A stretch of DNA of 47,746 nt from an uncultured Opitutaceae bacterium (GTDB taxonomy: Bacteria > Verrucomicrobiota > Verrucomicrobiia > Opitutales > Opitutaceae): contig CAIWXW010000130.1 in NCBI GenBank assembly GCA_903916755.1, forward strand, positions 1 to 47,746. The letters run 5' to 3'. Numbering within the stretch: position 1 is the first letter of the stretch; each line of letters begins with the position of its first letter. The notes under the pieces are model-generated. The model made no database searches. It was not told where the DNA came from and was given only the letters and a program-made list of their open reading frames with translations. The position numbers and the translations under genes are program-made. Positions 1 through 47,746 of this stretch are shown here, one piece after another.

Positions 1-161
1 AGGCGCGTCAGGTCGCACAGGCACTGGTAGATTTGGATCAGGCCCATGATGATTGGCCGCACGGTTTGGCGGCCACCCAGAACGAACGGCTTTTTTCCGG
101 GGACGATCGCAGGGCGGTCTTGAGGGAGCGCAGCAACATGCCGAAACGCGTATATACCTAG
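1..161 (+). CDS. C-terminal fragment of an unidentified protein
   Basis: An open frame enters from the left edge (reading from base 3) and stops at a TAG at 159-161, giving about 52 residues. The tail is hydrophilic and helix-like (ARQVAQALVDLDQAHDDW, then a basic end NMPKRVYT), as expected for the end of a soluble protein. No motif was recognised, so no function is offered. It lies 155 bases before the sigma factor on the same strand. The opposite strand is also open here, so the assignment rests only on composition and on the position of the stop. Confidence 0.4.
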   Translation, partial: ARQVAQALVDLDQAHDDWPHGLAATQNERLFSGDDRRAVLRERSNMPKRVYT

Positions 162-316
162 AAAAGAATATTCAAGCGAATTCGCCGGCCGGGCCCCCGG
201 GACGGAAGGGCGTTCCGGCCCAGGCGCGACCGCGGCGGCCGCGGCCGGGGCTTGCCTTGGCTGGGGCGGGCCGGTAGCGGTGCTGCCCGGAAACCGCCGT
301 TCCCCTCGCCACTGCC

Positions 317-853
317 ATGCCGCCCCAAGATCCCGCCGATGCCCGATGGTTCGAGGAGAATCTGAGGCCCCATGAGCGGATGCTGCGGGCCTGGCTGCGG
401 CGGCAGTTCCCGCTCGATGCCGACATCGACGACATCCTGCAGGAGTCCTACCTGCGGGTTTTGGCCGCCCGCCGGGCGGGCACGGTCGATTCGCCCAAGG
501 CGTTCCTCTTCGCCACGGCGCGCAACCTGGCCCTCATGAACCTCCGCCACCGGCGGGTCGAACGGTTGGATTCCTTAGCGGAAATCGACTGGTTGGGCAT
601 CTTGGATGAGCACGGGGATGTGGCCGAGGCGGCCGCCCGGGCCCAGGAACTCGAAATCTTGACCCAAGCCATCCAGTCGCTCCCCACCCGCTGTCGCCAG
701 ATTCTCACGCTGCGGAAGATCTATGGCTTGTCGCAAAGGGAAGTCGCGGCCGAGCTCGGCATTTCCGAGCACACGGTGGAGGCCCAGGGCACCATCGGCC
801 TGCGCAAGATCGGTGAATTCTTCGCCCGGCTCGCCCGGGGCCCCCGCCCATGA
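317..853 (+). CDS. ECF-type RNA polymerase sigma factor (FecI-like)
   Basis: A 178-residue extracytoplasmic-function sigma factor. Region 2 is visible near residues 25-75 (DDILQESYLRVLAA, then AFLFATARNLALMNLRHRR), and region 4 near 115-170 (LPTRCRQILTLRKIYGLSQREVAAELGISEHTVE), a helix-turn-helix that would read the -35 element. Length and order are normal for the family. Its stop overlaps the start of the FecR-like gene by four bases (ATGA), so the two are probably translationally coupled. With the TonB receptor behind them, the arrangement matches cell-surface signalling of the Fec type, in which the anti-sigma releases this factor when the receptor is occupied. What the receptor senses is not visible from the sequence. 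Confidence 0.95.
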   Translation: MPPQDPADARWFEENLRPHERMLRAWLRRQFPLDADIDDILQESYLRVLAARRAGTVDSPKAFLFATARNLALMNLRHRRVERLDSLAEIDWLGILDEHGDVAEAAARAQELEILTQAIQSLPTRCRQILTLRKIYGLSQREVAAELGISEHTVEAQGTIGLRKIGEFFARLARGPRP

Positions 854-1851
854 ACGACCCGATGGAACCCTCAGCGGCCGCGGAGCGGATCGAGCTCGAA
901 TCCGCCGCCTGGATCCTGCGCCGGGATCGCGGCCTGAGCGCGACCGAACAGGATGAATTTTCGCAGTGGCTGGCGGCCGACCCCCGGCACGGCGCCAGCC
1001 TGGCCCGTCATCGGCAAAACTGGGAGCGGCTCGACCTGCTCGTCAAGTGGCGCCCGGAGCATGCCGGCCACCCGAACCGCGACCTGCTGGCGCCGCGGCC
1101 CCTGCGCCACTGGGCGGCGCGGCATCCCTGGGTGGCGGCGCTCCCGCTGGCCGCCGCCGCGGCCGTGGCGGTGGGCCTCTTTGTGGGCCGCCGCCCGTCC
1201 CCGATGCCGGCGCCGATCGCGGCCGGGCCCAATCCGGTCGCGGCGATTGAACAGCACGCGCTGGAGGACGGATCGATCGTCGAGCTCAACCGGGGCGCCG
1301 AGGTCGCCGTCCTGTACACCACGGCCGAGCGGCACGTCCGGCTCGAGCGCGGGGAGGCGCATTTCACCGTGGCGAAGAATCCGGACCGTCCCTTCATCGT
1401 CAGCGTGGCCGGCGTGGACGTCCGCGCGGTGGGCACTCAGTTCGACGTGCGGCTCGAGCTGGGTGCCGTCGAGGTGCTCGTCACCGAGGGTCGGGTGCGG
1501 GTCGGATCGATACCGCTCGTCAAGGCGGGCGAGCGGGCGGTGGTATCGCTGGTGCCGGGTGGACCTCCGCCCCGGGTGGACGCGGTTGCGACGGCCGAGA
1601 TGGACCGCCTGCTCCTGTGGCGCCCGCAGCTGCTGGATTTCACCGGGGCGCCGCTGTCGGCGATCGTGGCCGAGTTCAACCGGCACAATGCGGCGGAGCT
1701 GGTGATCGCTGATCCCGCGCTGGCGAACACCCGGATCAGCGCGCTCCTGCGCTCGGACAACATCGACGGCTTCGTCCGGTTGCTTGAGCGCGGCTTCGAC
1801 ATTCGCGCTGAACGTTCAGGGAATATCATTCTTCTGCGCAAGTCGCAGTGA
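850..1851 (+). CDS. FecR-family anti-sigma / sigma regulator
   Basis: 333 residues in the classic FecR layout. The N-terminal cytoplasmic part (about 10-65, with the motif FSQWLAADPRHGASL) is the sigma-binding DUF4880-type segment. One membrane helix spans about 94-113. A periplasmic FecR domain covers about 135-240 (ERGEAHFTVAKNPDRPF, VGTQFDVR). A C-terminal STN/DUF4974-like domain lies at about 265-333 (LSAIVAEFNRHN). The start is fixed by the ATGA overlap with the sigma gene. By family knowledge it holds the sigma factor at the membrane and relays the state of the TonB receptor. A 151-base gap separates it from the receptor gene, room for a promoter read by the sigma factor, though I could not pick one out with confidence. 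Confidence 0.93.
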   Translation: MNDPMEPSAAAERIELESAAWILRRDRGLSATEQDEFSQWLAADPRHGASLARHRQNWERLDLLVKWRPEHAGHPNRDLLAPRPLRHWAARHPWVAALPLAAAAAVAVGLFVGRRPSPMPAPIAAGPNPVAAIEQHALEDGSIVELNRGAEVAVLYTTAERHVRLERGEAHFTVAKNPDRPFIVSVAGVDVRAVGTQFDVRLELGAVEVLVTEGRVRVGSIPLVKAGERAVVSLVPGGPPPRVDAVATAEMDRLLLWRPQLLDFTGAPLSAIVAEFNRHNAAELVIADPALANTRISALLRSDNIDGFVRLLERGFDIRAERSGNIILLRKSQ

Positions 1852-2002
1852 ACGAGGCCACTTGCGGAAAGCGCCGGCGAGCGTCCGGCGGGCCGCGGCG
1901 GCCGCCGGGTGCGCTTTGTGCTTCACGGCCCCGGTGGAGCCGGTGAATTCACTCTCAATGGCAAAAACTGTCATGGCCGGCCGACGCCAGTAGCCCTGAC
2001 CC

Positions 2003-5000
2003 ATGGAACTCCTTCTCCATGGGACGTGGCGGCGCGTCCGGTTGCTCCTGCCTCTCCTGCTCGCCCTGGGCCTCGGACTGCCGGCGCTCCGGGCGCAAAG
2101 CACCCGGGCGACGCCGCGGCCATTCGACGTCAAGGCCGGCGCCGCCGGCACCGCCATCAAGGAGTTCGCCAAGCAGGCCGCGATCGAGGTCATGTTCCCG
2201 ACGGAGCAGATGGACGGCGTGACCACGAACGCCGTTCGGGGCGAATTCACGCCCGGGCAGGCGCTGGTCCGGATGCTGGCCGGGACGGCATTCACGGTGA
2301 TCGAGGATTCCGGCTCCGGGGCCCTGGCGGTGCGCCGGGCCCGGCGCGCCCCCGACCCGAGCACGGTGGCGCGGGCGAAGGGAGGGGCGTCGCCGGCCCC
2401 CGCCAGCGCGGCGGGGCCAACGGTCAAGCTCGGCCCTTTCGAGGTGACCGGTTCGCACATCAGGCGGGTCGAGGGCGAGGGACCGGCGCCGGTGGTGGAG
2501 TATTCCCAGGCCACCCTCGAAGGCAGCGGCGCCCTGACGCTGGGTGCCTTCATGCAGAGCCTGCCTTTCGCCAGCGGAACGCAGGGCACGATCTACAATC
2601 CCAGCGGCTTCGGGCAGGGCGACTACGACCGCGGGGCCTCGACCCTCAACCCCCGCGGGCTGGGACCCCAGCGTGTCCTCATCCTCATCGACGGCCATCG
2701 CCCGGTCAATTTCGCCTCGCCCGACAGCACGGGGGCTGCGGTTTTCGACCTGGATAGCATCCCGCCGGAGGCGGTGGAGAGCATCGACTACCTGAAGGAC
2801 GGCGCCTCCGCGATCTATGGGTCGGACGCCATCGCCGGCGTGATCAACATCAAGCTGAAGCAGGACTACAGCGGACTCTCGACGGACTTCATGATCGGCA
2901 ACGTGCTGCAGCCGGGCGGGCAGGGGGGAGACCCCCTCGCGCGCAGCGCCAACCTCGTCGCCGGCGGGTCCGCCCACGGCACCTCCTACCTGGCCGACCT
3001 CCATTGGTTCAAGCAGACCGGCAACACCATCGCGGACTATCGGCGCTCCCGGAACACAGATTTCAGCGCGCTGGGGATCAAGGGCGCGGACGACAGCACC
3101 CAGTCCAGCTGGCCCTTCAACGTGGACCTGACTGCCGCGCAGGCGGCCGCGGCCGGCTTCGCCACGGGCGCCGGCTACTATGTCGTGAACGGCGGGACGC
3201 CCACGGCGGCGCCGACCCTGGCGCAGTTCGCGTACGCCGGGACCTCGAAGACAGCCATCACGGACGCCAACCGGTACAACTACGCGCCCACCTCCCAGAT
3301 CGTGCCGGACCAGGAGGACTGGAGCCTGCTGTTCAAGGAACGGCACGATTTCAACCCCGCAGTCTCCGGCTTCATCCAGCTGTTGGGTTCCGACGATCTG
3401 ACCGATTTTCTCTACACCCCCAATACGATCAATTCGTCGTCCGTCACGGTCAGCAACGCCTCCAGCCTCTCGGTCGGCGCCAATCCCGCCTACCTGTCGA
3501 TCCCGGCCAACAATCCCTACAATCCCTTCGGCAGCGCGCTCGGCGGCGGGAGCGGCGCCGGCAACAGTTTCCTCGGGCGGGCCCTGTTCGGCCCGACCCG
3601 CACCTATGCCATCGATTCGACCGCCTGCGACGGGGTGATGGGTCTGGACGGGGTGCTGGCCAGCGGCTGGAACTGGAACATCCGGGCGGCGGATCTCCAA
3701 AGTGCCTTCAATGGCACGCTGCCTGGCTTTCAGGGCAGCTTCCTCAATCCCTTCGGGCCCTCTGCGGACGAGGCGATGGTCAACCGGCTCTTTGTGACCT
3801 CGACCAGCACCGCCGAGGACCGCGCCTACGACGGCGAAGTTTCGGCCTCGGGCCCGGTCCTCGATCTTGGCGCTGGCAGCGTTTCCCTAGCGGCGGGCGG
3901 CGAATGGCGCCGCGAACAGCTGATCAACCATCCCGATACGGCCAACTATGTCGTCATTCCGGTGAGCAGCACGCCCTTCAGCGCGGGCCGCACGGTCACC
4001 TCTGAGTTCCTCGAGGTGGACGCTCCGGTCGGCGGGCGGTACCTCGAGTTGCAGGCCGCTGTCCGCCACGACGAATACAGCCAGTTCGGAGGCACCGCGA
4101 ACCCGAAGTTCGACGTGGTGTCGGAGCCGCTCGGATTCCTCAAGCTGCGGGCGTCCTATTCGGAGTCCTTCAAGGCGCCCGACCTGGGCCAGCTCTACAA
4201 CGAGCCGCTGATCACCTACAGCAGCACCCAGACCCTCGATCCCCTCAACCCGCTGGTGCCGGCGCAGCCGTATGCCCAGTTGACCGGCGGCAATCCGAAC
4301 CTCCAGCCCGAGAAGGGCAAGGTGGACTACCTGGGCGGCGTGATCGACCTCGATGCGGTCGTCAAGGGCCTGAGCTTCTCGGTGGACCACTACGCGATCA
4401 GCCTCAGCAACGTCATCTCGACCTTCAGCACCCCGGCGCAGCTCGAGGGCTCGTTTCCCAACCTGGTGGTCCGCGGCGCCCCGACCGCCCAGGCGCCGGC
4501 GGGCGTGATCCAGTACTTCGACTACGTGCCGGTCAATGCCGCGGCCTACTACTGGCGCGGCTTCGATCTGGGCGCGCGCTACGAGGTCCCCCCGACCCCG
4601 ATCGGCCGATTCGCGGTCGAGGTCGAGTCGACGCGGGTCACGTACTTTGCCTATGACGCCGGGACCGGGCAGGGACCGATCAACAAGGCGGGCCAGTACA
4701 ACGCCACGGGCAGCAGCGCCGGCGCCACCCCCCGCTGGACCGGCACGGTCCAGACGACCTGGAGCAAGGACCGGACCAGCGCCAGCCTCGCGATGGTCTA
4801 CAAGGGCCCCTGGAACGACAACGCCAACGCCCCGACCGCAGTCTGGGGCGAGAATCCCCTCACGCTCTTCAACGCCACGGTGTCCTACACGATCCCGCGC
4901 TGGCGCACGAAGATCACCCTGGCCTGCGACAACGTCTTCAACACCCAGCCTCCGCCGAACGCCTATGCGAGCCCCAGCGATGGGTTCGACGTCAGCACCT

Positions 5001-5056
5001 ACGGGGCCTGGGCCCTGGGCCGGTTCGTCAGCCTGCGGATCAAGAAGGACTTCTAG
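2003..5056 (+). CDS. TonB-dependent outer-membrane receptor with N-terminal STN domain
   Basis: 1017 residues. A signal peptide covers about 1-32 and ends LPALRAQ. An STN (secretin/TonB short N-terminal) domain follows at about 38-113 (FDVKAGAAGTAIKEFAKQA), then the plug at about 140-300 (VLILIDGHRPVNF, YLKDGASAIYGSDAIAGVINI) and a long beta-barrel ending in an aromatic residue (SLRIKKDF). STN-bearing receptors usually signal through a FecR protein, which fits the two genes upstream. The protein would bind an outside ligand and import it using TonB energy; the ligand cannot be read from the sequence. The ATG sits behind CCTGACCC with no Shine-Dalgarno. The next gene begins only seven bases after the stop, suggesting one transcript. 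Confidence 0.96.
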   Translation: MELLLHGTWRRVRLLLPLLLALGLGLPALRAQSTRATPRPFDVKAGAAGTAIKEFAKQAAIEVMFPTEQMDGVTTNAVRGEFTPGQALVRMLAGTAFTVIEDSGSGALAVRRARRAPDPSTVARAKGGASPAPASAAGPTVKLGPFEVTGSHIRRVEGEGPAPVVEYSQATLEGSGALTLGAFMQSLPFASGTQGTIYNPSGFGQGDYDRGASTLNPRGLGPQRVLILIDGHRPVNFASPDSTGAAVFDLDSIPPEAVESIDYLKDGASAIYGSDAIAGVINIKLKQDYSGLSTDFMIGNVLQPGGQGGDPLARSANLVAGGSAHGTSYLADLHWFKQTGNTIADYRRSRNTDFSALGIKGADDSTQSSWPFNVDLTAAQAAAAGFATGAGYYVVNGGTPTAAPTLAQFAYAGTSKTAITDANRYNYAPTSQIVPDQEDWSLLFKERHDFNPAVSGFIQLLGSDDLTDFLYTPNTINSSSVTVSNASSLSVGANPAYLSIPANNPYNPFGSALGGGSGAGNSFLGRALFGPTRTYAIDSTACDGVMGLDGVLASGWNWNIRAADLQSAFNGTLPGFQGSFLNPFGPSADEAMVNRLFVTSTSTAEDRAYDGEVSASGPVLDLGAGSVSLAAGGEWRREQLINHPDTANYVVIPVSSTPFSAGRTVTSEFLEVDAPVGGRYLELQAAVRHDEYSQFGGTANPKFDVVSEPLGFLKLRASYSESFKAPDLGQLYNEPLITYSSTQTLDPLNPLVPAQPYAQLTGGNPNLQPEKGKVDYLGGVIDLDAVVKGLSFSVDHYAISLSNVISTFSTPAQLEGSFPNLVVRGAPTAQAPAGVIQYFDYVPVNAAAYYWRGFDLGARYEVPPTPIGRFAVEVESTRVTYFAYDAGTGQGPINKAGQYNATGSSAGATPRWTGTVQTTWSKDRTSASLAMVYKGPWNDNANAPTAVWGENPLTLFNATVSYTIPRWRTKITLACDNVFNTQPPPNAYASPSDGFDVSTYGAWALGRFVSLRIKKDF

Positions 5057-5063
5057 GCCGCCC

Positions 5064-5621
5064 TTGAGGACCATCGCGTTTCTCTGCCTGGCGCTGGCGG
5101 GCGGGTTGTCCGCCGGCGCCAAGCCATCGGCCTGGGACGAGCCCTTTCCCGGCGTCGTCCTGGACGCGCGCAACATCCGGGGCTTCGTGGGCGAGTACCG
5201 CTGGCTCAGCAACTTCTACCCCTGCACCGTCGCCTACGAGGGGCTGGTCTACCGTTCCTCGGAAGCGGCCTATCAGGCGGCCAAGTTTTCGCCCGGGGCG
5301 CGGGCGGAATTCACGCAGCTGGACCCGGACTCGGCCAAGAAGCTCGCCCGCTCCCGGGCCTTCGACGCCGCGGCCTGGGACGCGCGCAAGGACCGGGTGA
5401 TGCGCGAGGTCGCCTGGGCCAAGTTCTCGCAGAATCCGGAACTGGGCCGCCGGCTGGCCGCGACCGGCGACCGTTACCTCGAGGAGACCAACTGGTGGAA
5501 CGACCCCTATTGGGGCGTCTACCAGGGGCAGGGGAAGAACATGCTCGGCCACATCCTCATGGAAACGCGGGCCCGCCTGCTTCGGGCGGCGTCCGTCCGT
5601 GACAACCCGGGTGCTCCTTGA
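5064..5621 (+). CDS. NADAR-domain protein with a predicted signal peptide
   Basis: A 185-residue protein read from a TTG start. The NADAR (YbiA-like N-glycosidase) fold is recognisable at about 40-175: RWLSNFYP, SSEAAYQAAKF, VMREVAWAKFSQNPELGRRLAATGD, then YWGVYQGQGKNMLGHILMETR. Known relatives cleave N-glycosidic bonds in riboflavin-pathway intermediates or remove ADP-ribose from guanine, and they act in the cytosol. Here the first 18 or so residues (MRTIAFLCLALAGGLSAG) form a hydrophobic leader ending in small residues, like a signal peptide. No in-frame ATG occurs before residue 113, deep inside the domain, so TTG at 5064 is the best start. The gene starts seven bases after the TonB receptor stop and overlaps the next gene by four bases (TTGA). 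Substrate is unknown. Confidence 0.85.
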   Translation: MRTIAFLCLALAGGLSAGAKPSAWDEPFPGVVLDARNIRGFVGEYRWLSNFYPCTVAYEGLVYRSSEAAYQAAKFSPGARAEFTQLDPDSAKKLARSRAFDAAAWDARKDRVMREVAWAKFSQNPELGRRLAATGDRYLEETNWWNDPYWGVYQGQGKNMLGHILMETRARLLRAASVRDNPGAP

Positions 5622-6682
5622 ACGCGCGGCTTAGGTCGGGGTGCCTCGCCCTGGCGCTGCTGCTGGCCGGCCCGCGGCCGGCGGCGCGGGCCTGGGGCGC
5701 CTGGGCGCACGAGCACATCAACCGGGGGGCGGTGCTGTCGCTCCCCGAGCCGCTCCGGACCTTCTTCTACAATCATGCCGACTTCATGACGGAGGAGTCG
5801 GTGATGCCCGACGTCCGCAAGAATCTGCTGAATGACAAGGCTGAGTTTCCCCGGCACAGCATCTTCCTGGAAAGCTATGGCCCCGATGCGCTCCGGTCGC
5901 TCCCCCGCACCTGGACGGAGGCGCAGCAGCGCTTTTCGCCGGAGACGCTGGCGAAGAACGGGACCCTGCCGTGGACGATCGAGGACCTGACGGACAAGCT
6001 GACCGAGGCCTTCCGCCGCCGGGACAAGGGCATGATCCTGTTCCTCGCGGCCTCGCTCGGCCACTACATCGGCGACGCCCAGGTGCCGCTGCACACCACC
6101 AGCAACAACAATGGGCAGTTCACCGGCCAGATGGACATCCATCCGCTGTTCGAGGGCCAGCTGGTGGAGATGTTCGGCCCGGGGTATGACCTCAACGCCG
6201 GCCCGGCGCCGTACTTCGCCGACCTCACCGGCACCACCTGGCGAATGATCGCCGCGACCCATGCCGCCGCCCTGACCCTGCTGCAGACCGACCTGGAGCT
6301 GCGCCATGCGACCCCGGAGGCGGAAATTTACCTGCGGGATGCCGCGGGGCGGCTGGTGCGCAACCGCTTTCTCCTGCTCTATTTCACCCGGAGCTACGCG
6401 GAGCGGCTGCACCAGCGGCTCGGCGGCATGGAGGAACGCTGCCTGCGCTCCGCCATCCTCGCCACCGCCGGCTACTGGAACACCGCCTGGGTGAACGCCG
6501 GGCGGCCCGACCTGTCGCGGCTCGACCCGGCGGCCACGACCGAACGGAATCGCCCGTCCCTGGTGGAAGAGGGCCGGCTCTGGGCGCACGGTCGGATGTT
6601 TGCGCTCGAGCCGCCGGCGGAGTTCGACCAAGCCTTGCTGGGCCCGGCTCCCACCGGGCCGGGCGCCGGCCCCCGCCCCTGA
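5618..6682 (+). CDS. Zinc-dependent S1/P1 nuclease or phospholipase C family enzyme
   Basis: 354 residues from a TTG start that overlaps the NADAR stop. The signal peptide ends at ARA, leaving Trp26 as the mature N-terminus, as in S1/P1 nuclease and bacterial phospholipase C, where that Trp binds zinc. The remaining ligands follow with S1/P1 spacing: His31 (+5), Asp65, His80, then His149, Asp153 and His159 (GHYIGDAQVPLH), and His175 with Glu179. The last ligand is Asp in S1/P1 nuclease but Glu in Bacillus phospholipase C, so the site mixes features of both groups. The enzyme should act in the periplasm or outside and release 5'-nucleotides or phosphorylated head groups. The downstream organophosphate antiporter fits either product. 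Family assignment is strong; nuclease versus lipase is open. Confidence 0.88.
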   Translation: MNARLRSGCLALALLLAGPRPAARAWGAWAHEHINRGAVLSLPEPLRTFFYNHADFMTEESVMPDVRKNLLNDKAEFPRHSIFLESYGPDALRSLPRTWTEAQQRFSPETLAKNGTLPWTIEDLTDKLTEAFRRRDKGMILFLAASLGHYIGDAQVPLHTTSNNNGQFTGQMDIHPLFEGQLVEMFGPGYDLNAGPAPYFADLTGTTWRMIAATHAAALTLLQTDLELRHATPEAEIYLRDAAGRLVRNRFLLLYFTRSYAERLHQRLGGMEERCLRSAILATAGYWNTAWVNAGRPDLSRLDPAATTERNRPSLVEEGRLWAHGRMFALEPPAEFDQALLGPAPTGPGAGPRP

Positions 6683-6719
6683 ACCCGCGGGTGCCCGCCC
6701 CGCGCGGCCCTTTCACCCC

Positions 6720-8087
6720 ATGTCCCTCCTGCAGTCCCTCGCCGCCCGGCTGGGCACCCAGCCGGCGGCGACGCCCCTCCGCGATCCCGTCGAGATTGAC
6801 CGGCGCTACCGCGCGTGGCGGGTCCGGGTCATGGTCTCCGCCATCACCGGCTATGCGCTCTTTTACTTCGTGCGAGCCAACCTCGGCATCGCCGCCCCCG
6901 CGATCACCCGGGAATTCCATTTCTCCAACACGCAATGGGGCCTGGTCCTCAGCGTTTCCACCATCGTCTACGCCTTTTCCAAGTTCCTGAGCGGCGTGGT
7001 CGGGGACCGGGCCAACCCCCGCTATCTGCTCGGGCTGGGTCTCTTGTTTTCCGCCCTCGTGAATCTGTGCTTCGGCCTGGGCGCGAGCCTCGGCTTCTTC
7101 GTCGCCTTCTGGGCGCTCAACAACCTCTTCCAGGGCAGCGGGGTCCCGCCCTGCGTGCGGCTCCTTACCTACTGGTTCAGCCCAAAGGAGATCGGACGCG
7201 CCTGGGGCCTGTGGAACGCCTCCCACCAGATTGGCGGCGCGATCATCCTCCTATGGGGCGGCTACCTGGTCAGCCATTACGGCTGGCGGTCGGCCTTTTG
7301 GGCGCCCGCCCTCGTGTGCATCGTGGGCGCGGTCGCCGTGATGCTCCGGCTGACGGACTCGCCCGAGTCCGAGGGCCTGCCGCCGGTCGAGGTCTACAAG
7401 GGTGAGGCGAAGAAAGAGGATGTGGCCGCCGCCATCCCGTTTCGGGCCATCTTCCGGACCCATATCCTCGGCAACGGCTGGGTCTGGGTCGTCAGCGTCG
7501 CCAATTTCTTCGTCTATGTGATCCGCATCGGCATCCTCAGTTGGGCGCCCAAGTACCTGACCGAGGCCAAGGGCTTCACCCTGCAGGACGCCTCCTTTGC
7601 GGGTGCCGCGTTCGAATTCGCCGGAATCTTTGGCGCCATCGCCGCCGGCTGGCTTTCGGATGTGGTGTTCAAGGGGCGCCGGGGCCCCGTTTCAGTCGGC
7701 TACATGCTCCTCCTGACGTTCGCCCTGCTCGCGCTGTTCCGGGCGCCTCCGGGGCATGTCCTCCTGATGTGCCTGATATTCACGGCGCTCGGCTTCCTGG
7801 TCTACGGCCCGCAGATGCTCGTGGCGGTGGCGGCGGCCGACTTTGCCACCAAGGTGGCGGCTTCCAGTGCCGTCGGTTTGACCGGGCTTTTCGGCTACCT
7901 CGGTGCCAGCTTCTGCGGGCTGGCGACGGGCATCCTGGTCGATCGATTTGGCTGGAACGGAGCCATCTGGCTCTATGCGGGCTCGTCGGTCGTCGGCTGC
8001 GTACTGCTCGCGACGACGTGGCACCGGGTGTCGCCTGTGATCCGCCCTGGCGGGCGGCCGGCCGCCCCGGCCGCCGCCGGGAGCTGA
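6720..8087 (+). CDS. GlpT/UhpT-type organophosphate:phosphate antiporter (MFS)
   Basis: 455 residues with about twelve membrane helices. It follows E. coli GlpT closely: YFVRANLGIAAP near the start, AFSKFLSGVVGDRANPR, GSGVPPCVRLL, and LPPVEVYKG in the central loop. Both arginines known to bind the phosphate group in GlpT have counterparts, Arg52 (YFVR) and Arg269 (YVIRIGILSWAPKYL). Known relatives exchange inorganic phosphate for glycerol-3-phosphate, hexose phosphates or pentose phosphates across the inner membrane. The ATG at 6720 lies directly behind TTTCACCCC, 37 bases after the nuclease/phospholipase stop; a longer frame exists upstream but would overlap that gene. The neighbours suggest it imports a phosphorylated product made in the periplasm. 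Confidence 0.92.
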   Translation: MSLLQSLAARLGTQPAATPLRDPVEIDRRYRAWRVRVMVSAITGYALFYFVRANLGIAAPAITREFHFSNTQWGLVLSVSTIVYAFSKFLSGVVGDRANPRYLLGLGLLFSALVNLCFGLGASLGFFVAFWALNNLFQGSGVPPCVRLLTYWFSPKEIGRAWGLWNASHQIGGAIILLWGGYLVSHYGWRSAFWAPALVCIVGAVAVMLRLTDSPESEGLPPVEVYKGEAKKEDVAAAIPFRAIFRTHILGNGWVWVVSVANFFVYVIRIGILSWAPKYLTEAKGFTLQDASFAGAAFEFAGIFGAIAAGWLSDVVFKGRRGPVSVGYMLLLTFALLALFRAPPGHVLLMCLIFTALGFLVYGPQMLVAVAAADFATKVAASSAVGLTGLFGYLGASFCGLATGILVDRFGWNGAIWLYAGSSVVGCVLLATTWHRVSPVIRPGGRPAAPAAAGS

Positions 8088-8183
8088 GCGGATAGGCGCC
8101 GGAGCGGCGCTGAAGACTCGCTTGCGCCCGGGCCGCCGGGCGGCTCACCCTCGCTGCGCGAAACGTTGATTCCGCGCCACCCC

Positions 8184-9098
8184 ATGAAACCCCTTCCCCT
8201 TGCCCTCTTGCTCGGCGGCCTGCTTGCGGCCGGCCTTTCCGCCCGCGCCAGCGACCCGTCCCCGCCGGTATCCCTCGAGGGTGTGATTGATTTTCACAGC
8301 CATTCCTCGCCGGACGTGACCAAGCGCTCCGTGGACAGCTTCGCGGTGGTGCGCAACGCGAAGGCGGCCGGCATGCGGGCTGTCGTGCTTAAGAACCACT
8401 ATGTCTCCACCGCTGCGCTGGCCGAGGTGGCCATGGACCAGGTCGGCGGCATCGAGGTCTACGGCGGCATCGTCCTGAACCGCTCCAATGGCGGCATCAA
8501 TCCCGAGGCGGTGCGCCGGATGGTGGAGGTGGAGGGCCATCGCGGCAAGGTGGTCTGGCTGCCGACCTTCGACGCGGAAAATCAGGTCAAGTTTGACCAT
8601 ACCGGCCGCCCATTCGTGCCCGTGGTCAAGGATGGCCGGCCAGTTCCCGCCCTGGCCGAGATTTTTCAGCTCGTGGCCGCCAACGACCTCATCTTCGCGA
8701 CCGGGCATTCCTCGCCCGCGGAGTCGCTGATCCTGCTCGACGCGGCCCGCAAGGCGGGAGTGAAGCGGCTGCTGGTGACGCATGTGCTGTCCGCCTCGAC
8801 CCGCGCCACGATCGAGCAAATGAAGCTCATGGCCGGCCTGGGTGCGACCTTGGAGGTGGTCTGGCTCGCCCATCTGGGAAATAATCCCCTCCCGGTATCG
8901 GTCTGCGTGCAGGCGATCCAGGCCGTGGGCGCCGAGCATTTCCTGATGTCGTCGGACCTGGGCCAGCCTGGCAATCCGGTGCATACGCAGGGACTCCGGG
9001 ACTTCATCACGGCGCTCAAGGCGGGAGGAATCAGCGATCGTGAGATTGGGCTGATTACCCGCCAGAACCCCGCGCGTCTGCTCGGGCTCGATCCGTAG
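8184..9098 (+). CDS. Exported DUF6282-like metal-dependent hydrolase
   Basis: 304 residues with a clear signal peptide (MKPLPLALLLGGLLAAGLSARA). The rest looks like a metallo-hydrolase barrel of the amidohydrolase/PHP type: DFHSHSSPDV at the first strand gives paired histidines, with later metal-type histidines in ATGHSSPAES and LVTHVL. It resembles DUF6282-family proteins, whose reaction is not established. The ATG at 8184 is preferred to a TTG six codons earlier because it starts the signal peptide cleanly and follows the CCACCCC tract seen at other genes here. It lies 96 bases after the antiporter on the same strand and may be the last gene of that cluster or a separate unit. Confidence 0.72.
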   Translation: MKPLPLALLLGGLLAAGLSARASDPSPPVSLEGVIDFHSHSSPDVTKRSVDSFAVVRNAKAAGMRAVVLKNHYVSTAALAEVAMDQVGGIEVYGGIVLNRSNGGINPEAVRRMVEVEGHRGKVVWLPTFDAENQVKFDHTGRPFVPVVKDGRPVPALAEIFQLVAANDLIFATGHSSPAESLILLDAARKAGVKRLLVTHVLSASTRATIEQMKLMAGLGATLEVVWLAHLGNNPLPVSVCVQAIQAVGAEHFLMSSDLGQPGNPVHTQGLRDFITALKAGGISDREIGLITRQNPARLLGLDP

Positions 9099-9245
9099 GA
9101 GTGGCGGGACCGGGTGCGGCCCGCGCGCCGTCCGCCTGTCCGTTGCTCGGAAGGGACCGGCTGGACATCGCGGCCGGGGTGGTGAAGGGCAAACCCGTTC
9201 TTGTGCCCTGAATGCCTCGGGGGCGGCGCGGAGCCGGGGCGGCCC

Positions 9246-11579
9246 TCACCCCTCGATCACGGCGACTTCCTGGTCGAGAATGGAGCGCAGTTCAAAGCGC
9301 GTCCAGCCGTCGGCCGCGGCCAGCGCGGGCTTTTCTCCGGAAACGAGCAGGCGCAGGGAGCGGCCGCGCAGGTCGGCCGGCAGGCGGACCCCGATTTTCA
9401 ACGGGCCGACCGGGATCAATTCCTCCACGGGCCCGCGCCAGGTGGCGGCATTCGTCAGATTGACGAGGTGGACGATCGCGCGGCCGGGCTGGCGGTAAAG
9501 GTGGGCGTCGATCACGCCCGGGCCCTCGACGCTCAACGGAATGTCGTCGCGCGCGGCCCAGCGCAGCAGATTGCCGAGCAGGCGGCCGAAGTCGGCCGTG
9601 TTGGTGCGGGCATACCGGCGGTCGAGATCGGCGGCGAGGTAAGCCACGCGCCCAAAGCCGGGGCGTTCGTTCACGATCAGACCGGGAAGGTCGGTATGGT
9701 CATGCTGCGACCAGATCGCCTCGGGCGGCGCCGCCGGACGCGAAGGGACGAAGGTCAGCAGGACCGAGGCGGACGGATCGACCGTGAGCGGTTCGAGCGT
9801 GCCCCCAAAAAGCAGGAGGTCGGTCTCCTCGAAGCCCCGGAGCACCGGGTGGCGCGTCCCCGTGACGGGTGGCTCGCCGGCCATGTGCGGGCCAAACACC
9901 TGGGCGCGCAGCTCCGGGGTCAGGCGCAGGTAGGTCTGCTCGTTGGCCGCGGCCGACCGGCGGCGCGTCGCCTCGTGGCGCGCGCTATGGCTGGGAGGGA
10001 GGCTCACCCCGAACAGGTCCGCCAGGGCGAGGTCCGGGCGCGCATCGCCCCAGGAGTCGCACAGGCTGGCCGCCCCGCTCGCGATCAAGCCGCCGCCCTT
10101 TTGCACAAATCGGCGCACGCTGGCGACCTGCCCGTCGGTCAGGGTGCCGAGATTGGGCAGGATGAGCAGGCGCAGGCCGGCGGCATCGCGCTCGAGGTCG
10201 TCGGCGTGCACCATCTGATAGGGGATCCGCTCGCGCAGCAGCGCCTCAGTGAAGCCCCGCTGCGGCGCGCTGACCTGGGCCTCGGCGTCGTCGCGCCCGA
10301 AGAAGTCATGGTTCCGCTGGGAATAAAGGACTCCGACCGTCGCGAGCGGCTGTCGGTGCACGAGAAACTCCTCGTGGCGCGGGAGCCAGCCGCTCAGCGC
10401 GAGCGGCGTCGCGTACATGCGGCGGTCCTCGTGGTACGCGTTGATGAAGTGCCATTTCACCTGCATGCCGGCGGCGATGCCGTCGATCGCCCACAGCCGC
10501 ACCTCCGGTTCCGGTTTGCTGGCCAGGCGGAAATCGGACCCGCCGGCCATGGTCTCCGCCTCGTAGGTCGCGATGCTCTCCGGCGCGAGCTTGTCCCAGC
10601 CCAGCATGCCATTAACCAGCCGGCCGGTCACCCCGTTCGCCTCGAAACCCGTCCCGTCCGAGCGATGCTGGTTGTCGAGCATGAGGATCTTCACCCGGCG
10701 GCAAATCTCGCGATAGTCGCGGAAACCCTCCGCCGCGCCGGCAATGTTGCCGCCCATCTGGCCGACCCACAGGCAGTCCGGGCCTCCGGCGGCGCTCACG
10801 ACCCGGTTGTACTGGTCCCAGTTTTCGAGGCGGGAGGCGTAGCTCCATTCGATCCAGGCGCGAAAGGCGGTGTCCTTCCAATCCCAGGCCTGCGGCAGGC
10901 TGTGCCCGCGATCGGCCTGGAACTTGCCCTTGCAGTTGTCGCAGTAGCAGATGCTTTTCCGCGGCAGGCCGCTCCAGCTGTTGTCGGCGAAACCCTCCGG
11001 ATGATAGGTGCCGGCGATCTCGGTGAGGATCGCCGGAATATGCTCGCGGAAGTATCCGCCGTTGACGCAAGGCACGTAAAGATTGCGGGCGCGGTACGCC
11101 CGCCCGGTCGCGTCGACCGTGAACCACCCGGGGTGGGCCCGGTAGGCGGTGTCGTCGGCGCCATTCGAGTCCATGCGGGCGAAGACGGCGAGTCCGTCTT
11201 CGTGCGCGGCCCGGCACAACTCGCCGAACAGGTCGCGGTCGCCGAGAAACTGCGCGCGGCGCTGCCCGGGCACCCGGGTGGGATAGAACGCCACGATGCC
11301 GCCGGCGTTGACCACGATGCCTTGCGTCTGCGTGCGCTTCCACTGCGCGCGCCACCACGGCAGGTCGAAGCGCGTGGGGTCGAGCTCCGAGATGTTGATC
11401 AGCATCCAGCGCAGGGAGCGGCGATACCAGGGCGGGGCGCCGCGGGCCGGAGCGGCGTCGCCGGCCGCCAGGCGCAGCGGGCGCGCATAGGCGAGCATCG
11501 CGGTGGCGATCGCCGACTGTTTCAGGAAATTCCGGCGGCTGCTGCCGCCAGGGGTTGGAACCGGGGCATCGGAATTCAT
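9246..11579 (-). CDS. Tat-exported glycoside-hydrolase-like protein
   Basis: 777 residues. The N-terminus carries a twin-arginine signal (SRRNFLKQSAIATAMLAYA). A TIM-barrel-like region of about 60-420 contains WYRRSLRWMLINISELDPTR, GIVVNAGGIVAFYPTR and a CYCDNCKGKFQ stretch. It recalls the hypothetical glycoside hydrolase 6 group and other family-29/42-like barrels. A flavodoxin-like beta-galactosidase-trimerisation-type domain follows at about 450-600 (LILPNLGTLTDGQVASVRRFVQKGGGLIASG). No catalytic acid could be named, and the substrate is unknown. The ATG sits behind CCACCCCACCCC, one of the clearest C-rich leaders in the window. A long open frame on the plus strand across this gene is a GC-skew shadow. 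Confidence 0.75.
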   Translation of the reverse strand: MNSDAPVPTPGGSSRRNFLKQSAIATAMLAYARPLRLAAGDAAPARGAPPWYRRSLRWMLINISELDPTRFDLPWWRAQWKRTQTQGIVVNAGGIVAFYPTRVPGQRRAQFLGDRDLFGELCRAAHEDGLAVFARMDSNGADDTAYRAHPGWFTVDATGRAYRARNLYVPCVNGGYFREHIPAILTEIAGTYHPEGFADNSWSGLPRKSICYCDNCKGKFQADRGHSLPQAWDWKDTAFRAWIEWSYASRLENWDQYNRVVSAAGGPDCLWVGQMGGNIAGAAEGFRDYREICRRVKILMLDNQHRSDGTGFEANGVTGRLVNGMLGWDKLAPESIATYEAETMAGGSDFRLASKPEPEVRLWAIDGIAAGMQVKWHFINAYHEDRRMYATPLALSGWLPRHEEFLVHRQPLATVGVLYSQRNHDFFGRDDAEAQVSAPQRGFTEALLRERIPYQMVHADDLERDAAGLRLLILPNLGTLTDGQVASVRRFVQKGGGLIASGAASLCDSWGDARPDLALADLFGVSLPPSHSARHEATRRRSAAANEQTYLRLTPELRAQVFGPHMAGEPPVTGTRHPVLRGFEETDLLLFGGTLEPLTVDPSASVLLTFVPSRPAAPPEAIWSQHDHTDLPGLIVNERPGFGRVAYLAADLDRRYARTNTADFGRLLGNLLRWAARDDIPLSVEGPGVIDAHLYRQPGRAIVHLVNLTNAATWRGPVEELIPVGPLKIGVRLPADLRGRSLRLLVSGEKPALAAADGWTRFELRSILDQEVAVIEG

Positions 11580-11672
11580 GGGGTGGGGTGGCGGCCGAGG
11601 CTACCGTGGGGCTGCGCGGCGGGAAGCCCAATTCCAATCCCCGGATGGCAGGCGTGATTGGCCCGGGGCCGC

Positions 11673-13697
11673 TCACCGCCCGGTTCGGAGGGCCTGCAGG
11701 TTAGACAGGCTCTTGACCACGGCAATGAGTTCGGCGGGTGCGATCGGCTTGGCGATATGCGTCTGAAACCCCGCCTGCAGCGCTCGCATCCGGTCTTCGG
11801 GCCGGGCGAGCGCGGTCAGGGCTGCCGCGGGCACCGATGCGCCGCCCGGCGCGCGACGCAGGCGCCGCGCGAATTCGTACCCGTCGTGGATCGGCATCCC
11901 GATGTCGCTCAGGATCACATCCGGCACCTCGGCCGCGAATGCCGCCATCGCCTCCTCCACCGAGGCGGCGGCGACAACTTTCGCATGACGGGCCGAGAGG
12001 ATGCGCCTGATGACCTCGAGGGAGTCCCGGTCGTCGTCGACCACGAGCACCCTTATTCCCGACAATTCCTCCATTGACGGCATCTCGGACGCCGGAGAAG
12101 CGACCGCGACCTCCGGCCGATCATGGCGCTCCGGCATCGAGGGCGCGACCGGCAGAGAGACCGAGAATCTCGCGCCCGCTCCGAGGCCCGGGCTTTCCGC
12201 CCGCACCGATCCGCCATGCAGTTCCACCAATTGCCGCACGAGCGCCAGCCCGATGCCCAGGCCCCCGAACTGGCGCGTGATCGAAGAATCCGCCTGGCGG
12301 AAGCGGTCAAAGACGAAGGGCAGGAAATCACCCGCAATGCCGCGCCCATTGTCGGAGACGATGATTTCCACCTGGGCATCGATGCGGTCGATCGTGACGA
12401 CGACCCGCCCGCCGCTCGGCGTGAACTTGATCCCGTTCGCCAGCAGGTTCCAGATCACCTGCTGCAGCCGGCGTTTGTCGCCCATGATGCCAGCGCTTCT
12501 TTCCGGCAAAACGGCCTCAATGACCACCCGTTTCAGATCGGCCGTGGGACGGATGGCGGTGATGGCGTCCCGCACGACTTGGCCGATCTCCAGGGACTCG
12601 ACATTGAGCGTCAGCTTGCCCGAGGTTATCCGGCCCAAGTCGAGAAGATCATCGATCATCTGGGCCTGCACGCGCGCATTGCGTTCTATGACGTCGACCC
12701 CCTCCGCCACTTCGGCGTTGCCGCCGGCGGCATCGCGCAGGATCTGGGTCCACCCTACGATGGCATTCAGCGGTGTGCGCAGTTCGTGGGAGACCGTGGC
12801 GAGAAAATCATCCTTCATGCGGTTGGCGTGCTCGGCCTGGGCGCGCGCGGTTCGCTCGCTGGCCAGAAGCTGCTCGCGCTCGGATGAGATCCGAACGAGC
12901 TCCGTGATATCCCGGGCAATCTTGGACGCTCCCACGATTTCGCCGGAGAGGTTTCGGATCGGCGAAATGGTGAGTGAAACGGGGAAGTGGCGTCCGTCCT
13001 TTCCCACGCGAATCGTCTCAAAATGCTCGACGCGTTCGCCCAGGCGCAGGCGCCCCAGGATCTTGGCCTCTTCGGTCTTCCGATCCAGGGGCACCAGCAT
13101 GAGGACGGGCTGGCCCACCGCCTCCTTGGCGGTATAGCCAAAGATGCGTTGGGCCCCGGCGTTCCAGCTCGTGATGATGCCCTCCAGGCTCTTGCTGACA
13201 ATGGCATCCTCGGAGGAGTTGACGATCGCGGCGAGCAGCAGCCCCGCCTGATGACTGCGCTTTTGTTCGGTTATATCCCGGGCGACATTCGAGGCTCCGA
13301 CGATGGCGCCATCGGATCCGCGGATCGGGGAAACCGTAATCGAGACTTCAACGAGCTGGCCGTCTTTGCGCATCCGGGTGGTTTCAAAATGCTCGACGCG
13401 TTCGCCGGTGCGGACGCGCCGGAGAATGGTTTCTTCCTCGGCTTCGCGCCCGGGCGGAAACAAGAGGGTGATGGGCCGGCCAATGGCCTCCTCCATTGAG
13501 TAGCCAAAGATGCGTTCGGCGCTTCGATTCCAACTCGTGATGGTTCCTTGAAGGTCTTTGCTGATGATCGCGTCCTCGGACGAATCAATGATGGCGGGCA
13601 GCAAGCCCGCGGCCGGGGGCGGGGAGACGGCGCGCCTGGTAAGGTCTGAAGAGTCTCGCGGCGACAGGGGGACAGGACTCTTCATGGAGGGCGGCAA
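11673..13697 (-). CDS. Hybrid sensor histidine kinase (PAS-PAS-HisKA-HATPase-REC)
   Basis: 674 residues without a membrane segment, so a cytosolic sensor. PAS domains lie at about 29-146 and 147-268 and are near-copies (SSEDAI.SK, TSWN, RIFGY, GERVEHFET recur in both). The dimerisation domain carries phospho-accepting His304 in ATVSHELRTPLNA. The ATPase domain shows its N box at about 411-425 and DNGRG at 449-453. A C-terminal receiver at about 548-665 has the acidic pocket VVDDD, likely phospho-acceptor Asp598 in LSDIGMP, Thr628 and Lys650. No output domain follows the receiver, so it probably passes phosphate to another protein. It follows the hydrolase gene on the minus strand across a 93-base gap in the direction of transcription. 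The signal sensed is not visible. Confidence 0.95.
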   Translation of the reverse strand: MPPSMKSPVPLSPRDSSDLTRRAVSPPPAAGLLPAIIDSSEDAIISKDLQGTITSWNRSAERIFGYSMEEAIGRPITLLFPPGREAEEETILRRVRTGERVEHFETTRMRKDGQLVEVSITVSPIRGSDGAIVGASNVARDITEQKRSHQAGLLLAAIVNSSEDAIVSKSLEGIITSWNAGAQRIFGYTAKEAVGQPVLMLVPLDRKTEEAKILGRLRLGERVEHFETIRVGKDGRHFPVSLTISPIRNLSGEIVGASKIARDITELVRISSEREQLLASERTARAQAEHANRMKDDFLATVSHELRTPLNAIVGWTQILRDAAGGNAEVAEGVDVIERNARVQAQMIDDLLDLGRITSGKLTLNVESLEIGQVVRDAITAIRPTADLKRVVIEAVLPERSAGIMGDKRRLQQVIWNLLANGIKFTPSGGRVVVTIDRIDAQVEIIVSDNGRGIAGDFLPFVFDRFRQADSSITRQFGGLGIGLALVRQLVELHGGSVRAESPGLGAGARFSVSLPVAPSMPERHDRPEVAVASPASEMPSMEELSGIRVLVVDDDRDSLEVIRRILSARHAKVVAAASVEEAMAAFAAEVPDVILSDIGMPIHDGYEFARRLRRAPGGASVPAAALTALARPEDRMRALQAGFQTHIAKPIAPAELIAVVKSLSNLQALRTGR

Positions 13698-14046
13698 TAG
13701 GTGGGCGGGAGGTCGGGAGCGGGCACTCTCATCGTCCTTTGGCTCTCCTAACAGTTCCCTTTAGCTTGTGGCGGGAGTAGATGGGTCGCCTTGGCTTCAA
13801 TCTCATTCGATGCCCTGGGACGAAGGAAGCTAACTCGTTACCTTAGAAGCCCTTTACGTCTGGCCGGGGTTGAACCGGCGCGCCGCTGGCCGTCACGCGC
13901 CGCGTCGCCACCTGTTTGATATCCGTTTGGTCTTACCGGGCCCGAATAGGGTTGGGTTACCGAAAGCATTCCAAAAGCATATCGGCCCGGAATGGGCTTC
14001 AATAAATTTGGGGCCAGCCCCGCCCTATCCTAACCTGATCCCTTGA
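13698..14046. other. Divergent intergenic region, no gene seen
   Basis: 349 bases between the kinase (minus) and ribokinase (plus), which must hold both promoters. The sequence is less GC-rich than the neighbouring genes. At 13863-13879 the minus strand forms a perfect five-base stem with a seven-base loop (TTCAACC), shaped like a tRNA T-arm, but no acceptor stem, anticodon arm or CCA end accompanies it. No promoter could be assigned with confidence. Confidence 0.5.
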
Positions 14047-14979
14047 ATGGCACGGATGATAAAGAACCTGATCCTCGTCGTCGGCAGTTCCAACACGGAT
14101 ATGACGGTGCGCTTAGACCGGCTGCCCGGTTCGGGCGAGACGGTGATCGGTGGCAAGTTCGCCACGGCCGCCGGCGGCAAAGGGGCGAACCAGGCGGTCG
14201 GGGCGGCGCGGGCCGGCGGGCGGGTCGCCTTTGTCGGCCGCATCGGCCGGGACGCCCTGGGCGATGCCGCCTTGGCGGTTCTGCGCCGCGAGGGAATCGA
14301 CGCGCGGTCGGTTACGCGCGATCGGGCGAGCCCTTCGGGCGTCGCGCTCATTTTCGTGGGTCGGAATGGGGAAAACAGCATCGCGGTCGCCTCCGGGGCC
14401 AATGGCCGGCTCCGGGCGGAGGACGTGGCGCGCGCCGGGCCGGTATTTCGCCGGTCGGCAATTCTGCTGGTCCAGTTGGAGACGCCGCTCGCCGCCGTGG
14501 CCCGGGCGGTGGACTTGGCGGCGCGGTGCGGTGTCCGGGTGATCCTCAATCCGGCGCCGGCGCAGCGACTGCCCAACCGCTTGCTGCGGGGGGTCTCGAT
14601 CCTGACGCCCAACCAGCACGAGGCCGAGACCCTCACGGGCATCAAGGTGAAGAACGGGCGGGATGCGGCGGCGGCGGCGGAAGCGCTCCTGGGCCGGGGC
14701 GTGGAATCCGTGGTCATCACGCGGGGTGCGCGGGGGGCCTTCGTCGCGACCGCGGGGCTTCGGCGGTCGGTCCCCGGCTTCCGGGTGAAGGCGATTGATG
14801 CGACGGCGGCGGGCGACATCTTCAACGGCGCCCTGGCGGTGGCGCTGGCGGAAGGGCGGGATCTGCTGGGCGCCGTGCGTTTCGCGCAGGCGGCCGCGGC
14901 GATTTCCGTCACCCGGCTGGGAGCGCAGTCTTCTGCCCCGACCCGGGCGCAGATTGATCGCCTGCTGCTCAGGAACTAG
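14047..14979 (+). CDS. rbsK: Ribokinase
   Basis: 310 residues of the PfkB family, closest to RbsK. Visible are the N-terminal substrate motif GSSNTD (13-18), AGGKGANQAVGAARAG (42-57), the phosphate and Mg-binding NQHEAE (189-194), and DATAAGDIFNGAL (251-263) with Asp257 as catalytic base. The C-terminal FAQAAAAISVTRLGAQ matches the E. coli enzyme pattern. It phosphorylates D-ribose to ribose-5-phosphate in the cytosol. An in-frame ATG three codons later is an alternative start. Its stop and that of the convergent esterase gene share the same CTAG (14976-14979), leaving no intergenic space. No ribose transporter genes accompany it. Confidence 0.93.
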   Translation: MARMIKNLILVVGSSNTDMTVRLDRLPGSGETVIGGKFATAAGGKGANQAVGAARAGGRVAFVGRIGRDALGDAALAVLRREGIDARSVTRDRASPSGVALIFVGRNGENSIAVASGANGRLRAEDVARAGPVFRRSAILLVQLETPLAAVARAVDLAARCGVRVILNPAPAQRLPNRLLRGVSILTPNQHEAETLTGIKVKNGRDAAAAAEALLGRGVESVVITRGARGAFVATAGLRRSVPGFRVKAIDATAAGDIFNGALAVALAEGRDLLGAVRFAQAAAAISVTRLGAQSSAPTRAQIDRLLLRN

Positions 14980-16364
14980 GAGCGGTCCGGGGCCGGGCTG
15001 GCCGGCATCGGGCCGGCCGCCGGCCGCGCGGTCCTGGGCCGGCCCGCGGGATCGGGCGGAAGCGTGAAGTGGGCGGGATCGGGCTCCGGGTGGCTGGGGT
15101 CGAAATCGCCAAAGTCGTCCACGATGAACTTCGCCAGCCCGAGGCCGCTCTGCTTGATCCCCTCCACGATGCACTTGGCCTGCAGGTAGCTCCCATATTC
15201 GATGTGGTGGGTCCGGTCGTTAAACTGGCGGCCCGCGTCGGCCCCGAGGGCGGCGTTCAGTTCAATCCCCATCGCGTTGAGATCGATCCCGGTGACCCCG
15301 AGTTCCTTCGCGGTGGCCATGGCGGCGTCGGCGTAGGCGCCGAGGCTGCTGGGGCGCTTGACCTCGCCACGCCGGGCGGAGGGCGACGCGATGATCGGGA
15401 TCGCCCCTTTTTTCTGCGCGTCGGCGACAAACCGCCGGAGGAGTTCGCGGTAGGTGGTGGCCGCGGGCGCGTAGGTCTCGGCAAAATCCTGGTTGGGGTA
15501 CATGTTCTGCGGCCCGCGGTCCTTGGAGTCGTTCGTGCCAAATTCGATCAGGACGTAGTCGCCCGGCTTGATCGAATCCAGCACCTTGTCCCAGCGGCGC
15601 TCCTTGAGGAAACCCTTCAGGGTCTCGCCGGACTCCGCATGATTGGCGACCGCCACGGCCGGCTTGAACCAGCGGGTGACCATCTGCCCCCAGCTGCTCC
15701 CCGGACCCCGCGACTGGTCGACCACGGTGGAATCCCCCAGGATGAAGAGGGTGACGGCGTCGTCCACCTTTTCGATCTCGAGGGCCGCGAGGGCGGGGAG
15801 CGCATCGCTGAAGGTCAGGGTCAGCTTGTCGTCCCAACCCAGGGAGATGGCCTGGTTGGCCGCCGGGTCCCATTCGCGGCTGTCCAGATTGACCCTGCCG
15901 CCGGTCGAGATCTGCGGCCGGCGCACGTTCACCGTGAAGGTCCGGGTCGTGAATTCTCCCGCCGCGGTATGGACGCTCTCCAGCATCAGGCGTCGGGACT
16001 CCGCCTTGACCGTCGTGGTCGCCGCAGCCACGGGGTTGCCCAGGGTGACGGTGACGCGGTAATTCCCCTCGGGCAGGGCGACAGAAAACGCGAAGGGCCG
16101 GGCGGAGGTGACGGCGCCCCGGTCACCCCGGCTGGCCACGGTTGGCGCGGGGCCAGGCTCGAATCCATAGCCAGGTTCGGTTGCATAGTGCGTCTGCGGG
16201 CTCACCGCGGTAAAACCCGGCATCGCCGGCTCGGCTCCAAATTGAAAGCGATAGCTGGAAACAGCGGGAGCGCCCATCGCGCCGGCGGCGGACCCGGGAT
16301 CCTGGGCCAGGAGCAGGCCGCTGGCAGATAGGAAGGCGGCAAGGCCAAGGCAGAGTGATTTCAT
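14976..16364 (-). CDS. Exported SGNH hydrolase, rhamnogalacturonan-acetylesterase-like
   Basis: 462 residues. After a signal peptide (about 1-20, ending LLLAQ) comes a beta-rich accessory domain at about 35-200 beginning YRFQFGAEPAMPGFTAV, like the N-terminal domain of several pectin acetylesterases. The catalytic domain shows the SGNH blocks: GDST at 210-213 with nucleophile Ser212, GTND at 276-279, and the DxxH pair Asp383/His386. This pattern fits CE12 enzymes that remove acetyl groups from rhamnogalacturonan I, consistent with the PL22-like genes nearby. The ATG at 16364 is chosen because it begins the signal peptide; the frame stays open 84 codons further upstream in divergent non-coding sequence. 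Exact substrate is inferred. Confidence 0.87.
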   Translation of the reverse strand: MKSLCLGLAAFLSASGLLLAQDPGSAAGAMGAPAVSSYRFQFGAEPAMPGFTAVSPQTHYATEPGYGFEPGPAPTVASRGDRGAVTSARPFAFSVALPEGNYRVTVTLGNPVAAATTTVKAESRRLMLESVHTAAGEFTTRTFTVNVRRPQISTGGRVNLDSREWDPAANQAISLGWDDKLTLTFSDALPALAALEIEKVDDAVTLFILGDSTVVDQSRGPGSSWGQMVTRWFKPAVAVANHAESGETLKGFLKERRWDKVLDSIKPGDYVLIEFGTNDSKDRGPQNMYPNQDFAETYAPAATTYRELLRRFVADAQKKGAIPIIASPSARRGEVKRPSSLGAYADAAMATAKELGVTGIDLNAMGIELNAALGADAGRQFNDRTHHIEYGSYLQAKCIVEGIKQSGLGLAKFIVDDFGDFDPSHPEPDPAHFTLPPDPAGRPRTARPAAGPMPASPAPDRS

Positions 16365-16770
16365 AGTTTTGAGGGTGACGGGGATTGGGGCATTGGCGCT
16401 CAGCGTTGAGAGGGTCGCGGGCAGGGAGAAGGACGGGAGGGCAACAAGGGTCAGCGAAAGATCGCCTCGGTTCAGAGGGGGTGGGGATCGTCCTGCCAGA
16501 CGGACCGCCGGGAGACAAGTTCCGAGGGCTGGCCACACGGTGGGGCATCGGTGGGTTTTCCCCGTGCCTCCCCTTCGCCGCATCCGCCGGCGGTTGACCC
16601 CCGGGCGCTGAGTCATCGATTGCCCCGGCGGATCGTTCGCCCGCCTCCTGACGGGATTCGGCTCTCGTCGGGTGTGGGTGCGATTAAGTTTCAGATCGCA
16701 AAATCGGTCGGGACGATTGTCATCGGGTCAGCCGGCCGAACCCCGATGGCCGCATAATCCCGGAATCCCC
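16365..16770. other. Divergent intergenic region with likely promoters
   Basis: 406 bases between the acetylesterase-like gene (minus) and the alpha/beta esterase (plus). Open frames here are extensions of those genes without coding character. The stretch 16681-16720 is relatively AT-rich and contains the inverted repeat listed separately. No RNA structure or small gene was recognised. Confidence 0.5.
16702..16718. promoter_or_regulatory. Inverted repeat AATCG-N7-CGATT, possible operator
   Basis: Perfect five-base arms around a seven-base centre, 52 bases before the esterase start, in the AT-rich part of the divergent region. Position and symmetry fit a repressor or activator site. A related string (AAATCGGTCG) lies 45-60 bases before the amidohydrolase gene at the right edge. 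Ten-base matches are expected by chance in a window this long, so the link is weak. Confidence 0.3.
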
Positions 16771-17895
16771 ATGAAGCCACGGTCTTTTCTCACCGCTGCG
16801 GTATTGTTAATTGGTGCCAGCATTGCCTCGGCCCAGCCCGCCGCCGCCCCGGCCGCCCGCGCCGGGGGGCGTCCCCCGGGGCCCCTGCGCGATCCGCACA
16901 GCCCGGGTTATGTCGATGCTACCGAATTGCCGGACGGGCAGGTGCCGCCCGTCGAGGCCGATGGCAATTTCATCATCGGCCGGACCCACATTCCGGCGCC
17001 GGAAATGAGCCCTGTCGCGCCGGGCGAGCCCAAGGGCACCATCTACAAATTCACGCTCCGCTCCACCGAGAGCCGCTTCTACCCGGGCATCGCGCGCGAT
17101 CAGCCCGCGGGCGGGGCCGCGGCCCCTCCCGGCGCCATGGGAGGCACCGTGACCAGCCATCCGCAGCCCTGGACGCGCACGGTCTCGGTGTACGTTCCGC
17201 AGCAATATGTCCCCGGCACCGCTGCGCCGTTCATGATCACCTGCGACGGCGATGGCCGGGCGTTCAACGTGCTCGATCACCTGATTCCGCAAAAGAAGGT
17301 GCCGGTGATGATCGTCGTCGCCATTCCCAACGGCGGCGGCGACGGGCAGGGCAGCGAGCGCGGACTGGAGTATGACACGGTTTCCGGCAAGTACAGCGAC
17401 TTTGTTGAGACCGAAGTCCTGCCGATGGCCGAGAAGGTCGCCCATGTCGTCCTGACCAAGGATCCGGACGGGCGGGCCGTGATGGGCACCAGCTCCGGCG
17501 GTTCGTGCGCGATGATCGCGGCGTGGTTTCATCCGGAGCGCTATCACCGCGTCTTCACTTTCTCCGGCACGTACGTCAATCAGCAATGGCCGACCGATCC
17601 GGAGTATCCGCACGGCGCCTGGGGATTTCATGAGACGCTGATCCCGAACAGCCCCGTCAAGCCGCTCCGGATCTACATGGAATGCGGCGACCGCGACAAC
17701 TACAACGCCCGGGATGGCATGCACGACTGGGTGCAGGCCAACGAGGCCATGGCCAAGGTGCTGACGGCGAAAGGCTATCACTACAAATTTGTCTTCGCCC
17801 GTGGTGCCGGGCACACGGACCGGCCGACCATCGGCGAACTCTACCCCACCGCGTTGGAGTGGGTTTGGCAGGGATATCCGATCACGGGCAACTAG
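16771..17895 (+). CDS. Exported alpha/beta hydrolase, enterochelin-esterase/CE1-like
   Basis: 374 residues with a signal peptide ending ASIASAQ at about 22. After a proline-rich linker and a beta-sandwich-like N-terminal part, the esterase core runs from about 135 (WTRTVSVYVPQQYVPG) to the end. The nucleophile elbow is GTSSGG (239-244, nucleophile Ser241), an acidic candidate sits in CGDRDN, and the histidine in GAGHTD. The layout matches esterase-D/enterochelin-esterase-like proteins, which include xylan and feruloyl esterases. In a cluster with pectin-type enzymes, removal of acetyl or feruloyl groups from cell-wall polysaccharide is the likely role, by context only. The ATG follows GGAATCCCC. 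Confidence 0.82.
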   Translation: MKPRSFLTAAVLLIGASIASAQPAAAPAARAGGRPPGPLRDPHSPGYVDATELPDGQVPPVEADGNFIIGRTHIPAPEMSPVAPGEPKGTIYKFTLRSTESRFYPGIARDQPAGGAAAPPGAMGGTVTSHPQPWTRTVSVYVPQQYVPGTAAPFMITCDGDGRAFNVLDHLIPQKKVPVMIVVAIPNGGGDGQGSERGLEYDTVSGKYSDFVETEVLPMAEKVAHVVLTKDPDGRAVMGTSSGGSCAMIAAWFHPERYHRVFTFSGTYVNQQWPTDPEYPHGAWGFHETLIPNSPVKPLRIYMECGDRDNYNARDGMHDWVQANEAMAKVLTAKGYHYKFVFARGAGHTDRPTIGELYPTALEWVWQGYPITGN

Positions 17896-18029
17896 CGCCC
17901 TGGGCGGCCGGCGGGCGCGAACCGACCCGGCGAGGGATTTGGCGGCTTTGAGCCGGGATCGTGGGATTCCCGGCCGGGGCGGCCCGGGTGAACTGTCCGG
18001 GCGGATCCGCGCGGTTGCCGAAGATTCGG

Positions 18030-18054
18030 CGCACCCAATGTGTGGTTGGGTGCG
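18030..18054. other. Nine-base-pair hairpin ahead of the first PL22-like gene
   Basis: Perfect inverted arms CGCACCCAA and TTGGGTGCG around a seven-base loop. It lies 134 bases after the esterase stop and 120 before the lyase start. There is no T-run, so it may be a terminator of the low-U kind or part of a leader; the conserved string at 18053-18071 begins at its 3' edge. Confidence 0.45.
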
Positions 18055-18071
18055 TCTTACCCGGCTAACCC
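18053..18071 (+). promoter_or_regulatory. Leader motif shared with another PL22-like gene
   Basis: CGTCTTACCCG, two bases, then TAACCC. The same string without the two-base insert lies at 38562-38577, just before another gene of the same family. The function of the motif is unknown. Confidence 0.3.
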
Positions 18072-18173
18072 TATGCATCGAACGACCCGTTTGGCCCCGC
18101 TTCCGATCCCGGCTGCCGCGACCACGGTCGCGCGGCGGGTCGCATTTTTGATGTCCCCCACGCCCTGATCTTC

Positions 18174-19544
18174 ATGAAAAAAATCTTCTGTTTGCTGGCC
18201 GCGCTCGCCGCGTCCGGCCCCATCGCCCTCTTCGCGCAGGAGAACACGGCCCCCGCGGACGCGCCGGCCGCCGCGCTGCCGCGGTCCTGGGTCGACCCCG
18301 TCACCGGGCACCGTGTTGTTCAGCTCTCGACCGAGCCCAACTCCAACAGCCTGTATTTCACCCAGTACGCCTACACCAATGGCGGCACGCGGCTCATCAT
18401 GACGACCCGCCACGGGGTCGACCTGGTGACGGTGAGCACGGGGGCGATCGAGCATGTCCTGGAAAGCGACTCCGGCCGTGTGTTTCAGGCCGGGCGGAAG
18501 ACGGGCAAGATCTTTCTCACCAAGGACAACTATGTCTGCTCGCTCGATCCCGACACCAAGGTGCTGACGCAGCTGGCCAAGCTGCCCGAGGGCGGCTCGG
18601 TCGTCACGGTCAACGCCGACGAGACGCTGGCCGCCGGCTCGATCTCCGAGGCGCCCCCGCAGCGGGCGGGCGGCCGCCGGGCGCAGCCGTTTTCCGAGGA
18701 CAATCCCCCCCCGCCGCCCGGGGGCTACCGGCCCGGGTTCCCGCAGCCCGGTCATGACGACTATCCGGGCAAGCTGGATATGATGATTCGCGGCCAGGCC
18801 CGGCATGCCGCCTCGACCATCTTCACGATCAACCTCCAAACCGGTGAGGTGAAGCGGCTCTACCACACCACCGAGTGGATCAACCACTTCCAGTTCTCCC
18901 CGACGGATCCGACGCTGATGTCCTTTGCCCACGAGGGTCCCTGGTGGCTGGTCGACCGGGTCTGGCTCATGCGCGTGGACGGCAAATCGCAGCCGATGCT
19001 CGTCCACCAGCGCACCATGAAGATGGAGATCGCCAACCACGAATACTGGAGCGCCGACGGCCAGTGGCTCTGCTATGACTGCGAGACGCCGATGAACGAG
19101 GTCTTCTGGGTCGCCAGCTACAATGTCTACACCGGCGAGCGCGTCTGGTACCACCTGACGCTCGACCAGTGGTCGATCCATTACAACCGGTCGCCCGACG
19201 GCACGCTCTATTCGGGCGATGGCGGCGAGCCCGGCCACCTTGGACCGCAGCCGCCCCACTCCAAGTGGATCTATCTCTTCCATCCCCACATGGTGTCGGA
19301 GCTGCGCACCCCGTCCGCCCAGGCGGCGGAGGCCGCGGAGGCCGGACCGGGCGGGCTGACCAAGGTGGGCTACATGGAGACCGAGAAGCTGGTCGACCTC
19401 TCCGGCCACTCCTACTCCCTCGAACCCAACGGCAACTTCACCCCCGACGGCAAATGGATCGTCTTCCGCTCCAACATGCGCGGCCCGATCCAAGTTTACG
19501 CCGTGGAGGTCGCCAAGCCCATTTCAACCGCATCGACGCCATGA
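18174..19544 (+). CDS. Exported oligogalacturonate-lyase-like beta-propeller (PL22), copy 1
   Basis: 456 residues with a signal peptide (about 1-22, ending LFAQ). The family signature begins at once: SWVDPVTGHRVVQLSTEP, then YFTQYAYTNGG. Later come INHFQFSPTDPTLMSFAHEGPWW, HEYWSADGQW, IHYNRSPDGTLYSGDGG and a C-terminal FTPDGKWIVFRSNMRGP. These match PL22 oligogalacturonate lyases, which cleave unsaturated pectin fragments to a keto-uronate; known members are cytosolic, whereas this one is exported. The histidines in HEYW and IHYN are shared by the two nearest paralogs and are candidates for metal or catalytic roles. Its TGA overlaps the next paralog's ATG (ATGA). The start at 18174 gives a typical Lys-rich signal peptide. 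Confidence 0.85.
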   Translation: MKKIFCLLAALAASGPIALFAQENTAPADAPAAALPRSWVDPVTGHRVVQLSTEPNSNSLYFTQYAYTNGGTRLIMTTRHGVDLVTVSTGAIEHVLESDSGRVFQAGRKTGKIFLTKDNYVCSLDPDTKVLTQLAKLPEGGSVVTVNADETLAAGSISEAPPQRAGGRRAQPFSEDNPPPPPGGYRPGFPQPGHDDYPGKLDMMIRGQARHAASTIFTINLQTGEVKRLYHTTEWINHFQFSPTDPTLMSFAHEGPWWLVDRVWLMRVDGKSQPMLVHQRTMKMEIANHEYWSADGQWLCYDCETPMNEVFWVASYNVYTGERVWYHLTLDQWSIHYNRSPDGTLYSGDGGEPGHLGPQPPHSKWIYLFHPHMVSELRTPSAQAAEAAEAGPGGLTKVGYMETEKLVDLSGHSYSLEPNGNFTPDGKWIVFRSNMRGPIQVYAVEVAKPISTASTP

Positions 19545-20836
19545 AAAATTTCTTTCTCCTTCTTTCCTCGCTGGCCGGCCTCGCCCTGGGCGCGCGGGCG
19601 GCCGACGATCTTCCCCGCTCCTGGATCGATCCCGATACCGGGCACCGGATCGTGCAGCTCTCGACCGAGCCGGGCAGCGCGTGCCTCTACTTCACGCAGT
19701 ACGGCTACACCGCGAACGGGACCAAGCTGCTCATGACCACCCCTCACGGCATCGACCTGGTGACCCTGGCCACGGGTGAGATCGAGCATGTCTATGAGGG
19801 ACGCATCGACCGCGTCATCCAGGTGGGCCGGAAGACCGGCTCGATCTTTTACACGAGCGAGGGCGCCGTCTATGCGCTCGACCCCGCCACCCGCCAATCG
19901 CGTCTCCTGGCCAAGCTGCCGCCGCACAGCAGCATCGCCACGGTCAACTCCGATGAGACGATGGTGGCCGGCTCGATCAGCGAGAGCGACCGCCGGCCGG
20001 ATCTGGCGCCGCGGCTGCCGGCCGGCGGCTACAAGCCCGGGCAGACCCAGCTTGGCCATGACAACTATCCGGACAAGGTTGCGATGATGGCGCGGCGGCT
20101 GGCCGCTCGCATCCCCGTGACGGTGATCACCGTCAGCCTCCAGACCGGCGAGGTGAAGGAGCTCTTCCATTCCACCGACTGGATCAACCATTTCCAGTTC
20201 TCGCCGACCGACCCGACGCTGCTGATCTTCGCCCACGAGGGAGCCTGGTGGGACGTGGACCGCCTCTGGCTGATGCGGGCGGGGGCAACCCCCTCCGAGC
20301 CCCAGCTCGTCCAGAAGCGCACCTTGGCCATGGAGACCGCCGGGCATGAGTTCTGGAGCAATGACGGCCAGTGGGTCTACTACGACCACAAGATGCCGAA
20401 CGGCGAGGTCTTCTGGGTTGGCGGCTACAACGTCGTGTCCGGCGCGCGCGTCCAGTATCACGTTCAGCGCGACCAGTGGTCGGTGCACTACAACAACTCG
20501 CCGGACGGAACGCTTTTCTCCGGCGACGGCGGCGCCGAGACCAATGCCGCCCACGCCAAGGACGGCAAGTGGATCTACCTCTTCCGCCCGGAGCTGATCA
20601 CCCGCACCGAGCTCGCTCCCGACACCCCGCCGCCGCCCAGTCAGGACAAGATGATCCAGGCCGGCAAATTCCACTTCGAGCGCCTCGTCAACCTGGCCAA
20701 GCACGATTACTCCCTCGAGCCGAACAGCAGCTTCACCCCCGACGGCAAATGGGTGGTCTTCCGCTCCAATCTGCGCGGCCCGATCCAGGTTTACGCGGTC
20801 GAGGTGGCCAAGGCGTCCCCCGTTGCCGCCCCCTGA
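19541..20836 (+). CDS. Exported oligogalacturonate-lyase-like beta-propeller (PL22), copy 2
   Basis: 431 residues, clearly a tandem duplicate of the gene before it; aligned blocks are near-identical (SWIDPDTGHRIVQLSTEPG, INHFQFSPTDPTL, HYNNSPDGTLFSGDGG, DGKWVVFRSNLRGP). The signal peptide is MKNFFLLLSSLAGLALGARA. Differences cluster in the mid-protein linker, where copy 1 has an extra Pro/Arg-rich stretch (residues near 160-180), and in a loop after GDGG. Both copies are complete, so divergence of substrate range is more likely than decay. Translation is coupled to copy 1 by the four-base overlap. The exact product released is inferred from the family. Confidence 0.85.
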   Translation: MKNFFLLLSSLAGLALGARAADDLPRSWIDPDTGHRIVQLSTEPGSACLYFTQYGYTANGTKLLMTTPHGIDLVTLATGEIEHVYEGRIDRVIQVGRKTGSIFYTSEGAVYALDPATRQSRLLAKLPPHSSIATVNSDETMVAGSISESDRRPDLAPRLPAGGYKPGQTQLGHDNYPDKVAMMARRLAARIPVTVITVSLQTGEVKELFHSTDWINHFQFSPTDPTLLIFAHEGAWWDVDRLWLMRAGATPSEPQLVQKRTLAMETAGHEFWSNDGQWVYYDHKMPNGEVFWVGGYNVVSGARVQYHVQRDQWSVHYNNSPDGTLFSGDGGAETNAAHAKDGKWIYLFRPELITRTELAPDTPPPPSQDKMIQAGKFHFERLVNLAKHDYSLEPNSSFTPDGKWVVFRSNLRGPIQVYAVEVAKASPVAAP

Positions 20837-20912
20837 TCCGGCGGGATCACGTCCGGGCCGGCCAGAACGAGGCCGGGGGCGGGGTGCCAGCCCATTTCCT
20901 ATCGTCCCATTT

Positions 20913-21953
20913 ATGAAACAGGCTCTTCTGGTCGGTCTGTTGGCCTTCGCCCTCGGGCTGGTGCGCGTCCGCGGCGCCGACGCGCCCACCCCCAGCCCGC
21001 TCATTCCGACCCCCCTGGTGACGGGCCAGGTCATCCCCTTGTGGCCGGAGGGCGTGCCGGGTTGGAAGGATATCGGGCCCGAAAAGGTGTCGGGCACGAC
21101 CTACAGCAACATCAGCAACCCGCGGCTCATCGTCTACCCGCCGCCTCCGGGCACGCCGTCCACCGGCACGGCGATCATCTATTGCCCCGGTGGCGGCTAC
21201 ATCCACGTGAACACCGGCGGCGGCATCCAGGGCACCTTCAATCCCCTGGGTGTCACCGTCTTCACCCTGCTGTACCGGTGCCGGGAATTCGGCGCGCCGG
21301 CCCCGCTGCAGGACGTGCTCCGCGCGGTGCGCCTCGTGCGCGCGCACGCGGCGGAATTTGGCCTCAATCCCGCGCACATCGGCGTCCTGGGCGGCTCCGC
21401 CGGATCGCACGTGGCCGCCAGCGCTGGCACGCTCTATGACGATCCGCTCGGCCGGACCGGCGCGTCCCTCGACCGGATCGATGCGCGGCCGGATTTCATG
21501 ATCCTCATTTTCTCCGTCCTTTCCATGGAGGAGCCCAACGGGAGCGTGTCCGCGCGCCGGGCCCTCCTCGGCGAGCACCCCACGCCGGAGCAGATGGAGC
21601 ACTATTCGATCGAGCGGCAGGTCACGCCCCGCACGCCGCCGGCCTTTCTGGTTCACACGCAGGGGGACACGACGGTGAAGCTGGAGAACGAACTCCAGCT
21701 CTACGCGGCGCTGCGCCGGAACAATGTGCCCACGGAGCTGCATCTTTACCCCGTCGGGACCCACGGATCGGGCCAGGATCCGAACTTCGGCCCCACCGCC
21801 CTATGGCCGAGACTCTGCGAGGAGTGGATGCGGTTTAACGGCTGGGTTCCTCCCTCGCCGACGTCGCTCATGAAGGTGCAGACGGCGACCGAAGCGGCGG
21901 CGCGGAGCGCTCGCCGGGCCCGGGACGCGGCCAATCCTCCGGCGGCCGATTAG
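20913..21953 (+). CDS. Exported alpha/beta hydrolase, acetyl-esterase (BD-FAE) type
   Basis: 346 residues with a signal peptide (MKQALLVGLLAFALGLVRVRGA). The core shows an oxyanion segment YCPGGGY at about 90, the nucleophile elbow GGSAGSH at about 160, an acid candidate in HTQGDTTV and the histidine in VGTHGSG. The architecture is that of bifunctional acetylxylan/feruloyl-type esterases and bacterial acetyl esterases. Placed 76 bases after the second PL22-like gene on the same strand, it probably deacetylates plant cell-wall oligosaccharides. The C-terminal tail is Ala/Arg-rich and likely unstructured. Confidence 0.83.
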   Translation: MKQALLVGLLAFALGLVRVRGADAPTPSPLIPTPLVTGQVIPLWPEGVPGWKDIGPEKVSGTTYSNISNPRLIVYPPPPGTPSTGTAIIYCPGGGYIHVNTGGGIQGTFNPLGVTVFTLLYRCREFGAPAPLQDVLRAVRLVRAHAAEFGLNPAHIGVLGGSAGSHVAASAGTLYDDPLGRTGASLDRIDARPDFMILIFSVLSMEEPNGSVSARRALLGEHPTPEQMEHYSIERQVTPRTPPAFLVHTQGDTTVKLENELQLYAALRRNNVPTELHLYPVGTHGSGQDPNFGPTALWPRLCEEWMRFNGWVPPSPTSLMKVQTATEAAARSARRARDAANPPAAD

Positions 21954-22063
21954 GGCCCGGGGACCCTTGTCCTTATCGGCCCGCTCGCGCCGGCCAGAAA
22001 TCTCACCCCAAAACGTGTCGACCCTGCAGCGCCTGCCGGCTTACAAATGAGCCAACTCCCACC

Positions 22064-22825
22064 ATGCGAACCCTGATGCTTCATTTTCTCCTGACCCTCG
22101 CGACCGCCGCGGTCGTGTCCGCGGCCGAAGACGGTCCCGTTTACGAACTGCGCACCTATACGGCCGCTCCCGGGCGCCTCGATGATGTCCTGGCGCGTTT
22201 TCGCAATCACACCGTTGGCATCTTCAACCGGCACGGCATGGTGAGCGTGGGCTATTGGGTGCCCATGGATGCGAAGGACGGTGCCGGCCAAAAGCTGGTC
22301 TACCTGCTGCAACACCCGAGCCGGGAAGCGGCGGTGAAAAACTGGGCCGCCTTCCGCGCCGACCCCGAGTGGCAATCGGTCTCCAAGGCCAGCGAGGCGC
22401 ACGGCAAGATCGTGATCCACACCGAATCGGGCTTCCTCGCGCCGGCCGATTTTTCGCCCGCGCTGGCGGCGGAATCCGGACCGGGCGCCCCGCGGGTCTT
22501 CGAATTGCGCCTTTACACGACGCCCGAGGGCAAGCTTCCCGAGCTCGACACCCGCTTCCGCTCCCCGGAACGCAGCTACTTCGTGCGCCACGGGATGATG
22601 GAGGTCGGCTATTTCCACCCGCTCGACGCCGCCGCCGGCGCCGGCCACACTTTGGTGTACATGCTCGCCCATGCCAGCCGCGAGGCCGCCACGGTCTCGT
22701 GGGCCGGTTTTCGCGGCGATCCGGACTGGGTCGCGCTGAAGTCCGTGACGGAAAAAAATGGCGCCCTCACGACCAAAGTAGTGTCGATCTTCCTCACGCC
22801 GACCGATTTTTCCCCATTGAAATAA
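22064..22825 (+). CDS. Exported protein with two NIPSNAP domains
   Basis: 253 residues. The signal peptide covers about 1-20 (ending VVSAA). Two NIPSNAP repeats follow, at about 25-130 (VYELRTYTAAPGRLDDVLARF, FNRHGMVSVGYW, WAAFRADPEW) and 145-250 (VFELRLYTTPEGKLPEL, FVRHGMMEVGYF, WAGFRGDPDW). NIPSNAP domains have a ferredoxin-like fold; their chemistry is not settled, and some act as small-molecule binders or tailoring enzymes. Tandem domains may form an intramolecular dimer. It stands alone between the esterase and the SGNH gene, all on the plus strand with gaps near 110-130 bases. Confidence 0.9.
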   Translation: MRTLMLHFLLTLATAAVVSAAEDGPVYELRTYTAAPGRLDDVLARFRNHTVGIFNRHGMVSVGYWVPMDAKDGAGQKLVYLLQHPSREAAVKNWAAFRADPEWQSVSKASEAHGKIVIHTESGFLAPADFSPALAAESGPGAPRVFELRLYTTPEGKLPELDTRFRSPERSYFVRHGMMEVGYFHPLDAAAGAGHTLVYMLAHASREAATVSWAGFRGDPDWVALKSVTEKNGALTTKVVSIFLTPTDFSPLK

Positions 22826-22953
22826 CGGCGGCCCGGGCCGCCGCGCCAGCGCCTGACCCTTCGATCCGCGGCGCCGCCGGCGGCTCGAGCAGCGGGGCGG
22901 TTGGCATGAGTCCCGCAGATGGAAAATGAGATCACGCCCCCCGGTTCAACCCC

Positions 22954-23697
22954 ATGAAGACCATCAGCACCACCCTCGCGCTGCTTGCGCTCATCCCGGC
23001 CGCCCTGGCGCAGACCGCAGCTCCGGTTGGCCGCATGCATCCCGACGCCTCCGCCGCCATGGCCAAGAAGGACGACGGCCAGTTCCTGAAGCTCCACGAG
23101 TCGTTCCTGGCCCGGGGCCAGGCGGGTCCGATCGGCGTCCTTTTTTTGGGTGATTCGATCACGAACCATTGGAGAATAGCGCCTGAGATCTGGAACAAAT
23201 ACTACGGGCAATTCCAGGCGGTCAATTTCGGCATCTCCGGTGACACCACGCAAAATGTCATCTGGCGCATAGAGCACGGCGAACTCGACGGCCTGCATCC
23301 GCGCGTGGTGGTTCTGCTGATCGGCACCAACAACTCCGGGACCAACACCGCGGCGGAGATCTTTGCGGCGGACAAGAAGATCGTCGATCTCATCCGCGCC
23401 AAGATCCCGGACACTAAGGTGCTCCTGCTCGCGATCTTTCCGCGCGGGCCGCGCGCCAAGGATGGCAGCGGCCCCAATTACGCCCAGCGCATGGCGGTCC
23501 TCGAGCCGGTGAACCGGCAGCTGGCCACGCTCGACGATGGCACGAACGTGCGCTACCTCGACCTTGGCCCGAAATTTCGGGGACCTGACGGGAAGATTCC
23601 CGACGCGCTGATGGCCGACCAGGTCCATCCCACCGTCGCGGGCTACCAAGTCTGGGCGGACGCCATGCAGCCGCTGCTGGTGGAGATGATGCGATAG
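22954..23697 (+). CDS. Exported SGNH/GDSL hydrolase (PAF-acetylhydrolase-like)
   Basis: 247 residues: signal peptide about 1-20 (ending AALAQ), then a single SGNH domain. Block I is FLGDSITNHW with Ser68, block III is GTNN at 124-127, and the final Asp-His pair sits in DQVHPTVAGY. Known homologues are esterases that remove acetyl groups from sugars or lipids. It differs from the larger acetylesterase-like gene at 14976 in lacking the N-terminal accessory domain, and the two share no close similarity outside the blocks. The ATG follows GGTTCAACCCC. Confidence 0.88.
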   Translation: MKTISTTLALLALIPAALAQTAAPVGRMHPDASAAMAKKDDGQFLKLHESFLARGQAGPIGVLFLGDSITNHWRIAPEIWNKYYGQFQAVNFGISGDTTQNVIWRIEHGELDGLHPRVVVLLIGTNNSGTNTAAEIFAADKKIVDLIRAKIPDTKVLLLAIFPRGPRAKDGSGPNYAQRMAVLEPVNRQLATLDDGTNVRYLDLGPKFRGPDGKIPDALMADQVHPTVAGYQVWADAMQPLLVEMMR

Positions 23698-23836
23698 ACA
23701 GCGGGTGGCGGCGCCGGGCCCGTTCCGCGGGGTCGGCCCGAAGGGCGGGGCGATTTTTCCCGCGGGCCGCCGACGCGGGAATATGCGGTGAAGCCTTGAA
23801 CTCAGGGGCCATTCCGGGTGAAACCTTCGCCGCCCG

Positions 23837-25912
23837 ATGACCCCGCCCGCCCCGAAGGGACTTCGCCACCACACCTCATGGGTGTGCGCCGGCATTTTCG
23901 TGGCTGCGCTGCTGGCGTACTGGCCGGCGCTCCGCGGCGGGATGATCTGGGATGACGGTGCCTACATGACCCGGCAGGAACTGGTCTCCGCGCACGGCTT
24001 GGCGCGGATCTGGACGGAACTGGGGGTGACCGAGCAATACTATCCGCTGCTGCACAGCGCATTTTGGGTGGAGCATCGGCTATGGGGCGACGCCACCCTC
24101 GGCTATCATCTGCTCAACGTCGCCCTGCACGCCGGCTCCGCCTGCCTGCTGATGCTGATCCTGCGGCGATTGGCGGTTCCGGGGGCGGGGATGGCGGGCC
24201 TGATTTTCGCCCTGCATCCGGTCGGGGTGGAATCGGTCGCGTGGATCACCGAACAAAAGAACACGCTTTCGACCCTCTGCTATCTTCTGTCGATGCTGGC
24301 CTATCTGCGGTTCGATCGCGACCGCGGGCCCCGCTGGTATCTCCTGGCGTCGTTTTTTTTCCTCCTCGCGCTGCTTTGCAAGACGGTGACGGCCACGCTG
24401 CCGGCGGCGCTCTGGGTGATCTTCTGGTGGCAACGGGGGAGCCTGTCCTGGAGGCGCGACATCCTGCCCCTGCTGCCCTGGCTCGCCGCCGGCGCGGCGG
24501 GGGGCTTGTTTTCGGGTTGGGTCGAACGCACGTATATCGGGGCGCAGGGAGCGGCCTACGACCTGAGCCGGGTGCAGCGGGTCCTGGTGGCCGGCCGGGC
24601 GGCCTGGTTCTACCTCGGCAAGCTGCTCTGGCCCGCCGATATCCTGTTCACTTATCCCCGCTGGGTGGTGGATTCCGCCGTCGGCTGGCAATATTTGTAC
24701 CCGCTGGGTATGGCGGGATTGGTGCTGGCCCTCTGGCTCATCCGCGGCCGCAGCCGGGCGCCTCTGGCGGCGCTGCTCTTCTTCCTGGGGTCGCTGGTTC
24801 CTACGATCGGCTTCTTCAGCGTCTACGCGTTCATCTTTTCCTATGTTGCGGACCATTGGCAGTACCTGCCGAGCCTGGGTGTCATCGCCTTGGCCGGGGC
24901 CGGGTGGTCCCGCTGGACCCGGAGTTCACCGATCGTGGCCCTCCTGGTCCTCGGCTCCCTGGGAGCGCTCACCTGGAGGCAGTGCCGGTACTATCGCGAC
25001 GGACCGACCCTCTACCGGGCCACGCTGGAGCGGAATCCCCGCGCCTGGCGCATCCGGGCGGAGTGGGCCGACATCCTGCTGGCGCAGGGCCGGCTGGAGC
25101 AGGCGGGCGCCCAATATGAGCAGGTGCTCGCGGTCAACCCGGGCTATAGCGAATCCCGCAACCATTTGGGCGATGTCTACCTGAAGATGGGGCGGATGCC
25201 CGAGGCCATCGCCCAGTTCAAGGAGACCCTGCGGCTGCGGCCCGACGCCACCGACGCCCACGTCAACCTGGGCACGGCCCTGAGCCAGACGGGCCGGATG
25301 CCGGAGGCGATCGGCCAGTTCGAGGAAGCGCTGAAGCTGGATCCGGATTCGGCCGGGATTCACAACAACCTCGGCAATGCCCTGAGCCAGGCCGGACGCC
25401 TCCCCGAGGCCATCATCCATTACGAATGGGCGGTGCGCCTCCAGCCCAACTCGGCCGACGCCCACGTCAACCTGGCCAACGCCCTGGCCCGGGCGGGGCG
25501 GTTGCCCGAGGCCCTGGAGCACTACGAGGCGGCGCTCCGCCTCGAGCCCGACTCGGCGGATGGGCGCTATGATTGGGCGCTCGCGCTTGGGCAGGCCGGA
25601 CGTCTGGCGGAAGCCGCCGCCCAGCTCGAAAGGGCGACCGCTCTGGCCCCGGACCGGGCGGACTTTTGGAATCAGCGGGGGGTCGTGCTGGCCGAAACGG
25701 GCCGGTTGGCCGAGGCGGAGGCCTGCCTGCGCCAGGCGGCCAAACTCGCGCCGGGCCTGGCGGGCGCGGAGGCCAACCTCGGACAGGTGCTGCTGCAGGA
25801 CCACCGGCCGGGGGAGGCTGTCGGCCACCTTGAGAACGCGCTCCGCCTTGATCCGGGCCTTTCGGCTCTCCGCCCGAGCCTCGACCGCGCCCGGGCGCTC
25901 GCCGGCCGATGA
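23837..25912 (+). CDS. Polytopic glycosyltransferase-like (TMTC-type) protein with eight TPRs
   Basis: 691 residues. The first 380 or so form about ten membrane helices with the GT-C signatures of TMTC/TPR proteins: an acidic pair in the first outer loop (MIWDDGAYMT), GYHLLNVALHAGSACLL and HPVGVESVAWITEQKNTLSTL. From about 400 come eight tetratricopeptide repeats in series, each with a G(R/H)xxEA turn (for example GRMPEAIAQF, GRLPEALEHY). Eukaryotic TMTCs O-mannosylate proteins using a lipid-linked mannose; bacterial relatives have no settled reaction. The following gene overlaps it by four bases (ATGA) and also ends in TPRs, so the two may form one complex. Confidence 0.85.
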   Translation: MTPPAPKGLRHHTSWVCAGIFVAALLAYWPALRGGMIWDDGAYMTRQELVSAHGLARIWTELGVTEQYYPLLHSAFWVEHRLWGDATLGYHLLNVALHAGSACLLMLILRRLAVPGAGMAGLIFALHPVGVESVAWITEQKNTLSTLCYLLSMLAYLRFDRDRGPRWYLLASFFFLLALLCKTVTATLPAALWVIFWWQRGSLSWRRDILPLLPWLAAGAAGGLFSGWVERTYIGAQGAAYDLSRVQRVLVAGRAAWFYLGKLLWPADILFTYPRWVVDSAVGWQYLYPLGMAGLVLALWLIRGRSRAPLAALLFFLGSLVPTIGFFSVYAFIFSYVADHWQYLPSLGVIALAGAGWSRWTRSSPIVALLVLGSLGALTWRQCRYYRDGPTLYRATLERNPRAWRIRAEWADILLAQGRLEQAGAQYEQVLAVNPGYSESRNHLGDVYLKMGRMPEAIAQFKETLRLRPDATDAHVNLGTALSQTGRMPEAIGQFEEALKLDPDSAGIHNNLGNALSQAGRLPEAIIHYEWAVRLQPNSADAHVNLANALARAGRLPEALEHYEAALRLEPDSADGRYDWALALGQAGRLAEAAAQLERATALAPDRADFWNQRGVVLAETGRLAEAEACLRQAAKLAPGLAGAEANLGQVLLQDHRPGEAVGHLENALRLDPGLSALRPSLDRARALAGR

Positions 25913-27657
25913 GTTTTTCCCGGCGCTCCCCCCTCTCGTCGGGTTGGCTGCTGATCGCGCTCGCCTGCGCGGCCACCCTGGTGGTCTATGCCGCGAGCAC
26001 CTGGCTCGGCACCGCCGTGTTCGGCAACGACGATCCGGCCGAGGCGGCCTACAACCGGATGATCGATGGATTCCTGGACGGACACCTTTATCTGCGCCGG
26101 GACGTGCCGCCGGCCTTTGCGCGCCTGGCTGATCCCTACGACCCGGTGCAGAACGAGCCTTTTCGCGAACCGCCGTACTACCTCTACGATCTCTCCTATT
26201 ATCGCGGCCGGATCTATGCCTATTTCGGGCCCGCCCCGGCCGTCCTGCTGTTCCTGCCCTACCATCTGCTGACGGGGTCGTACCTCTCCTACAAGGGGGC
26301 CGCCGCGGTTCTCGTGGGCGCGACCTTCCTCGCCCTTGGCTGGCTGGCCTGCGCGGCCCGGCGCCGGCAGGCCCCGGGGATGCCGGGCTGGCTCCTGGCG
26401 GCCGCGCTGCTCGCACTCGGGCTGGCCAGTGGGCTGCCCAGCCTGCTGGCTCGGGTCGATGTCTGGGAGGTGCCGGTCGCCGCGGTCTGCGCCTTCACCG
26501 CCCTGACCCTGCTGTGCCTTTGGCAGGCCCGGCAGGCTGCCTCGGCCCGCGACGGATGGCTCGCCGCCGCCAGCCTCGCCCTGGGTCTCGCTGTCGCCTC
26601 CCGGCCGACGGCGATAGCGCTGGCGCCGCTCCTCGGCCTGTTTCTCCTCGAGGAACGGCTCGCCCCGGGCGGACGCTGGAGGATCCGATCGCTGGCCGCC
26701 GCCGCGCTTCCGCTCGCCGGCTGCCTGGCCGCCCTCGCGGCCTTCAACTACGGGCGCTTCGGCGACCTCCTCGATTCGGGCCACAACTACCAGCTCGCGG
26801 GCGACCAATACGAGAGCCGGATCCGCCTCTTCAGCCTCGATTACATCTGGGACAACGTCCGCCTCTACTACCTGCATCCCGCCCCTTGGGAGGGCCGGTT
26901 TCCCTTTGTCGGGGATGCCAGCGTGATTGCGATGAATCCGGGGCACTCCGAAGCCGAGCTGACCTTTGGCCTGCTCCTGAATCTGCCCCTCGCCTGGTGT
27001 GCGCTCGGGTCGCTGCCCGCTGCGTGGCGGCGCGACGGGCTGGGCTTCCTCGTCCGCGGGGCGCTCTTCGTCGCGGCCGCCGAGGCCGGCCTGTTCCTGC
27101 TCTTTTTCGGCGCCAACATCCGGTACGAGATCGAGTTCCTTCTGCCCTTTATCTTCCTCGCGGTGCTGGGCCTGATTGCGGGCGAGGCCCGGCCGGGTGG
27201 CTCCGCCGGCTGGCGGGTCCTATGGATCCTTCTCGCCATCCCCTCGATCGCCTTTGCGCTCGGCCACGCGGCCCATCGCGCGATCGGCGCCCGCCAGGAC
27301 AGTTATGGCTGGGCCATGAAGCACGGCCAGCCGCGCGCCGCCGTCCGGCACTTCGACATCCTGCTGCGCATCGAGCCCCGTAATTCGGATCTGCACAATG
27401 ACCGCGGCGTGGCGCTATCGGTCGCGGGGGACCGCGCGGGCGGCCAGCGCGAGTTCGAGGAGGCCGTGCGCCTCGACCCGGGTTCAGCGCGGGCCCATTG
27501 CAACTTGGGCTTTGCGCTGCTGCAGGATGGGGATCGGGGCGCGGCCGCCGCGGAATTCCGGGAGACTCTGCGGCTCAATCCCGGCAATGCCGGAGCGCTG
27601 ACCGGCATCGGCCTCGCCCTCCGGACGACCCCAGGTGCCATCCTCGTTCCGAGATGA
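25909..27657 (+). CDS. Polytopic membrane protein with C-terminal TPRs
   Basis: 582 residues, with about ten membrane helices over 1-450 and about three TPR-like repeats at about 470-575 (SDLHNDRGVALSVAGD, ARAHCNLGFALLQDGD). An extracytoplasmic loop after helix 1 is rich in acidic and aromatic residues (FGNDDPAEAAYNRMIDG). The segment GRIYAYFGPAPAVLLF followed by LLTGSYLS is mirrored in the minus-strand gene at 27764 (GRYYLYFSVVPFVALP, LLTGTYLS), so these two are homologous. Overall shape suggests a GT-C-fold glycosyltransferase, but no family name can be given with confidence. The start is set by overlap with the preceding gene. Confidence 0.7.
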   Translation: MSFSRRSPLSSGWLLIALACAATLVVYAASTWLGTAVFGNDDPAEAAYNRMIDGFLDGHLYLRRDVPPAFARLADPYDPVQNEPFREPPYYLYDLSYYRGRIYAYFGPAPAVLLFLPYHLLTGSYLSYKGAAAVLVGATFLALGWLACAARRRQAPGMPGWLLAAALLALGLASGLPSLLARVDVWEVPVAAVCAFTALTLLCLWQARQAASARDGWLAAASLALGLAVASRPTAIALAPLLGLFLLEERLAPGGRWRIRSLAAAALPLAGCLAALAAFNYGRFGDLLDSGHNYQLAGDQYESRIRLFSLDYIWDNVRLYYLHPAPWEGRFPFVGDASVIAMNPGHSEAELTFGLLLNLPLAWCALGSLPAAWRRDGLGFLVRGALFVAAAEAGLFLLFFGANIRYEIEFLLPFIFLAVLGLIAGEARPGGSAGWRVLWILLAIPSIAFALGHAAHRAIGARQDSYGWAMKHGQPRAAVRHFDILLRIEPRNSDLHNDRGVALSVAGDRAGGQREFEEAVRLDPGSARAHCNLGFALLQDGDRGAAAAEFRETLRLNPGNAGALTGIGLALRTTPGAILVPR

Positions 27658-27708
27658 CCGCCATGGAACCCGCGGCGCAAAGCTAGGGGCATTCCTTCTC
27701 CTCGTTCC

Positions 27709-27727
27709 TGCCCGATTGCATCGGGCA
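27709..27727. terminator. Hairpin between convergent genes
   Basis: Perfect eight-base arms TGCCCGAT and ATCGGGCA around a three-base loop, 52 bases after the plus-strand stop and 37 bases beyond the stop of the minus-strand gene. Symmetry lets it end transcripts from both sides. It lacks a strong T-run. Confidence 0.6.
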
Positions 27728-27763
27728 ATGTCACCTGCTAGGATTGACGGCGTGTTGGAGCTG

Positions 27764-30184
27764 TCACCAGCTTTCCCGGGTTACGGTGACGGGGCTCGGC
27801 AGCCGATCGGCGATTCCGGAGATGCCAGCCATATTTCGCCCGAAGAAGACCTCTCTCGGCGAAGCATCGGGGACTTTGCCCCGGAATTCGAAGACCAACC
27901 GTCCGTCGATCCGGCACGTGATCGCGGCCTTTCGCGCCGATATCTCAGCGCGATCGACCTGGAGCCAAAGGGGGCTACGGGTCGGGGGAAGCAGCGACCC
28001 CGATGCAACTTCCACATTGTGCGTGACGCCGAAGACCCATGCAAATGGAGGCGAAAGGACTGGCGCCTGACCCGAACGCGCCCAGACCCAGCGCACCTGG
28101 TTGGCCCCAAGATACTCGAGCGCGAGCACGCTGCCGGCCGGACGATAGCCAATCGAAATGATCGGAACGACGAGATGTTCCGGCTCCGGCTGGAGCGCGA
28201 GCTTGAGCGCAGCGGGGCCAAACAGGGCGGCAGTCCATCCCGGATGGAAGTATGCGTCCTTTAGCAGCGGACGCCCCGCTTCGAGCATCTCGCCGGTAAA
28301 TTTTCGGCCAAAAGCCGCATCATAGGGGCTTGTTCCGATGAAGAGCTGGCCCCGCGTGGGGTGAAACGTCACTTCGCTTTCCATCACCACGTCGCCATCC
28401 AGAATGATGCACACCGTGCGGCGGGCGGCCGCGACCTCCTCGGGAGGCAGCTGGCGGAGCAGCGGGCTGCCATCGGGAGGAAGTAAGCTGCCAAAGAAGA
28501 CTTCGAGGTGATGCGGGGCATGGTAATCCATTGCGACCGGACCGGTGACCGGGCCCCCATGGCCCATTGATTCAAAACCGAACTGGATCGTTCCGGGGCC
28601 GGTGTAATAGGCGTACAGAAAATCCTGCTCCGAGGGCCTGCCGGCCACAACCAGCGGCTCGACCGCGCCGAACTTTTTCACAGGGAAGCGCAGGTCCAGC
28701 GTGATCCCCTTGGGACCGCTATGTAGCACCCGTTCGGCCCGGTAGACGACGGCATTGAACACTCGGGCCATGCGGGAAAGCTCGGCGGGCCGGATCACGT
28801 CATAGTGCAGGCGGATTTGCGCGATGGAACACAGGACAAATGTCGTTCCAAGCACACTCCCGACGACGGCCGCGCCGAGCAGGGGAATAATGAGCCACCG
28901 CCTCCATGCGGTCCTAAGCGGATCGATGGCCAACACTCCAAGTCCCGCGAGAAACGCGAAAAGCCCGAGAAAATCCGCCGGATAACGGAAAGAACTTCCA
29001 GGAATGATGCACAGGAAAAGCAGAATTCCGGCGCCACCAATCGCGAGGATTGCCGCCACCATCGACAAACCCCGATCTCTAAGGCGGCTCCATTCGAAGG
29101 GAATCAGGAGGCATCCCAGCACCATGGGCGACGAGAGAATGAGTCCGTAGAGCCAGTCGCTGGCTGTCTGGTGCTCGGCCAGGGCGAACGGGCCCGGCTT
29201 CTCGCCTTGAAAAAATGGGAAGTAGCGGTCCAGCCAGGCACCCCCGAATAGATAGCGGTGAAGGTGATAGGGGATGTTGCGAACCGACATGGGGACCAGG
29301 ACGTTGGACCCGTCCTCATGATACAGCTGTCTGGCCCCAAAGTTCAGGGGATTGCCGAAGCGGCACATATTCCAGGCCGCAATTCCCAGCAGGATCACAA
29401 TCAACGGCAGAAGGGGAGGAATCGACCGCGCCGCACGGGCAGGCCAGGAACCAGCCGCCGACCAACGCCGCCAAAGGATGTAGGCCGCAACTGCAGCCGC
29501 GGCTGGCAGATAATCCGGACGACAAGCGAGCGCTAGGCCGGCGAATCCACCTGCGCCGGCCAGAGCGTATCCGCGCTCGCGGGATAATTCGGCCCGGATA
29601 AGTAAAAGCAGCGCCCAGGCAAAAAAGGCATAGGCGGCGGCGGATTCGACCTCATAGATCTCTGGCTCGGCCATCAACGGCCATGCGCCGCTACAGGCCA
29701 CCAATCCGCAAAAAATGAGACCGGTCAGGAAGGCGCTTTCGCGGGCTAGGCAGCGCCGGCTGACAGCCAGCAACGCGCCTCCATAACCGATATAGCCGAG
29801 CACGCTGAAAATCAGGATTGCTGCCGCCGGCGACAAGTAGGTGCCGGTGAGAAGAAGCCAGGGCACCGGCAAGGCGACAAACGGAACGACGCTGAAATAT
29901 AGATAATAGCGCCCCTGATGGAGTGTGGCGTCCTGCAGAAGAAACGGGCTGCGCAATGGCTCGGGGGACGCCAGGACGCGTGGATCCGGCGGGGTCATCA
30001 GGTACGACTGCCCGTGGGCGAGCGCCCGGGTGTATTCCTGGGCGAGGGAGCCGTCGCTTTGGTGAGCCCAGGGCCCATCCCATCTTAACTCGAGAAACCA
30101 GGCCTCAAACAGTACCACCAGCGCTAGGAGCAGAAAAACCGTGAGCGCGGATGACTTCCTCAAGGCGGAAAACGAAGACGACAT
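27764..30184 (-). CDS. Large polytopic membrane protein, GT-C-like
   Basis: 806 residues. About eleven membrane helices cover 1-450. The first periplasmic loop has DGPWAHQSDGSLAQEYTRAL, and the GRYYLYFSVVPFVALPVPWLLLTGTYLS stretch (cited here in parts) parallels the gene at 25909. The last 330 or so residues are soluble and beta-rich and lack TPRs, unlike its neighbour; repeated short segments (LLPPDGSPL, LLPPTRSPL) suggest two copies of a beta-sandwich, perhaps carbohydrate-binding. Function is not known; a membrane glycosyltransferase with an extracytoplasmic domain is the best guess. Base composition is less GC-rich than the plus-strand relatives. It is convergent with them and divergent from the PEBP gene. 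Confidence 0.72.
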   Translation of the reverse strand: MSSSFSALRKSSALTVFLLLALVVLFEAWFLELRWDGPWAHQSDGSLAQEYTRALAHGQSYLMTPPDPRVLASPEPLRSPFLLQDATLHQGRYYLYFSVVPFVALPVPWLLLTGTYLSPAAAILIFSVLGYIGYGGALLAVSRRCLARESAFLTGLIFCGLVACSGAWPLMAEPEIYEVESAAAYAFFAWALLLLIRAELSRERGYALAGAGGFAGLALACRPDYLPAAAAVAAYILWRRWSAAGSWPARAARSIPPLLPLIVILLGIAAWNMCRFGNPLNFGARQLYHEDGSNVLVPMSVRNIPYHLHRYLFGGAWLDRYFPFFQGEKPGPFALAEHQTASDWLYGLILSSPMVLGCLLIPFEWSRLRDRGLSMVAAILAIGGAGILLFLCIIPGSSFRYPADFLGLFAFLAGLGVLAIDPLRTAWRRWLIIPLLGAAVVGSVLGTTFVLCSIAQIRLHYDVIRPAELSRMARVFNAVVYRAERVLHSGPKGITLDLRFPVKKFGAVEPLVVAGRPSEQDFLYAYYTGPGTIQFGFESMGHGGPVTGPVAMDYHAPHHLEVFFGSLLPPDGSPLLRQLPPEEVAAARRTVCIILDGDVVMESEVTFHPTRGQLFIGTSPYDAAFGRKFTGEMLEAGRPLLKDAYFHPGWTAALFGPAALKLALQPEPEHLVVPIISIGYRPAGSVLALEYLGANQVRWVWARSGQAPVLSPPFAWVFGVTHNVEVASGSLLPPTRSPLWLQVDRAEISARKAAITCRIDGRLVFEFRGKVPDASPREVFFGRNMAGISGIADRLPSPVTVTRESW

Positions 30185-30389
30185 TCATTGTAACCGCCAG
30201 ACCAAACCCATTCCATTCATAGCGAAGCAAGCCGGGTGGGATCCAAATGACGGAGGTCGTTCTGCGTTCATTGGCTGAGACGCGGCTTCAGCACCCCCTA
30301 TCGTCCTTAGGCTTAGGAAGACCGCTATCTTCTCGCCGGACGAATTGCCGGTGATTTAGCTTTCCGCCCTCACCCCAACCCCCACGAAC

Positions 30390-30968
30390 ATGAGACGCTT
30401 AATCATTGCCCCAGGATTTCTGCTGCTCGCGGCCGCCGCCGCCGCTCAAACGACTGCTCCCTCCTCCGCGACCCCGCCTCCCGCCGGACCGGGCATGACG
30501 CTTATAGCGCCCGGGATCGAGGACGGCGGCATTATTCCCCCGAAGTTCACGCAGTTGGCGAGCCATCCCGTGTCCCCGGAACTGGATTGGAGCCACGTTC
30601 CGGAAGGCACCGTTTCCTTCACGCTGATCATGCACGATACGGATGCGGCGCAAAAACAAGCGACGCGGGACAACCTCCACTGGATCCTGATTAACATTCC
30701 TGGCGCTCTCCGCATGCTTCCGGAGGCAGTTCCCATCGCGCAGATGCTGCCCGACGGCACGATCCAGCCCAAGAGTTGGCGCGGCGCGTACGGCTATTTG
30801 GGGCCCGGCGCTGCCGCTGCCGGCCCCTATCATCACTACATTTTTGAACTCTATGCTCTCGACATCAAGCTGGACCTTTCGGCCGATGCGACGCGGGAGG
30901 AGGTGCTGAAGGCCATGGAAGGCCATGTCCTGGCCAAGGCCGGCACGTTCGCCCGGTTTCACCGCTAG
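30390..30968 (+). CDS. Exported PEBP-family protein (YbhB/YbcL type)
   Basis: 192 residues. After a signal peptide (about 1-20, AAAAAAQ) the phosphatidylethanolamine-binding protein fold is clear: IPPKFTQLASHPVSPELDWSHVP, MHDTDAA in place of the usual DPDAP, NLHWILINIPG, and GYLGPGAAAAGPYHHYIFELYALD. Known bacterial members are small ligand-binding proteins of uncertain role, periplasmic or cytosolic. The altered DPDAP motif may change the anion pocket. Its stop at 30968 abuts the stop of the convergent epimerase-like gene with no gap. Leader: CCCCAACCCCCACGAAC before ATG. Confidence 0.9.
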   Translation: MRRLIIAPGFLLLAAAAAAQTTAPSSATPPPAGPGMTLIAPGIEDGGIIPPKFTQLASHPVSPELDWSHVPEGTVSFTLIMHDTDAAQKQATRDNLHWILINIPGALRMLPEAVPIAQMLPDGTIQPKSWRGAYGYLGPGAAAAGPYHHYIFELYALDIKLDLSADATREEVLKAMEGHVLAKAGTFARFHR

Positions 30969-32162
30969 TCAGCGGCGGGCCAGGAAATCGACGTCGACCG
31001 CGCATCGCGCGCGAAGGCCGTTCGCCGCTCGGAGTTCGATTCCTCCCGGGCGGCGCCGGATTTCTCGCACGTGGTCGAAGCCCGGCGGCAGGGCGGCTAC
31101 GCCCATGATATGGGTGATGGTCGTGGGACGCTTCGCGTCGAGGCGGAGCACGGTCGGAATTCCACGGCGACTGAGCGGATTCGACCGGGCCGACTCGGCG
31201 AGCCCATAATGGAAGTAGCTCGTGACGTCCTCGAGGCCCAGCACGGCCGTGTGACGGCCATTCCAAGGGGGATAGTGTCGTCCACCGTTGGAATGCCACA
31301 TGATGGTATGACGCAGGAGCTGGGGATCGCGGAGCGAAAACCACACGTAGCGCTTACGCGGAAATACAACCGCCGTCCAGGCGAAGGGCAGCTCAGGGTC
31401 GGCGGTGAGCATCACGAGATCCTCGAACCCCTTGCGCGCCGGATAGCGTGAAAGGTCGGCCGCGCCGCCCGTTGCCAGCGGCACGCGCCTGAGCGTGCGA
31501 AACAGCGCGCCGCGCTTCAGCGCCTGGTAGCCGTATTGCCCGGGCGTCTCGAAGGGGTCCGGCAGGACCTGCCCGCGCACAAAGCGGCTGGTGCTGACCA
31601 ACCCGCTGCCGGGCGTTTCGGGAAACTTCACCATGGCATGGTGGCCGAGGTTCATCGGCCCGCTTGAACCGGATAGGATGTGCCGCTGGTACGCGACCGT
31701 CTGGCCATCGATGAGGGTGACGTATTTGTCGACCCGGCCAGGACGAATCCGCGTCACGAGGCTCGTATGCAGGGTGCTTTTGCCATTCTCGTGCGCCAGC
31801 GACTCGTGACGCCAGGCTCGGTTGGCGGTTTCGCCATGGCCCGGATGGCTTTCACCGTGCCACGGGGCGGCATTCCCGCCAAACGGCGCGCAGAAGAAGT
31901 CGCCCCGCAGCGCGCGGAGGAGGGGAGGCGTGCCTGGGGCGAGCCGCTCCTCCGCCCATGGTGCAACGGACAGGGGCGCGATCGTCCTGCTCCCGAGCTT
32001 AAATTCGATGGGACCCAGGTGTCCGCCCAGCCTCGTCAGCCAAGCGCGGGAGCGGCTTGAGGGGATGCCCCAGGAAGGCTGACCGCGGACAATGTTCAGG
32101 GGCGCGTTTCCCGCGCCTTCCGGCCTGATCGGGCGGTCCTTTGCGGTTGAAACTTGAGGCAT
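30969..32162 (-). CDS. Aldose-epimerase / galactose-mutarotase-like protein
   Basis: 397 residues from the ATG at 32162; the frame stays open upstream but overlaps non-coding sequence. The fold appears to be the beta-sandwich of aldose 1-epimerases: GPMNLGHHAMVKFPE, PWHGESHPGHGE, and a long beta-rich C-terminus (HTIMWHSNGGRHYPPW). No signal peptide is evident, so it may act in the cytosol. Family members interconvert sugar anomers or bind sugars. It lies 98 bases downstream of the sugar-binding protein gene on the same strand and could be its operon partner. Assignment is moderate because the classical catalytic motif is not obvious. Confidence 0.6.
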   Translation of the reverse strand: MPQVSTAKDRPIRPEGAGNAPLNIVRGQPSWGIPSSRSRAWLTRLGGHLGPIEFKLGSRTIAPLSVAPWAEERLAPGTPPLLRALRGDFFCAPFGGNAAPWHGESHPGHGETANRAWRHESLAHENGKSTLHTSLVTRIRPGRVDKYVTLIDGQTVAYQRHILSGSSGPMNLGHHAMVKFPETPGSGLVSTSRFVRGQVLPDPFETPGQYGYQALKRGALFRTLRRVPLATGGAADLSRYPARKGFEDLVMLTADPELPFAWTAVVFPRKRYVWFSLRDPQLLRHTIMWHSNGGRHYPPWNGRHTAVLGLEDVTSYFHYGLAESARSNPLSRRGIPTVLRLDAKRPTTITHIMGVAALPPGFDHVREIRRRPGGIELRAANGLRARCAVDVDFLARR

Positions 32163-32259
32163 GGGCGCGGGTGGGGCCGAATGAAGCGGGTTGGCGAGCG
32201 ACGAGCGAAGAAAATTCGCCTCCAGGGTGAGCGAGAGTGGCAGCGAGTGCGGCCAGCGC

Positions 32260-33246
32260 TCAGAAGTCGTATTGATCGATGTTTCCCTGATCGAAGACGA
32301 AGGGCTTCCCAAGGAGAATCTGGTCGCCATTTATTTGGAAAGAGCCGAGCGAACCGGCCGAGAGGGTGCGATCGCCGGCCTTCAGGCTCCCTTTGCACAG
32401 AGCGACCGCGGCCCGGAGAGTGAGGCTGCCCAGGTCCTCGGTCCGCCACAGGATGATATTGTTCGTTACGCCTTCATGCACGTAGCGCTTGTTCTCGTTG
32501 GGCAGGCCGAGGCCGATCACCTTCACCTGGCCGACCTTGCCCGCCTCCTTCACGGCCTGGGCGGCGCCGGGAACCCCCGGAGAGCAGATCGCCATGATCA
32601 GTTTCAGGTCGGGATAGCTTCTGAGCAGGCTGGCCGCCTCGACGCGGGCCTTCTCGATGTTGTCGTCGCAGGGCCGGATGGCCACCATCTTGATCCCCGG
32701 ATAGGCCCGGTTGCGCTCATCGATCCAGTGCCGCCAGCCGTTCTCGTTGGCCGAGGTCAGATTGGCGGTGATCATGGCGTATTGTCCCTCGCCGTGGCAG
32801 AGGCGGGCGGCGTCGTCCATCAGGGCCGTGCCGATGCTTTCGGCCGTGGCCTGATTGACGAAAAAGACGCGGGCGTCGGCTTGGGCATCGGCGTCGTAGG
32901 TGATGACCTTGATGCCGTGGCTCTCGGCCCGGCGGAGGGCCGCCGAAAGACGGTCTTTGTCATCGCATGCCGCCGCGATGGCATCCACGCCACGGCTGAT
33001 CCATTCGTCGATGATGGCTTCCTGCCGGGCGGGATCCGGCTCCGCCGGGCCCCCCAGGATCAGGTCGACGCCCAGTTCCGCCGCGGCTTTCTGCGCCCCG
33101 TGGTAGCAGGACATGAAGTAGACATTGTTCGTGCCGATGACGAGAAAGCCGACGGTGGGCCGTTTTTCAGCGCCGAGGGCCGAGGGACTGAGGAGGAGGG
33201 CGCCGAGCGCCAAGGCTCCGGCGAAGAGTAGGGGTAGTTTTTTCAT
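32260..33246 (-). CDS. Periplasmic sugar-binding protein, RhaS/LsrB-like
   Basis: 328 residues with a signal peptide (MKKLPLLFAGALALGALLLS, then GAEKRP). The type-I periplasmic-binding fold is visible: PTVGFLVIGTNNVYFMSCYHGAQKAA, EAIIDEWISRGVDAIAAACDD, VFFVNQATAESIG, LKLIMAICSPGVPGAAQAV. It is nearest to rhamnose- and autoinducer-2-binding proteins of ABC importers. No permease or ATPase gene is adjacent, so either the transporter is encoded elsewhere or the protein is a sensor. The ATG at 33246 follows CCCCACCCC and is preferred to one eleven codons upstream because the signal peptide begins there. Confidence 0.85.
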   Translation of the reverse strand: MKKLPLLFAGALALGALLLSPSALGAEKRPTVGFLVIGTNNVYFMSCYHGAQKAAAELGVDLILGGPAEPDPARQEAIIDEWISRGVDAIAAACDDKDRLSAALRRAESHGIKVITYDADAQADARVFFVNQATAESIGTALMDDAARLCHGEGQYAMITANLTSANENGWRHWIDERNRAYPGIKMVAIRPCDDNIEKARVEAASLLRSYPDLKLIMAICSPGVPGAAQAVKEAGKVGQVKVIGLGLPNENKRYVHEGVTNNIILWRTEDLGSLTLRAAVALCKGSLKAGDRTLSAGSLGSFQINGDQILLGKPFVFDQGNIDQYDF

Positions 33247-33302
33247 GGGGTGGGGCGAATCGTGACGGCCGCAATGCAAATCGAAAGCGGGCCGCAGGTC
33301 TA

Positions 33303-33314
33303 CCCGTTAACGGG
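33303..33314. promoter_or_regulatory. Perfect 12-base palindrome, possible operator
   Basis: CCCGTTAACGGG lies in the divergent gap between the sugar-binding protein (minus) and peptide-binding lipoprotein (plus), 57 bases from the first start. Position and symmetry fit a repressor site such as that of a LacI-type regulator, but no regulator gene is nearby. Confidence 0.4.
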
Positions 33315-33410
33315 CCATGAACCCCGCGATCCGAGCTTTCGCTGCTTTTGGCCTCGTATTTCGAATTGGCTGCGAATGGATTCGTCCGGCCCCAGCCGAC
33401 TTCATCAGCC

Positions 33411-35054
33411 ATGACCATGGAATTCCTGCGATGGGCGATCTGTCCCCGCGCGGCCGTAGCCGGGCTGGCGGTGGCGCTGCTGGGGGGGTGCCGGCACGGC
33501 ACCCGCGTGGAGAGCGGCAACCATGAGGGAATCGTCTCGATTGCGAATGACGCGGAGCCGCCCGACCTCGATCCCAACACGAACATTGATGGATCGACAG
33601 AATATATCCTGAACACGCTGTTCGAGGGATTGGTGGCGTTGTCGAATGACGGGCACACGGTGCTCCCGGGCGTGGCGGAGCGATGGGACGTTTCGGCCGA
33701 CGGTTTGGTCTACACGTTCCATCTCCGGCCCGAAGCCCGCTGGTCGAACGGGGCCGCGCTCACCTCCGACGACTTCCTGTTTTCCTTTCAGCGGGTGTTC
33801 GATCCGCTGCTGGCTTGCGAGCAGTCGAGCTTTGGCTTCGCGATCCAGGGGGCCGAAGCCTACGCGCTGGGTCGGAACAAGGACATATCCACGCTCGGGT
33901 TGAGCGCGCCCGACCCGCATACCTTTGTGGTCCGTCTTGCCCATCCGAGCCCCTATTTAATCAGTGTCCTGGCTAAGGGATCGCCCTTTCTGCCCGTATA
34001 TCGGCCGTTGCTCGAGAAATTCGCGGGCGTGCACCGGCGCGGGTCGCCCTGGACGCGGGAGGGCAATCTCGTTGGCAACGGCCCCTTCCTGCTGACGCGC
34101 TGGACGCCGAACCAGACGATCGAGGTCCGCAGGAATCCGCTCTATTGGGATGCCTCGCGGGTCCGGCTTAGTGGGGTGAACTTCTTCGCAATCGATACTG
34201 CATCCGTGCAGGAGCAGGGCTTCAGGGCGGGGGAGTTCCATATCGCCTTGAAATTTCCGCTCTACAAGGCCGCGGCCTACGAGAACGCTCAGCCGACCGC
34301 CCTTCATCGCTACCCGGTGCAGGAAACGCATTTCCTTACCTTCAACGTCACCCAGGCGCCCTTCACGGATGCGCGGGTTCGACGGGCCCTTTCCATGGCG
34401 ATCGACCGTCAGAGGCTCTGCACCGCCATATTTCATGCTCTCGCGGAACCGGCCTTCACGCAGGTGCGCCCAGGAACCGGCGGGTACGCGCCCCCCGACG
34501 AGGCTTCCTACCATTTCAATCCCGAGGCAGCCCGGCGCCTTCTGGCCGAGGCCGGCTATCCCCAAGGCCGCGGGTTTCCGCCGGTCGAGCTCATGCTGGT
34601 CGGCAACGAACCCCAGACCGTGGCCCTGGGCGAGGTGGTGCAGGCCGCGTGGAAGGATGTGCTGGGGATTTCCACCCAACTGCTGCCGACGGAGAAAAAG
34701 GTCTACTTGGATGACGAGCGGACGAAGCACTTTCAAGTGGTGAACGAGCGATGGGAATACGCGTGGGACGATCCGTCCGCCTACTACCAAACCGGACAGT
34801 CGGGGAATCCCAATAACGACTCGGGATGGTCGGATCCGGAATTTGACCGCGCTTATCACGAAGCCGAAATCAGCCTGGACGGCCACACCCGCACGGCCGC
34901 GTTCGATCGGCAAGAGGAGCGGATGGCGGCGAGCGTACCCTACGCTCCGCTCTATTTCTACAACAAGCCGGTGCTGATCGCTCCTTCCGTCCGGGGATGG
35001 TCGGGCAATCGCCAGGACCATTTGGAGTGGAAGGAGATTTGGCTGGAGCATTAG
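33411..35054 (+). CDS. Peptide/solute-binding lipoprotein, OppA-type (SBP family 5)
   Basis: 547 residues from the ATG at 33411; a second ATG two codons on is also possible. A lipoprotein signal ends at LALLGGC-like sequence (VALLGGC), so the mature protein is anchored by its N-terminal Cys. The family pattern is clear: EPPDLDPNTNIDGSTEYILNTLFEGL, GVAERWDVSADGLVYTFHLRPEARWSNG, then FTDARVRRALSMAIDR. Homologues bind oligopeptides or other solutes for ABC uptake. As with the sugar-binding gene opposite, no permease or ATPase is next to it. The longer upstream frame starts before the lipoprotein signal and is rejected. Confidence 0.92.
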   Translation: MTMEFLRWAICPRAAVAGLAVALLGGCRHGTRVESGNHEGIVSIANDAEPPDLDPNTNIDGSTEYILNTLFEGLVALSNDGHTVLPGVAERWDVSADGLVYTFHLRPEARWSNGAALTSDDFLFSFQRVFDPLLACEQSSFGFAIQGAEAYALGRNKDISTLGLSAPDPHTFVVRLAHPSPYLISVLAKGSPFLPVYRPLLEKFAGVHRRGSPWTREGNLVGNGPFLLTRWTPNQTIEVRRNPLYWDASRVRLSGVNFFAIDTASVQEQGFRAGEFHIALKFPLYKAAAYENAQPTALHRYPVQETHFLTFNVTQAPFTDARVRRALSMAIDRQRLCTAIFHALAEPAFTQVRPGTGGYAPPDEASYHFNPEAARRLLAEAGYPQGRGFPPVELMLVGNEPQTVALGEVVQAAWKDVLGISTQLLPTEKKVYLDDERTKHFQVVNERWEYAWDDPSAYYQTGQSGNPNNDSGWSDPEFDRAYHEAEISLDGHTRTAAFDRQEERMAASVPYAPLYFYNKPVLIAPSVRGWSGNRQDHLEWKEIWLEH

Positions 35055-35084
35055 GAGCCTTTCCGAGGCCGGCGGAGGCCCTAA

Positions 35085-35927
35085 ATGGCTGGCCGAAGGG
35101 CATACCGTCTGCTTTCAGTGTTTTCCGTGAAACGCCCCACGACCCTCTCCAAGGGATTCTGCGCCGCCGCCTTCGCTCTTCTATCGTCCTTGGGCCTGAC
35201 TCCGCATGCGGCCCTGGCCCAGACGGATGAGATCCAGGTCTACAATGCTGAGATTGCGTCGCCGGGAGAGCTAACGCTCACACTGCACAACAATTACACG
35301 CCGGACGGGCTGCGGGATCCGGCGTTTCCCGGCGCATTTGCGCCGAACCATGCGCTCAATGGCGTGCCGGAATTTGGTTACGGGGCTGAACCCTGGCTTG
35401 AGCTTGGCCTCTATCTTCCGGTCTACAGCGCTCTGCCTGGCGGTCACTATTATGTGGAGAGCGCGAAGCTTCGGGCGCTGTTTGTCGTTCCTGACGCCCA
35501 CAAGAGACGGTTCTTTTACGGGGTGAACTTCGAGCTAAGCGGCAATGCGGCCCGATGGGAGGATCACCGCGTTTCGGGTGAAATCCGTCCGATCATCGGC
35601 TTCCGCGAGGGTCCGGTCGACTTTATCGTGAACCCGATCTTGGACACGGGCTTCGACGGATTGGGCCGGTTGGATTTCGCCCCCTGTGAGCGGATTGCGT
35701 ACAACTTCTCGGAGCTTTGGGCGATCGCCCTCGAGCACTACGCGGATTTTGGAGGGATCGACGCGTGGCTCCCGGCCAACAAGCAGCAGCAGTCGGCTTT
35801 CGCTGTCTTTGATTACAACGGCAAGACCGGCGTCGAATTTGGCATCGGTCGCGGATTGTCCGGAGCCACGAGCAAATGGGTGGTCAAGCTGATGCTCGAT
35901 TGGTCCGTCTTCGGCGGCGGTCATTGA
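35085..35927 (+). CDS. Exported protein of unknown function, beta-rich
   Basis: 280 residues. A signal peptide ends near PHAALAQ. The rest alternates hydrophobic and polar residues (ELTLTLHNNYTPDG, WLELGLYLPVYSALPGGHYY, FFYGVNFELSG, IIGFREGPVDFIVNP), with a terminal hydrophobic strand, like a small outer-membrane barrel. No family could be named. GTG at 35127 would give a tidier signal peptide (KRPTTLSKGF...) and is an alternative start. It follows the binding lipoprotein by 30 bases on the same strand and may be co-transcribed. Confidence 0.68.
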   Translation: MAGRRAYRLLSVFSVKRPTTLSKGFCAAAFALLSSLGLTPHAALAQTDEIQVYNAEIASPGELTLTLHNNYTPDGLRDPAFPGAFAPNHALNGVPEFGYGAEPWLELGLYLPVYSALPGGHYYVESAKLRALFVVPDAHKRRFFYGVNFELSGNAARWEDHRVSGEIRPIIGFREGPVDFIVNPILDTGFDGLGRLDFAPCERIAYNFSELWAIALEHYADFGGIDAWLPANKQQQSAFAVFDYNGKTGVEFGIGRGLSGATSKWVVKLMLDWSVFGGGH

Positions 35928-36015
35928 CCCGCGCAACTCTGAGCAGGGCCCGATCGCTGATAAGATTTGCCATCAAGTACGGGTCATTGATGCTAGGCCC
36001 GATGGTTTTCTTGCC

Positions 36016-36531
36016 ATGAACTTGCTGGAATGGTCAGAACTGATCCGCAACGGGCTTGAGATATTGGCGGCCCTGGCCGGGGCAGGATGGGCCATCTGGA
36101 AATGGAAGTCTGAGATCCTCGCCCATGATTTCTCGATTACGGGGGACTTGACGGTAGAATCAACGCCCCTGGCTGAGGATCGCGCGCTGATGACCATTCG
36201 CGCGATTTGGAGCAATCGCTCGCAATCTCCGGTGCGCATCAGCCAGGACAGGTGCTTGATATCCATTTACGACGTTTCATCCCGGACGGAGGCCGGGCTC
36301 TTGCGCCGGCATGAGCTGGGTGAGCCGGTCATGACGGCGCACCCATTCGCCCAGCGAGATATCGTGACCATTGGACCTTCCGCGGAGAGTGTTTTCAGCA
36401 ACCAATTTCTTCTCAAGAGCGGTCCGACCTACCTGATCGTTTGGGATCTCTATCGGTCCAAGGACAGGTCCGCTCACAGACACGCTAGCTGGAGCAGGGA
36501 CATAATTTGGAACTCGTCCCCGGCTGGTTAG
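36016..36531 (+). CDS. Hypothetical protein with one N-terminal membrane helix
   Basis: 171 residues, not recognised. A single helix at about 12-30 (NGLEILAALAGAGWAIWKW) is followed by a soluble beta-rich domain (FSITGDLTVESTPL, MTIRAIWSNRSQSPVRI, TYLIVWDLYRSK). It resembles small membrane-anchored proteins found beside accessory genes. Composition is less GC-rich than the core genes, and it stands at the left edge of the scarred region. A role in the island is possible but unproven. Confidence 0.6.
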   Translation: MNLLEWSELIRNGLEILAALAGAGWAIWKWKSEILAHDFSITGDLTVESTPLAEDRALMTIRAIWSNRSQSPVRISQDRCLISIYDVSSRTEAGLLRRHELGEPVMTAHPFAQRDIVTIGPSAESVFSNQFLLKSGPTYLIVWDLYRSKDRSAHRHASWSRDIIWNSSPAG

Positions 36532-36557
36532 GGGATGGGCTCGAGCCCGGCTCTTCG

Positions 36558-37034
36558 ATGACGAGGTGGACGGACGGACTCTGCCGGGCAAATGGCATCG
36601 ACATCCACTACCTGAGGACCGGCGGGCCCGGGCAACCGGTGGTTCTGCTCCATGGGTTGACCGGGAGCGGAGCCTGCTGGAGTCCTTTGGCGCAAGCTCT
36701 CGAAGGAGAGTATGACGTCGTGATGCCGGACGCCCGGGCGCACGGCCATTCGAGCACGCCGCCCGATGGCTACCGCTACGAGGATCTGGCGAACGATGTC
36801 ATGGGCTTGATCGAGGGCCTCGGCCTCCCCGCACCCGTCGTGCTCGGGCACTCGATGGGCGGGATGACCGCCGCCGTGGTCGCGAGTCGACGCGCCGCCG
36901 CCATTCGTGGCGTCATCCTGGTGGATCCGACGTTCCTGAGCCCGGCGACAGCGCGAAGTGCATGGCTTCTGCCTGCATACTCTGCTGCTCACGTCAGTAC
37001 CATAGCTACAGGCCTTGCCCGTTTCCCGGGTTAA
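36558..37034 (+). pseudogene. Truncated alpha/beta hydrolase
   Basis: The first 130 or so of 158 residues form the front half of an alpha/beta hydrolase: VVLLHGLTGSGACW (oxyanion region), DARAHGHSSTPPDGY, and nucleophile Ser99 in VLGHSMGG. After VILVDPTFLSPATA the similarity stops abruptly and a run without family features leads to a stop. Full-length members are near 250-290 residues and supply the acid and histidine from the missing half, so the product should be inactive. The break falls at about 36950-36965, and the remaining tail overlaps the ORF6N remnant on the other strand, suggesting insertion or deletion at this point. Confidence 0.75.
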
Positions 37035-37343
37035 ATCCGATCTTTCGCTCATGTACTGGCCCATCCGGAACTGTGAGTCGGCGGATGGCCCCGACGATTT
37101 CCGTGAGCGGTTCGTCATGGGCGCCGATGCGGGGGTCCAGTTCTGCCAGTTTGGAAGAGAGAGCCTTGTGATCTAGGATCATTCGGCGGAGGGCGATAAA
37201 AGCCCGGACGACCGCGATGCTCATCTGGACCGCATGCGGGCTGTTAAACGGGCTAGGTCCGAATCTAGGAGTACGCGGTGGCCTCTAAGGACGAAGATGC
37301 GGCTCTGGATTTGGCCGAGGGCAATGGCTTCGGTTTTTGTCAT
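37006..37343 (-). pseudogene. ORF6N-family DNA-binding protein with internal deletion
   Basis: Two parts of one family are joined wrongly. The ATG at 37343 begins MTKTEAIALGQIQSRIF and VLRGHRVLLDSDLARL, the N-terminus of ORF6N proteins (phage-related, KilA-N-like). It then runs into a stop. In another frame from about 37248, FNSPHAVQMSIAVVRAFIAL continues to IRRL and KIGF, the family's C-terminal helix region. The central stretch (normally about 60-80 residues) is missing, and the join near 37250 also shifts the frame. No functional product is expected. It marks phage- or plasmid-derived DNA. Confidence 0.75.
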
Positions 37344-37639
37344 CGGACAGGACTATAACAAGTCTGTGCCGGCGACGGCCCGGCTTCGCCCGGTGGGGCT
37401 ACGCCGTGGCAATTTCCTGCGAAGCAGGACATGGGAGGCGCGGGCCGGAATCGAAACGAGGATTCTGGCTCATGGGCTGCGGGTCTAGGGCTACGCTCGA
37501 ATGCGGCCAGCTAGTTTTCCGAACAATTCTATGCTCGGATTGCGTCGGGATGTGGACCGACGCGGCGAGGTAGTGAAGCCGATTTCGCCTTGACGTTCCG
37601 CGAACATTCCATGTTATTACTTCCGTACCCACTATCACC
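37344..37639. other. Scarred non-coding stretch before the toxin-antitoxin pair
   Basis: Contains a perfect small hairpin (TCCTGC-GAA-GCAGGA near 37415-37430), then a tRNA-Cys-derived repeat (listed separately). The last 60 bases are AT-richer and probably hold the promoter of the antitoxin gene. No open frame has coding character. Confidence 0.5.
37434..37455 (-). repeat. Partial tRNA-Cys 3' end (direct repeat, left copy)
   Basis: 22 bases identical to 38337-38358 in the same orientation. On the minus strand it is the acceptor 3' strand plus half of a T-arm. Beyond it, the T-arm's other half is absent and the CCA position is altered. It fits one end of an integration scar. Confidence 0.65.
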
Positions 37640-37870
37640 ATGGTTCTCGAACTCAAATTGCGCAAAGTTGGAAATTCCGTCGGTGTCGTGCTTCCAAAAG
37701 AAGCCTTGGCCCGGCTGAACTCGGGAGAGGGTGGAACCCTCGTCCTGACGGACGCTCCCGATGGCAGCTTCCGACTCGCGTCCAATCAAGCCGATTTCGG
37801 ACGGCAGATGAAAGTGGCTGAGGATGTCATTCGCCGGTACCGCAATACTCTCCGCGAACTGGCGAAATGA
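37640..37870 (+). CDS. AbrB-type antitoxin
   Basis: 76 residues with the swapped-hairpin AbrB/MazE signature at the N-terminus (LKLRKVGNSVGVVLPKEAL, about 4-22) and a short acidic/basic C-terminal helix (VAEDVIRRYRNTLREL) likely to bind the toxin. The antitoxin would neutralise the Doc toxin and repress the promoter in front of the pair. The next gene starts inside this one's stop (ATGA), the usual coupling for toxin-antitoxin operons. The ATG at 37640 follows TATCACC without a Shine-Dalgarno. Confidence 0.9.
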   Translation: MVLELKLRKVGNSVGVVLPKEALARLNSGEGGTLVLTDAPDGSFRLASNQADFGRQMKVAEDVIRRYRNTLRELAK

Positions 37871-38286
37871 AGGAGCCTGTCTGGGTACTGCGGGAGACGG
37901 TTCGCGCCCTCCATGAACGCTTGTTGGCCGAATTTGGCGGAGCTTCCGGCGTCCGCGATGAAGGGATGTTGGAATCCGCCCTTTCCCGTCCGGCCAATCA
38001 ATTTAGCTACGGCTCCCCAAGCATACCTGAATTGGCGGCGGCTTATGCCTTCGGCTTGGTTCGCAATCATCCCTTTGTGGACGGCAACAAACGGATCGGT
38101 TTTACGACCGCTGTTCTCTTTCTCGAAGTGAATGGGTACCGCTTCACCGCCTCTGAGGTCGATGCCACGGTGAAAACTCTCGCCCTCGCCGCCCACGATT
38201 TGGATGAAGCCGGGTATGCTGCCTGGCTGAAGACCGGCAGCAAACTTCTCCGATCCCGGTCAAAAGGCCGCGGGCGTTCGGGATAG
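37867..38286 (+). CDS. doc: Doc-type (Fic family) toxin
   Basis: 139 residues. The Fic loop is HPFVDGNKRIGF (68-79), in which Lys75 replaces the glycine of AMP-transferring Fic proteins. That is the Doc hallmark; P1 Doc phosphorylates elongation factor Tu and so stops translation. His68, Phe70, Asp72, Asn74 and Arg76 are present. The length is normal for Doc (about 126 residues) plus a basic tail, SRSKGRGRSG. The pair with the AbrB antitoxin is intact although the DNA around it is decayed, as expected if its loss is harmful to the cell. Confidence 0.93.
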   Translation: MKEPVWVLRETVRALHERLLAEFGGASGVRDEGMLESALSRPANQFSYGSPSIPELAAAYAFGLVRNHPFVDGNKRIGFTTAVLFLEVNGYRFTASEVDATVKTLALAAHDLDEAGYAAWLKTGSKLLRSRSKGRGRSG

Positions 38287-38335
38287 GGTAAGCTCCCGAC
38301 TCTAGCCAAGTCTTCGCCGCCAACTTCGAGAAAAT

Positions 38336-38372
38336 TGGAGGCGCGGGCCGGAATCGAACCGGCGCATAAAGG
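38336..38372 (-). repeat. tRNA-Cys 3' half remnant (right copy, att-like)
   Basis: The minus strand reads the last 37 bases of a tRNA: the start of the variable region (CCTTTATGC), a perfect T-arm (GCCGG, TTCGATT, CCGGC), acceptor strand CCGCGCC, discriminator T and CCA. Discriminator T with a GGCGCGG-pairing acceptor is typical of tRNA-Cys. Upstream sequence does not form the anticodon arm, so this is not a working gene. It matches the 22-base copy at 37434 and looks like an attachment-site duplicate. Confidence 0.7.
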
Positions 38373-38456
38373 AAAATCCAAGTGGTCAGGTTACGGAATA
38401 CGTCGAGACTGGAATCCAGAAAGACGAGGAAGGCGTCCGCTCCTGGGGGACTGGGA

Positions 38457-38484
38457 TGGTGCAGGTGGTGGGTATTGAACCCGC
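38457..38484 (-). repeat. Second tRNA-like 3' end, identity unknown
   Basis: The minus strand reads a T-arm (GCGGG, loop TTCAATA, CCCAC, one mismatch), a seven-base acceptor strand CACCTGC, A and CCA. No anticodon arm precedes it. It is probably another integration scar from a different tRNA or tmRNA-like gene. Confidence 0.5.
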
Positions 38485-38561
38485 GCGCCCTTGCCGCGGA
38501 TTTACTTGGAGTTATATGCTAGCTTTCACGGTCACAGATAGAACCCCCGCGCTTCGGCGTA

Positions 38562-38577
38562 CGTCTTACCCGTAACC
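38562..38577 (+). promoter_or_regulatory. Leader motif shared with the first PL22-like gene
   Basis: CGTCTTACCCG followed by TAACCC, directly before the ATG of the third PL22-like gene. It follows a small CGC-TTCG-GCG hairpin (38550-38559). See 18053-18071 for the related copy. Confidence 0.3.
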
Positions 38578-38578
38578 C

Positions 38579-39931
38579 ATGTTCACCACCCCATCCCTCC
38601 CGGCCCGCGCCCTGGTCCTCGCGCTTGTTGCCGTCTCGCTCGCTTCCGTCCGCGCCCAAATCGAAAACCCGGCCACCCCGCCGCCCGCGATCAAGAACCC
38701 GGCCAAGTCGTGGATCGATCCGGATACGGGCCACCGTGTCACCCGGCTGACCGACGAGCCGGGTTCGACCAGCTTCTATTTCAACGTCAACGCCTACACG
38801 CCCGACGGCCACGAGATGGCCTACAATACCGCCGACGGCGGGATCGGCGTGATCGACCTGCGCACCTTCGCCTCCCGGCACGTGGTGGCGGGTCCCGTCC
38901 AGGCGATCCTCGTGGGCCGTAAGACGCCGACCATCTATTACAGCAAAGCCTCAGCGGGCGCGAACCGAGTCTCCGAGCTCTGGTGTACGAACCTCGACAC
39001 CGGCGCGACCCGCAAGATCGCCGACCTTCCGCCCCGGGCGAGCGTGGTTACCATCAACAGCGACGAAACCCTCGGAGCGGGGACTTTTGTCGAAGGCAGC
39101 GCCACCGGGCCCGGCGTTTACGGCGGCGGATCGCGGGCCGCTGGCCGGCGCGGCATGGGTGCGCTCAACCTCGGCGAGCCGGTGAACAAGGGGCAGATGA
39201 TGGCGGAGCGGCTGGCCGCGCGGCTGCCCATGACCCTGTTTACCGTCGACTTGGCCACGGGACGGACGGGCATCGTCATGGAGCACCAGACCGACTGGCT
39301 CAACCACCTGCAGTTTTCGCCGGTCGATCCGCATTTCCTGATGTACTGCCACGAAGGTTCCGGCTGGCGGGTGGACCGCATCTGGCTGGTCCGCACTGAC
39401 GGGTCGGAGCGGATGATGATCCCCGATGAACCGGGCCGGAATCGGATCTTGGAGACCGAGCTCGCCGGGCACGAATGGTGGAGTGGCGACGGCCGGACGG
39501 TCTACGTCGACCTGCATTTCCTCAAGGGGGTGATCGGCTTTCTTGCCGCCTACAACCTGGATACCCACAAGCACACGTGGTACCACTACGAGCAGAACGA
39601 GTCGCAGATCCACTTTAACCTCTCGCCGGACGGGACGACCTTCTGTGGCGACGGCTCCCCCCGGCCGAACAATCAGTGGATTTTTCTGCTCCATCCCGAG
39701 GTCATTCCCAACGACCAGACCCTCGGCACCGACCTGATTGCCGGCGGGGTCCTCAAGCCCGAGCGGCTTTGCAGCACCGCCCAGAGCGCGATCCACAACG
39801 CGCACAACTACCGCCTCGAGCCGAACGCCAGCTTCACCCCCGACGGCAAGTACGTCATCTTCCGGTCGAATATGTTCGGCCCCGACTATCCTTTCGCGGT
39901 TGAAGTGGCAAAGGCCAGCGAGCCCAAGTGA
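38579..39931 (+). CDS. Exported oligogalacturonate-lyase-like beta-propeller (PL22), copy 3
   Basis: 450 residues, signal peptide about 1-26 (ending SVRAQ). It keeps the family opening (SWIDPDTGHRVTRLTDEPGS, YFNVNAYTPDG), LNHLQFSPVDPHFLMYCHEG, HEWWSGDGRTVY, IHFNLSPDGTTFCGDG and the closing FTPDGKYVIFRSNMFGP. It is more distant from copies 1 and 2 than they are from each other. Likely role: cleavage of pectin-derived oligogalacturonides in the periplasm, inferred from the family. It sits directly beyond the integration scars and is transcribed alone, with a hairpin right after its stop. Start ATG follows GTAACCC. Confidence 0.85.
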   Translation: MFTTPSLPARALVLALVAVSLASVRAQIENPATPPPAIKNPAKSWIDPDTGHRVTRLTDEPGSTSFYFNVNAYTPDGHEMAYNTADGGIGVIDLRTFASRHVVAGPVQAILVGRKTPTIYYSKASAGANRVSELWCTNLDTGATRKIADLPPRASVVTINSDETLGAGTFVEGSATGPGVYGGGSRAAGRRGMGALNLGEPVNKGQMMAERLAARLPMTLFTVDLATGRTGIVMEHQTDWLNHLQFSPVDPHFLMYCHEGSGWRVDRIWLVRTDGSERMMIPDEPGRNRILETELAGHEWWSGDGRTVYVDLHFLKGVIGFLAAYNLDTHKHTWYHYEQNESQIHFNLSPDGTTFCGDGSPRPNNQWIFLLHPEVIPNDQTLGTDLIAGGVLKPERLCSTAQSAIHNAHNYRLEPNASFTPDGKYVIFRSNMFGPDYPFAVEVAKASEPK

Positions 39932-39935
39932 TAAG

Positions 39936-39959
39936 AAGCCCTCTTTGGCCGGAGGGCTT
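39936..39959 (+). terminator. Hairpin after the third PL22-like gene
   Basis: Perfect eight-base arms AAGCCCTC and GAGGGCTT with an eight-base loop, beginning four bases after the stop codon. No T-run follows. Confidence 0.6.
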
Positions 39960-40155
39960 AAGTGCTGGAGGTGACGGACGTTAAAGCCGCGCGGCCGTGA
40001 CCTTCACGCGCCCCCTCTTGGCAGCAAGGCGCGGGATACCGCCGCTCGCCAAGAATCCGCAGCCCGCGTGAATTTCGGAGACGACGCCAAGTCTCCGTCG
40101 GCGATCGGCTGCTCGAGCATCTTTTCCCCGAGCTATTCGTCTAGTCATCCACCCT

Positions 40156-41520
40156 ATGCAATCATCCCCAACCCCCGCACGGTTTTTCGCCTGCATCGCC
40201 CTGGCTTTTGGGGCTGCTCTCACTGGAGGAGGAGTGTCCGCGGTGGCTCAGCCCGCGCCCGAGACCATCGGATCGATCTGGCAGCAGCATTCGAACGACC
40301 CGGACGTGGCCTGGCGGGATCCCACGTCCCACACCCGGGTCGTCAACCTGACGGCCGGCTTCGACAGCGCCAGCGTGTTCTATTTCCATCAGAATATTTT
40401 CACCGCGGACGGGGATCTGATGTTCTTCAGCGGCAAGCGCGGCGATGACGAGGGGTACTTCGTCCTGAACCTCCGGACCGGCGATATCCGCCAGGTCAGC
40501 CACCAGACCGGCCAGCACCTCGTCGTTCTGCCCCGTCGGCGGGTCGCAGCCTTCGATCGCGGCGACGACGTCTTCCTCCTGAATCTCGACAGCGGAGAGA
40601 CCCGCAAGATCGCGACGGTGCCCCACGGTTACCTGGCGCAGGCCGCGGGCTTCACCTTCACCGCGGATGAAAGCAAACTGCTTTTCGCCTATTGCGACCA
40701 GCTCGCCGACGAGCACGCCCAGCTGGTGGCGGCCAAGCCCAAGATGGAAGACCCGCATCTGCGGCGGGTCGACTGGGTGGCGGCCTACGAGCACATGCAG
40801 CGGCACAACGCCATCTATTCGATCGACGTCGATTCCGGAAAGGTCGCCCTGGTGTTTCAGGACAAGGAGAACAATTGGCTAGGACACGTGCAGGGCTCGC
40901 CCACGAATCCGAACCTGGCCCTGTTCATCCACGAAGGGTTTGTGACGGTCCACATCAAGAATCGTCTGCGCCTGCTCAACTTGACGACAGGGGAAGTCAC
41001 CATGCCCCGGACGGGGCCCCTGGAGCAGGAAGGCATTACGCATGAATTCTGGGACCGCGACGGCGAGTCTGTCTGGTACGACATCAGCAGCGCGGGCGTC
41101 TTCGCCCACCTGGATGTGAGAACCAACGTGGAAACGCGATATTCCTATGGCGGCGCGCCCGTCGCCGCCGCTTCCTATGGCGGCACGAACGTCGTCGCCG
41201 CCGCCCGGCCCGGCAATCGATCCATCCATTATGCCATCGGCCGGGACGCCAAGTGGGCGGTCGGGGATGGTTTCCAGCACACCAATCCGTGGCTCTGCGT
41301 CTACCGGCTGGACAAGCGGAATCCGCAGACCTTGGAGGTGCCTGTCGTGCATATTTGCGATTTCTCCGGCACCTACGAGAACCCGAAGGCCGAGTATATC
41401 GAGCCCAACCCGCATCTCACGCCCGACTTCCACTGGGTCCTGCTCTCCGCGCATCTCAAAGGCACCGCCAACGACGTGTACGCCGTGGAGATACCGAGCT
41501 CGGCCACTGACGGCAACTGA
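40156..41520 (+). CDS. Exported PL22-like beta-propeller, divergent copy 4
   Basis: 454 residues with a signal peptide of about 32 residues (ending SAVAQ). The fold matches the other three (TRVVNLTAGFDSASVFYFHQNIF, HEFWDRDGESVWYD, FHWVLLSAHLKG near the end), but several landmarks are changed: the SPDG after the IHY histidine reads IGRDAKWAVGDG, and the FTPDGKW...FRSN closing motif is LTPDFHWVLLSAH. It may act on a different uronide or have lost lyase activity. It follows copy 3 by 224 bases on the same strand. Confidence 0.78.
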   Translation: MQSSPTPARFFACIALAFGAALTGGGVSAVAQPAPETIGSIWQQHSNDPDVAWRDPTSHTRVVNLTAGFDSASVFYFHQNIFTADGDLMFFSGKRGDDEGYFVLNLRTGDIRQVSHQTGQHLVVLPRRRVAAFDRGDDVFLLNLDSGETRKIATVPHGYLAQAAGFTFTADESKLLFAYCDQLADEHAQLVAAKPKMEDPHLRRVDWVAAYEHMQRHNAIYSIDVDSGKVALVFQDKENNWLGHVQGSPTNPNLALFIHEGFVTVHIKNRLRLLNLTTGEVTMPRTGPLEQEGITHEFWDRDGESVWYDISSAGVFAHLDVRTNVETRYSYGGAPVAAASYGGTNVVAAARPGNRSIHYAIGRDAKWAVGDGFQHTNPWLCVYRLDKRNPQTLEVPVVHICDFSGTYENPKAEYIEPNPHLTPDFHWVLLSAHLKGTANDVYAVEIPSSATDGN

Positions 41521-41535
41521 CCGCGCGAAGCCCGA

Positions 41536-41579
41536 AATCCCGCTGGAACAGCTTCAGGACGAAGCAGTCTAGCGGGATT
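41536..41579. terminator. Two-tier hairpin between convergent genes
   Basis: Outer arms AATCCCGCT and AGCGGGATT (nine pairs) enclose an inner hairpin GCTTC-AGGAC-GAAGC. It lies between the fourth PL22-like gene and the minus-strand NHL gene and could stop both transcripts. Confidence 0.7.
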
Positions 41580-41623
41580 ATGGCCATGAAGTTAACCCCG
41601 GACGGCGCGGCGCCAGCAGCGGC

Positions 41624-42649
41624 CTACGGTTTCCGGCGGACCCACTTCTGCACGCGCCAGTTCTTGATTTCGACCGTGTAGATGCTGCCGTCCGCCGGAT
41701 CGAAGGTGAGGTCGTGCACGTAGTCGAGCTTACCCGGCGCCTTGCCCCAGGAGCCGAACTCGCCGAGCACCTTCCCGTCCAGGCTCAGCTTGACGACGCG
41801 GTCGTATTTGCCGTCGCACATGTAGATCGCGTCCTCATGGGCCGCATAGACGAGGCCCCACGGGGCCCCGATATTGGTCCACTTGGCGATGAACTTGCCG
41901 TTCTCGTCGAACACCTGCACGCGCGCATTCAGGCGGTCCGCCACGTAGACGAGCCCCTTTGAATCGATGACCACGTCGTGCACCAGGCTGAACTGGCCAT
42001 CGCCCTTGCCGAGCGTGCCCCAGTGCCGGATGTATTCGCCGTCGGCAGTGAATTCGATGACCCGCGAGTTCACATAGCCATCCGTGACATAAAAGTTACC
42101 GTCGGGGCGGAAGCAGAGGTTGGTCGGCTGGTCGAAGCCGTCCTTGGAGTCATTGTTTCCGGGTGTTCCCTGGCGGTCGCCGAGGACCATGAGAATGCGT
42201 CCGGTGTCGGGATTGACCTTGAAGATCACCTGGCCCTGGACGTCCACGCACCATAGGCTGCCGTCCGGACCAACGCGGATCCCATGGGAGGAAAGCACGC
42301 GGAAGGTCTCCGACGTCCAGCACTTGAGCATCTTGCCCGAGCGGTCGAACTCGATCAGCGGCCAGCTGCCGCGGTTGAACACCCAGACGTTGCCCTCCTT
42401 GTCGACATCGACGCCGGAGCATTCGCCGAAATTCATGCCCTTGGGCAGCTGCGGCCAGTTCGGGTCGACTTGGTAGGGCAGTTGCGGGCCGTGATCGAGC
42501 TTTGCCACCTGGGCGGGGTCGGGGCGCTCAGTTGGCCGGGCGAGGATGGGGGGCGGCGCCGGCGGGGTCGGCACCGGCGAAAGCTGGGCCTGGAGCGAAG
42601 CCAAGCCGGCCAGGAGGCAGAGCGTGAGGGCAAGCAGACGGACCTTCAT
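41624..42649 (-). CDS. Exported NHL-repeat six-bladed beta-propeller
   Basis: 341 residues with a signal peptide (MKVRLLALTLCLLAGLASLQAQ) and a proline-rich linker (SPVPTPPAPPP). The propeller follows from about 60, with NHL-type blades such as ECSGVDVDKEGNVWVFNRG, FDQPTNLCFRPDGNFYVTDGYVNSRVIEF, LVHDVVIDSKGLVYVADRLNARVQVF and LDYVHDLTFDPADGSIYTVE. It resembles peptidyl-alpha-hydroxyglycine alpha-amidating lyase-like proteins, whose metal-binding histidines may correspond to those in LVHDV and YVHDL. Function in bacteria is unsettled; sugar or protein binding is equally possible. Leader: CGCCACCC before ATG. Confidence 0.82.
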   Translation of the reverse strand: MKVRLLALTLCLLAGLASLQAQLSPVPTPPAPPPILARPTERPDPAQVAKLDHGPQLPYQVDPNWPQLPKGMNFGECSGVDVDKEGNVWVFNRGSWPLIEFDRSGKMLKCWTSETFRVLSSHGIRVGPDGSLWCVDVQGQVIFKVNPDTGRILMVLGDRQGTPGNNDSKDGFDQPTNLCFRPDGNFYVTDGYVNSRVIEFTADGEYIRHWGTLGKGDGQFSLVHDVVIDSKGLVYVADRLNARVQVFDENGKFIAKWTNIGAPWGLVYAAHEDAIYMCDGKYDRVVKLSLDGKVLGEFGSWGKAPGKLDYVHDLTFDPADGSIYTVEIKNWRVQKWVRRKP

Positions 42650-42883
42650 GGGTGGCGAGCTTCAGGGTGACGGGCGAACTCGGGGCGTCGTTTTCATCAG
42701 CGGCGAAAACCTAGGGGCGAGCCGGGGTTGGGACCGCGCGACTGTGGGGGAACCCGGCGTACTGGGCGATGGTGGCGGTCCCCGGATAGGGGTTCGAGCA
42801 AAATATCGAGGCCCTGCGATGGGGTTTCGCCGCGGCCTATTAAAAGGAAGCCGTCCCGGGTCTGGCGCGATATCGAATCTCTT

Positions 42884-42902
42884 TTGCTAGTACAATTAGC
42901 AA
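42884..42902. promoter_or_regulatory. TTGCTA-N7-TAGCAA inverted repeat, LysR-box-like
   Basis: Six-base perfect arms with a seven-base centre. The end of the left arm and start of the right give the T-N11-A spacing typical of LysR-type operators. It stands 152 bases before the LysR start, in the divergent region. Confidence 0.5.
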
Positions 42903-42928
42903 GGAATACGCACCCGCTAGTTTTGAAA

Positions 42929-42940
42929 GCAATGCATTGC
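42929..42940. promoter_or_regulatory. GCAATGCATTGC palindrome
   Basis: Perfect 12-base palindrome 27 bases beyond the LysR-box-like repeat. It may be a second half of the same regulatory region. Confidence 0.35.
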
Positions 42941-43053
42941 ATCTGAGGGCCGGCACGATGGGCGCCGATTGAAGCCCTGCCGCGCTGTCGTAATTGCGAC
43001 AGAGTGGCGGCATCGATTCCTCGTCCCGCCCAAAACGTCAAAATTGCACCGCG

Positions 43054-43644
43054 ATGGAATTGCGACACCTACGCTATTTTCTTGGAGTGGCCGAGGCCTT
43101 GAATTTCACCCGGGCGGCCGAAAAGCTCCGGGTGGCCCAGCCGGCCCTCAGCCGGCAGATCTCCGACTTGGAAACGGAGTTTGGCGTCCGGCTCTTCGAC
43201 CGTTCCACCAAGCGAGTCCAACTCACGGAAGCCGGCCGTCATTTTCAAAAATCCGTGGAGAAGGTTTTTGGGCAGCTTGACCTGGCGGTCACCGGAATGC
43301 AGCAGGTCGCCCGAGGCGTGCCAGACAGGCTGAAGATCGGCGTGGATCATAGCTTTTCCGCGATTCCGATCTCGGCCGCAGCTCGCGACTTGCGCGAGGG
43401 TAATCCGCGATTGGCCGTCGAGCTGGTGGAGCTCCCGGGATACCAGCAGCTGGATGCGGTCCGCGCCGGCGTGATCGATCTCGGTTTCGTCTCCGGGTTC
43501 CTGGGCGGATCAAGGACGGGAATTGAGCGCCATCTCATCTGCCACTGCCGGATGATGGCGCTGCTGCCGCGGGGACATGCCCTGGCGAAGCGCCGCTTGC
43601 TTCGCCTGGCGGAATTGAATGCGGAAACCTTAGGCTCAGGCTGA
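43054..43644 (+). pseudogene. LysR-family regulator, C-terminally truncated
   Basis: 196 residues. The DNA-binding half is complete: MELRHLRYFLGVAEALNF, TRAAEKLRVAQPALSRQISDLE, LFDRSTKRVQLTEAG. The effector domain begins normally (LKIGVDHSFSAIPISAAARDL, VELVELPGYQQLDAVRAGVIDLGFVSG) but ends at LAELNAETLGSG, where full-length proteins of about 300 residues go on for about 100 more. The break is at about 43632-43645, exactly where the convergent serine hydrolase also loses its family pattern. The residual protein could still bind DNA. ATG at 43054 is used because MELRHLRYF is the canonical LysR opening. Confidence 0.75.
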
Positions 43645-44983
43645 CAACGTAGGGACGTCGCTGCGCCTCCGGTAGGTCCAGGCTCCCTCCAAAGACTCCG
43701 TAAAGGTTGCCGTCATGGAACGAAGGCCGTGCGAGGAGGGTCGGAGGCTGGTTTCCGAGTTGTACTCGGATCGCGCCCGAATTGAGAACTTCAAGGGCCA
43801 GTGACGCCGTGGAACGATAGGTTTGAATCGTGCCCTTCCATATGCCGACTAACTCGGGCGGTGCGCGGAATGCGGGTCGAGGTTTCTCCGCCTCGGGCAA
43901 CTTCCAGCCACAAATTAACTTTTGGGCTATCTCGTCGGCGATCGTGTGGGCGAGCCTGTCATCTTCATTGCAGAGCACGACGATCACGAGCTTCTGGCTG
44001 GGAACGAGGCGCAGCCAGGTGGCGACCCCCGGCATGCCACCACTATGGCTCACAATGGTTGGGCCATAGGCGGTGTTTACCTCCCAGCCTACGCCGTAGC
44101 CCGTGCGAGACCCGGACGCGGCCGTGGGTCTTTGCATCTCGTCGATCCAAGCATCGGACAGGATTGGGACTTGGTTTGGCAGATGTTCCTTGAGGCTGAA
44201 CATCCCAAAGAGGGCCATGTCGTGGGCGCTGGAATAAATTTCCGACGCCCCGGGATGATCGGTGGAATAATGTACGATGGGAGTGATATCTTCACCGTCG
44301 TACCGGGTGGCCTCAAATTCACGAAGGGCCGGGTCGATGCCAACGGCAGAGCGGGTCATGCCGAGCTTCAGAAAGACTTCCTGACGCATATAGTCCGGGT
44401 AAGACTTTCCAGAGACTCTGGCTATCACGTCGGCTAACAGCCCAAACCCGAGGTTTGAATACTGGAAATGTTCGCCTGGGGCGGTGACGAGGTTGCCGAA
44501 GCGGCGGACGGTTTCGTTCATGGAGGGGGCTCGCCACGATTCATTTTCATAGAAGAACTGAAAATATTCCGGCAAGCCGGACGTGTGGTTTGCGACACGG
44601 CGGACGGTGGCGTCCTGCGCATTGCCGACCCGGGCATGAAGCTTTGCGGTCCCAAGGTAATCGTTAATCGGCCGATCCAGATCGATTTTGCCCGCGCTCA
44701 CCAGCGTCATCAGGGCAGTGGCGGTCAAGGGCTTCGAAATCGAGGCGAGCGAATACATCGTATTTTCGTCAGCCGGGATGTGCCTCTCCCGGTCGGCCCA
44801 ACCAAACCCTTGCTGCCACAGAATCTTGTCACCTTGCGCGACGGCGACCGCTATCGAAGGAACCCTTCGGTCCTGCATCTTGGTGCGGATTGAGTCGCGG
44901 ATTGAGTCAAATTGATCTTGGGCTTTCGATGGGTTCGGAAAAACTCCGGTGAGAGCGAAGACGAAGAGAATTAGGCGGCGCAC
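43535..44983 (-). CDS. Exported serine hydrolase (beta-lactamase class C / esterase fold), rebuilt C-terminus
   Basis: 482 residues. Signal peptide about 1-21 (ending PSKAQ). The catalytic domain has S81-I-S-K84 (LASISKPLTATAL), the YSN motif in HFQYSNLGFG and HSGG in VSHSGGMPGVATW, all of the class C group, which includes peptidases and esterases as well as beta-lactamases. A C-terminal lipocalin-like segment starts at ELVGIWKGTIQTY but breaks off after RRPYVVSLSL; the last 35 or so residues (GEASGASPGHVPAAAAP...) are the antisense of the LysR remnant. The catalytic part should be intact. Substrate unknown. Confidence 0.83.
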   Translation of the reverse strand: MRRLILFVFALTGVFPNPSKAQDQFDSIRDSIRTKMQDRRVPSIAVAVAQGDKILWQQGFGWADRERHIPADENTMYSLASISKPLTATALMTLVSAGKIDLDRPINDYLGTAKLHARVGNAQDATVRRVANHTSGLPEYFQFFYENESWRAPSMNETVRRFGNLVTAPGEHFQYSNLGFGLLADVIARVSGKSYPDYMRQEVFLKLGMTRSAVGIDPALREFEATRYDGEDITPIVHYSTDHPGASEIYSSAHDMALFGMFSLKEHLPNQVPILSDAWIDEMQRPTAASGSRTGYGVGWEVNTAYGPTIVSHSGGMPGVATWLRLVPSQKLVIVVLCNEDDRLAHTIADEIAQKLICGWKLPEAEKPRPAFRAPPELVGIWKGTIQTYRSTASLALEVLNSGAIRVQLGNQPPTLLARPSFHDGNLYGVFGGSLDLPEAQRRPYVVSLSLRFPHSIPPGEASGASPGHVPAAAAPSSGSGR

Positions 44984-45243
44984 GGAGGTCTTTGCTGTTC
45001 TGTTCGTTGCTTTGTTTCAAAGGGACTACGTGTCGCCCTTTCGGAAACTCTTGTCCTGAATGACGAAAAGAAACGTGAGGCGGTTACCCTCGTGCCCCAT
45101 TTCAAACGGGGAGCCGTTGGAAAAAATGGGGTCTCCATGCTTTTCCGGAACGTCAGCACGGGAAAAATGCGGCTGGGGTTAGGTGGGTTGGCTGCCGAAG
45201 TCATTTGATTACCTGGAAAGCGTGCATTGGATGGGGTGCCACC

Positions 45244-46321
45244 ATGTCCATCGCTTCCCTCTTCACCCCGGTCGCGCTCGGCGACCTCCGCCTGCCCAAT
45301 CGCGTCATCATGTCCTCGCTCACCCGCTGCCGGGCTGACGCCGAACACATTCCCACCCCCCTCATGGCGGAATATTATGCGCAGCGGGCGAGCGCCGGAT
45401 TGGTGATGGCCGAGGCGACCATGGCGATGGAGGGCAACTCCGCCTTTCAGGGCCGGGAGCCCGGCATCTACTCCGCGGCACAGATTGCCGGCTGGAAAGT
45501 GGTCACCGACGCCGTGCACGCGAAAGGCGGCCGGATCATGCTGCAAATCTGGCACGGCGGCCGGGCCTGCCATTCCCTGTTGAATAACGGCCGGCAGCCG
45601 GTCGCTCCCAGCCCTTTGCGCATCGAGAACGACGAGATTTACACGCCCGAGGGCAAAAAGCCTTACGAGATGCCGCGCGAACTGCGCGATGACGAGATCC
45701 CGGACATCATCGCGGGCTTCGTGCACGCCGCGAAGTGCGCCCAGGCCGCCGGCTTCGACGGCGTCGAGGTGCACGGGGCCAATGGCTATCTCCTCGACCA
45801 ATTTCTGCGGAGCGGCAGCAACCGGCGGACGGGGCCGTACGGCGGCCCGCTGGAAAACCGGGCCAAACTCCTCCTCGAAGTGACGGACGCCGTGATTGGA
45901 GTCTGGGGCGCCGGCCGAGTGGCGGTGCGCATTTCTCCCCTCAACAGCTACAATTTCATGAAGGACGGGGACCCGGTGGGCCTCACCACCTATGTCGCGG
46001 GCCAGCTGAGCCGGCGCAAAATCGCATTTCTGGACCTCATGCGGGCGGACTTCTTCGGCCAACAAAAGGGCGATGTCGTGACGCCGGCCCGGGAGCATTT
46101 CGCCGGCCCCCTGGTCGGCAACATGGGGTACACCGCGGCGGAAGCAGCTGCGGCGATCGATGCCGGCACCCTCGCCGCGGTTTCCTTCGGCCACCACTAT
46201 GTCAGCAATCCCGATCTGGTCGAAGTTCAAGCGCGGCCTGACTCCCGTCGAACCGGACCAAAAGACTTTTTACAGCCCGGGTCCGAGCGGCTACACCGAT
46301 TACCCGTTTTTGGCCGGTTAA
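45244..46321 (+). pseudogene. Old yellow enzyme (NemA-like alkene reductase), frameshifted near the end
   Basis: FMN-dependent ene-reductase family. From MSIASLFTPVALGDLRLPNRV to SFGHHYVSNPDLVE the frame is normal, including LQIWHGGRACH, the substrate-binding VHGANGYLLDQFL and TGPYGGPLENRAKLLLE. At about 46222-46226 the frame changes: reading on gives an unrelated tail to 46338, while a shift restores FKRGLTPVEPDQKTFYSPG and the family's closing GYTDYPFLAG with a stop at 46319-46321. The break affects only the last 30 or so residues, so partial function or a sequencing error is possible. ATG at 45244 is the canonical start; a longer upstream frame is rejected. Confidence 0.85.
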
Positions 46322-46357
46322 TGGGTCTTCGAACGTGACTCCAAAGTGCCGCTTGAG

Positions 46358-46948
46358 TCAGAGCTTCAACGCGTAGCCCAGCGTTAGGCCCAGCGCATCG
46401 ATTCCGGGATTGGGCTTGGTCATTCCGCCGTTGGACATGTGCTGGTACATGAAGCCAACGGTGAGATGCGTGTTGCGGGAGGTGACGTGCTCAATTCCAC
46501 CTCGGATAAACCAGTTCAGGGTCCAGTCCTGGCCCTGGCCGCCCTTCACTCCCTGCGAATCGATAAACCCGGCGCCGCCGCCTGAGCCGGTATACGCCGA
46601 CCAAGTTCCGGACCTGTCCCACCATTCGAGGGACGGTGAGCCGTCGATCGCGAAATAATGTGATTCGGGTCCGTGCTCGATCCATGTGCCGACCAGGGTG
46701 AGTCGATGCCGGAGGACGATTCTCGATCCGTCCGGCAATTTCCAACCGAAGACCTCTGCGGACCGCCAGGAAAGCATCGTTGGAACCAGCCGGTAGGCTA
46801 TCGGCGTGCCCGTGCCGATCTCCCAAAGCAGTCCCGATTCCAGATCGAAGGAGTTCGAATCCCAAGGTGGCAGTGCCGCCGGTTTGTCCGCGGAGAGGGG
46901 CACCTCAAGAATAAACGCAAGAAAAGCGATTCTAGTGAAGAGGTGCAT
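46358..46948 (-). CDS. PagL-like lipid A deacylase (acyloxyacyl hydrolase family)
   Basis: 196 residues, signal peptide about 1-20 (ending PLSADKP). A small outer-membrane barrel ends with the family motif YQHMSNGGMTKPNPGIDALGL. In Pseudomonas PagL the catalytic triad is His126, Ser128 and Glu140; here His and Ser are present at the same spacing, but the +14 position is Asp rather than Glu. PagL removes the 3-O acyl chain of lipid A and tunes outer-membrane recognition. The protein is convergent with the frameshifted reductase, with a gap of fewer than 40 bases. ATG at 46948 is chosen over one twelve codons upstream because the signal peptide starts there. Confidence 0.78.
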   Translation of the reverse strand: MHLFTRIAFLAFILEVPLSADKPAALPPWDSNSFDLESGLLWEIGTGTPIAYRLVPTMLSWRSAEVFGWKLPDGSRIVLRHRLTLVGTWIEHGPESHYFAIDGSPSLEWWDRSGTWSAYTGSGGGAGFIDSQGVKGGQGQDWTLNWFIRGGIEHVTSRNTHLTVGFMYQHMSNGGMTKPNPGIDALGLTLGYALKL

Positions 46949-47264
46949 CGACTTGATTATGGGCGGGGCCAGCCGCTTGAGCAATCATTCGAATTATCAC
47001 CGCCGCTACGGCCGCGAAAAATTTGCGCATGTTCGCAATGCCCCGCTCCTACCCAGCCGCGTGAGTCAGGCCCAGTTTCGCCGCTGCTTTGGCCAGGCCA
47101 GCGCAACTGCATGTTCATCAAAAAGGATAGGACCCTTTGGTTTATGCCGCGAGAGCCCTCCTTTTCTTAAGGGAGGAATGCTTTCAGTTTGCTTCAATGC
47201 GCAAATCGGTCGCAATGCATCATCTCGCAACCCGCCACAACCAACGGGTGTGGGAAGGAAACCT

Positions 47265-47746
47265 ATGATGGGCAACAGAATGTCTCGCCGGCAATTCCTT
47301 GGCACTGCTGCCATAGCGGGCGCCGCGCTTACAGGGATCGGTAACGCGCTGGGGGCCGCGCCGGCCCCCGAGGGGGCGGCGGATTGGGATGAAAAAAACG
47401 GCCCAGCGCCTGCCGCGCCGAATGCCCCGCAGGCCCTGCCGCTGCGTCCGGGCGCCATCCCCATCATCGACAGCCATATTCACCTCTTCGATCAAACCCG
47501 TCCTGTCTTCACCGGCTACACGGGCGGTCTGTTTTACCGGCAGGTGAAAAAGCCTTCAACGCCCGCGATGTATGCTACGCTGGCGCGGCCGACCGGAATC
47601 GTCGGCGCCATTGTGGTGGAATCTGGCGCCCAATACATAGACGACAACCTCTGGTATCTGGAGATGTCGCGCGACAATCCCATCATGGTCGGTGTTTCGG
47701 GGAACATCGATCCCGGCTCGAGCGACTTCACCAAGTATCTGAACCA
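47265..47746 (+). CDS. Tat-exported amidohydrolase (COG3618-like), runs off the right edge
   Basis: 160 residues are visible. A twin-arginine signal (MSRRQFLGTAAIAGAALTGIG) is followed by an Ala/Pro-rich linker. The metal-dependent TIM-barrel begins with IIDSHIHLFDQTRP, giving the paired histidines of the amidohydrolase superfamily. The visible part is typical of lactonase-type amidohydrolases (COG3618). Unlike most genes here it has a good Shine-Dalgarno (GGAAGGAAACCT before ATG); two ATG codons are adjacent at 47265 and 47268. The rest of the gene lies outside the window. Confidence 0.85.
   Translation, partial: MMGNRMSRRQFLGTAAIAGAALTGIGNALGAAPAPEGAADWDEKNGPAPAAPNAPQALPLRPGAIPIIDSHIHLFDQTRPVFTGYTGGLFYRQVKKPSTPAMYATLARPTGIVGAIVVESGAQYIDDNLWYLEMSRDNPIMVGVSGNIDPGSSDFTKYLN

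What the first reader, a model, noticed from the sequence alone, without database searches (positions are those of the whole stretch)
317..8087. Surface-signalling operon pairing an exported NADAR protein with a zinc nuclease/phospholipase and an organophosphate antiporter
Sigma, FecR and STN-receptor genes are followed without real gaps by NADAR (seven bases), an S1/P1-PLC enzyme (four-base overlap) and a GlpT-like antiporter (37 bases). The set could form a route in which nucleic acid or phospholipid is cut outside the inner membrane, an N-glycosidase removes a base or ADP-ribose, and the freed sugar phosphate is imported in exchange for phosphate. The gene order is seen directly; the pathway is inference. 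I know of no described system with this combination.
Basis: partly seen in the sequence, partly recalled or inferred. Interest (0 to 1): 0.72.

Follow-up and report, generated by a model that had tools for sequence, protein, structure and literature searches.

The report
Uptake operon with exported NADAR enzyme
A few bacteria of one family share an uptake operon in which an enzyme of a normally cytoplasmic kind, which cuts bases off ribose, appears to be sent outside the inner membrane beside a sugar-phosphate importer, hinting at an untested way of feeding on nucleotides.

Summary
The gene order is real: sigma, FecR, TonB receptor, NADAR, zinc enzyme, GlpT/UhpC-type antiporter. It is not a one-off: 8 of 252 genomes of the window's family carry one exported NADAR clade (support 96/97), and in all 8 an orthologous receptor lies upstream and the antiporter downstream; 0 of 25 other NADAR loci show this within about 1.5 kb. 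Four of 8 insert AMP nucleosidase and one adds an exported LOG-type protein, families known (recalled) to release ribose 5-phosphate. New variant of a known kind of uptake operon; moderate to high interest.

The parts
317..853 (+). ECF sigma factor (FecI-like)
   Evidence: TIGR02937 83.5 bits, PF08281/PF04542 over cut-off; 59-62% identical to the sigma gene of two other clusters (G049, G519) but only 35-36% in three (G054, G523, G512)
850..1851 (+). FecR-type anti-sigma regulator, 4-base overlap with the sigma gene
   Evidence: PF04773 64.3 bits; 47-52% identical in G049 and G519, 34-36% in G054, G523, G512
2003..5056 (+). TonB-dependent receptor with an STN-like N-terminal region
   Evidence: PF00593 and PF07715 over cut-off, PF07660 STN sub-threshold; best receptor match in each of the 7 other cluster genomes is the NADAR-linked one
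5064..5621 (+). Exported NADAR-family N-glycosidase (TTG start, signal-type N-terminus)
   Evidence: PF08719 91.6 bits; N-terminal hydrophobicity 2.35; member of a supported exported clade
5618..6682 (+). S1/P1 nuclease - zinc phospholipase C superfamily enzyme (TTG start; signal-type N-terminus judged by eye)
   Evidence: W26 H31 D65 H80 H149 D153 H159 H175 E179 invariant in 13 rows; homologue L007 weakly matches PF02265 and PF00882; window protein itself under the cut-offs
6720..8087 (+). Organophosphate:phosphate antiporter (GlpT/UhpC/PgtP group of MFS)
   Evidence: PDB GlpT 1pw4 E 2.6e-85; TIGR00881 357 bits, below cut-off 407.75; equivalents of GlpT R45, K80, H165, Y266, R269 kept
8184..9098 (+). 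DUF6282 protein with a signal-type N-terminus (by eye), possible last gene of the transcript, not part of the conserved core
   Evidence: PF19799 204.4 bits; 96-base gap without a terminator-like site

Best explanation
A surface-signalled uptake operon for a phosphoribosyl-containing organophosphate (nucleotide, dinucleotide such as NAD, or ADP-ribose-like compound). Shown: the conserved gene set, its operon-like spacing, the signal-type N-termini, and the retained active-site residues. Inferred: the TonB receptor senses the compound through FecR and the sigma factor and brings it into the periplasm; an exported phosphodiester-type hydrolase (PF13449 protein in seven genomes, the zinc S1/PLC-type enzyme in the window) trims it to a 5'-phosphoribosyl unit; exported NADAR breaks the N-glycosidic bond; the antiporter imports the freed ribose 5-phosphate (or a related sugar phosphate) in exchange for phosphate. 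AMP nucleosidase or the LOG-type protein, where present, would do the same reaction on ordinary nucleoside monophosphates.
For: Eight of 252 family genomes have the clade (255-289 bits, next match 70 bits); all eight have receptor and antiporter at the cluster; gaps after the receptor are -11 to 66 bases, leaving aside the 96 before DUF6282 (start codons as chosen by my ORF script or the ORF listing). Clade support 96/97. Signal-type N-terminus in the 7 stand-alone members (hydrophobicity 2.2-3.1) against at most 1.77 in 23 other NADARs scored; the eighth is fused behind a PF13449 domain whose own start looks signal-type by eye. Residues matching reported ADP-ribose contacts and the catalytic glutamate (PMC11543638 section 12) are kept: E67, K74, K92, R96, W105, E141, D147, W150. 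AMP nucleosidase in 4 of 8: the G054 copy scores 409.6 with NF005500 (cut-off 264), the other three are 83-87% identical to it. LOG-type protein in G049: TIGR00730 181 vs 96, though under the LOG equivalog NF058542 (152 vs 300). The cluster's receptor is the best match to the window's in each of 7 other genomes. That NADAR/YbiA, AMP nucleosidase and LOG release ribose 5-phosphate is recalled enzymology.
Against: No activity, substrate or expression is known. AMP nucleosidase copies show no signal-type N-terminus by eye, so they would act in the cytosol, where imported ribose 5-phosphate needs no nucleosidase. What PF13449 proteins do is not established here. The window assembly has no PF13449 match. 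The window's antiporter groups with a congener's NADAR-free copy and has A and S where the six other cluster antiporters aligned have K and D at GlpT positions 46 and 274. The antiporter group occurs in 11 genomes, and 8 of those have no NADAR. The regulators are not uniform: sigma and FecR are only 34-36% identical in three clusters. One reported contact (D86 of the Phytophthora NADAR, adenine-side ribose) is not kept.
Confidence: 0.45

Rival explanations
1. General organophosphate scavenging (glycerophosphodiesters, phytate-like or nucleotide-sugar compounds): the antiporter imports glycerol phosphate or another sugar phosphate, and NADAR only clears a base- or ribose-bearing leaving group.
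For: Neighbouring loci in two cluster genomes are of this type: G523 has a receptor, two GDPD phosphodiesterases and a second GlpT-like gene next door; G054 has a second receptor, a second GlpT-like gene on the same contig and a PF01266 oxidoreductase. The antiporter group also sits beside a PF01663 phosphodiesterase (G018) and a His_Phos_2 phosphatase (G010) without NADAR.
Against: Does not explain why NADAR is in 8 of 8 clusters, nor why AMP nucleosidase or a LOG-type protein join it; the GDPD genes lie outside the cluster itself.
Confidence: 0.25
2. Periplasmic protection: exported NADAR removes ADP-ribose put on surface molecules or degrades NAD-derived toxins or signals, as cytosolic NADARs do in DarT1 systems.
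For: NADAR reverses guanine ADP-ribosylation (PMC11543638 and PMC11125620, passages); NADAR and SLOG domains share neighbourhoods in viruses (PMC9503650, section 30 part 1). Weak PADLOC match PDC-M42C, 42.5 bits.
Against: None of the cluster genes identified is an ADP-ribosyltransferase (not every flanking gene was scanned); the constant company is a receptor and an antiporter; the NF053876 antiphage model is far below cut-off (47 vs 240).
Confidence: 0.1
3. Salvage of flavin or riboflavin-precursor compounds from outside, with NADAR acting as the known riboflavin-intermediate N-glycosidase.
For: TIGR02464 68.7 bits, just under the cut-off of 73.7.
Against: No riboflavin gene among the cluster or flanking genes that the family scans covered; not every flanking gene was scanned. 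The intermediates are recalled to be unstable and cytosolic.
Confidence: 0.08
4. Coincidence or assembly artefact: unrelated genes brought together in one metagenome-type assembly.
For: No other genome searched has the window's exact set: the zinc enzyme is in 1 of 141 relatives and in none of the seven other clusters; none of 12 congeners has NADAR.
Against: The core recurs in 8 genomes of five genera with tight spacing; window genes overlap by 4 bases.
Confidence: 0.05

Closest known systems
FecI-FecR-FecA type surface-signalling TonB uptake operons
   Same: Sigma, FecR, receptor with STN-like region, then downstream genes
   Different: Cargo genes are an exported N-glycosidase and an organophosphate antiporter, not an iron ABC importer (that part recalled)
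NADAR / YbiA family (riboflavin-intermediate N-glycosidase, DarT1 antitoxin)
   Same: PF08719 domain with catalytic glutamate and phosphate-binding lysine kept
   Different: Signal-type N-terminus, conserved uptake context, own clade; below TIGR02464 and NF053876 cut-offs
GlpT/UhpC/PgtP organophosphate antiporters
   Same: Full-length sequence match and phosphate-site arginines
   Different: Below every equivalog cut-off; substrate unknown
S1/P1 nuclease and zinc phospholipase C superfamily
   Same: Nine-residue zinc ligand pattern (role of the residues recalled)
   Different: Below Pfam cut-offs; last ligand is E as recalled for PLC, while P1 and S1 have D there
Bacteroides ribose/nucleoside utilisation locus rus (recalled, paper not seen)
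   Same: Outer-membrane receptor plus enzymes that free ribose from nucleosides
   Different: SusCD based, with ribokinase and nucleosidases, no NADAR and no phosphate antiporter as far as recalled

Membership tests
NADAR (PF08719) | Domain score over the curated cut-off | tested here: met
   91.6 vs 35.1 bits
NADAR (PF08719) | Catalytic glutamate and phosphate-binding lysine | tested here: met
   E141 and K74 invariant in 8 rows, aligned to 8bau; residue roles from PMC11543638 section 12
Riboflavin-intermediate N-glycosidase (TIGR02464) | Equivalog cut-off | tested here: not met
   68.7 vs 73.7 bits
Riboflavin-intermediate N-glycosidase (TIGR02464) | Release of ribose 5-phosphate from early intermediates | not testable with these tools
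   needs purified protein
NADAR antitoxin of DarT1 | Neighbouring ADP-ribosyltransferase | tested here: inconclusive
   no such gene among the cluster genes identified; not every flanking gene was scanned
Organophosphate antiporter (OPA, GlpT/UhpC) | Phosphate-site arginines R45 and R269 (roles recalled) | tested here: met
   kept in 16 of 16 aligned antiporters
Organophosphate antiporter (OPA, GlpT/UhpC) | Curated score for a named transporter | tested here: not met
   TIGR00881 357 vs 407.75, glpT 336 vs 632.55, UhpC 349 vs 564
S1/P1 nuclease or zinc PLC | Zinc ligand set (pattern recalled) | tested here: met
   nine invariant positions in 13 rows
S1/P1 nuclease or zinc PLC | Family model cut-off | tested here: not met
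   window protein: PF02265 13.9 vs 29.5 bits, PF00882 not listed
FecI/FecR/STN surface signalling | Sigma, FecR and receptor with STN domain in a row | tested here: inconclusive
   all present, STN match 19.8 bits below the 28.4 cut-off

The most novel reading that the evidence does not exclude
These bacteria strip bases from nucleotides, NAD or ADP-ribose outside the inner membrane with an exported NADAR and import ribose 5-phosphate directly through a dedicated antiporter, under FecI/FecR control: to my knowledge the first extracytoplasmic NADARs, and a nucleotide-feeding route that keeps sugar and phosphate together.
Probability: 0.33. Interest if true: 0.75.

Novelty: new variant of a known kind. 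Interest (0 to 1): 0.62.

Why it matters
[quoted passage not shown] A conserved exported clade tied to an uptake operon gives a concrete, testable role, and would show bacteria harvesting ribose with its phosphate still attached from extracellular nucleotides or NAD. The PF13449-NADAR fusion also ties PF13449 proteins to a nucleotide-like substrate.

Tried and rejected
Idea that the zinc S1/PLC-type enzyme is the general partner of NADAR: rejected. It is in 1 of 8 clusters, in 1 of 141 relatives (the window's own genome), and its 12 homologues in other families of the phylum (13 of 387 genomes matched, own included) show no NADAR, receptor, antiporter, PF13449, AMP nucleosidase or LOG-type gene like those of the clusters within their fetched flanks (up to 1.5 kb). 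Structure prediction on a two-row alignment was useless (mean pLDDT 36), so no fold search was run and the second prediction job was not used; a viral-contig scan for more rows found none; a plasmid search found none. A profile search against solved structures gave only weak P1/S1 nuclease hits (E 0.65 and 0.84), used for the ligand comparison only. NADAR relatives in plasmids (56 records) and phages (458 records): the rows listed (10 and 5) reach at most 46% identity, against 54-65% for clade members; they were not put on a tree. The genome-contig scan with the zinc enzyme found one relative, a Chitinophagaceae bin without shared neighbours.

Papers: searches listed nothing that, by title and start of abstract, describes an exported NADAR or this operon. 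Several listings were partial (40 of 3,020 papers, many of them author names; 15 of 56; 10 of 12; 10 of 5,633), so absence from print is not shown.
Full report
What is there. The window is a whole contig (47,746 bases) of a 3.35 Mb, 227-contig genome, 93% complete with 3.9% contamination; no tool named the organism. Sigma 317-853, FecR 850-1851, TonB receptor 2003-5056, NADAR 5064-5621, zinc enzyme 5618-6682 and antiporter 6720-8087 follow one another with gaps of -4, 151, 7, -4 and 37 bases. NADAR and the zinc enzyme both start with TTG; NADAR's N-terminus scores as signal-type and the zinc enzyme's looks so by eye. A seventh gene, DUF6282 at 8184-9098, follows after 96 bases. No terminator-like site lies in the gaps after the receptor; the four found lie inside genes and do not exceed the shuffled mean of 4.7, and no sigma-70 promoter-like site was found.

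Family assignments. NADAR is clear (PF08719 91.6 bits). The antiporter matches GlpT of known structure at E 2.6e-85 and scores 357 with TIGR00881, 349 with UhpC and 336 with GlpT, all below the curated cut-offs, so the group is clear and the substrate is not. The zinc enzyme hits nothing over a cut-off. Its homologue in a Chitinophagaceae bin (L007, 40% identical) reaches S1-P1 nuclease (E 3.7e-5) and zinc phospholipase C (E 7.5e-4), both under cut-off. In an alignment of 13 rows (window, L007 and 11 of the 12 loci; L098, close to L093, was left out) the positions W26, H31, D65, H80, H149, D153, H159, H175 and E179 are invariant, the ligand pattern recalled for that superfamily. The last ligand is E, where P1 and S1 nucleases have D. 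A two-row structure model failed (mean pLDDT 36).

Recurrence. Searching the family of the window with the NADAR alignment gave 14 of 252 genomes with a match, of which eight score 255-289 bits and the next 70 bits. The same alignment found two such genomes among 384 of the class, and an eight-row model three among 372 of the order (the draws overlap). The eight form one clade in a 29-row tree (8 exported rows and 21 others; L027, L030, L031 and L086 of the 25 other loci were left out) with support 96/97 and 96% of 200 bootstrap trees; the program warned that a long-branched row, L022, falls next to this clade, a join that may be false. In all eight the receptor is upstream and the antiporter downstream. 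In G542 the contig breaks inside the antiporter and the receptor's reading frame is split in two. In 25 other NADAR loci there is no such neighbour within about 1.5 kb (some flanks are cut by contig ends). Signal-type N-termini score 2.2-3.1 in the seven stand-alone members and at most 1.77 in the 23 of 25 other loci that were scored. The eighth, G049, is fused behind a PF13449 domain whose own start looks signal-type by eye.

The conserved order. G519 and G054: sigma, FecR, receptor, PF13449, NADAR, AMP nucleosidase, antiporter. G541 and G542: the same from the receptor on, contigs ending before the regulators. G523 and G512: sigma, FecR, receptor, PF13449, NADAR, antiporter. G049: sigma, FecR, receptor, PF13449-NADAR fusion, antiporter, LOG-type protein with a signal-type start by eye. 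Window: sigma, FecR, receptor, NADAR, zinc enzyme, antiporter, DUF6282. Spacings after the receptor run from -11 to 66 bases, apart from the 96 before DUF6282; start codons are those chosen by my ORF script or the ORF listing. The receptor in the cluster is the best match to the window's receptor in each of the seven other genomes, at 643-849 bits, against 522 for the best other receptor in the ten genomes searched. Sigma and FecR are less uniform: 47-62% identical to the window's in G049 and G519, 34-36% in G054, G523 and G512. The window genome has no PF13449 match, while the seven others do, their best one being the cluster copy. Its AMP nucleosidase homologue (80%) lies on another contig.

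What argues against treating the window as a plain member. Its receptor is 47-48% identical to those of six other clusters compared, which are 66-81% identical to each other (G542 not included). Its antiporter is 80% identical to that of a congener without NADAR (G012) and 65-70% to those of the six other clusters aligned. It has A and S where those six have K and D at the positions equivalent to GlpT 46 and 274 (recalled as a salt-bridge pair in GlpT). One NADAR-free genome, G033, has the K-D type and is 74-84% identical to the cluster antiporters other than the window's, so that type is not exclusive to the clusters. None of 12 congeners has NADAR or the zinc enzyme. So the window may be a rebuilt version of the operon, with its genus's antiporter and a different hydrolase.

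Active site of NADAR. PMC11543638 (section 12 read) lists the contacts of ADP-ribose in the Phytophthora NADAR. Reading by eye the alignment to 8bau, whose numbering runs two ahead of the paper's (my inference that it is the same protein), the window has E67, K74, K92, R96, W105, E141, D147 and W150 at eight of eleven side-chain contacts, conservative changes at two (Y84 to F100, R93 to K109), and A102 for D86. The eight identical positions are invariant in the eight exported proteins. The enzyme is therefore likely to act on a phosphoribosyl or ADP-ribosyl compound; which one cannot be said.

Mechanism. The best reading is an uptake operon for a phosphoribosyl-bearing organophosphate. The constant parts are receptor, NADAR and antiporter. 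The variable parts are one exported hydrolase (PF13449 or the zinc enzyme) and, in five of eight, a further enzyme whose relatives are recalled to cut nucleoside monophosphates to base plus ribose 5-phosphate: AMP nucleosidase (G054 copy 409.6 bits with NF005500, cut-off 264; the other three 83-87% identical to it) or a LOG-type protein (TIGR00730 181 against 96, but under the LOG equivalog NF058542, 152 against 300). This convergence on one reaction is the main reason to prefer ribose 5-phosphate as the imported product. It is inference. The AMP nucleosidase copies have no signal-type start by eye, which does not fit neatly. A general organophosphate locus is the main rival: G523 has a neighbouring receptor, two GDPD enzymes and a second GlpT-like gene, and the same antiporter group sits beside a PF01663 phosphodiesterase in G018 and a His_Phos_2 phosphatase in G010 with no NADAR.

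Literature. Passages of PMC11125620, PMC11543638 (and its section 12) and PMC9503650 (and its section 30, part 1) were read. They describe NADARs as riboflavin-intermediate N-glycosidases, guanine de-ADP-ribosylating antitoxins and viral enzymes, and PMC9503650 notes SLOG-NADAR neighbourhoods in DNA viruses. None of the passages seen mentions export of a NADAR or an uptake operon. Searches, in an open-access library and partly seen as capped listings, showed no description of this set.

Verdict.

Noticed in passing
window 8184-9098: DUF6282 protein with a signal-type start directly after the antiporter; not found in the seven other cluster regions fetched, two of which end at or near the antiporter. 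Function unknown.
   Followed up: partly
L009 8434-10017: Natural fusion of a PF13449 phytase-like domain to a NADAR domain, a clue that the two act on the same substrate.
   Followed up: yes
L088 775-7606: Receptor, two GDPD phosphodiesterases and a second GlpT-like antiporter right beside the NADAR cluster, likely a glycerophosphodiester locus.
   Followed up: partly
L008 6320-7489: Gene with two adenylate-kinase matches in tandem next to the NADAR cluster of G054, on the opposite strand.
   Followed up: no
L010 10844-14653: NADAR domain at the start of a 1269-residue protein that by eye looks like a DNA methylase, downstream of a helicase-like gene; resembles a defence island. Not scanned.
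   Followed up: no
antiporters: Positions equivalent to GlpT 46 and 274 change together among 16 antiporters (K-D in eight; A-S, A-T, N-S, N-N or S-S in the others).
   Followed up: partly
phage records: NADARs of two very large uncultured phage records (about 600 kb) are 45-46% identical to the window's NADAR, higher than any of the 25 other bacterial loci that aligned (at most about 40%).
   Followed up: no
window 9246-11579 (-): GHL6/GH42M-type glycoside hydrolase with a TAT-type start, convergent with the operon.
   Followed up: no
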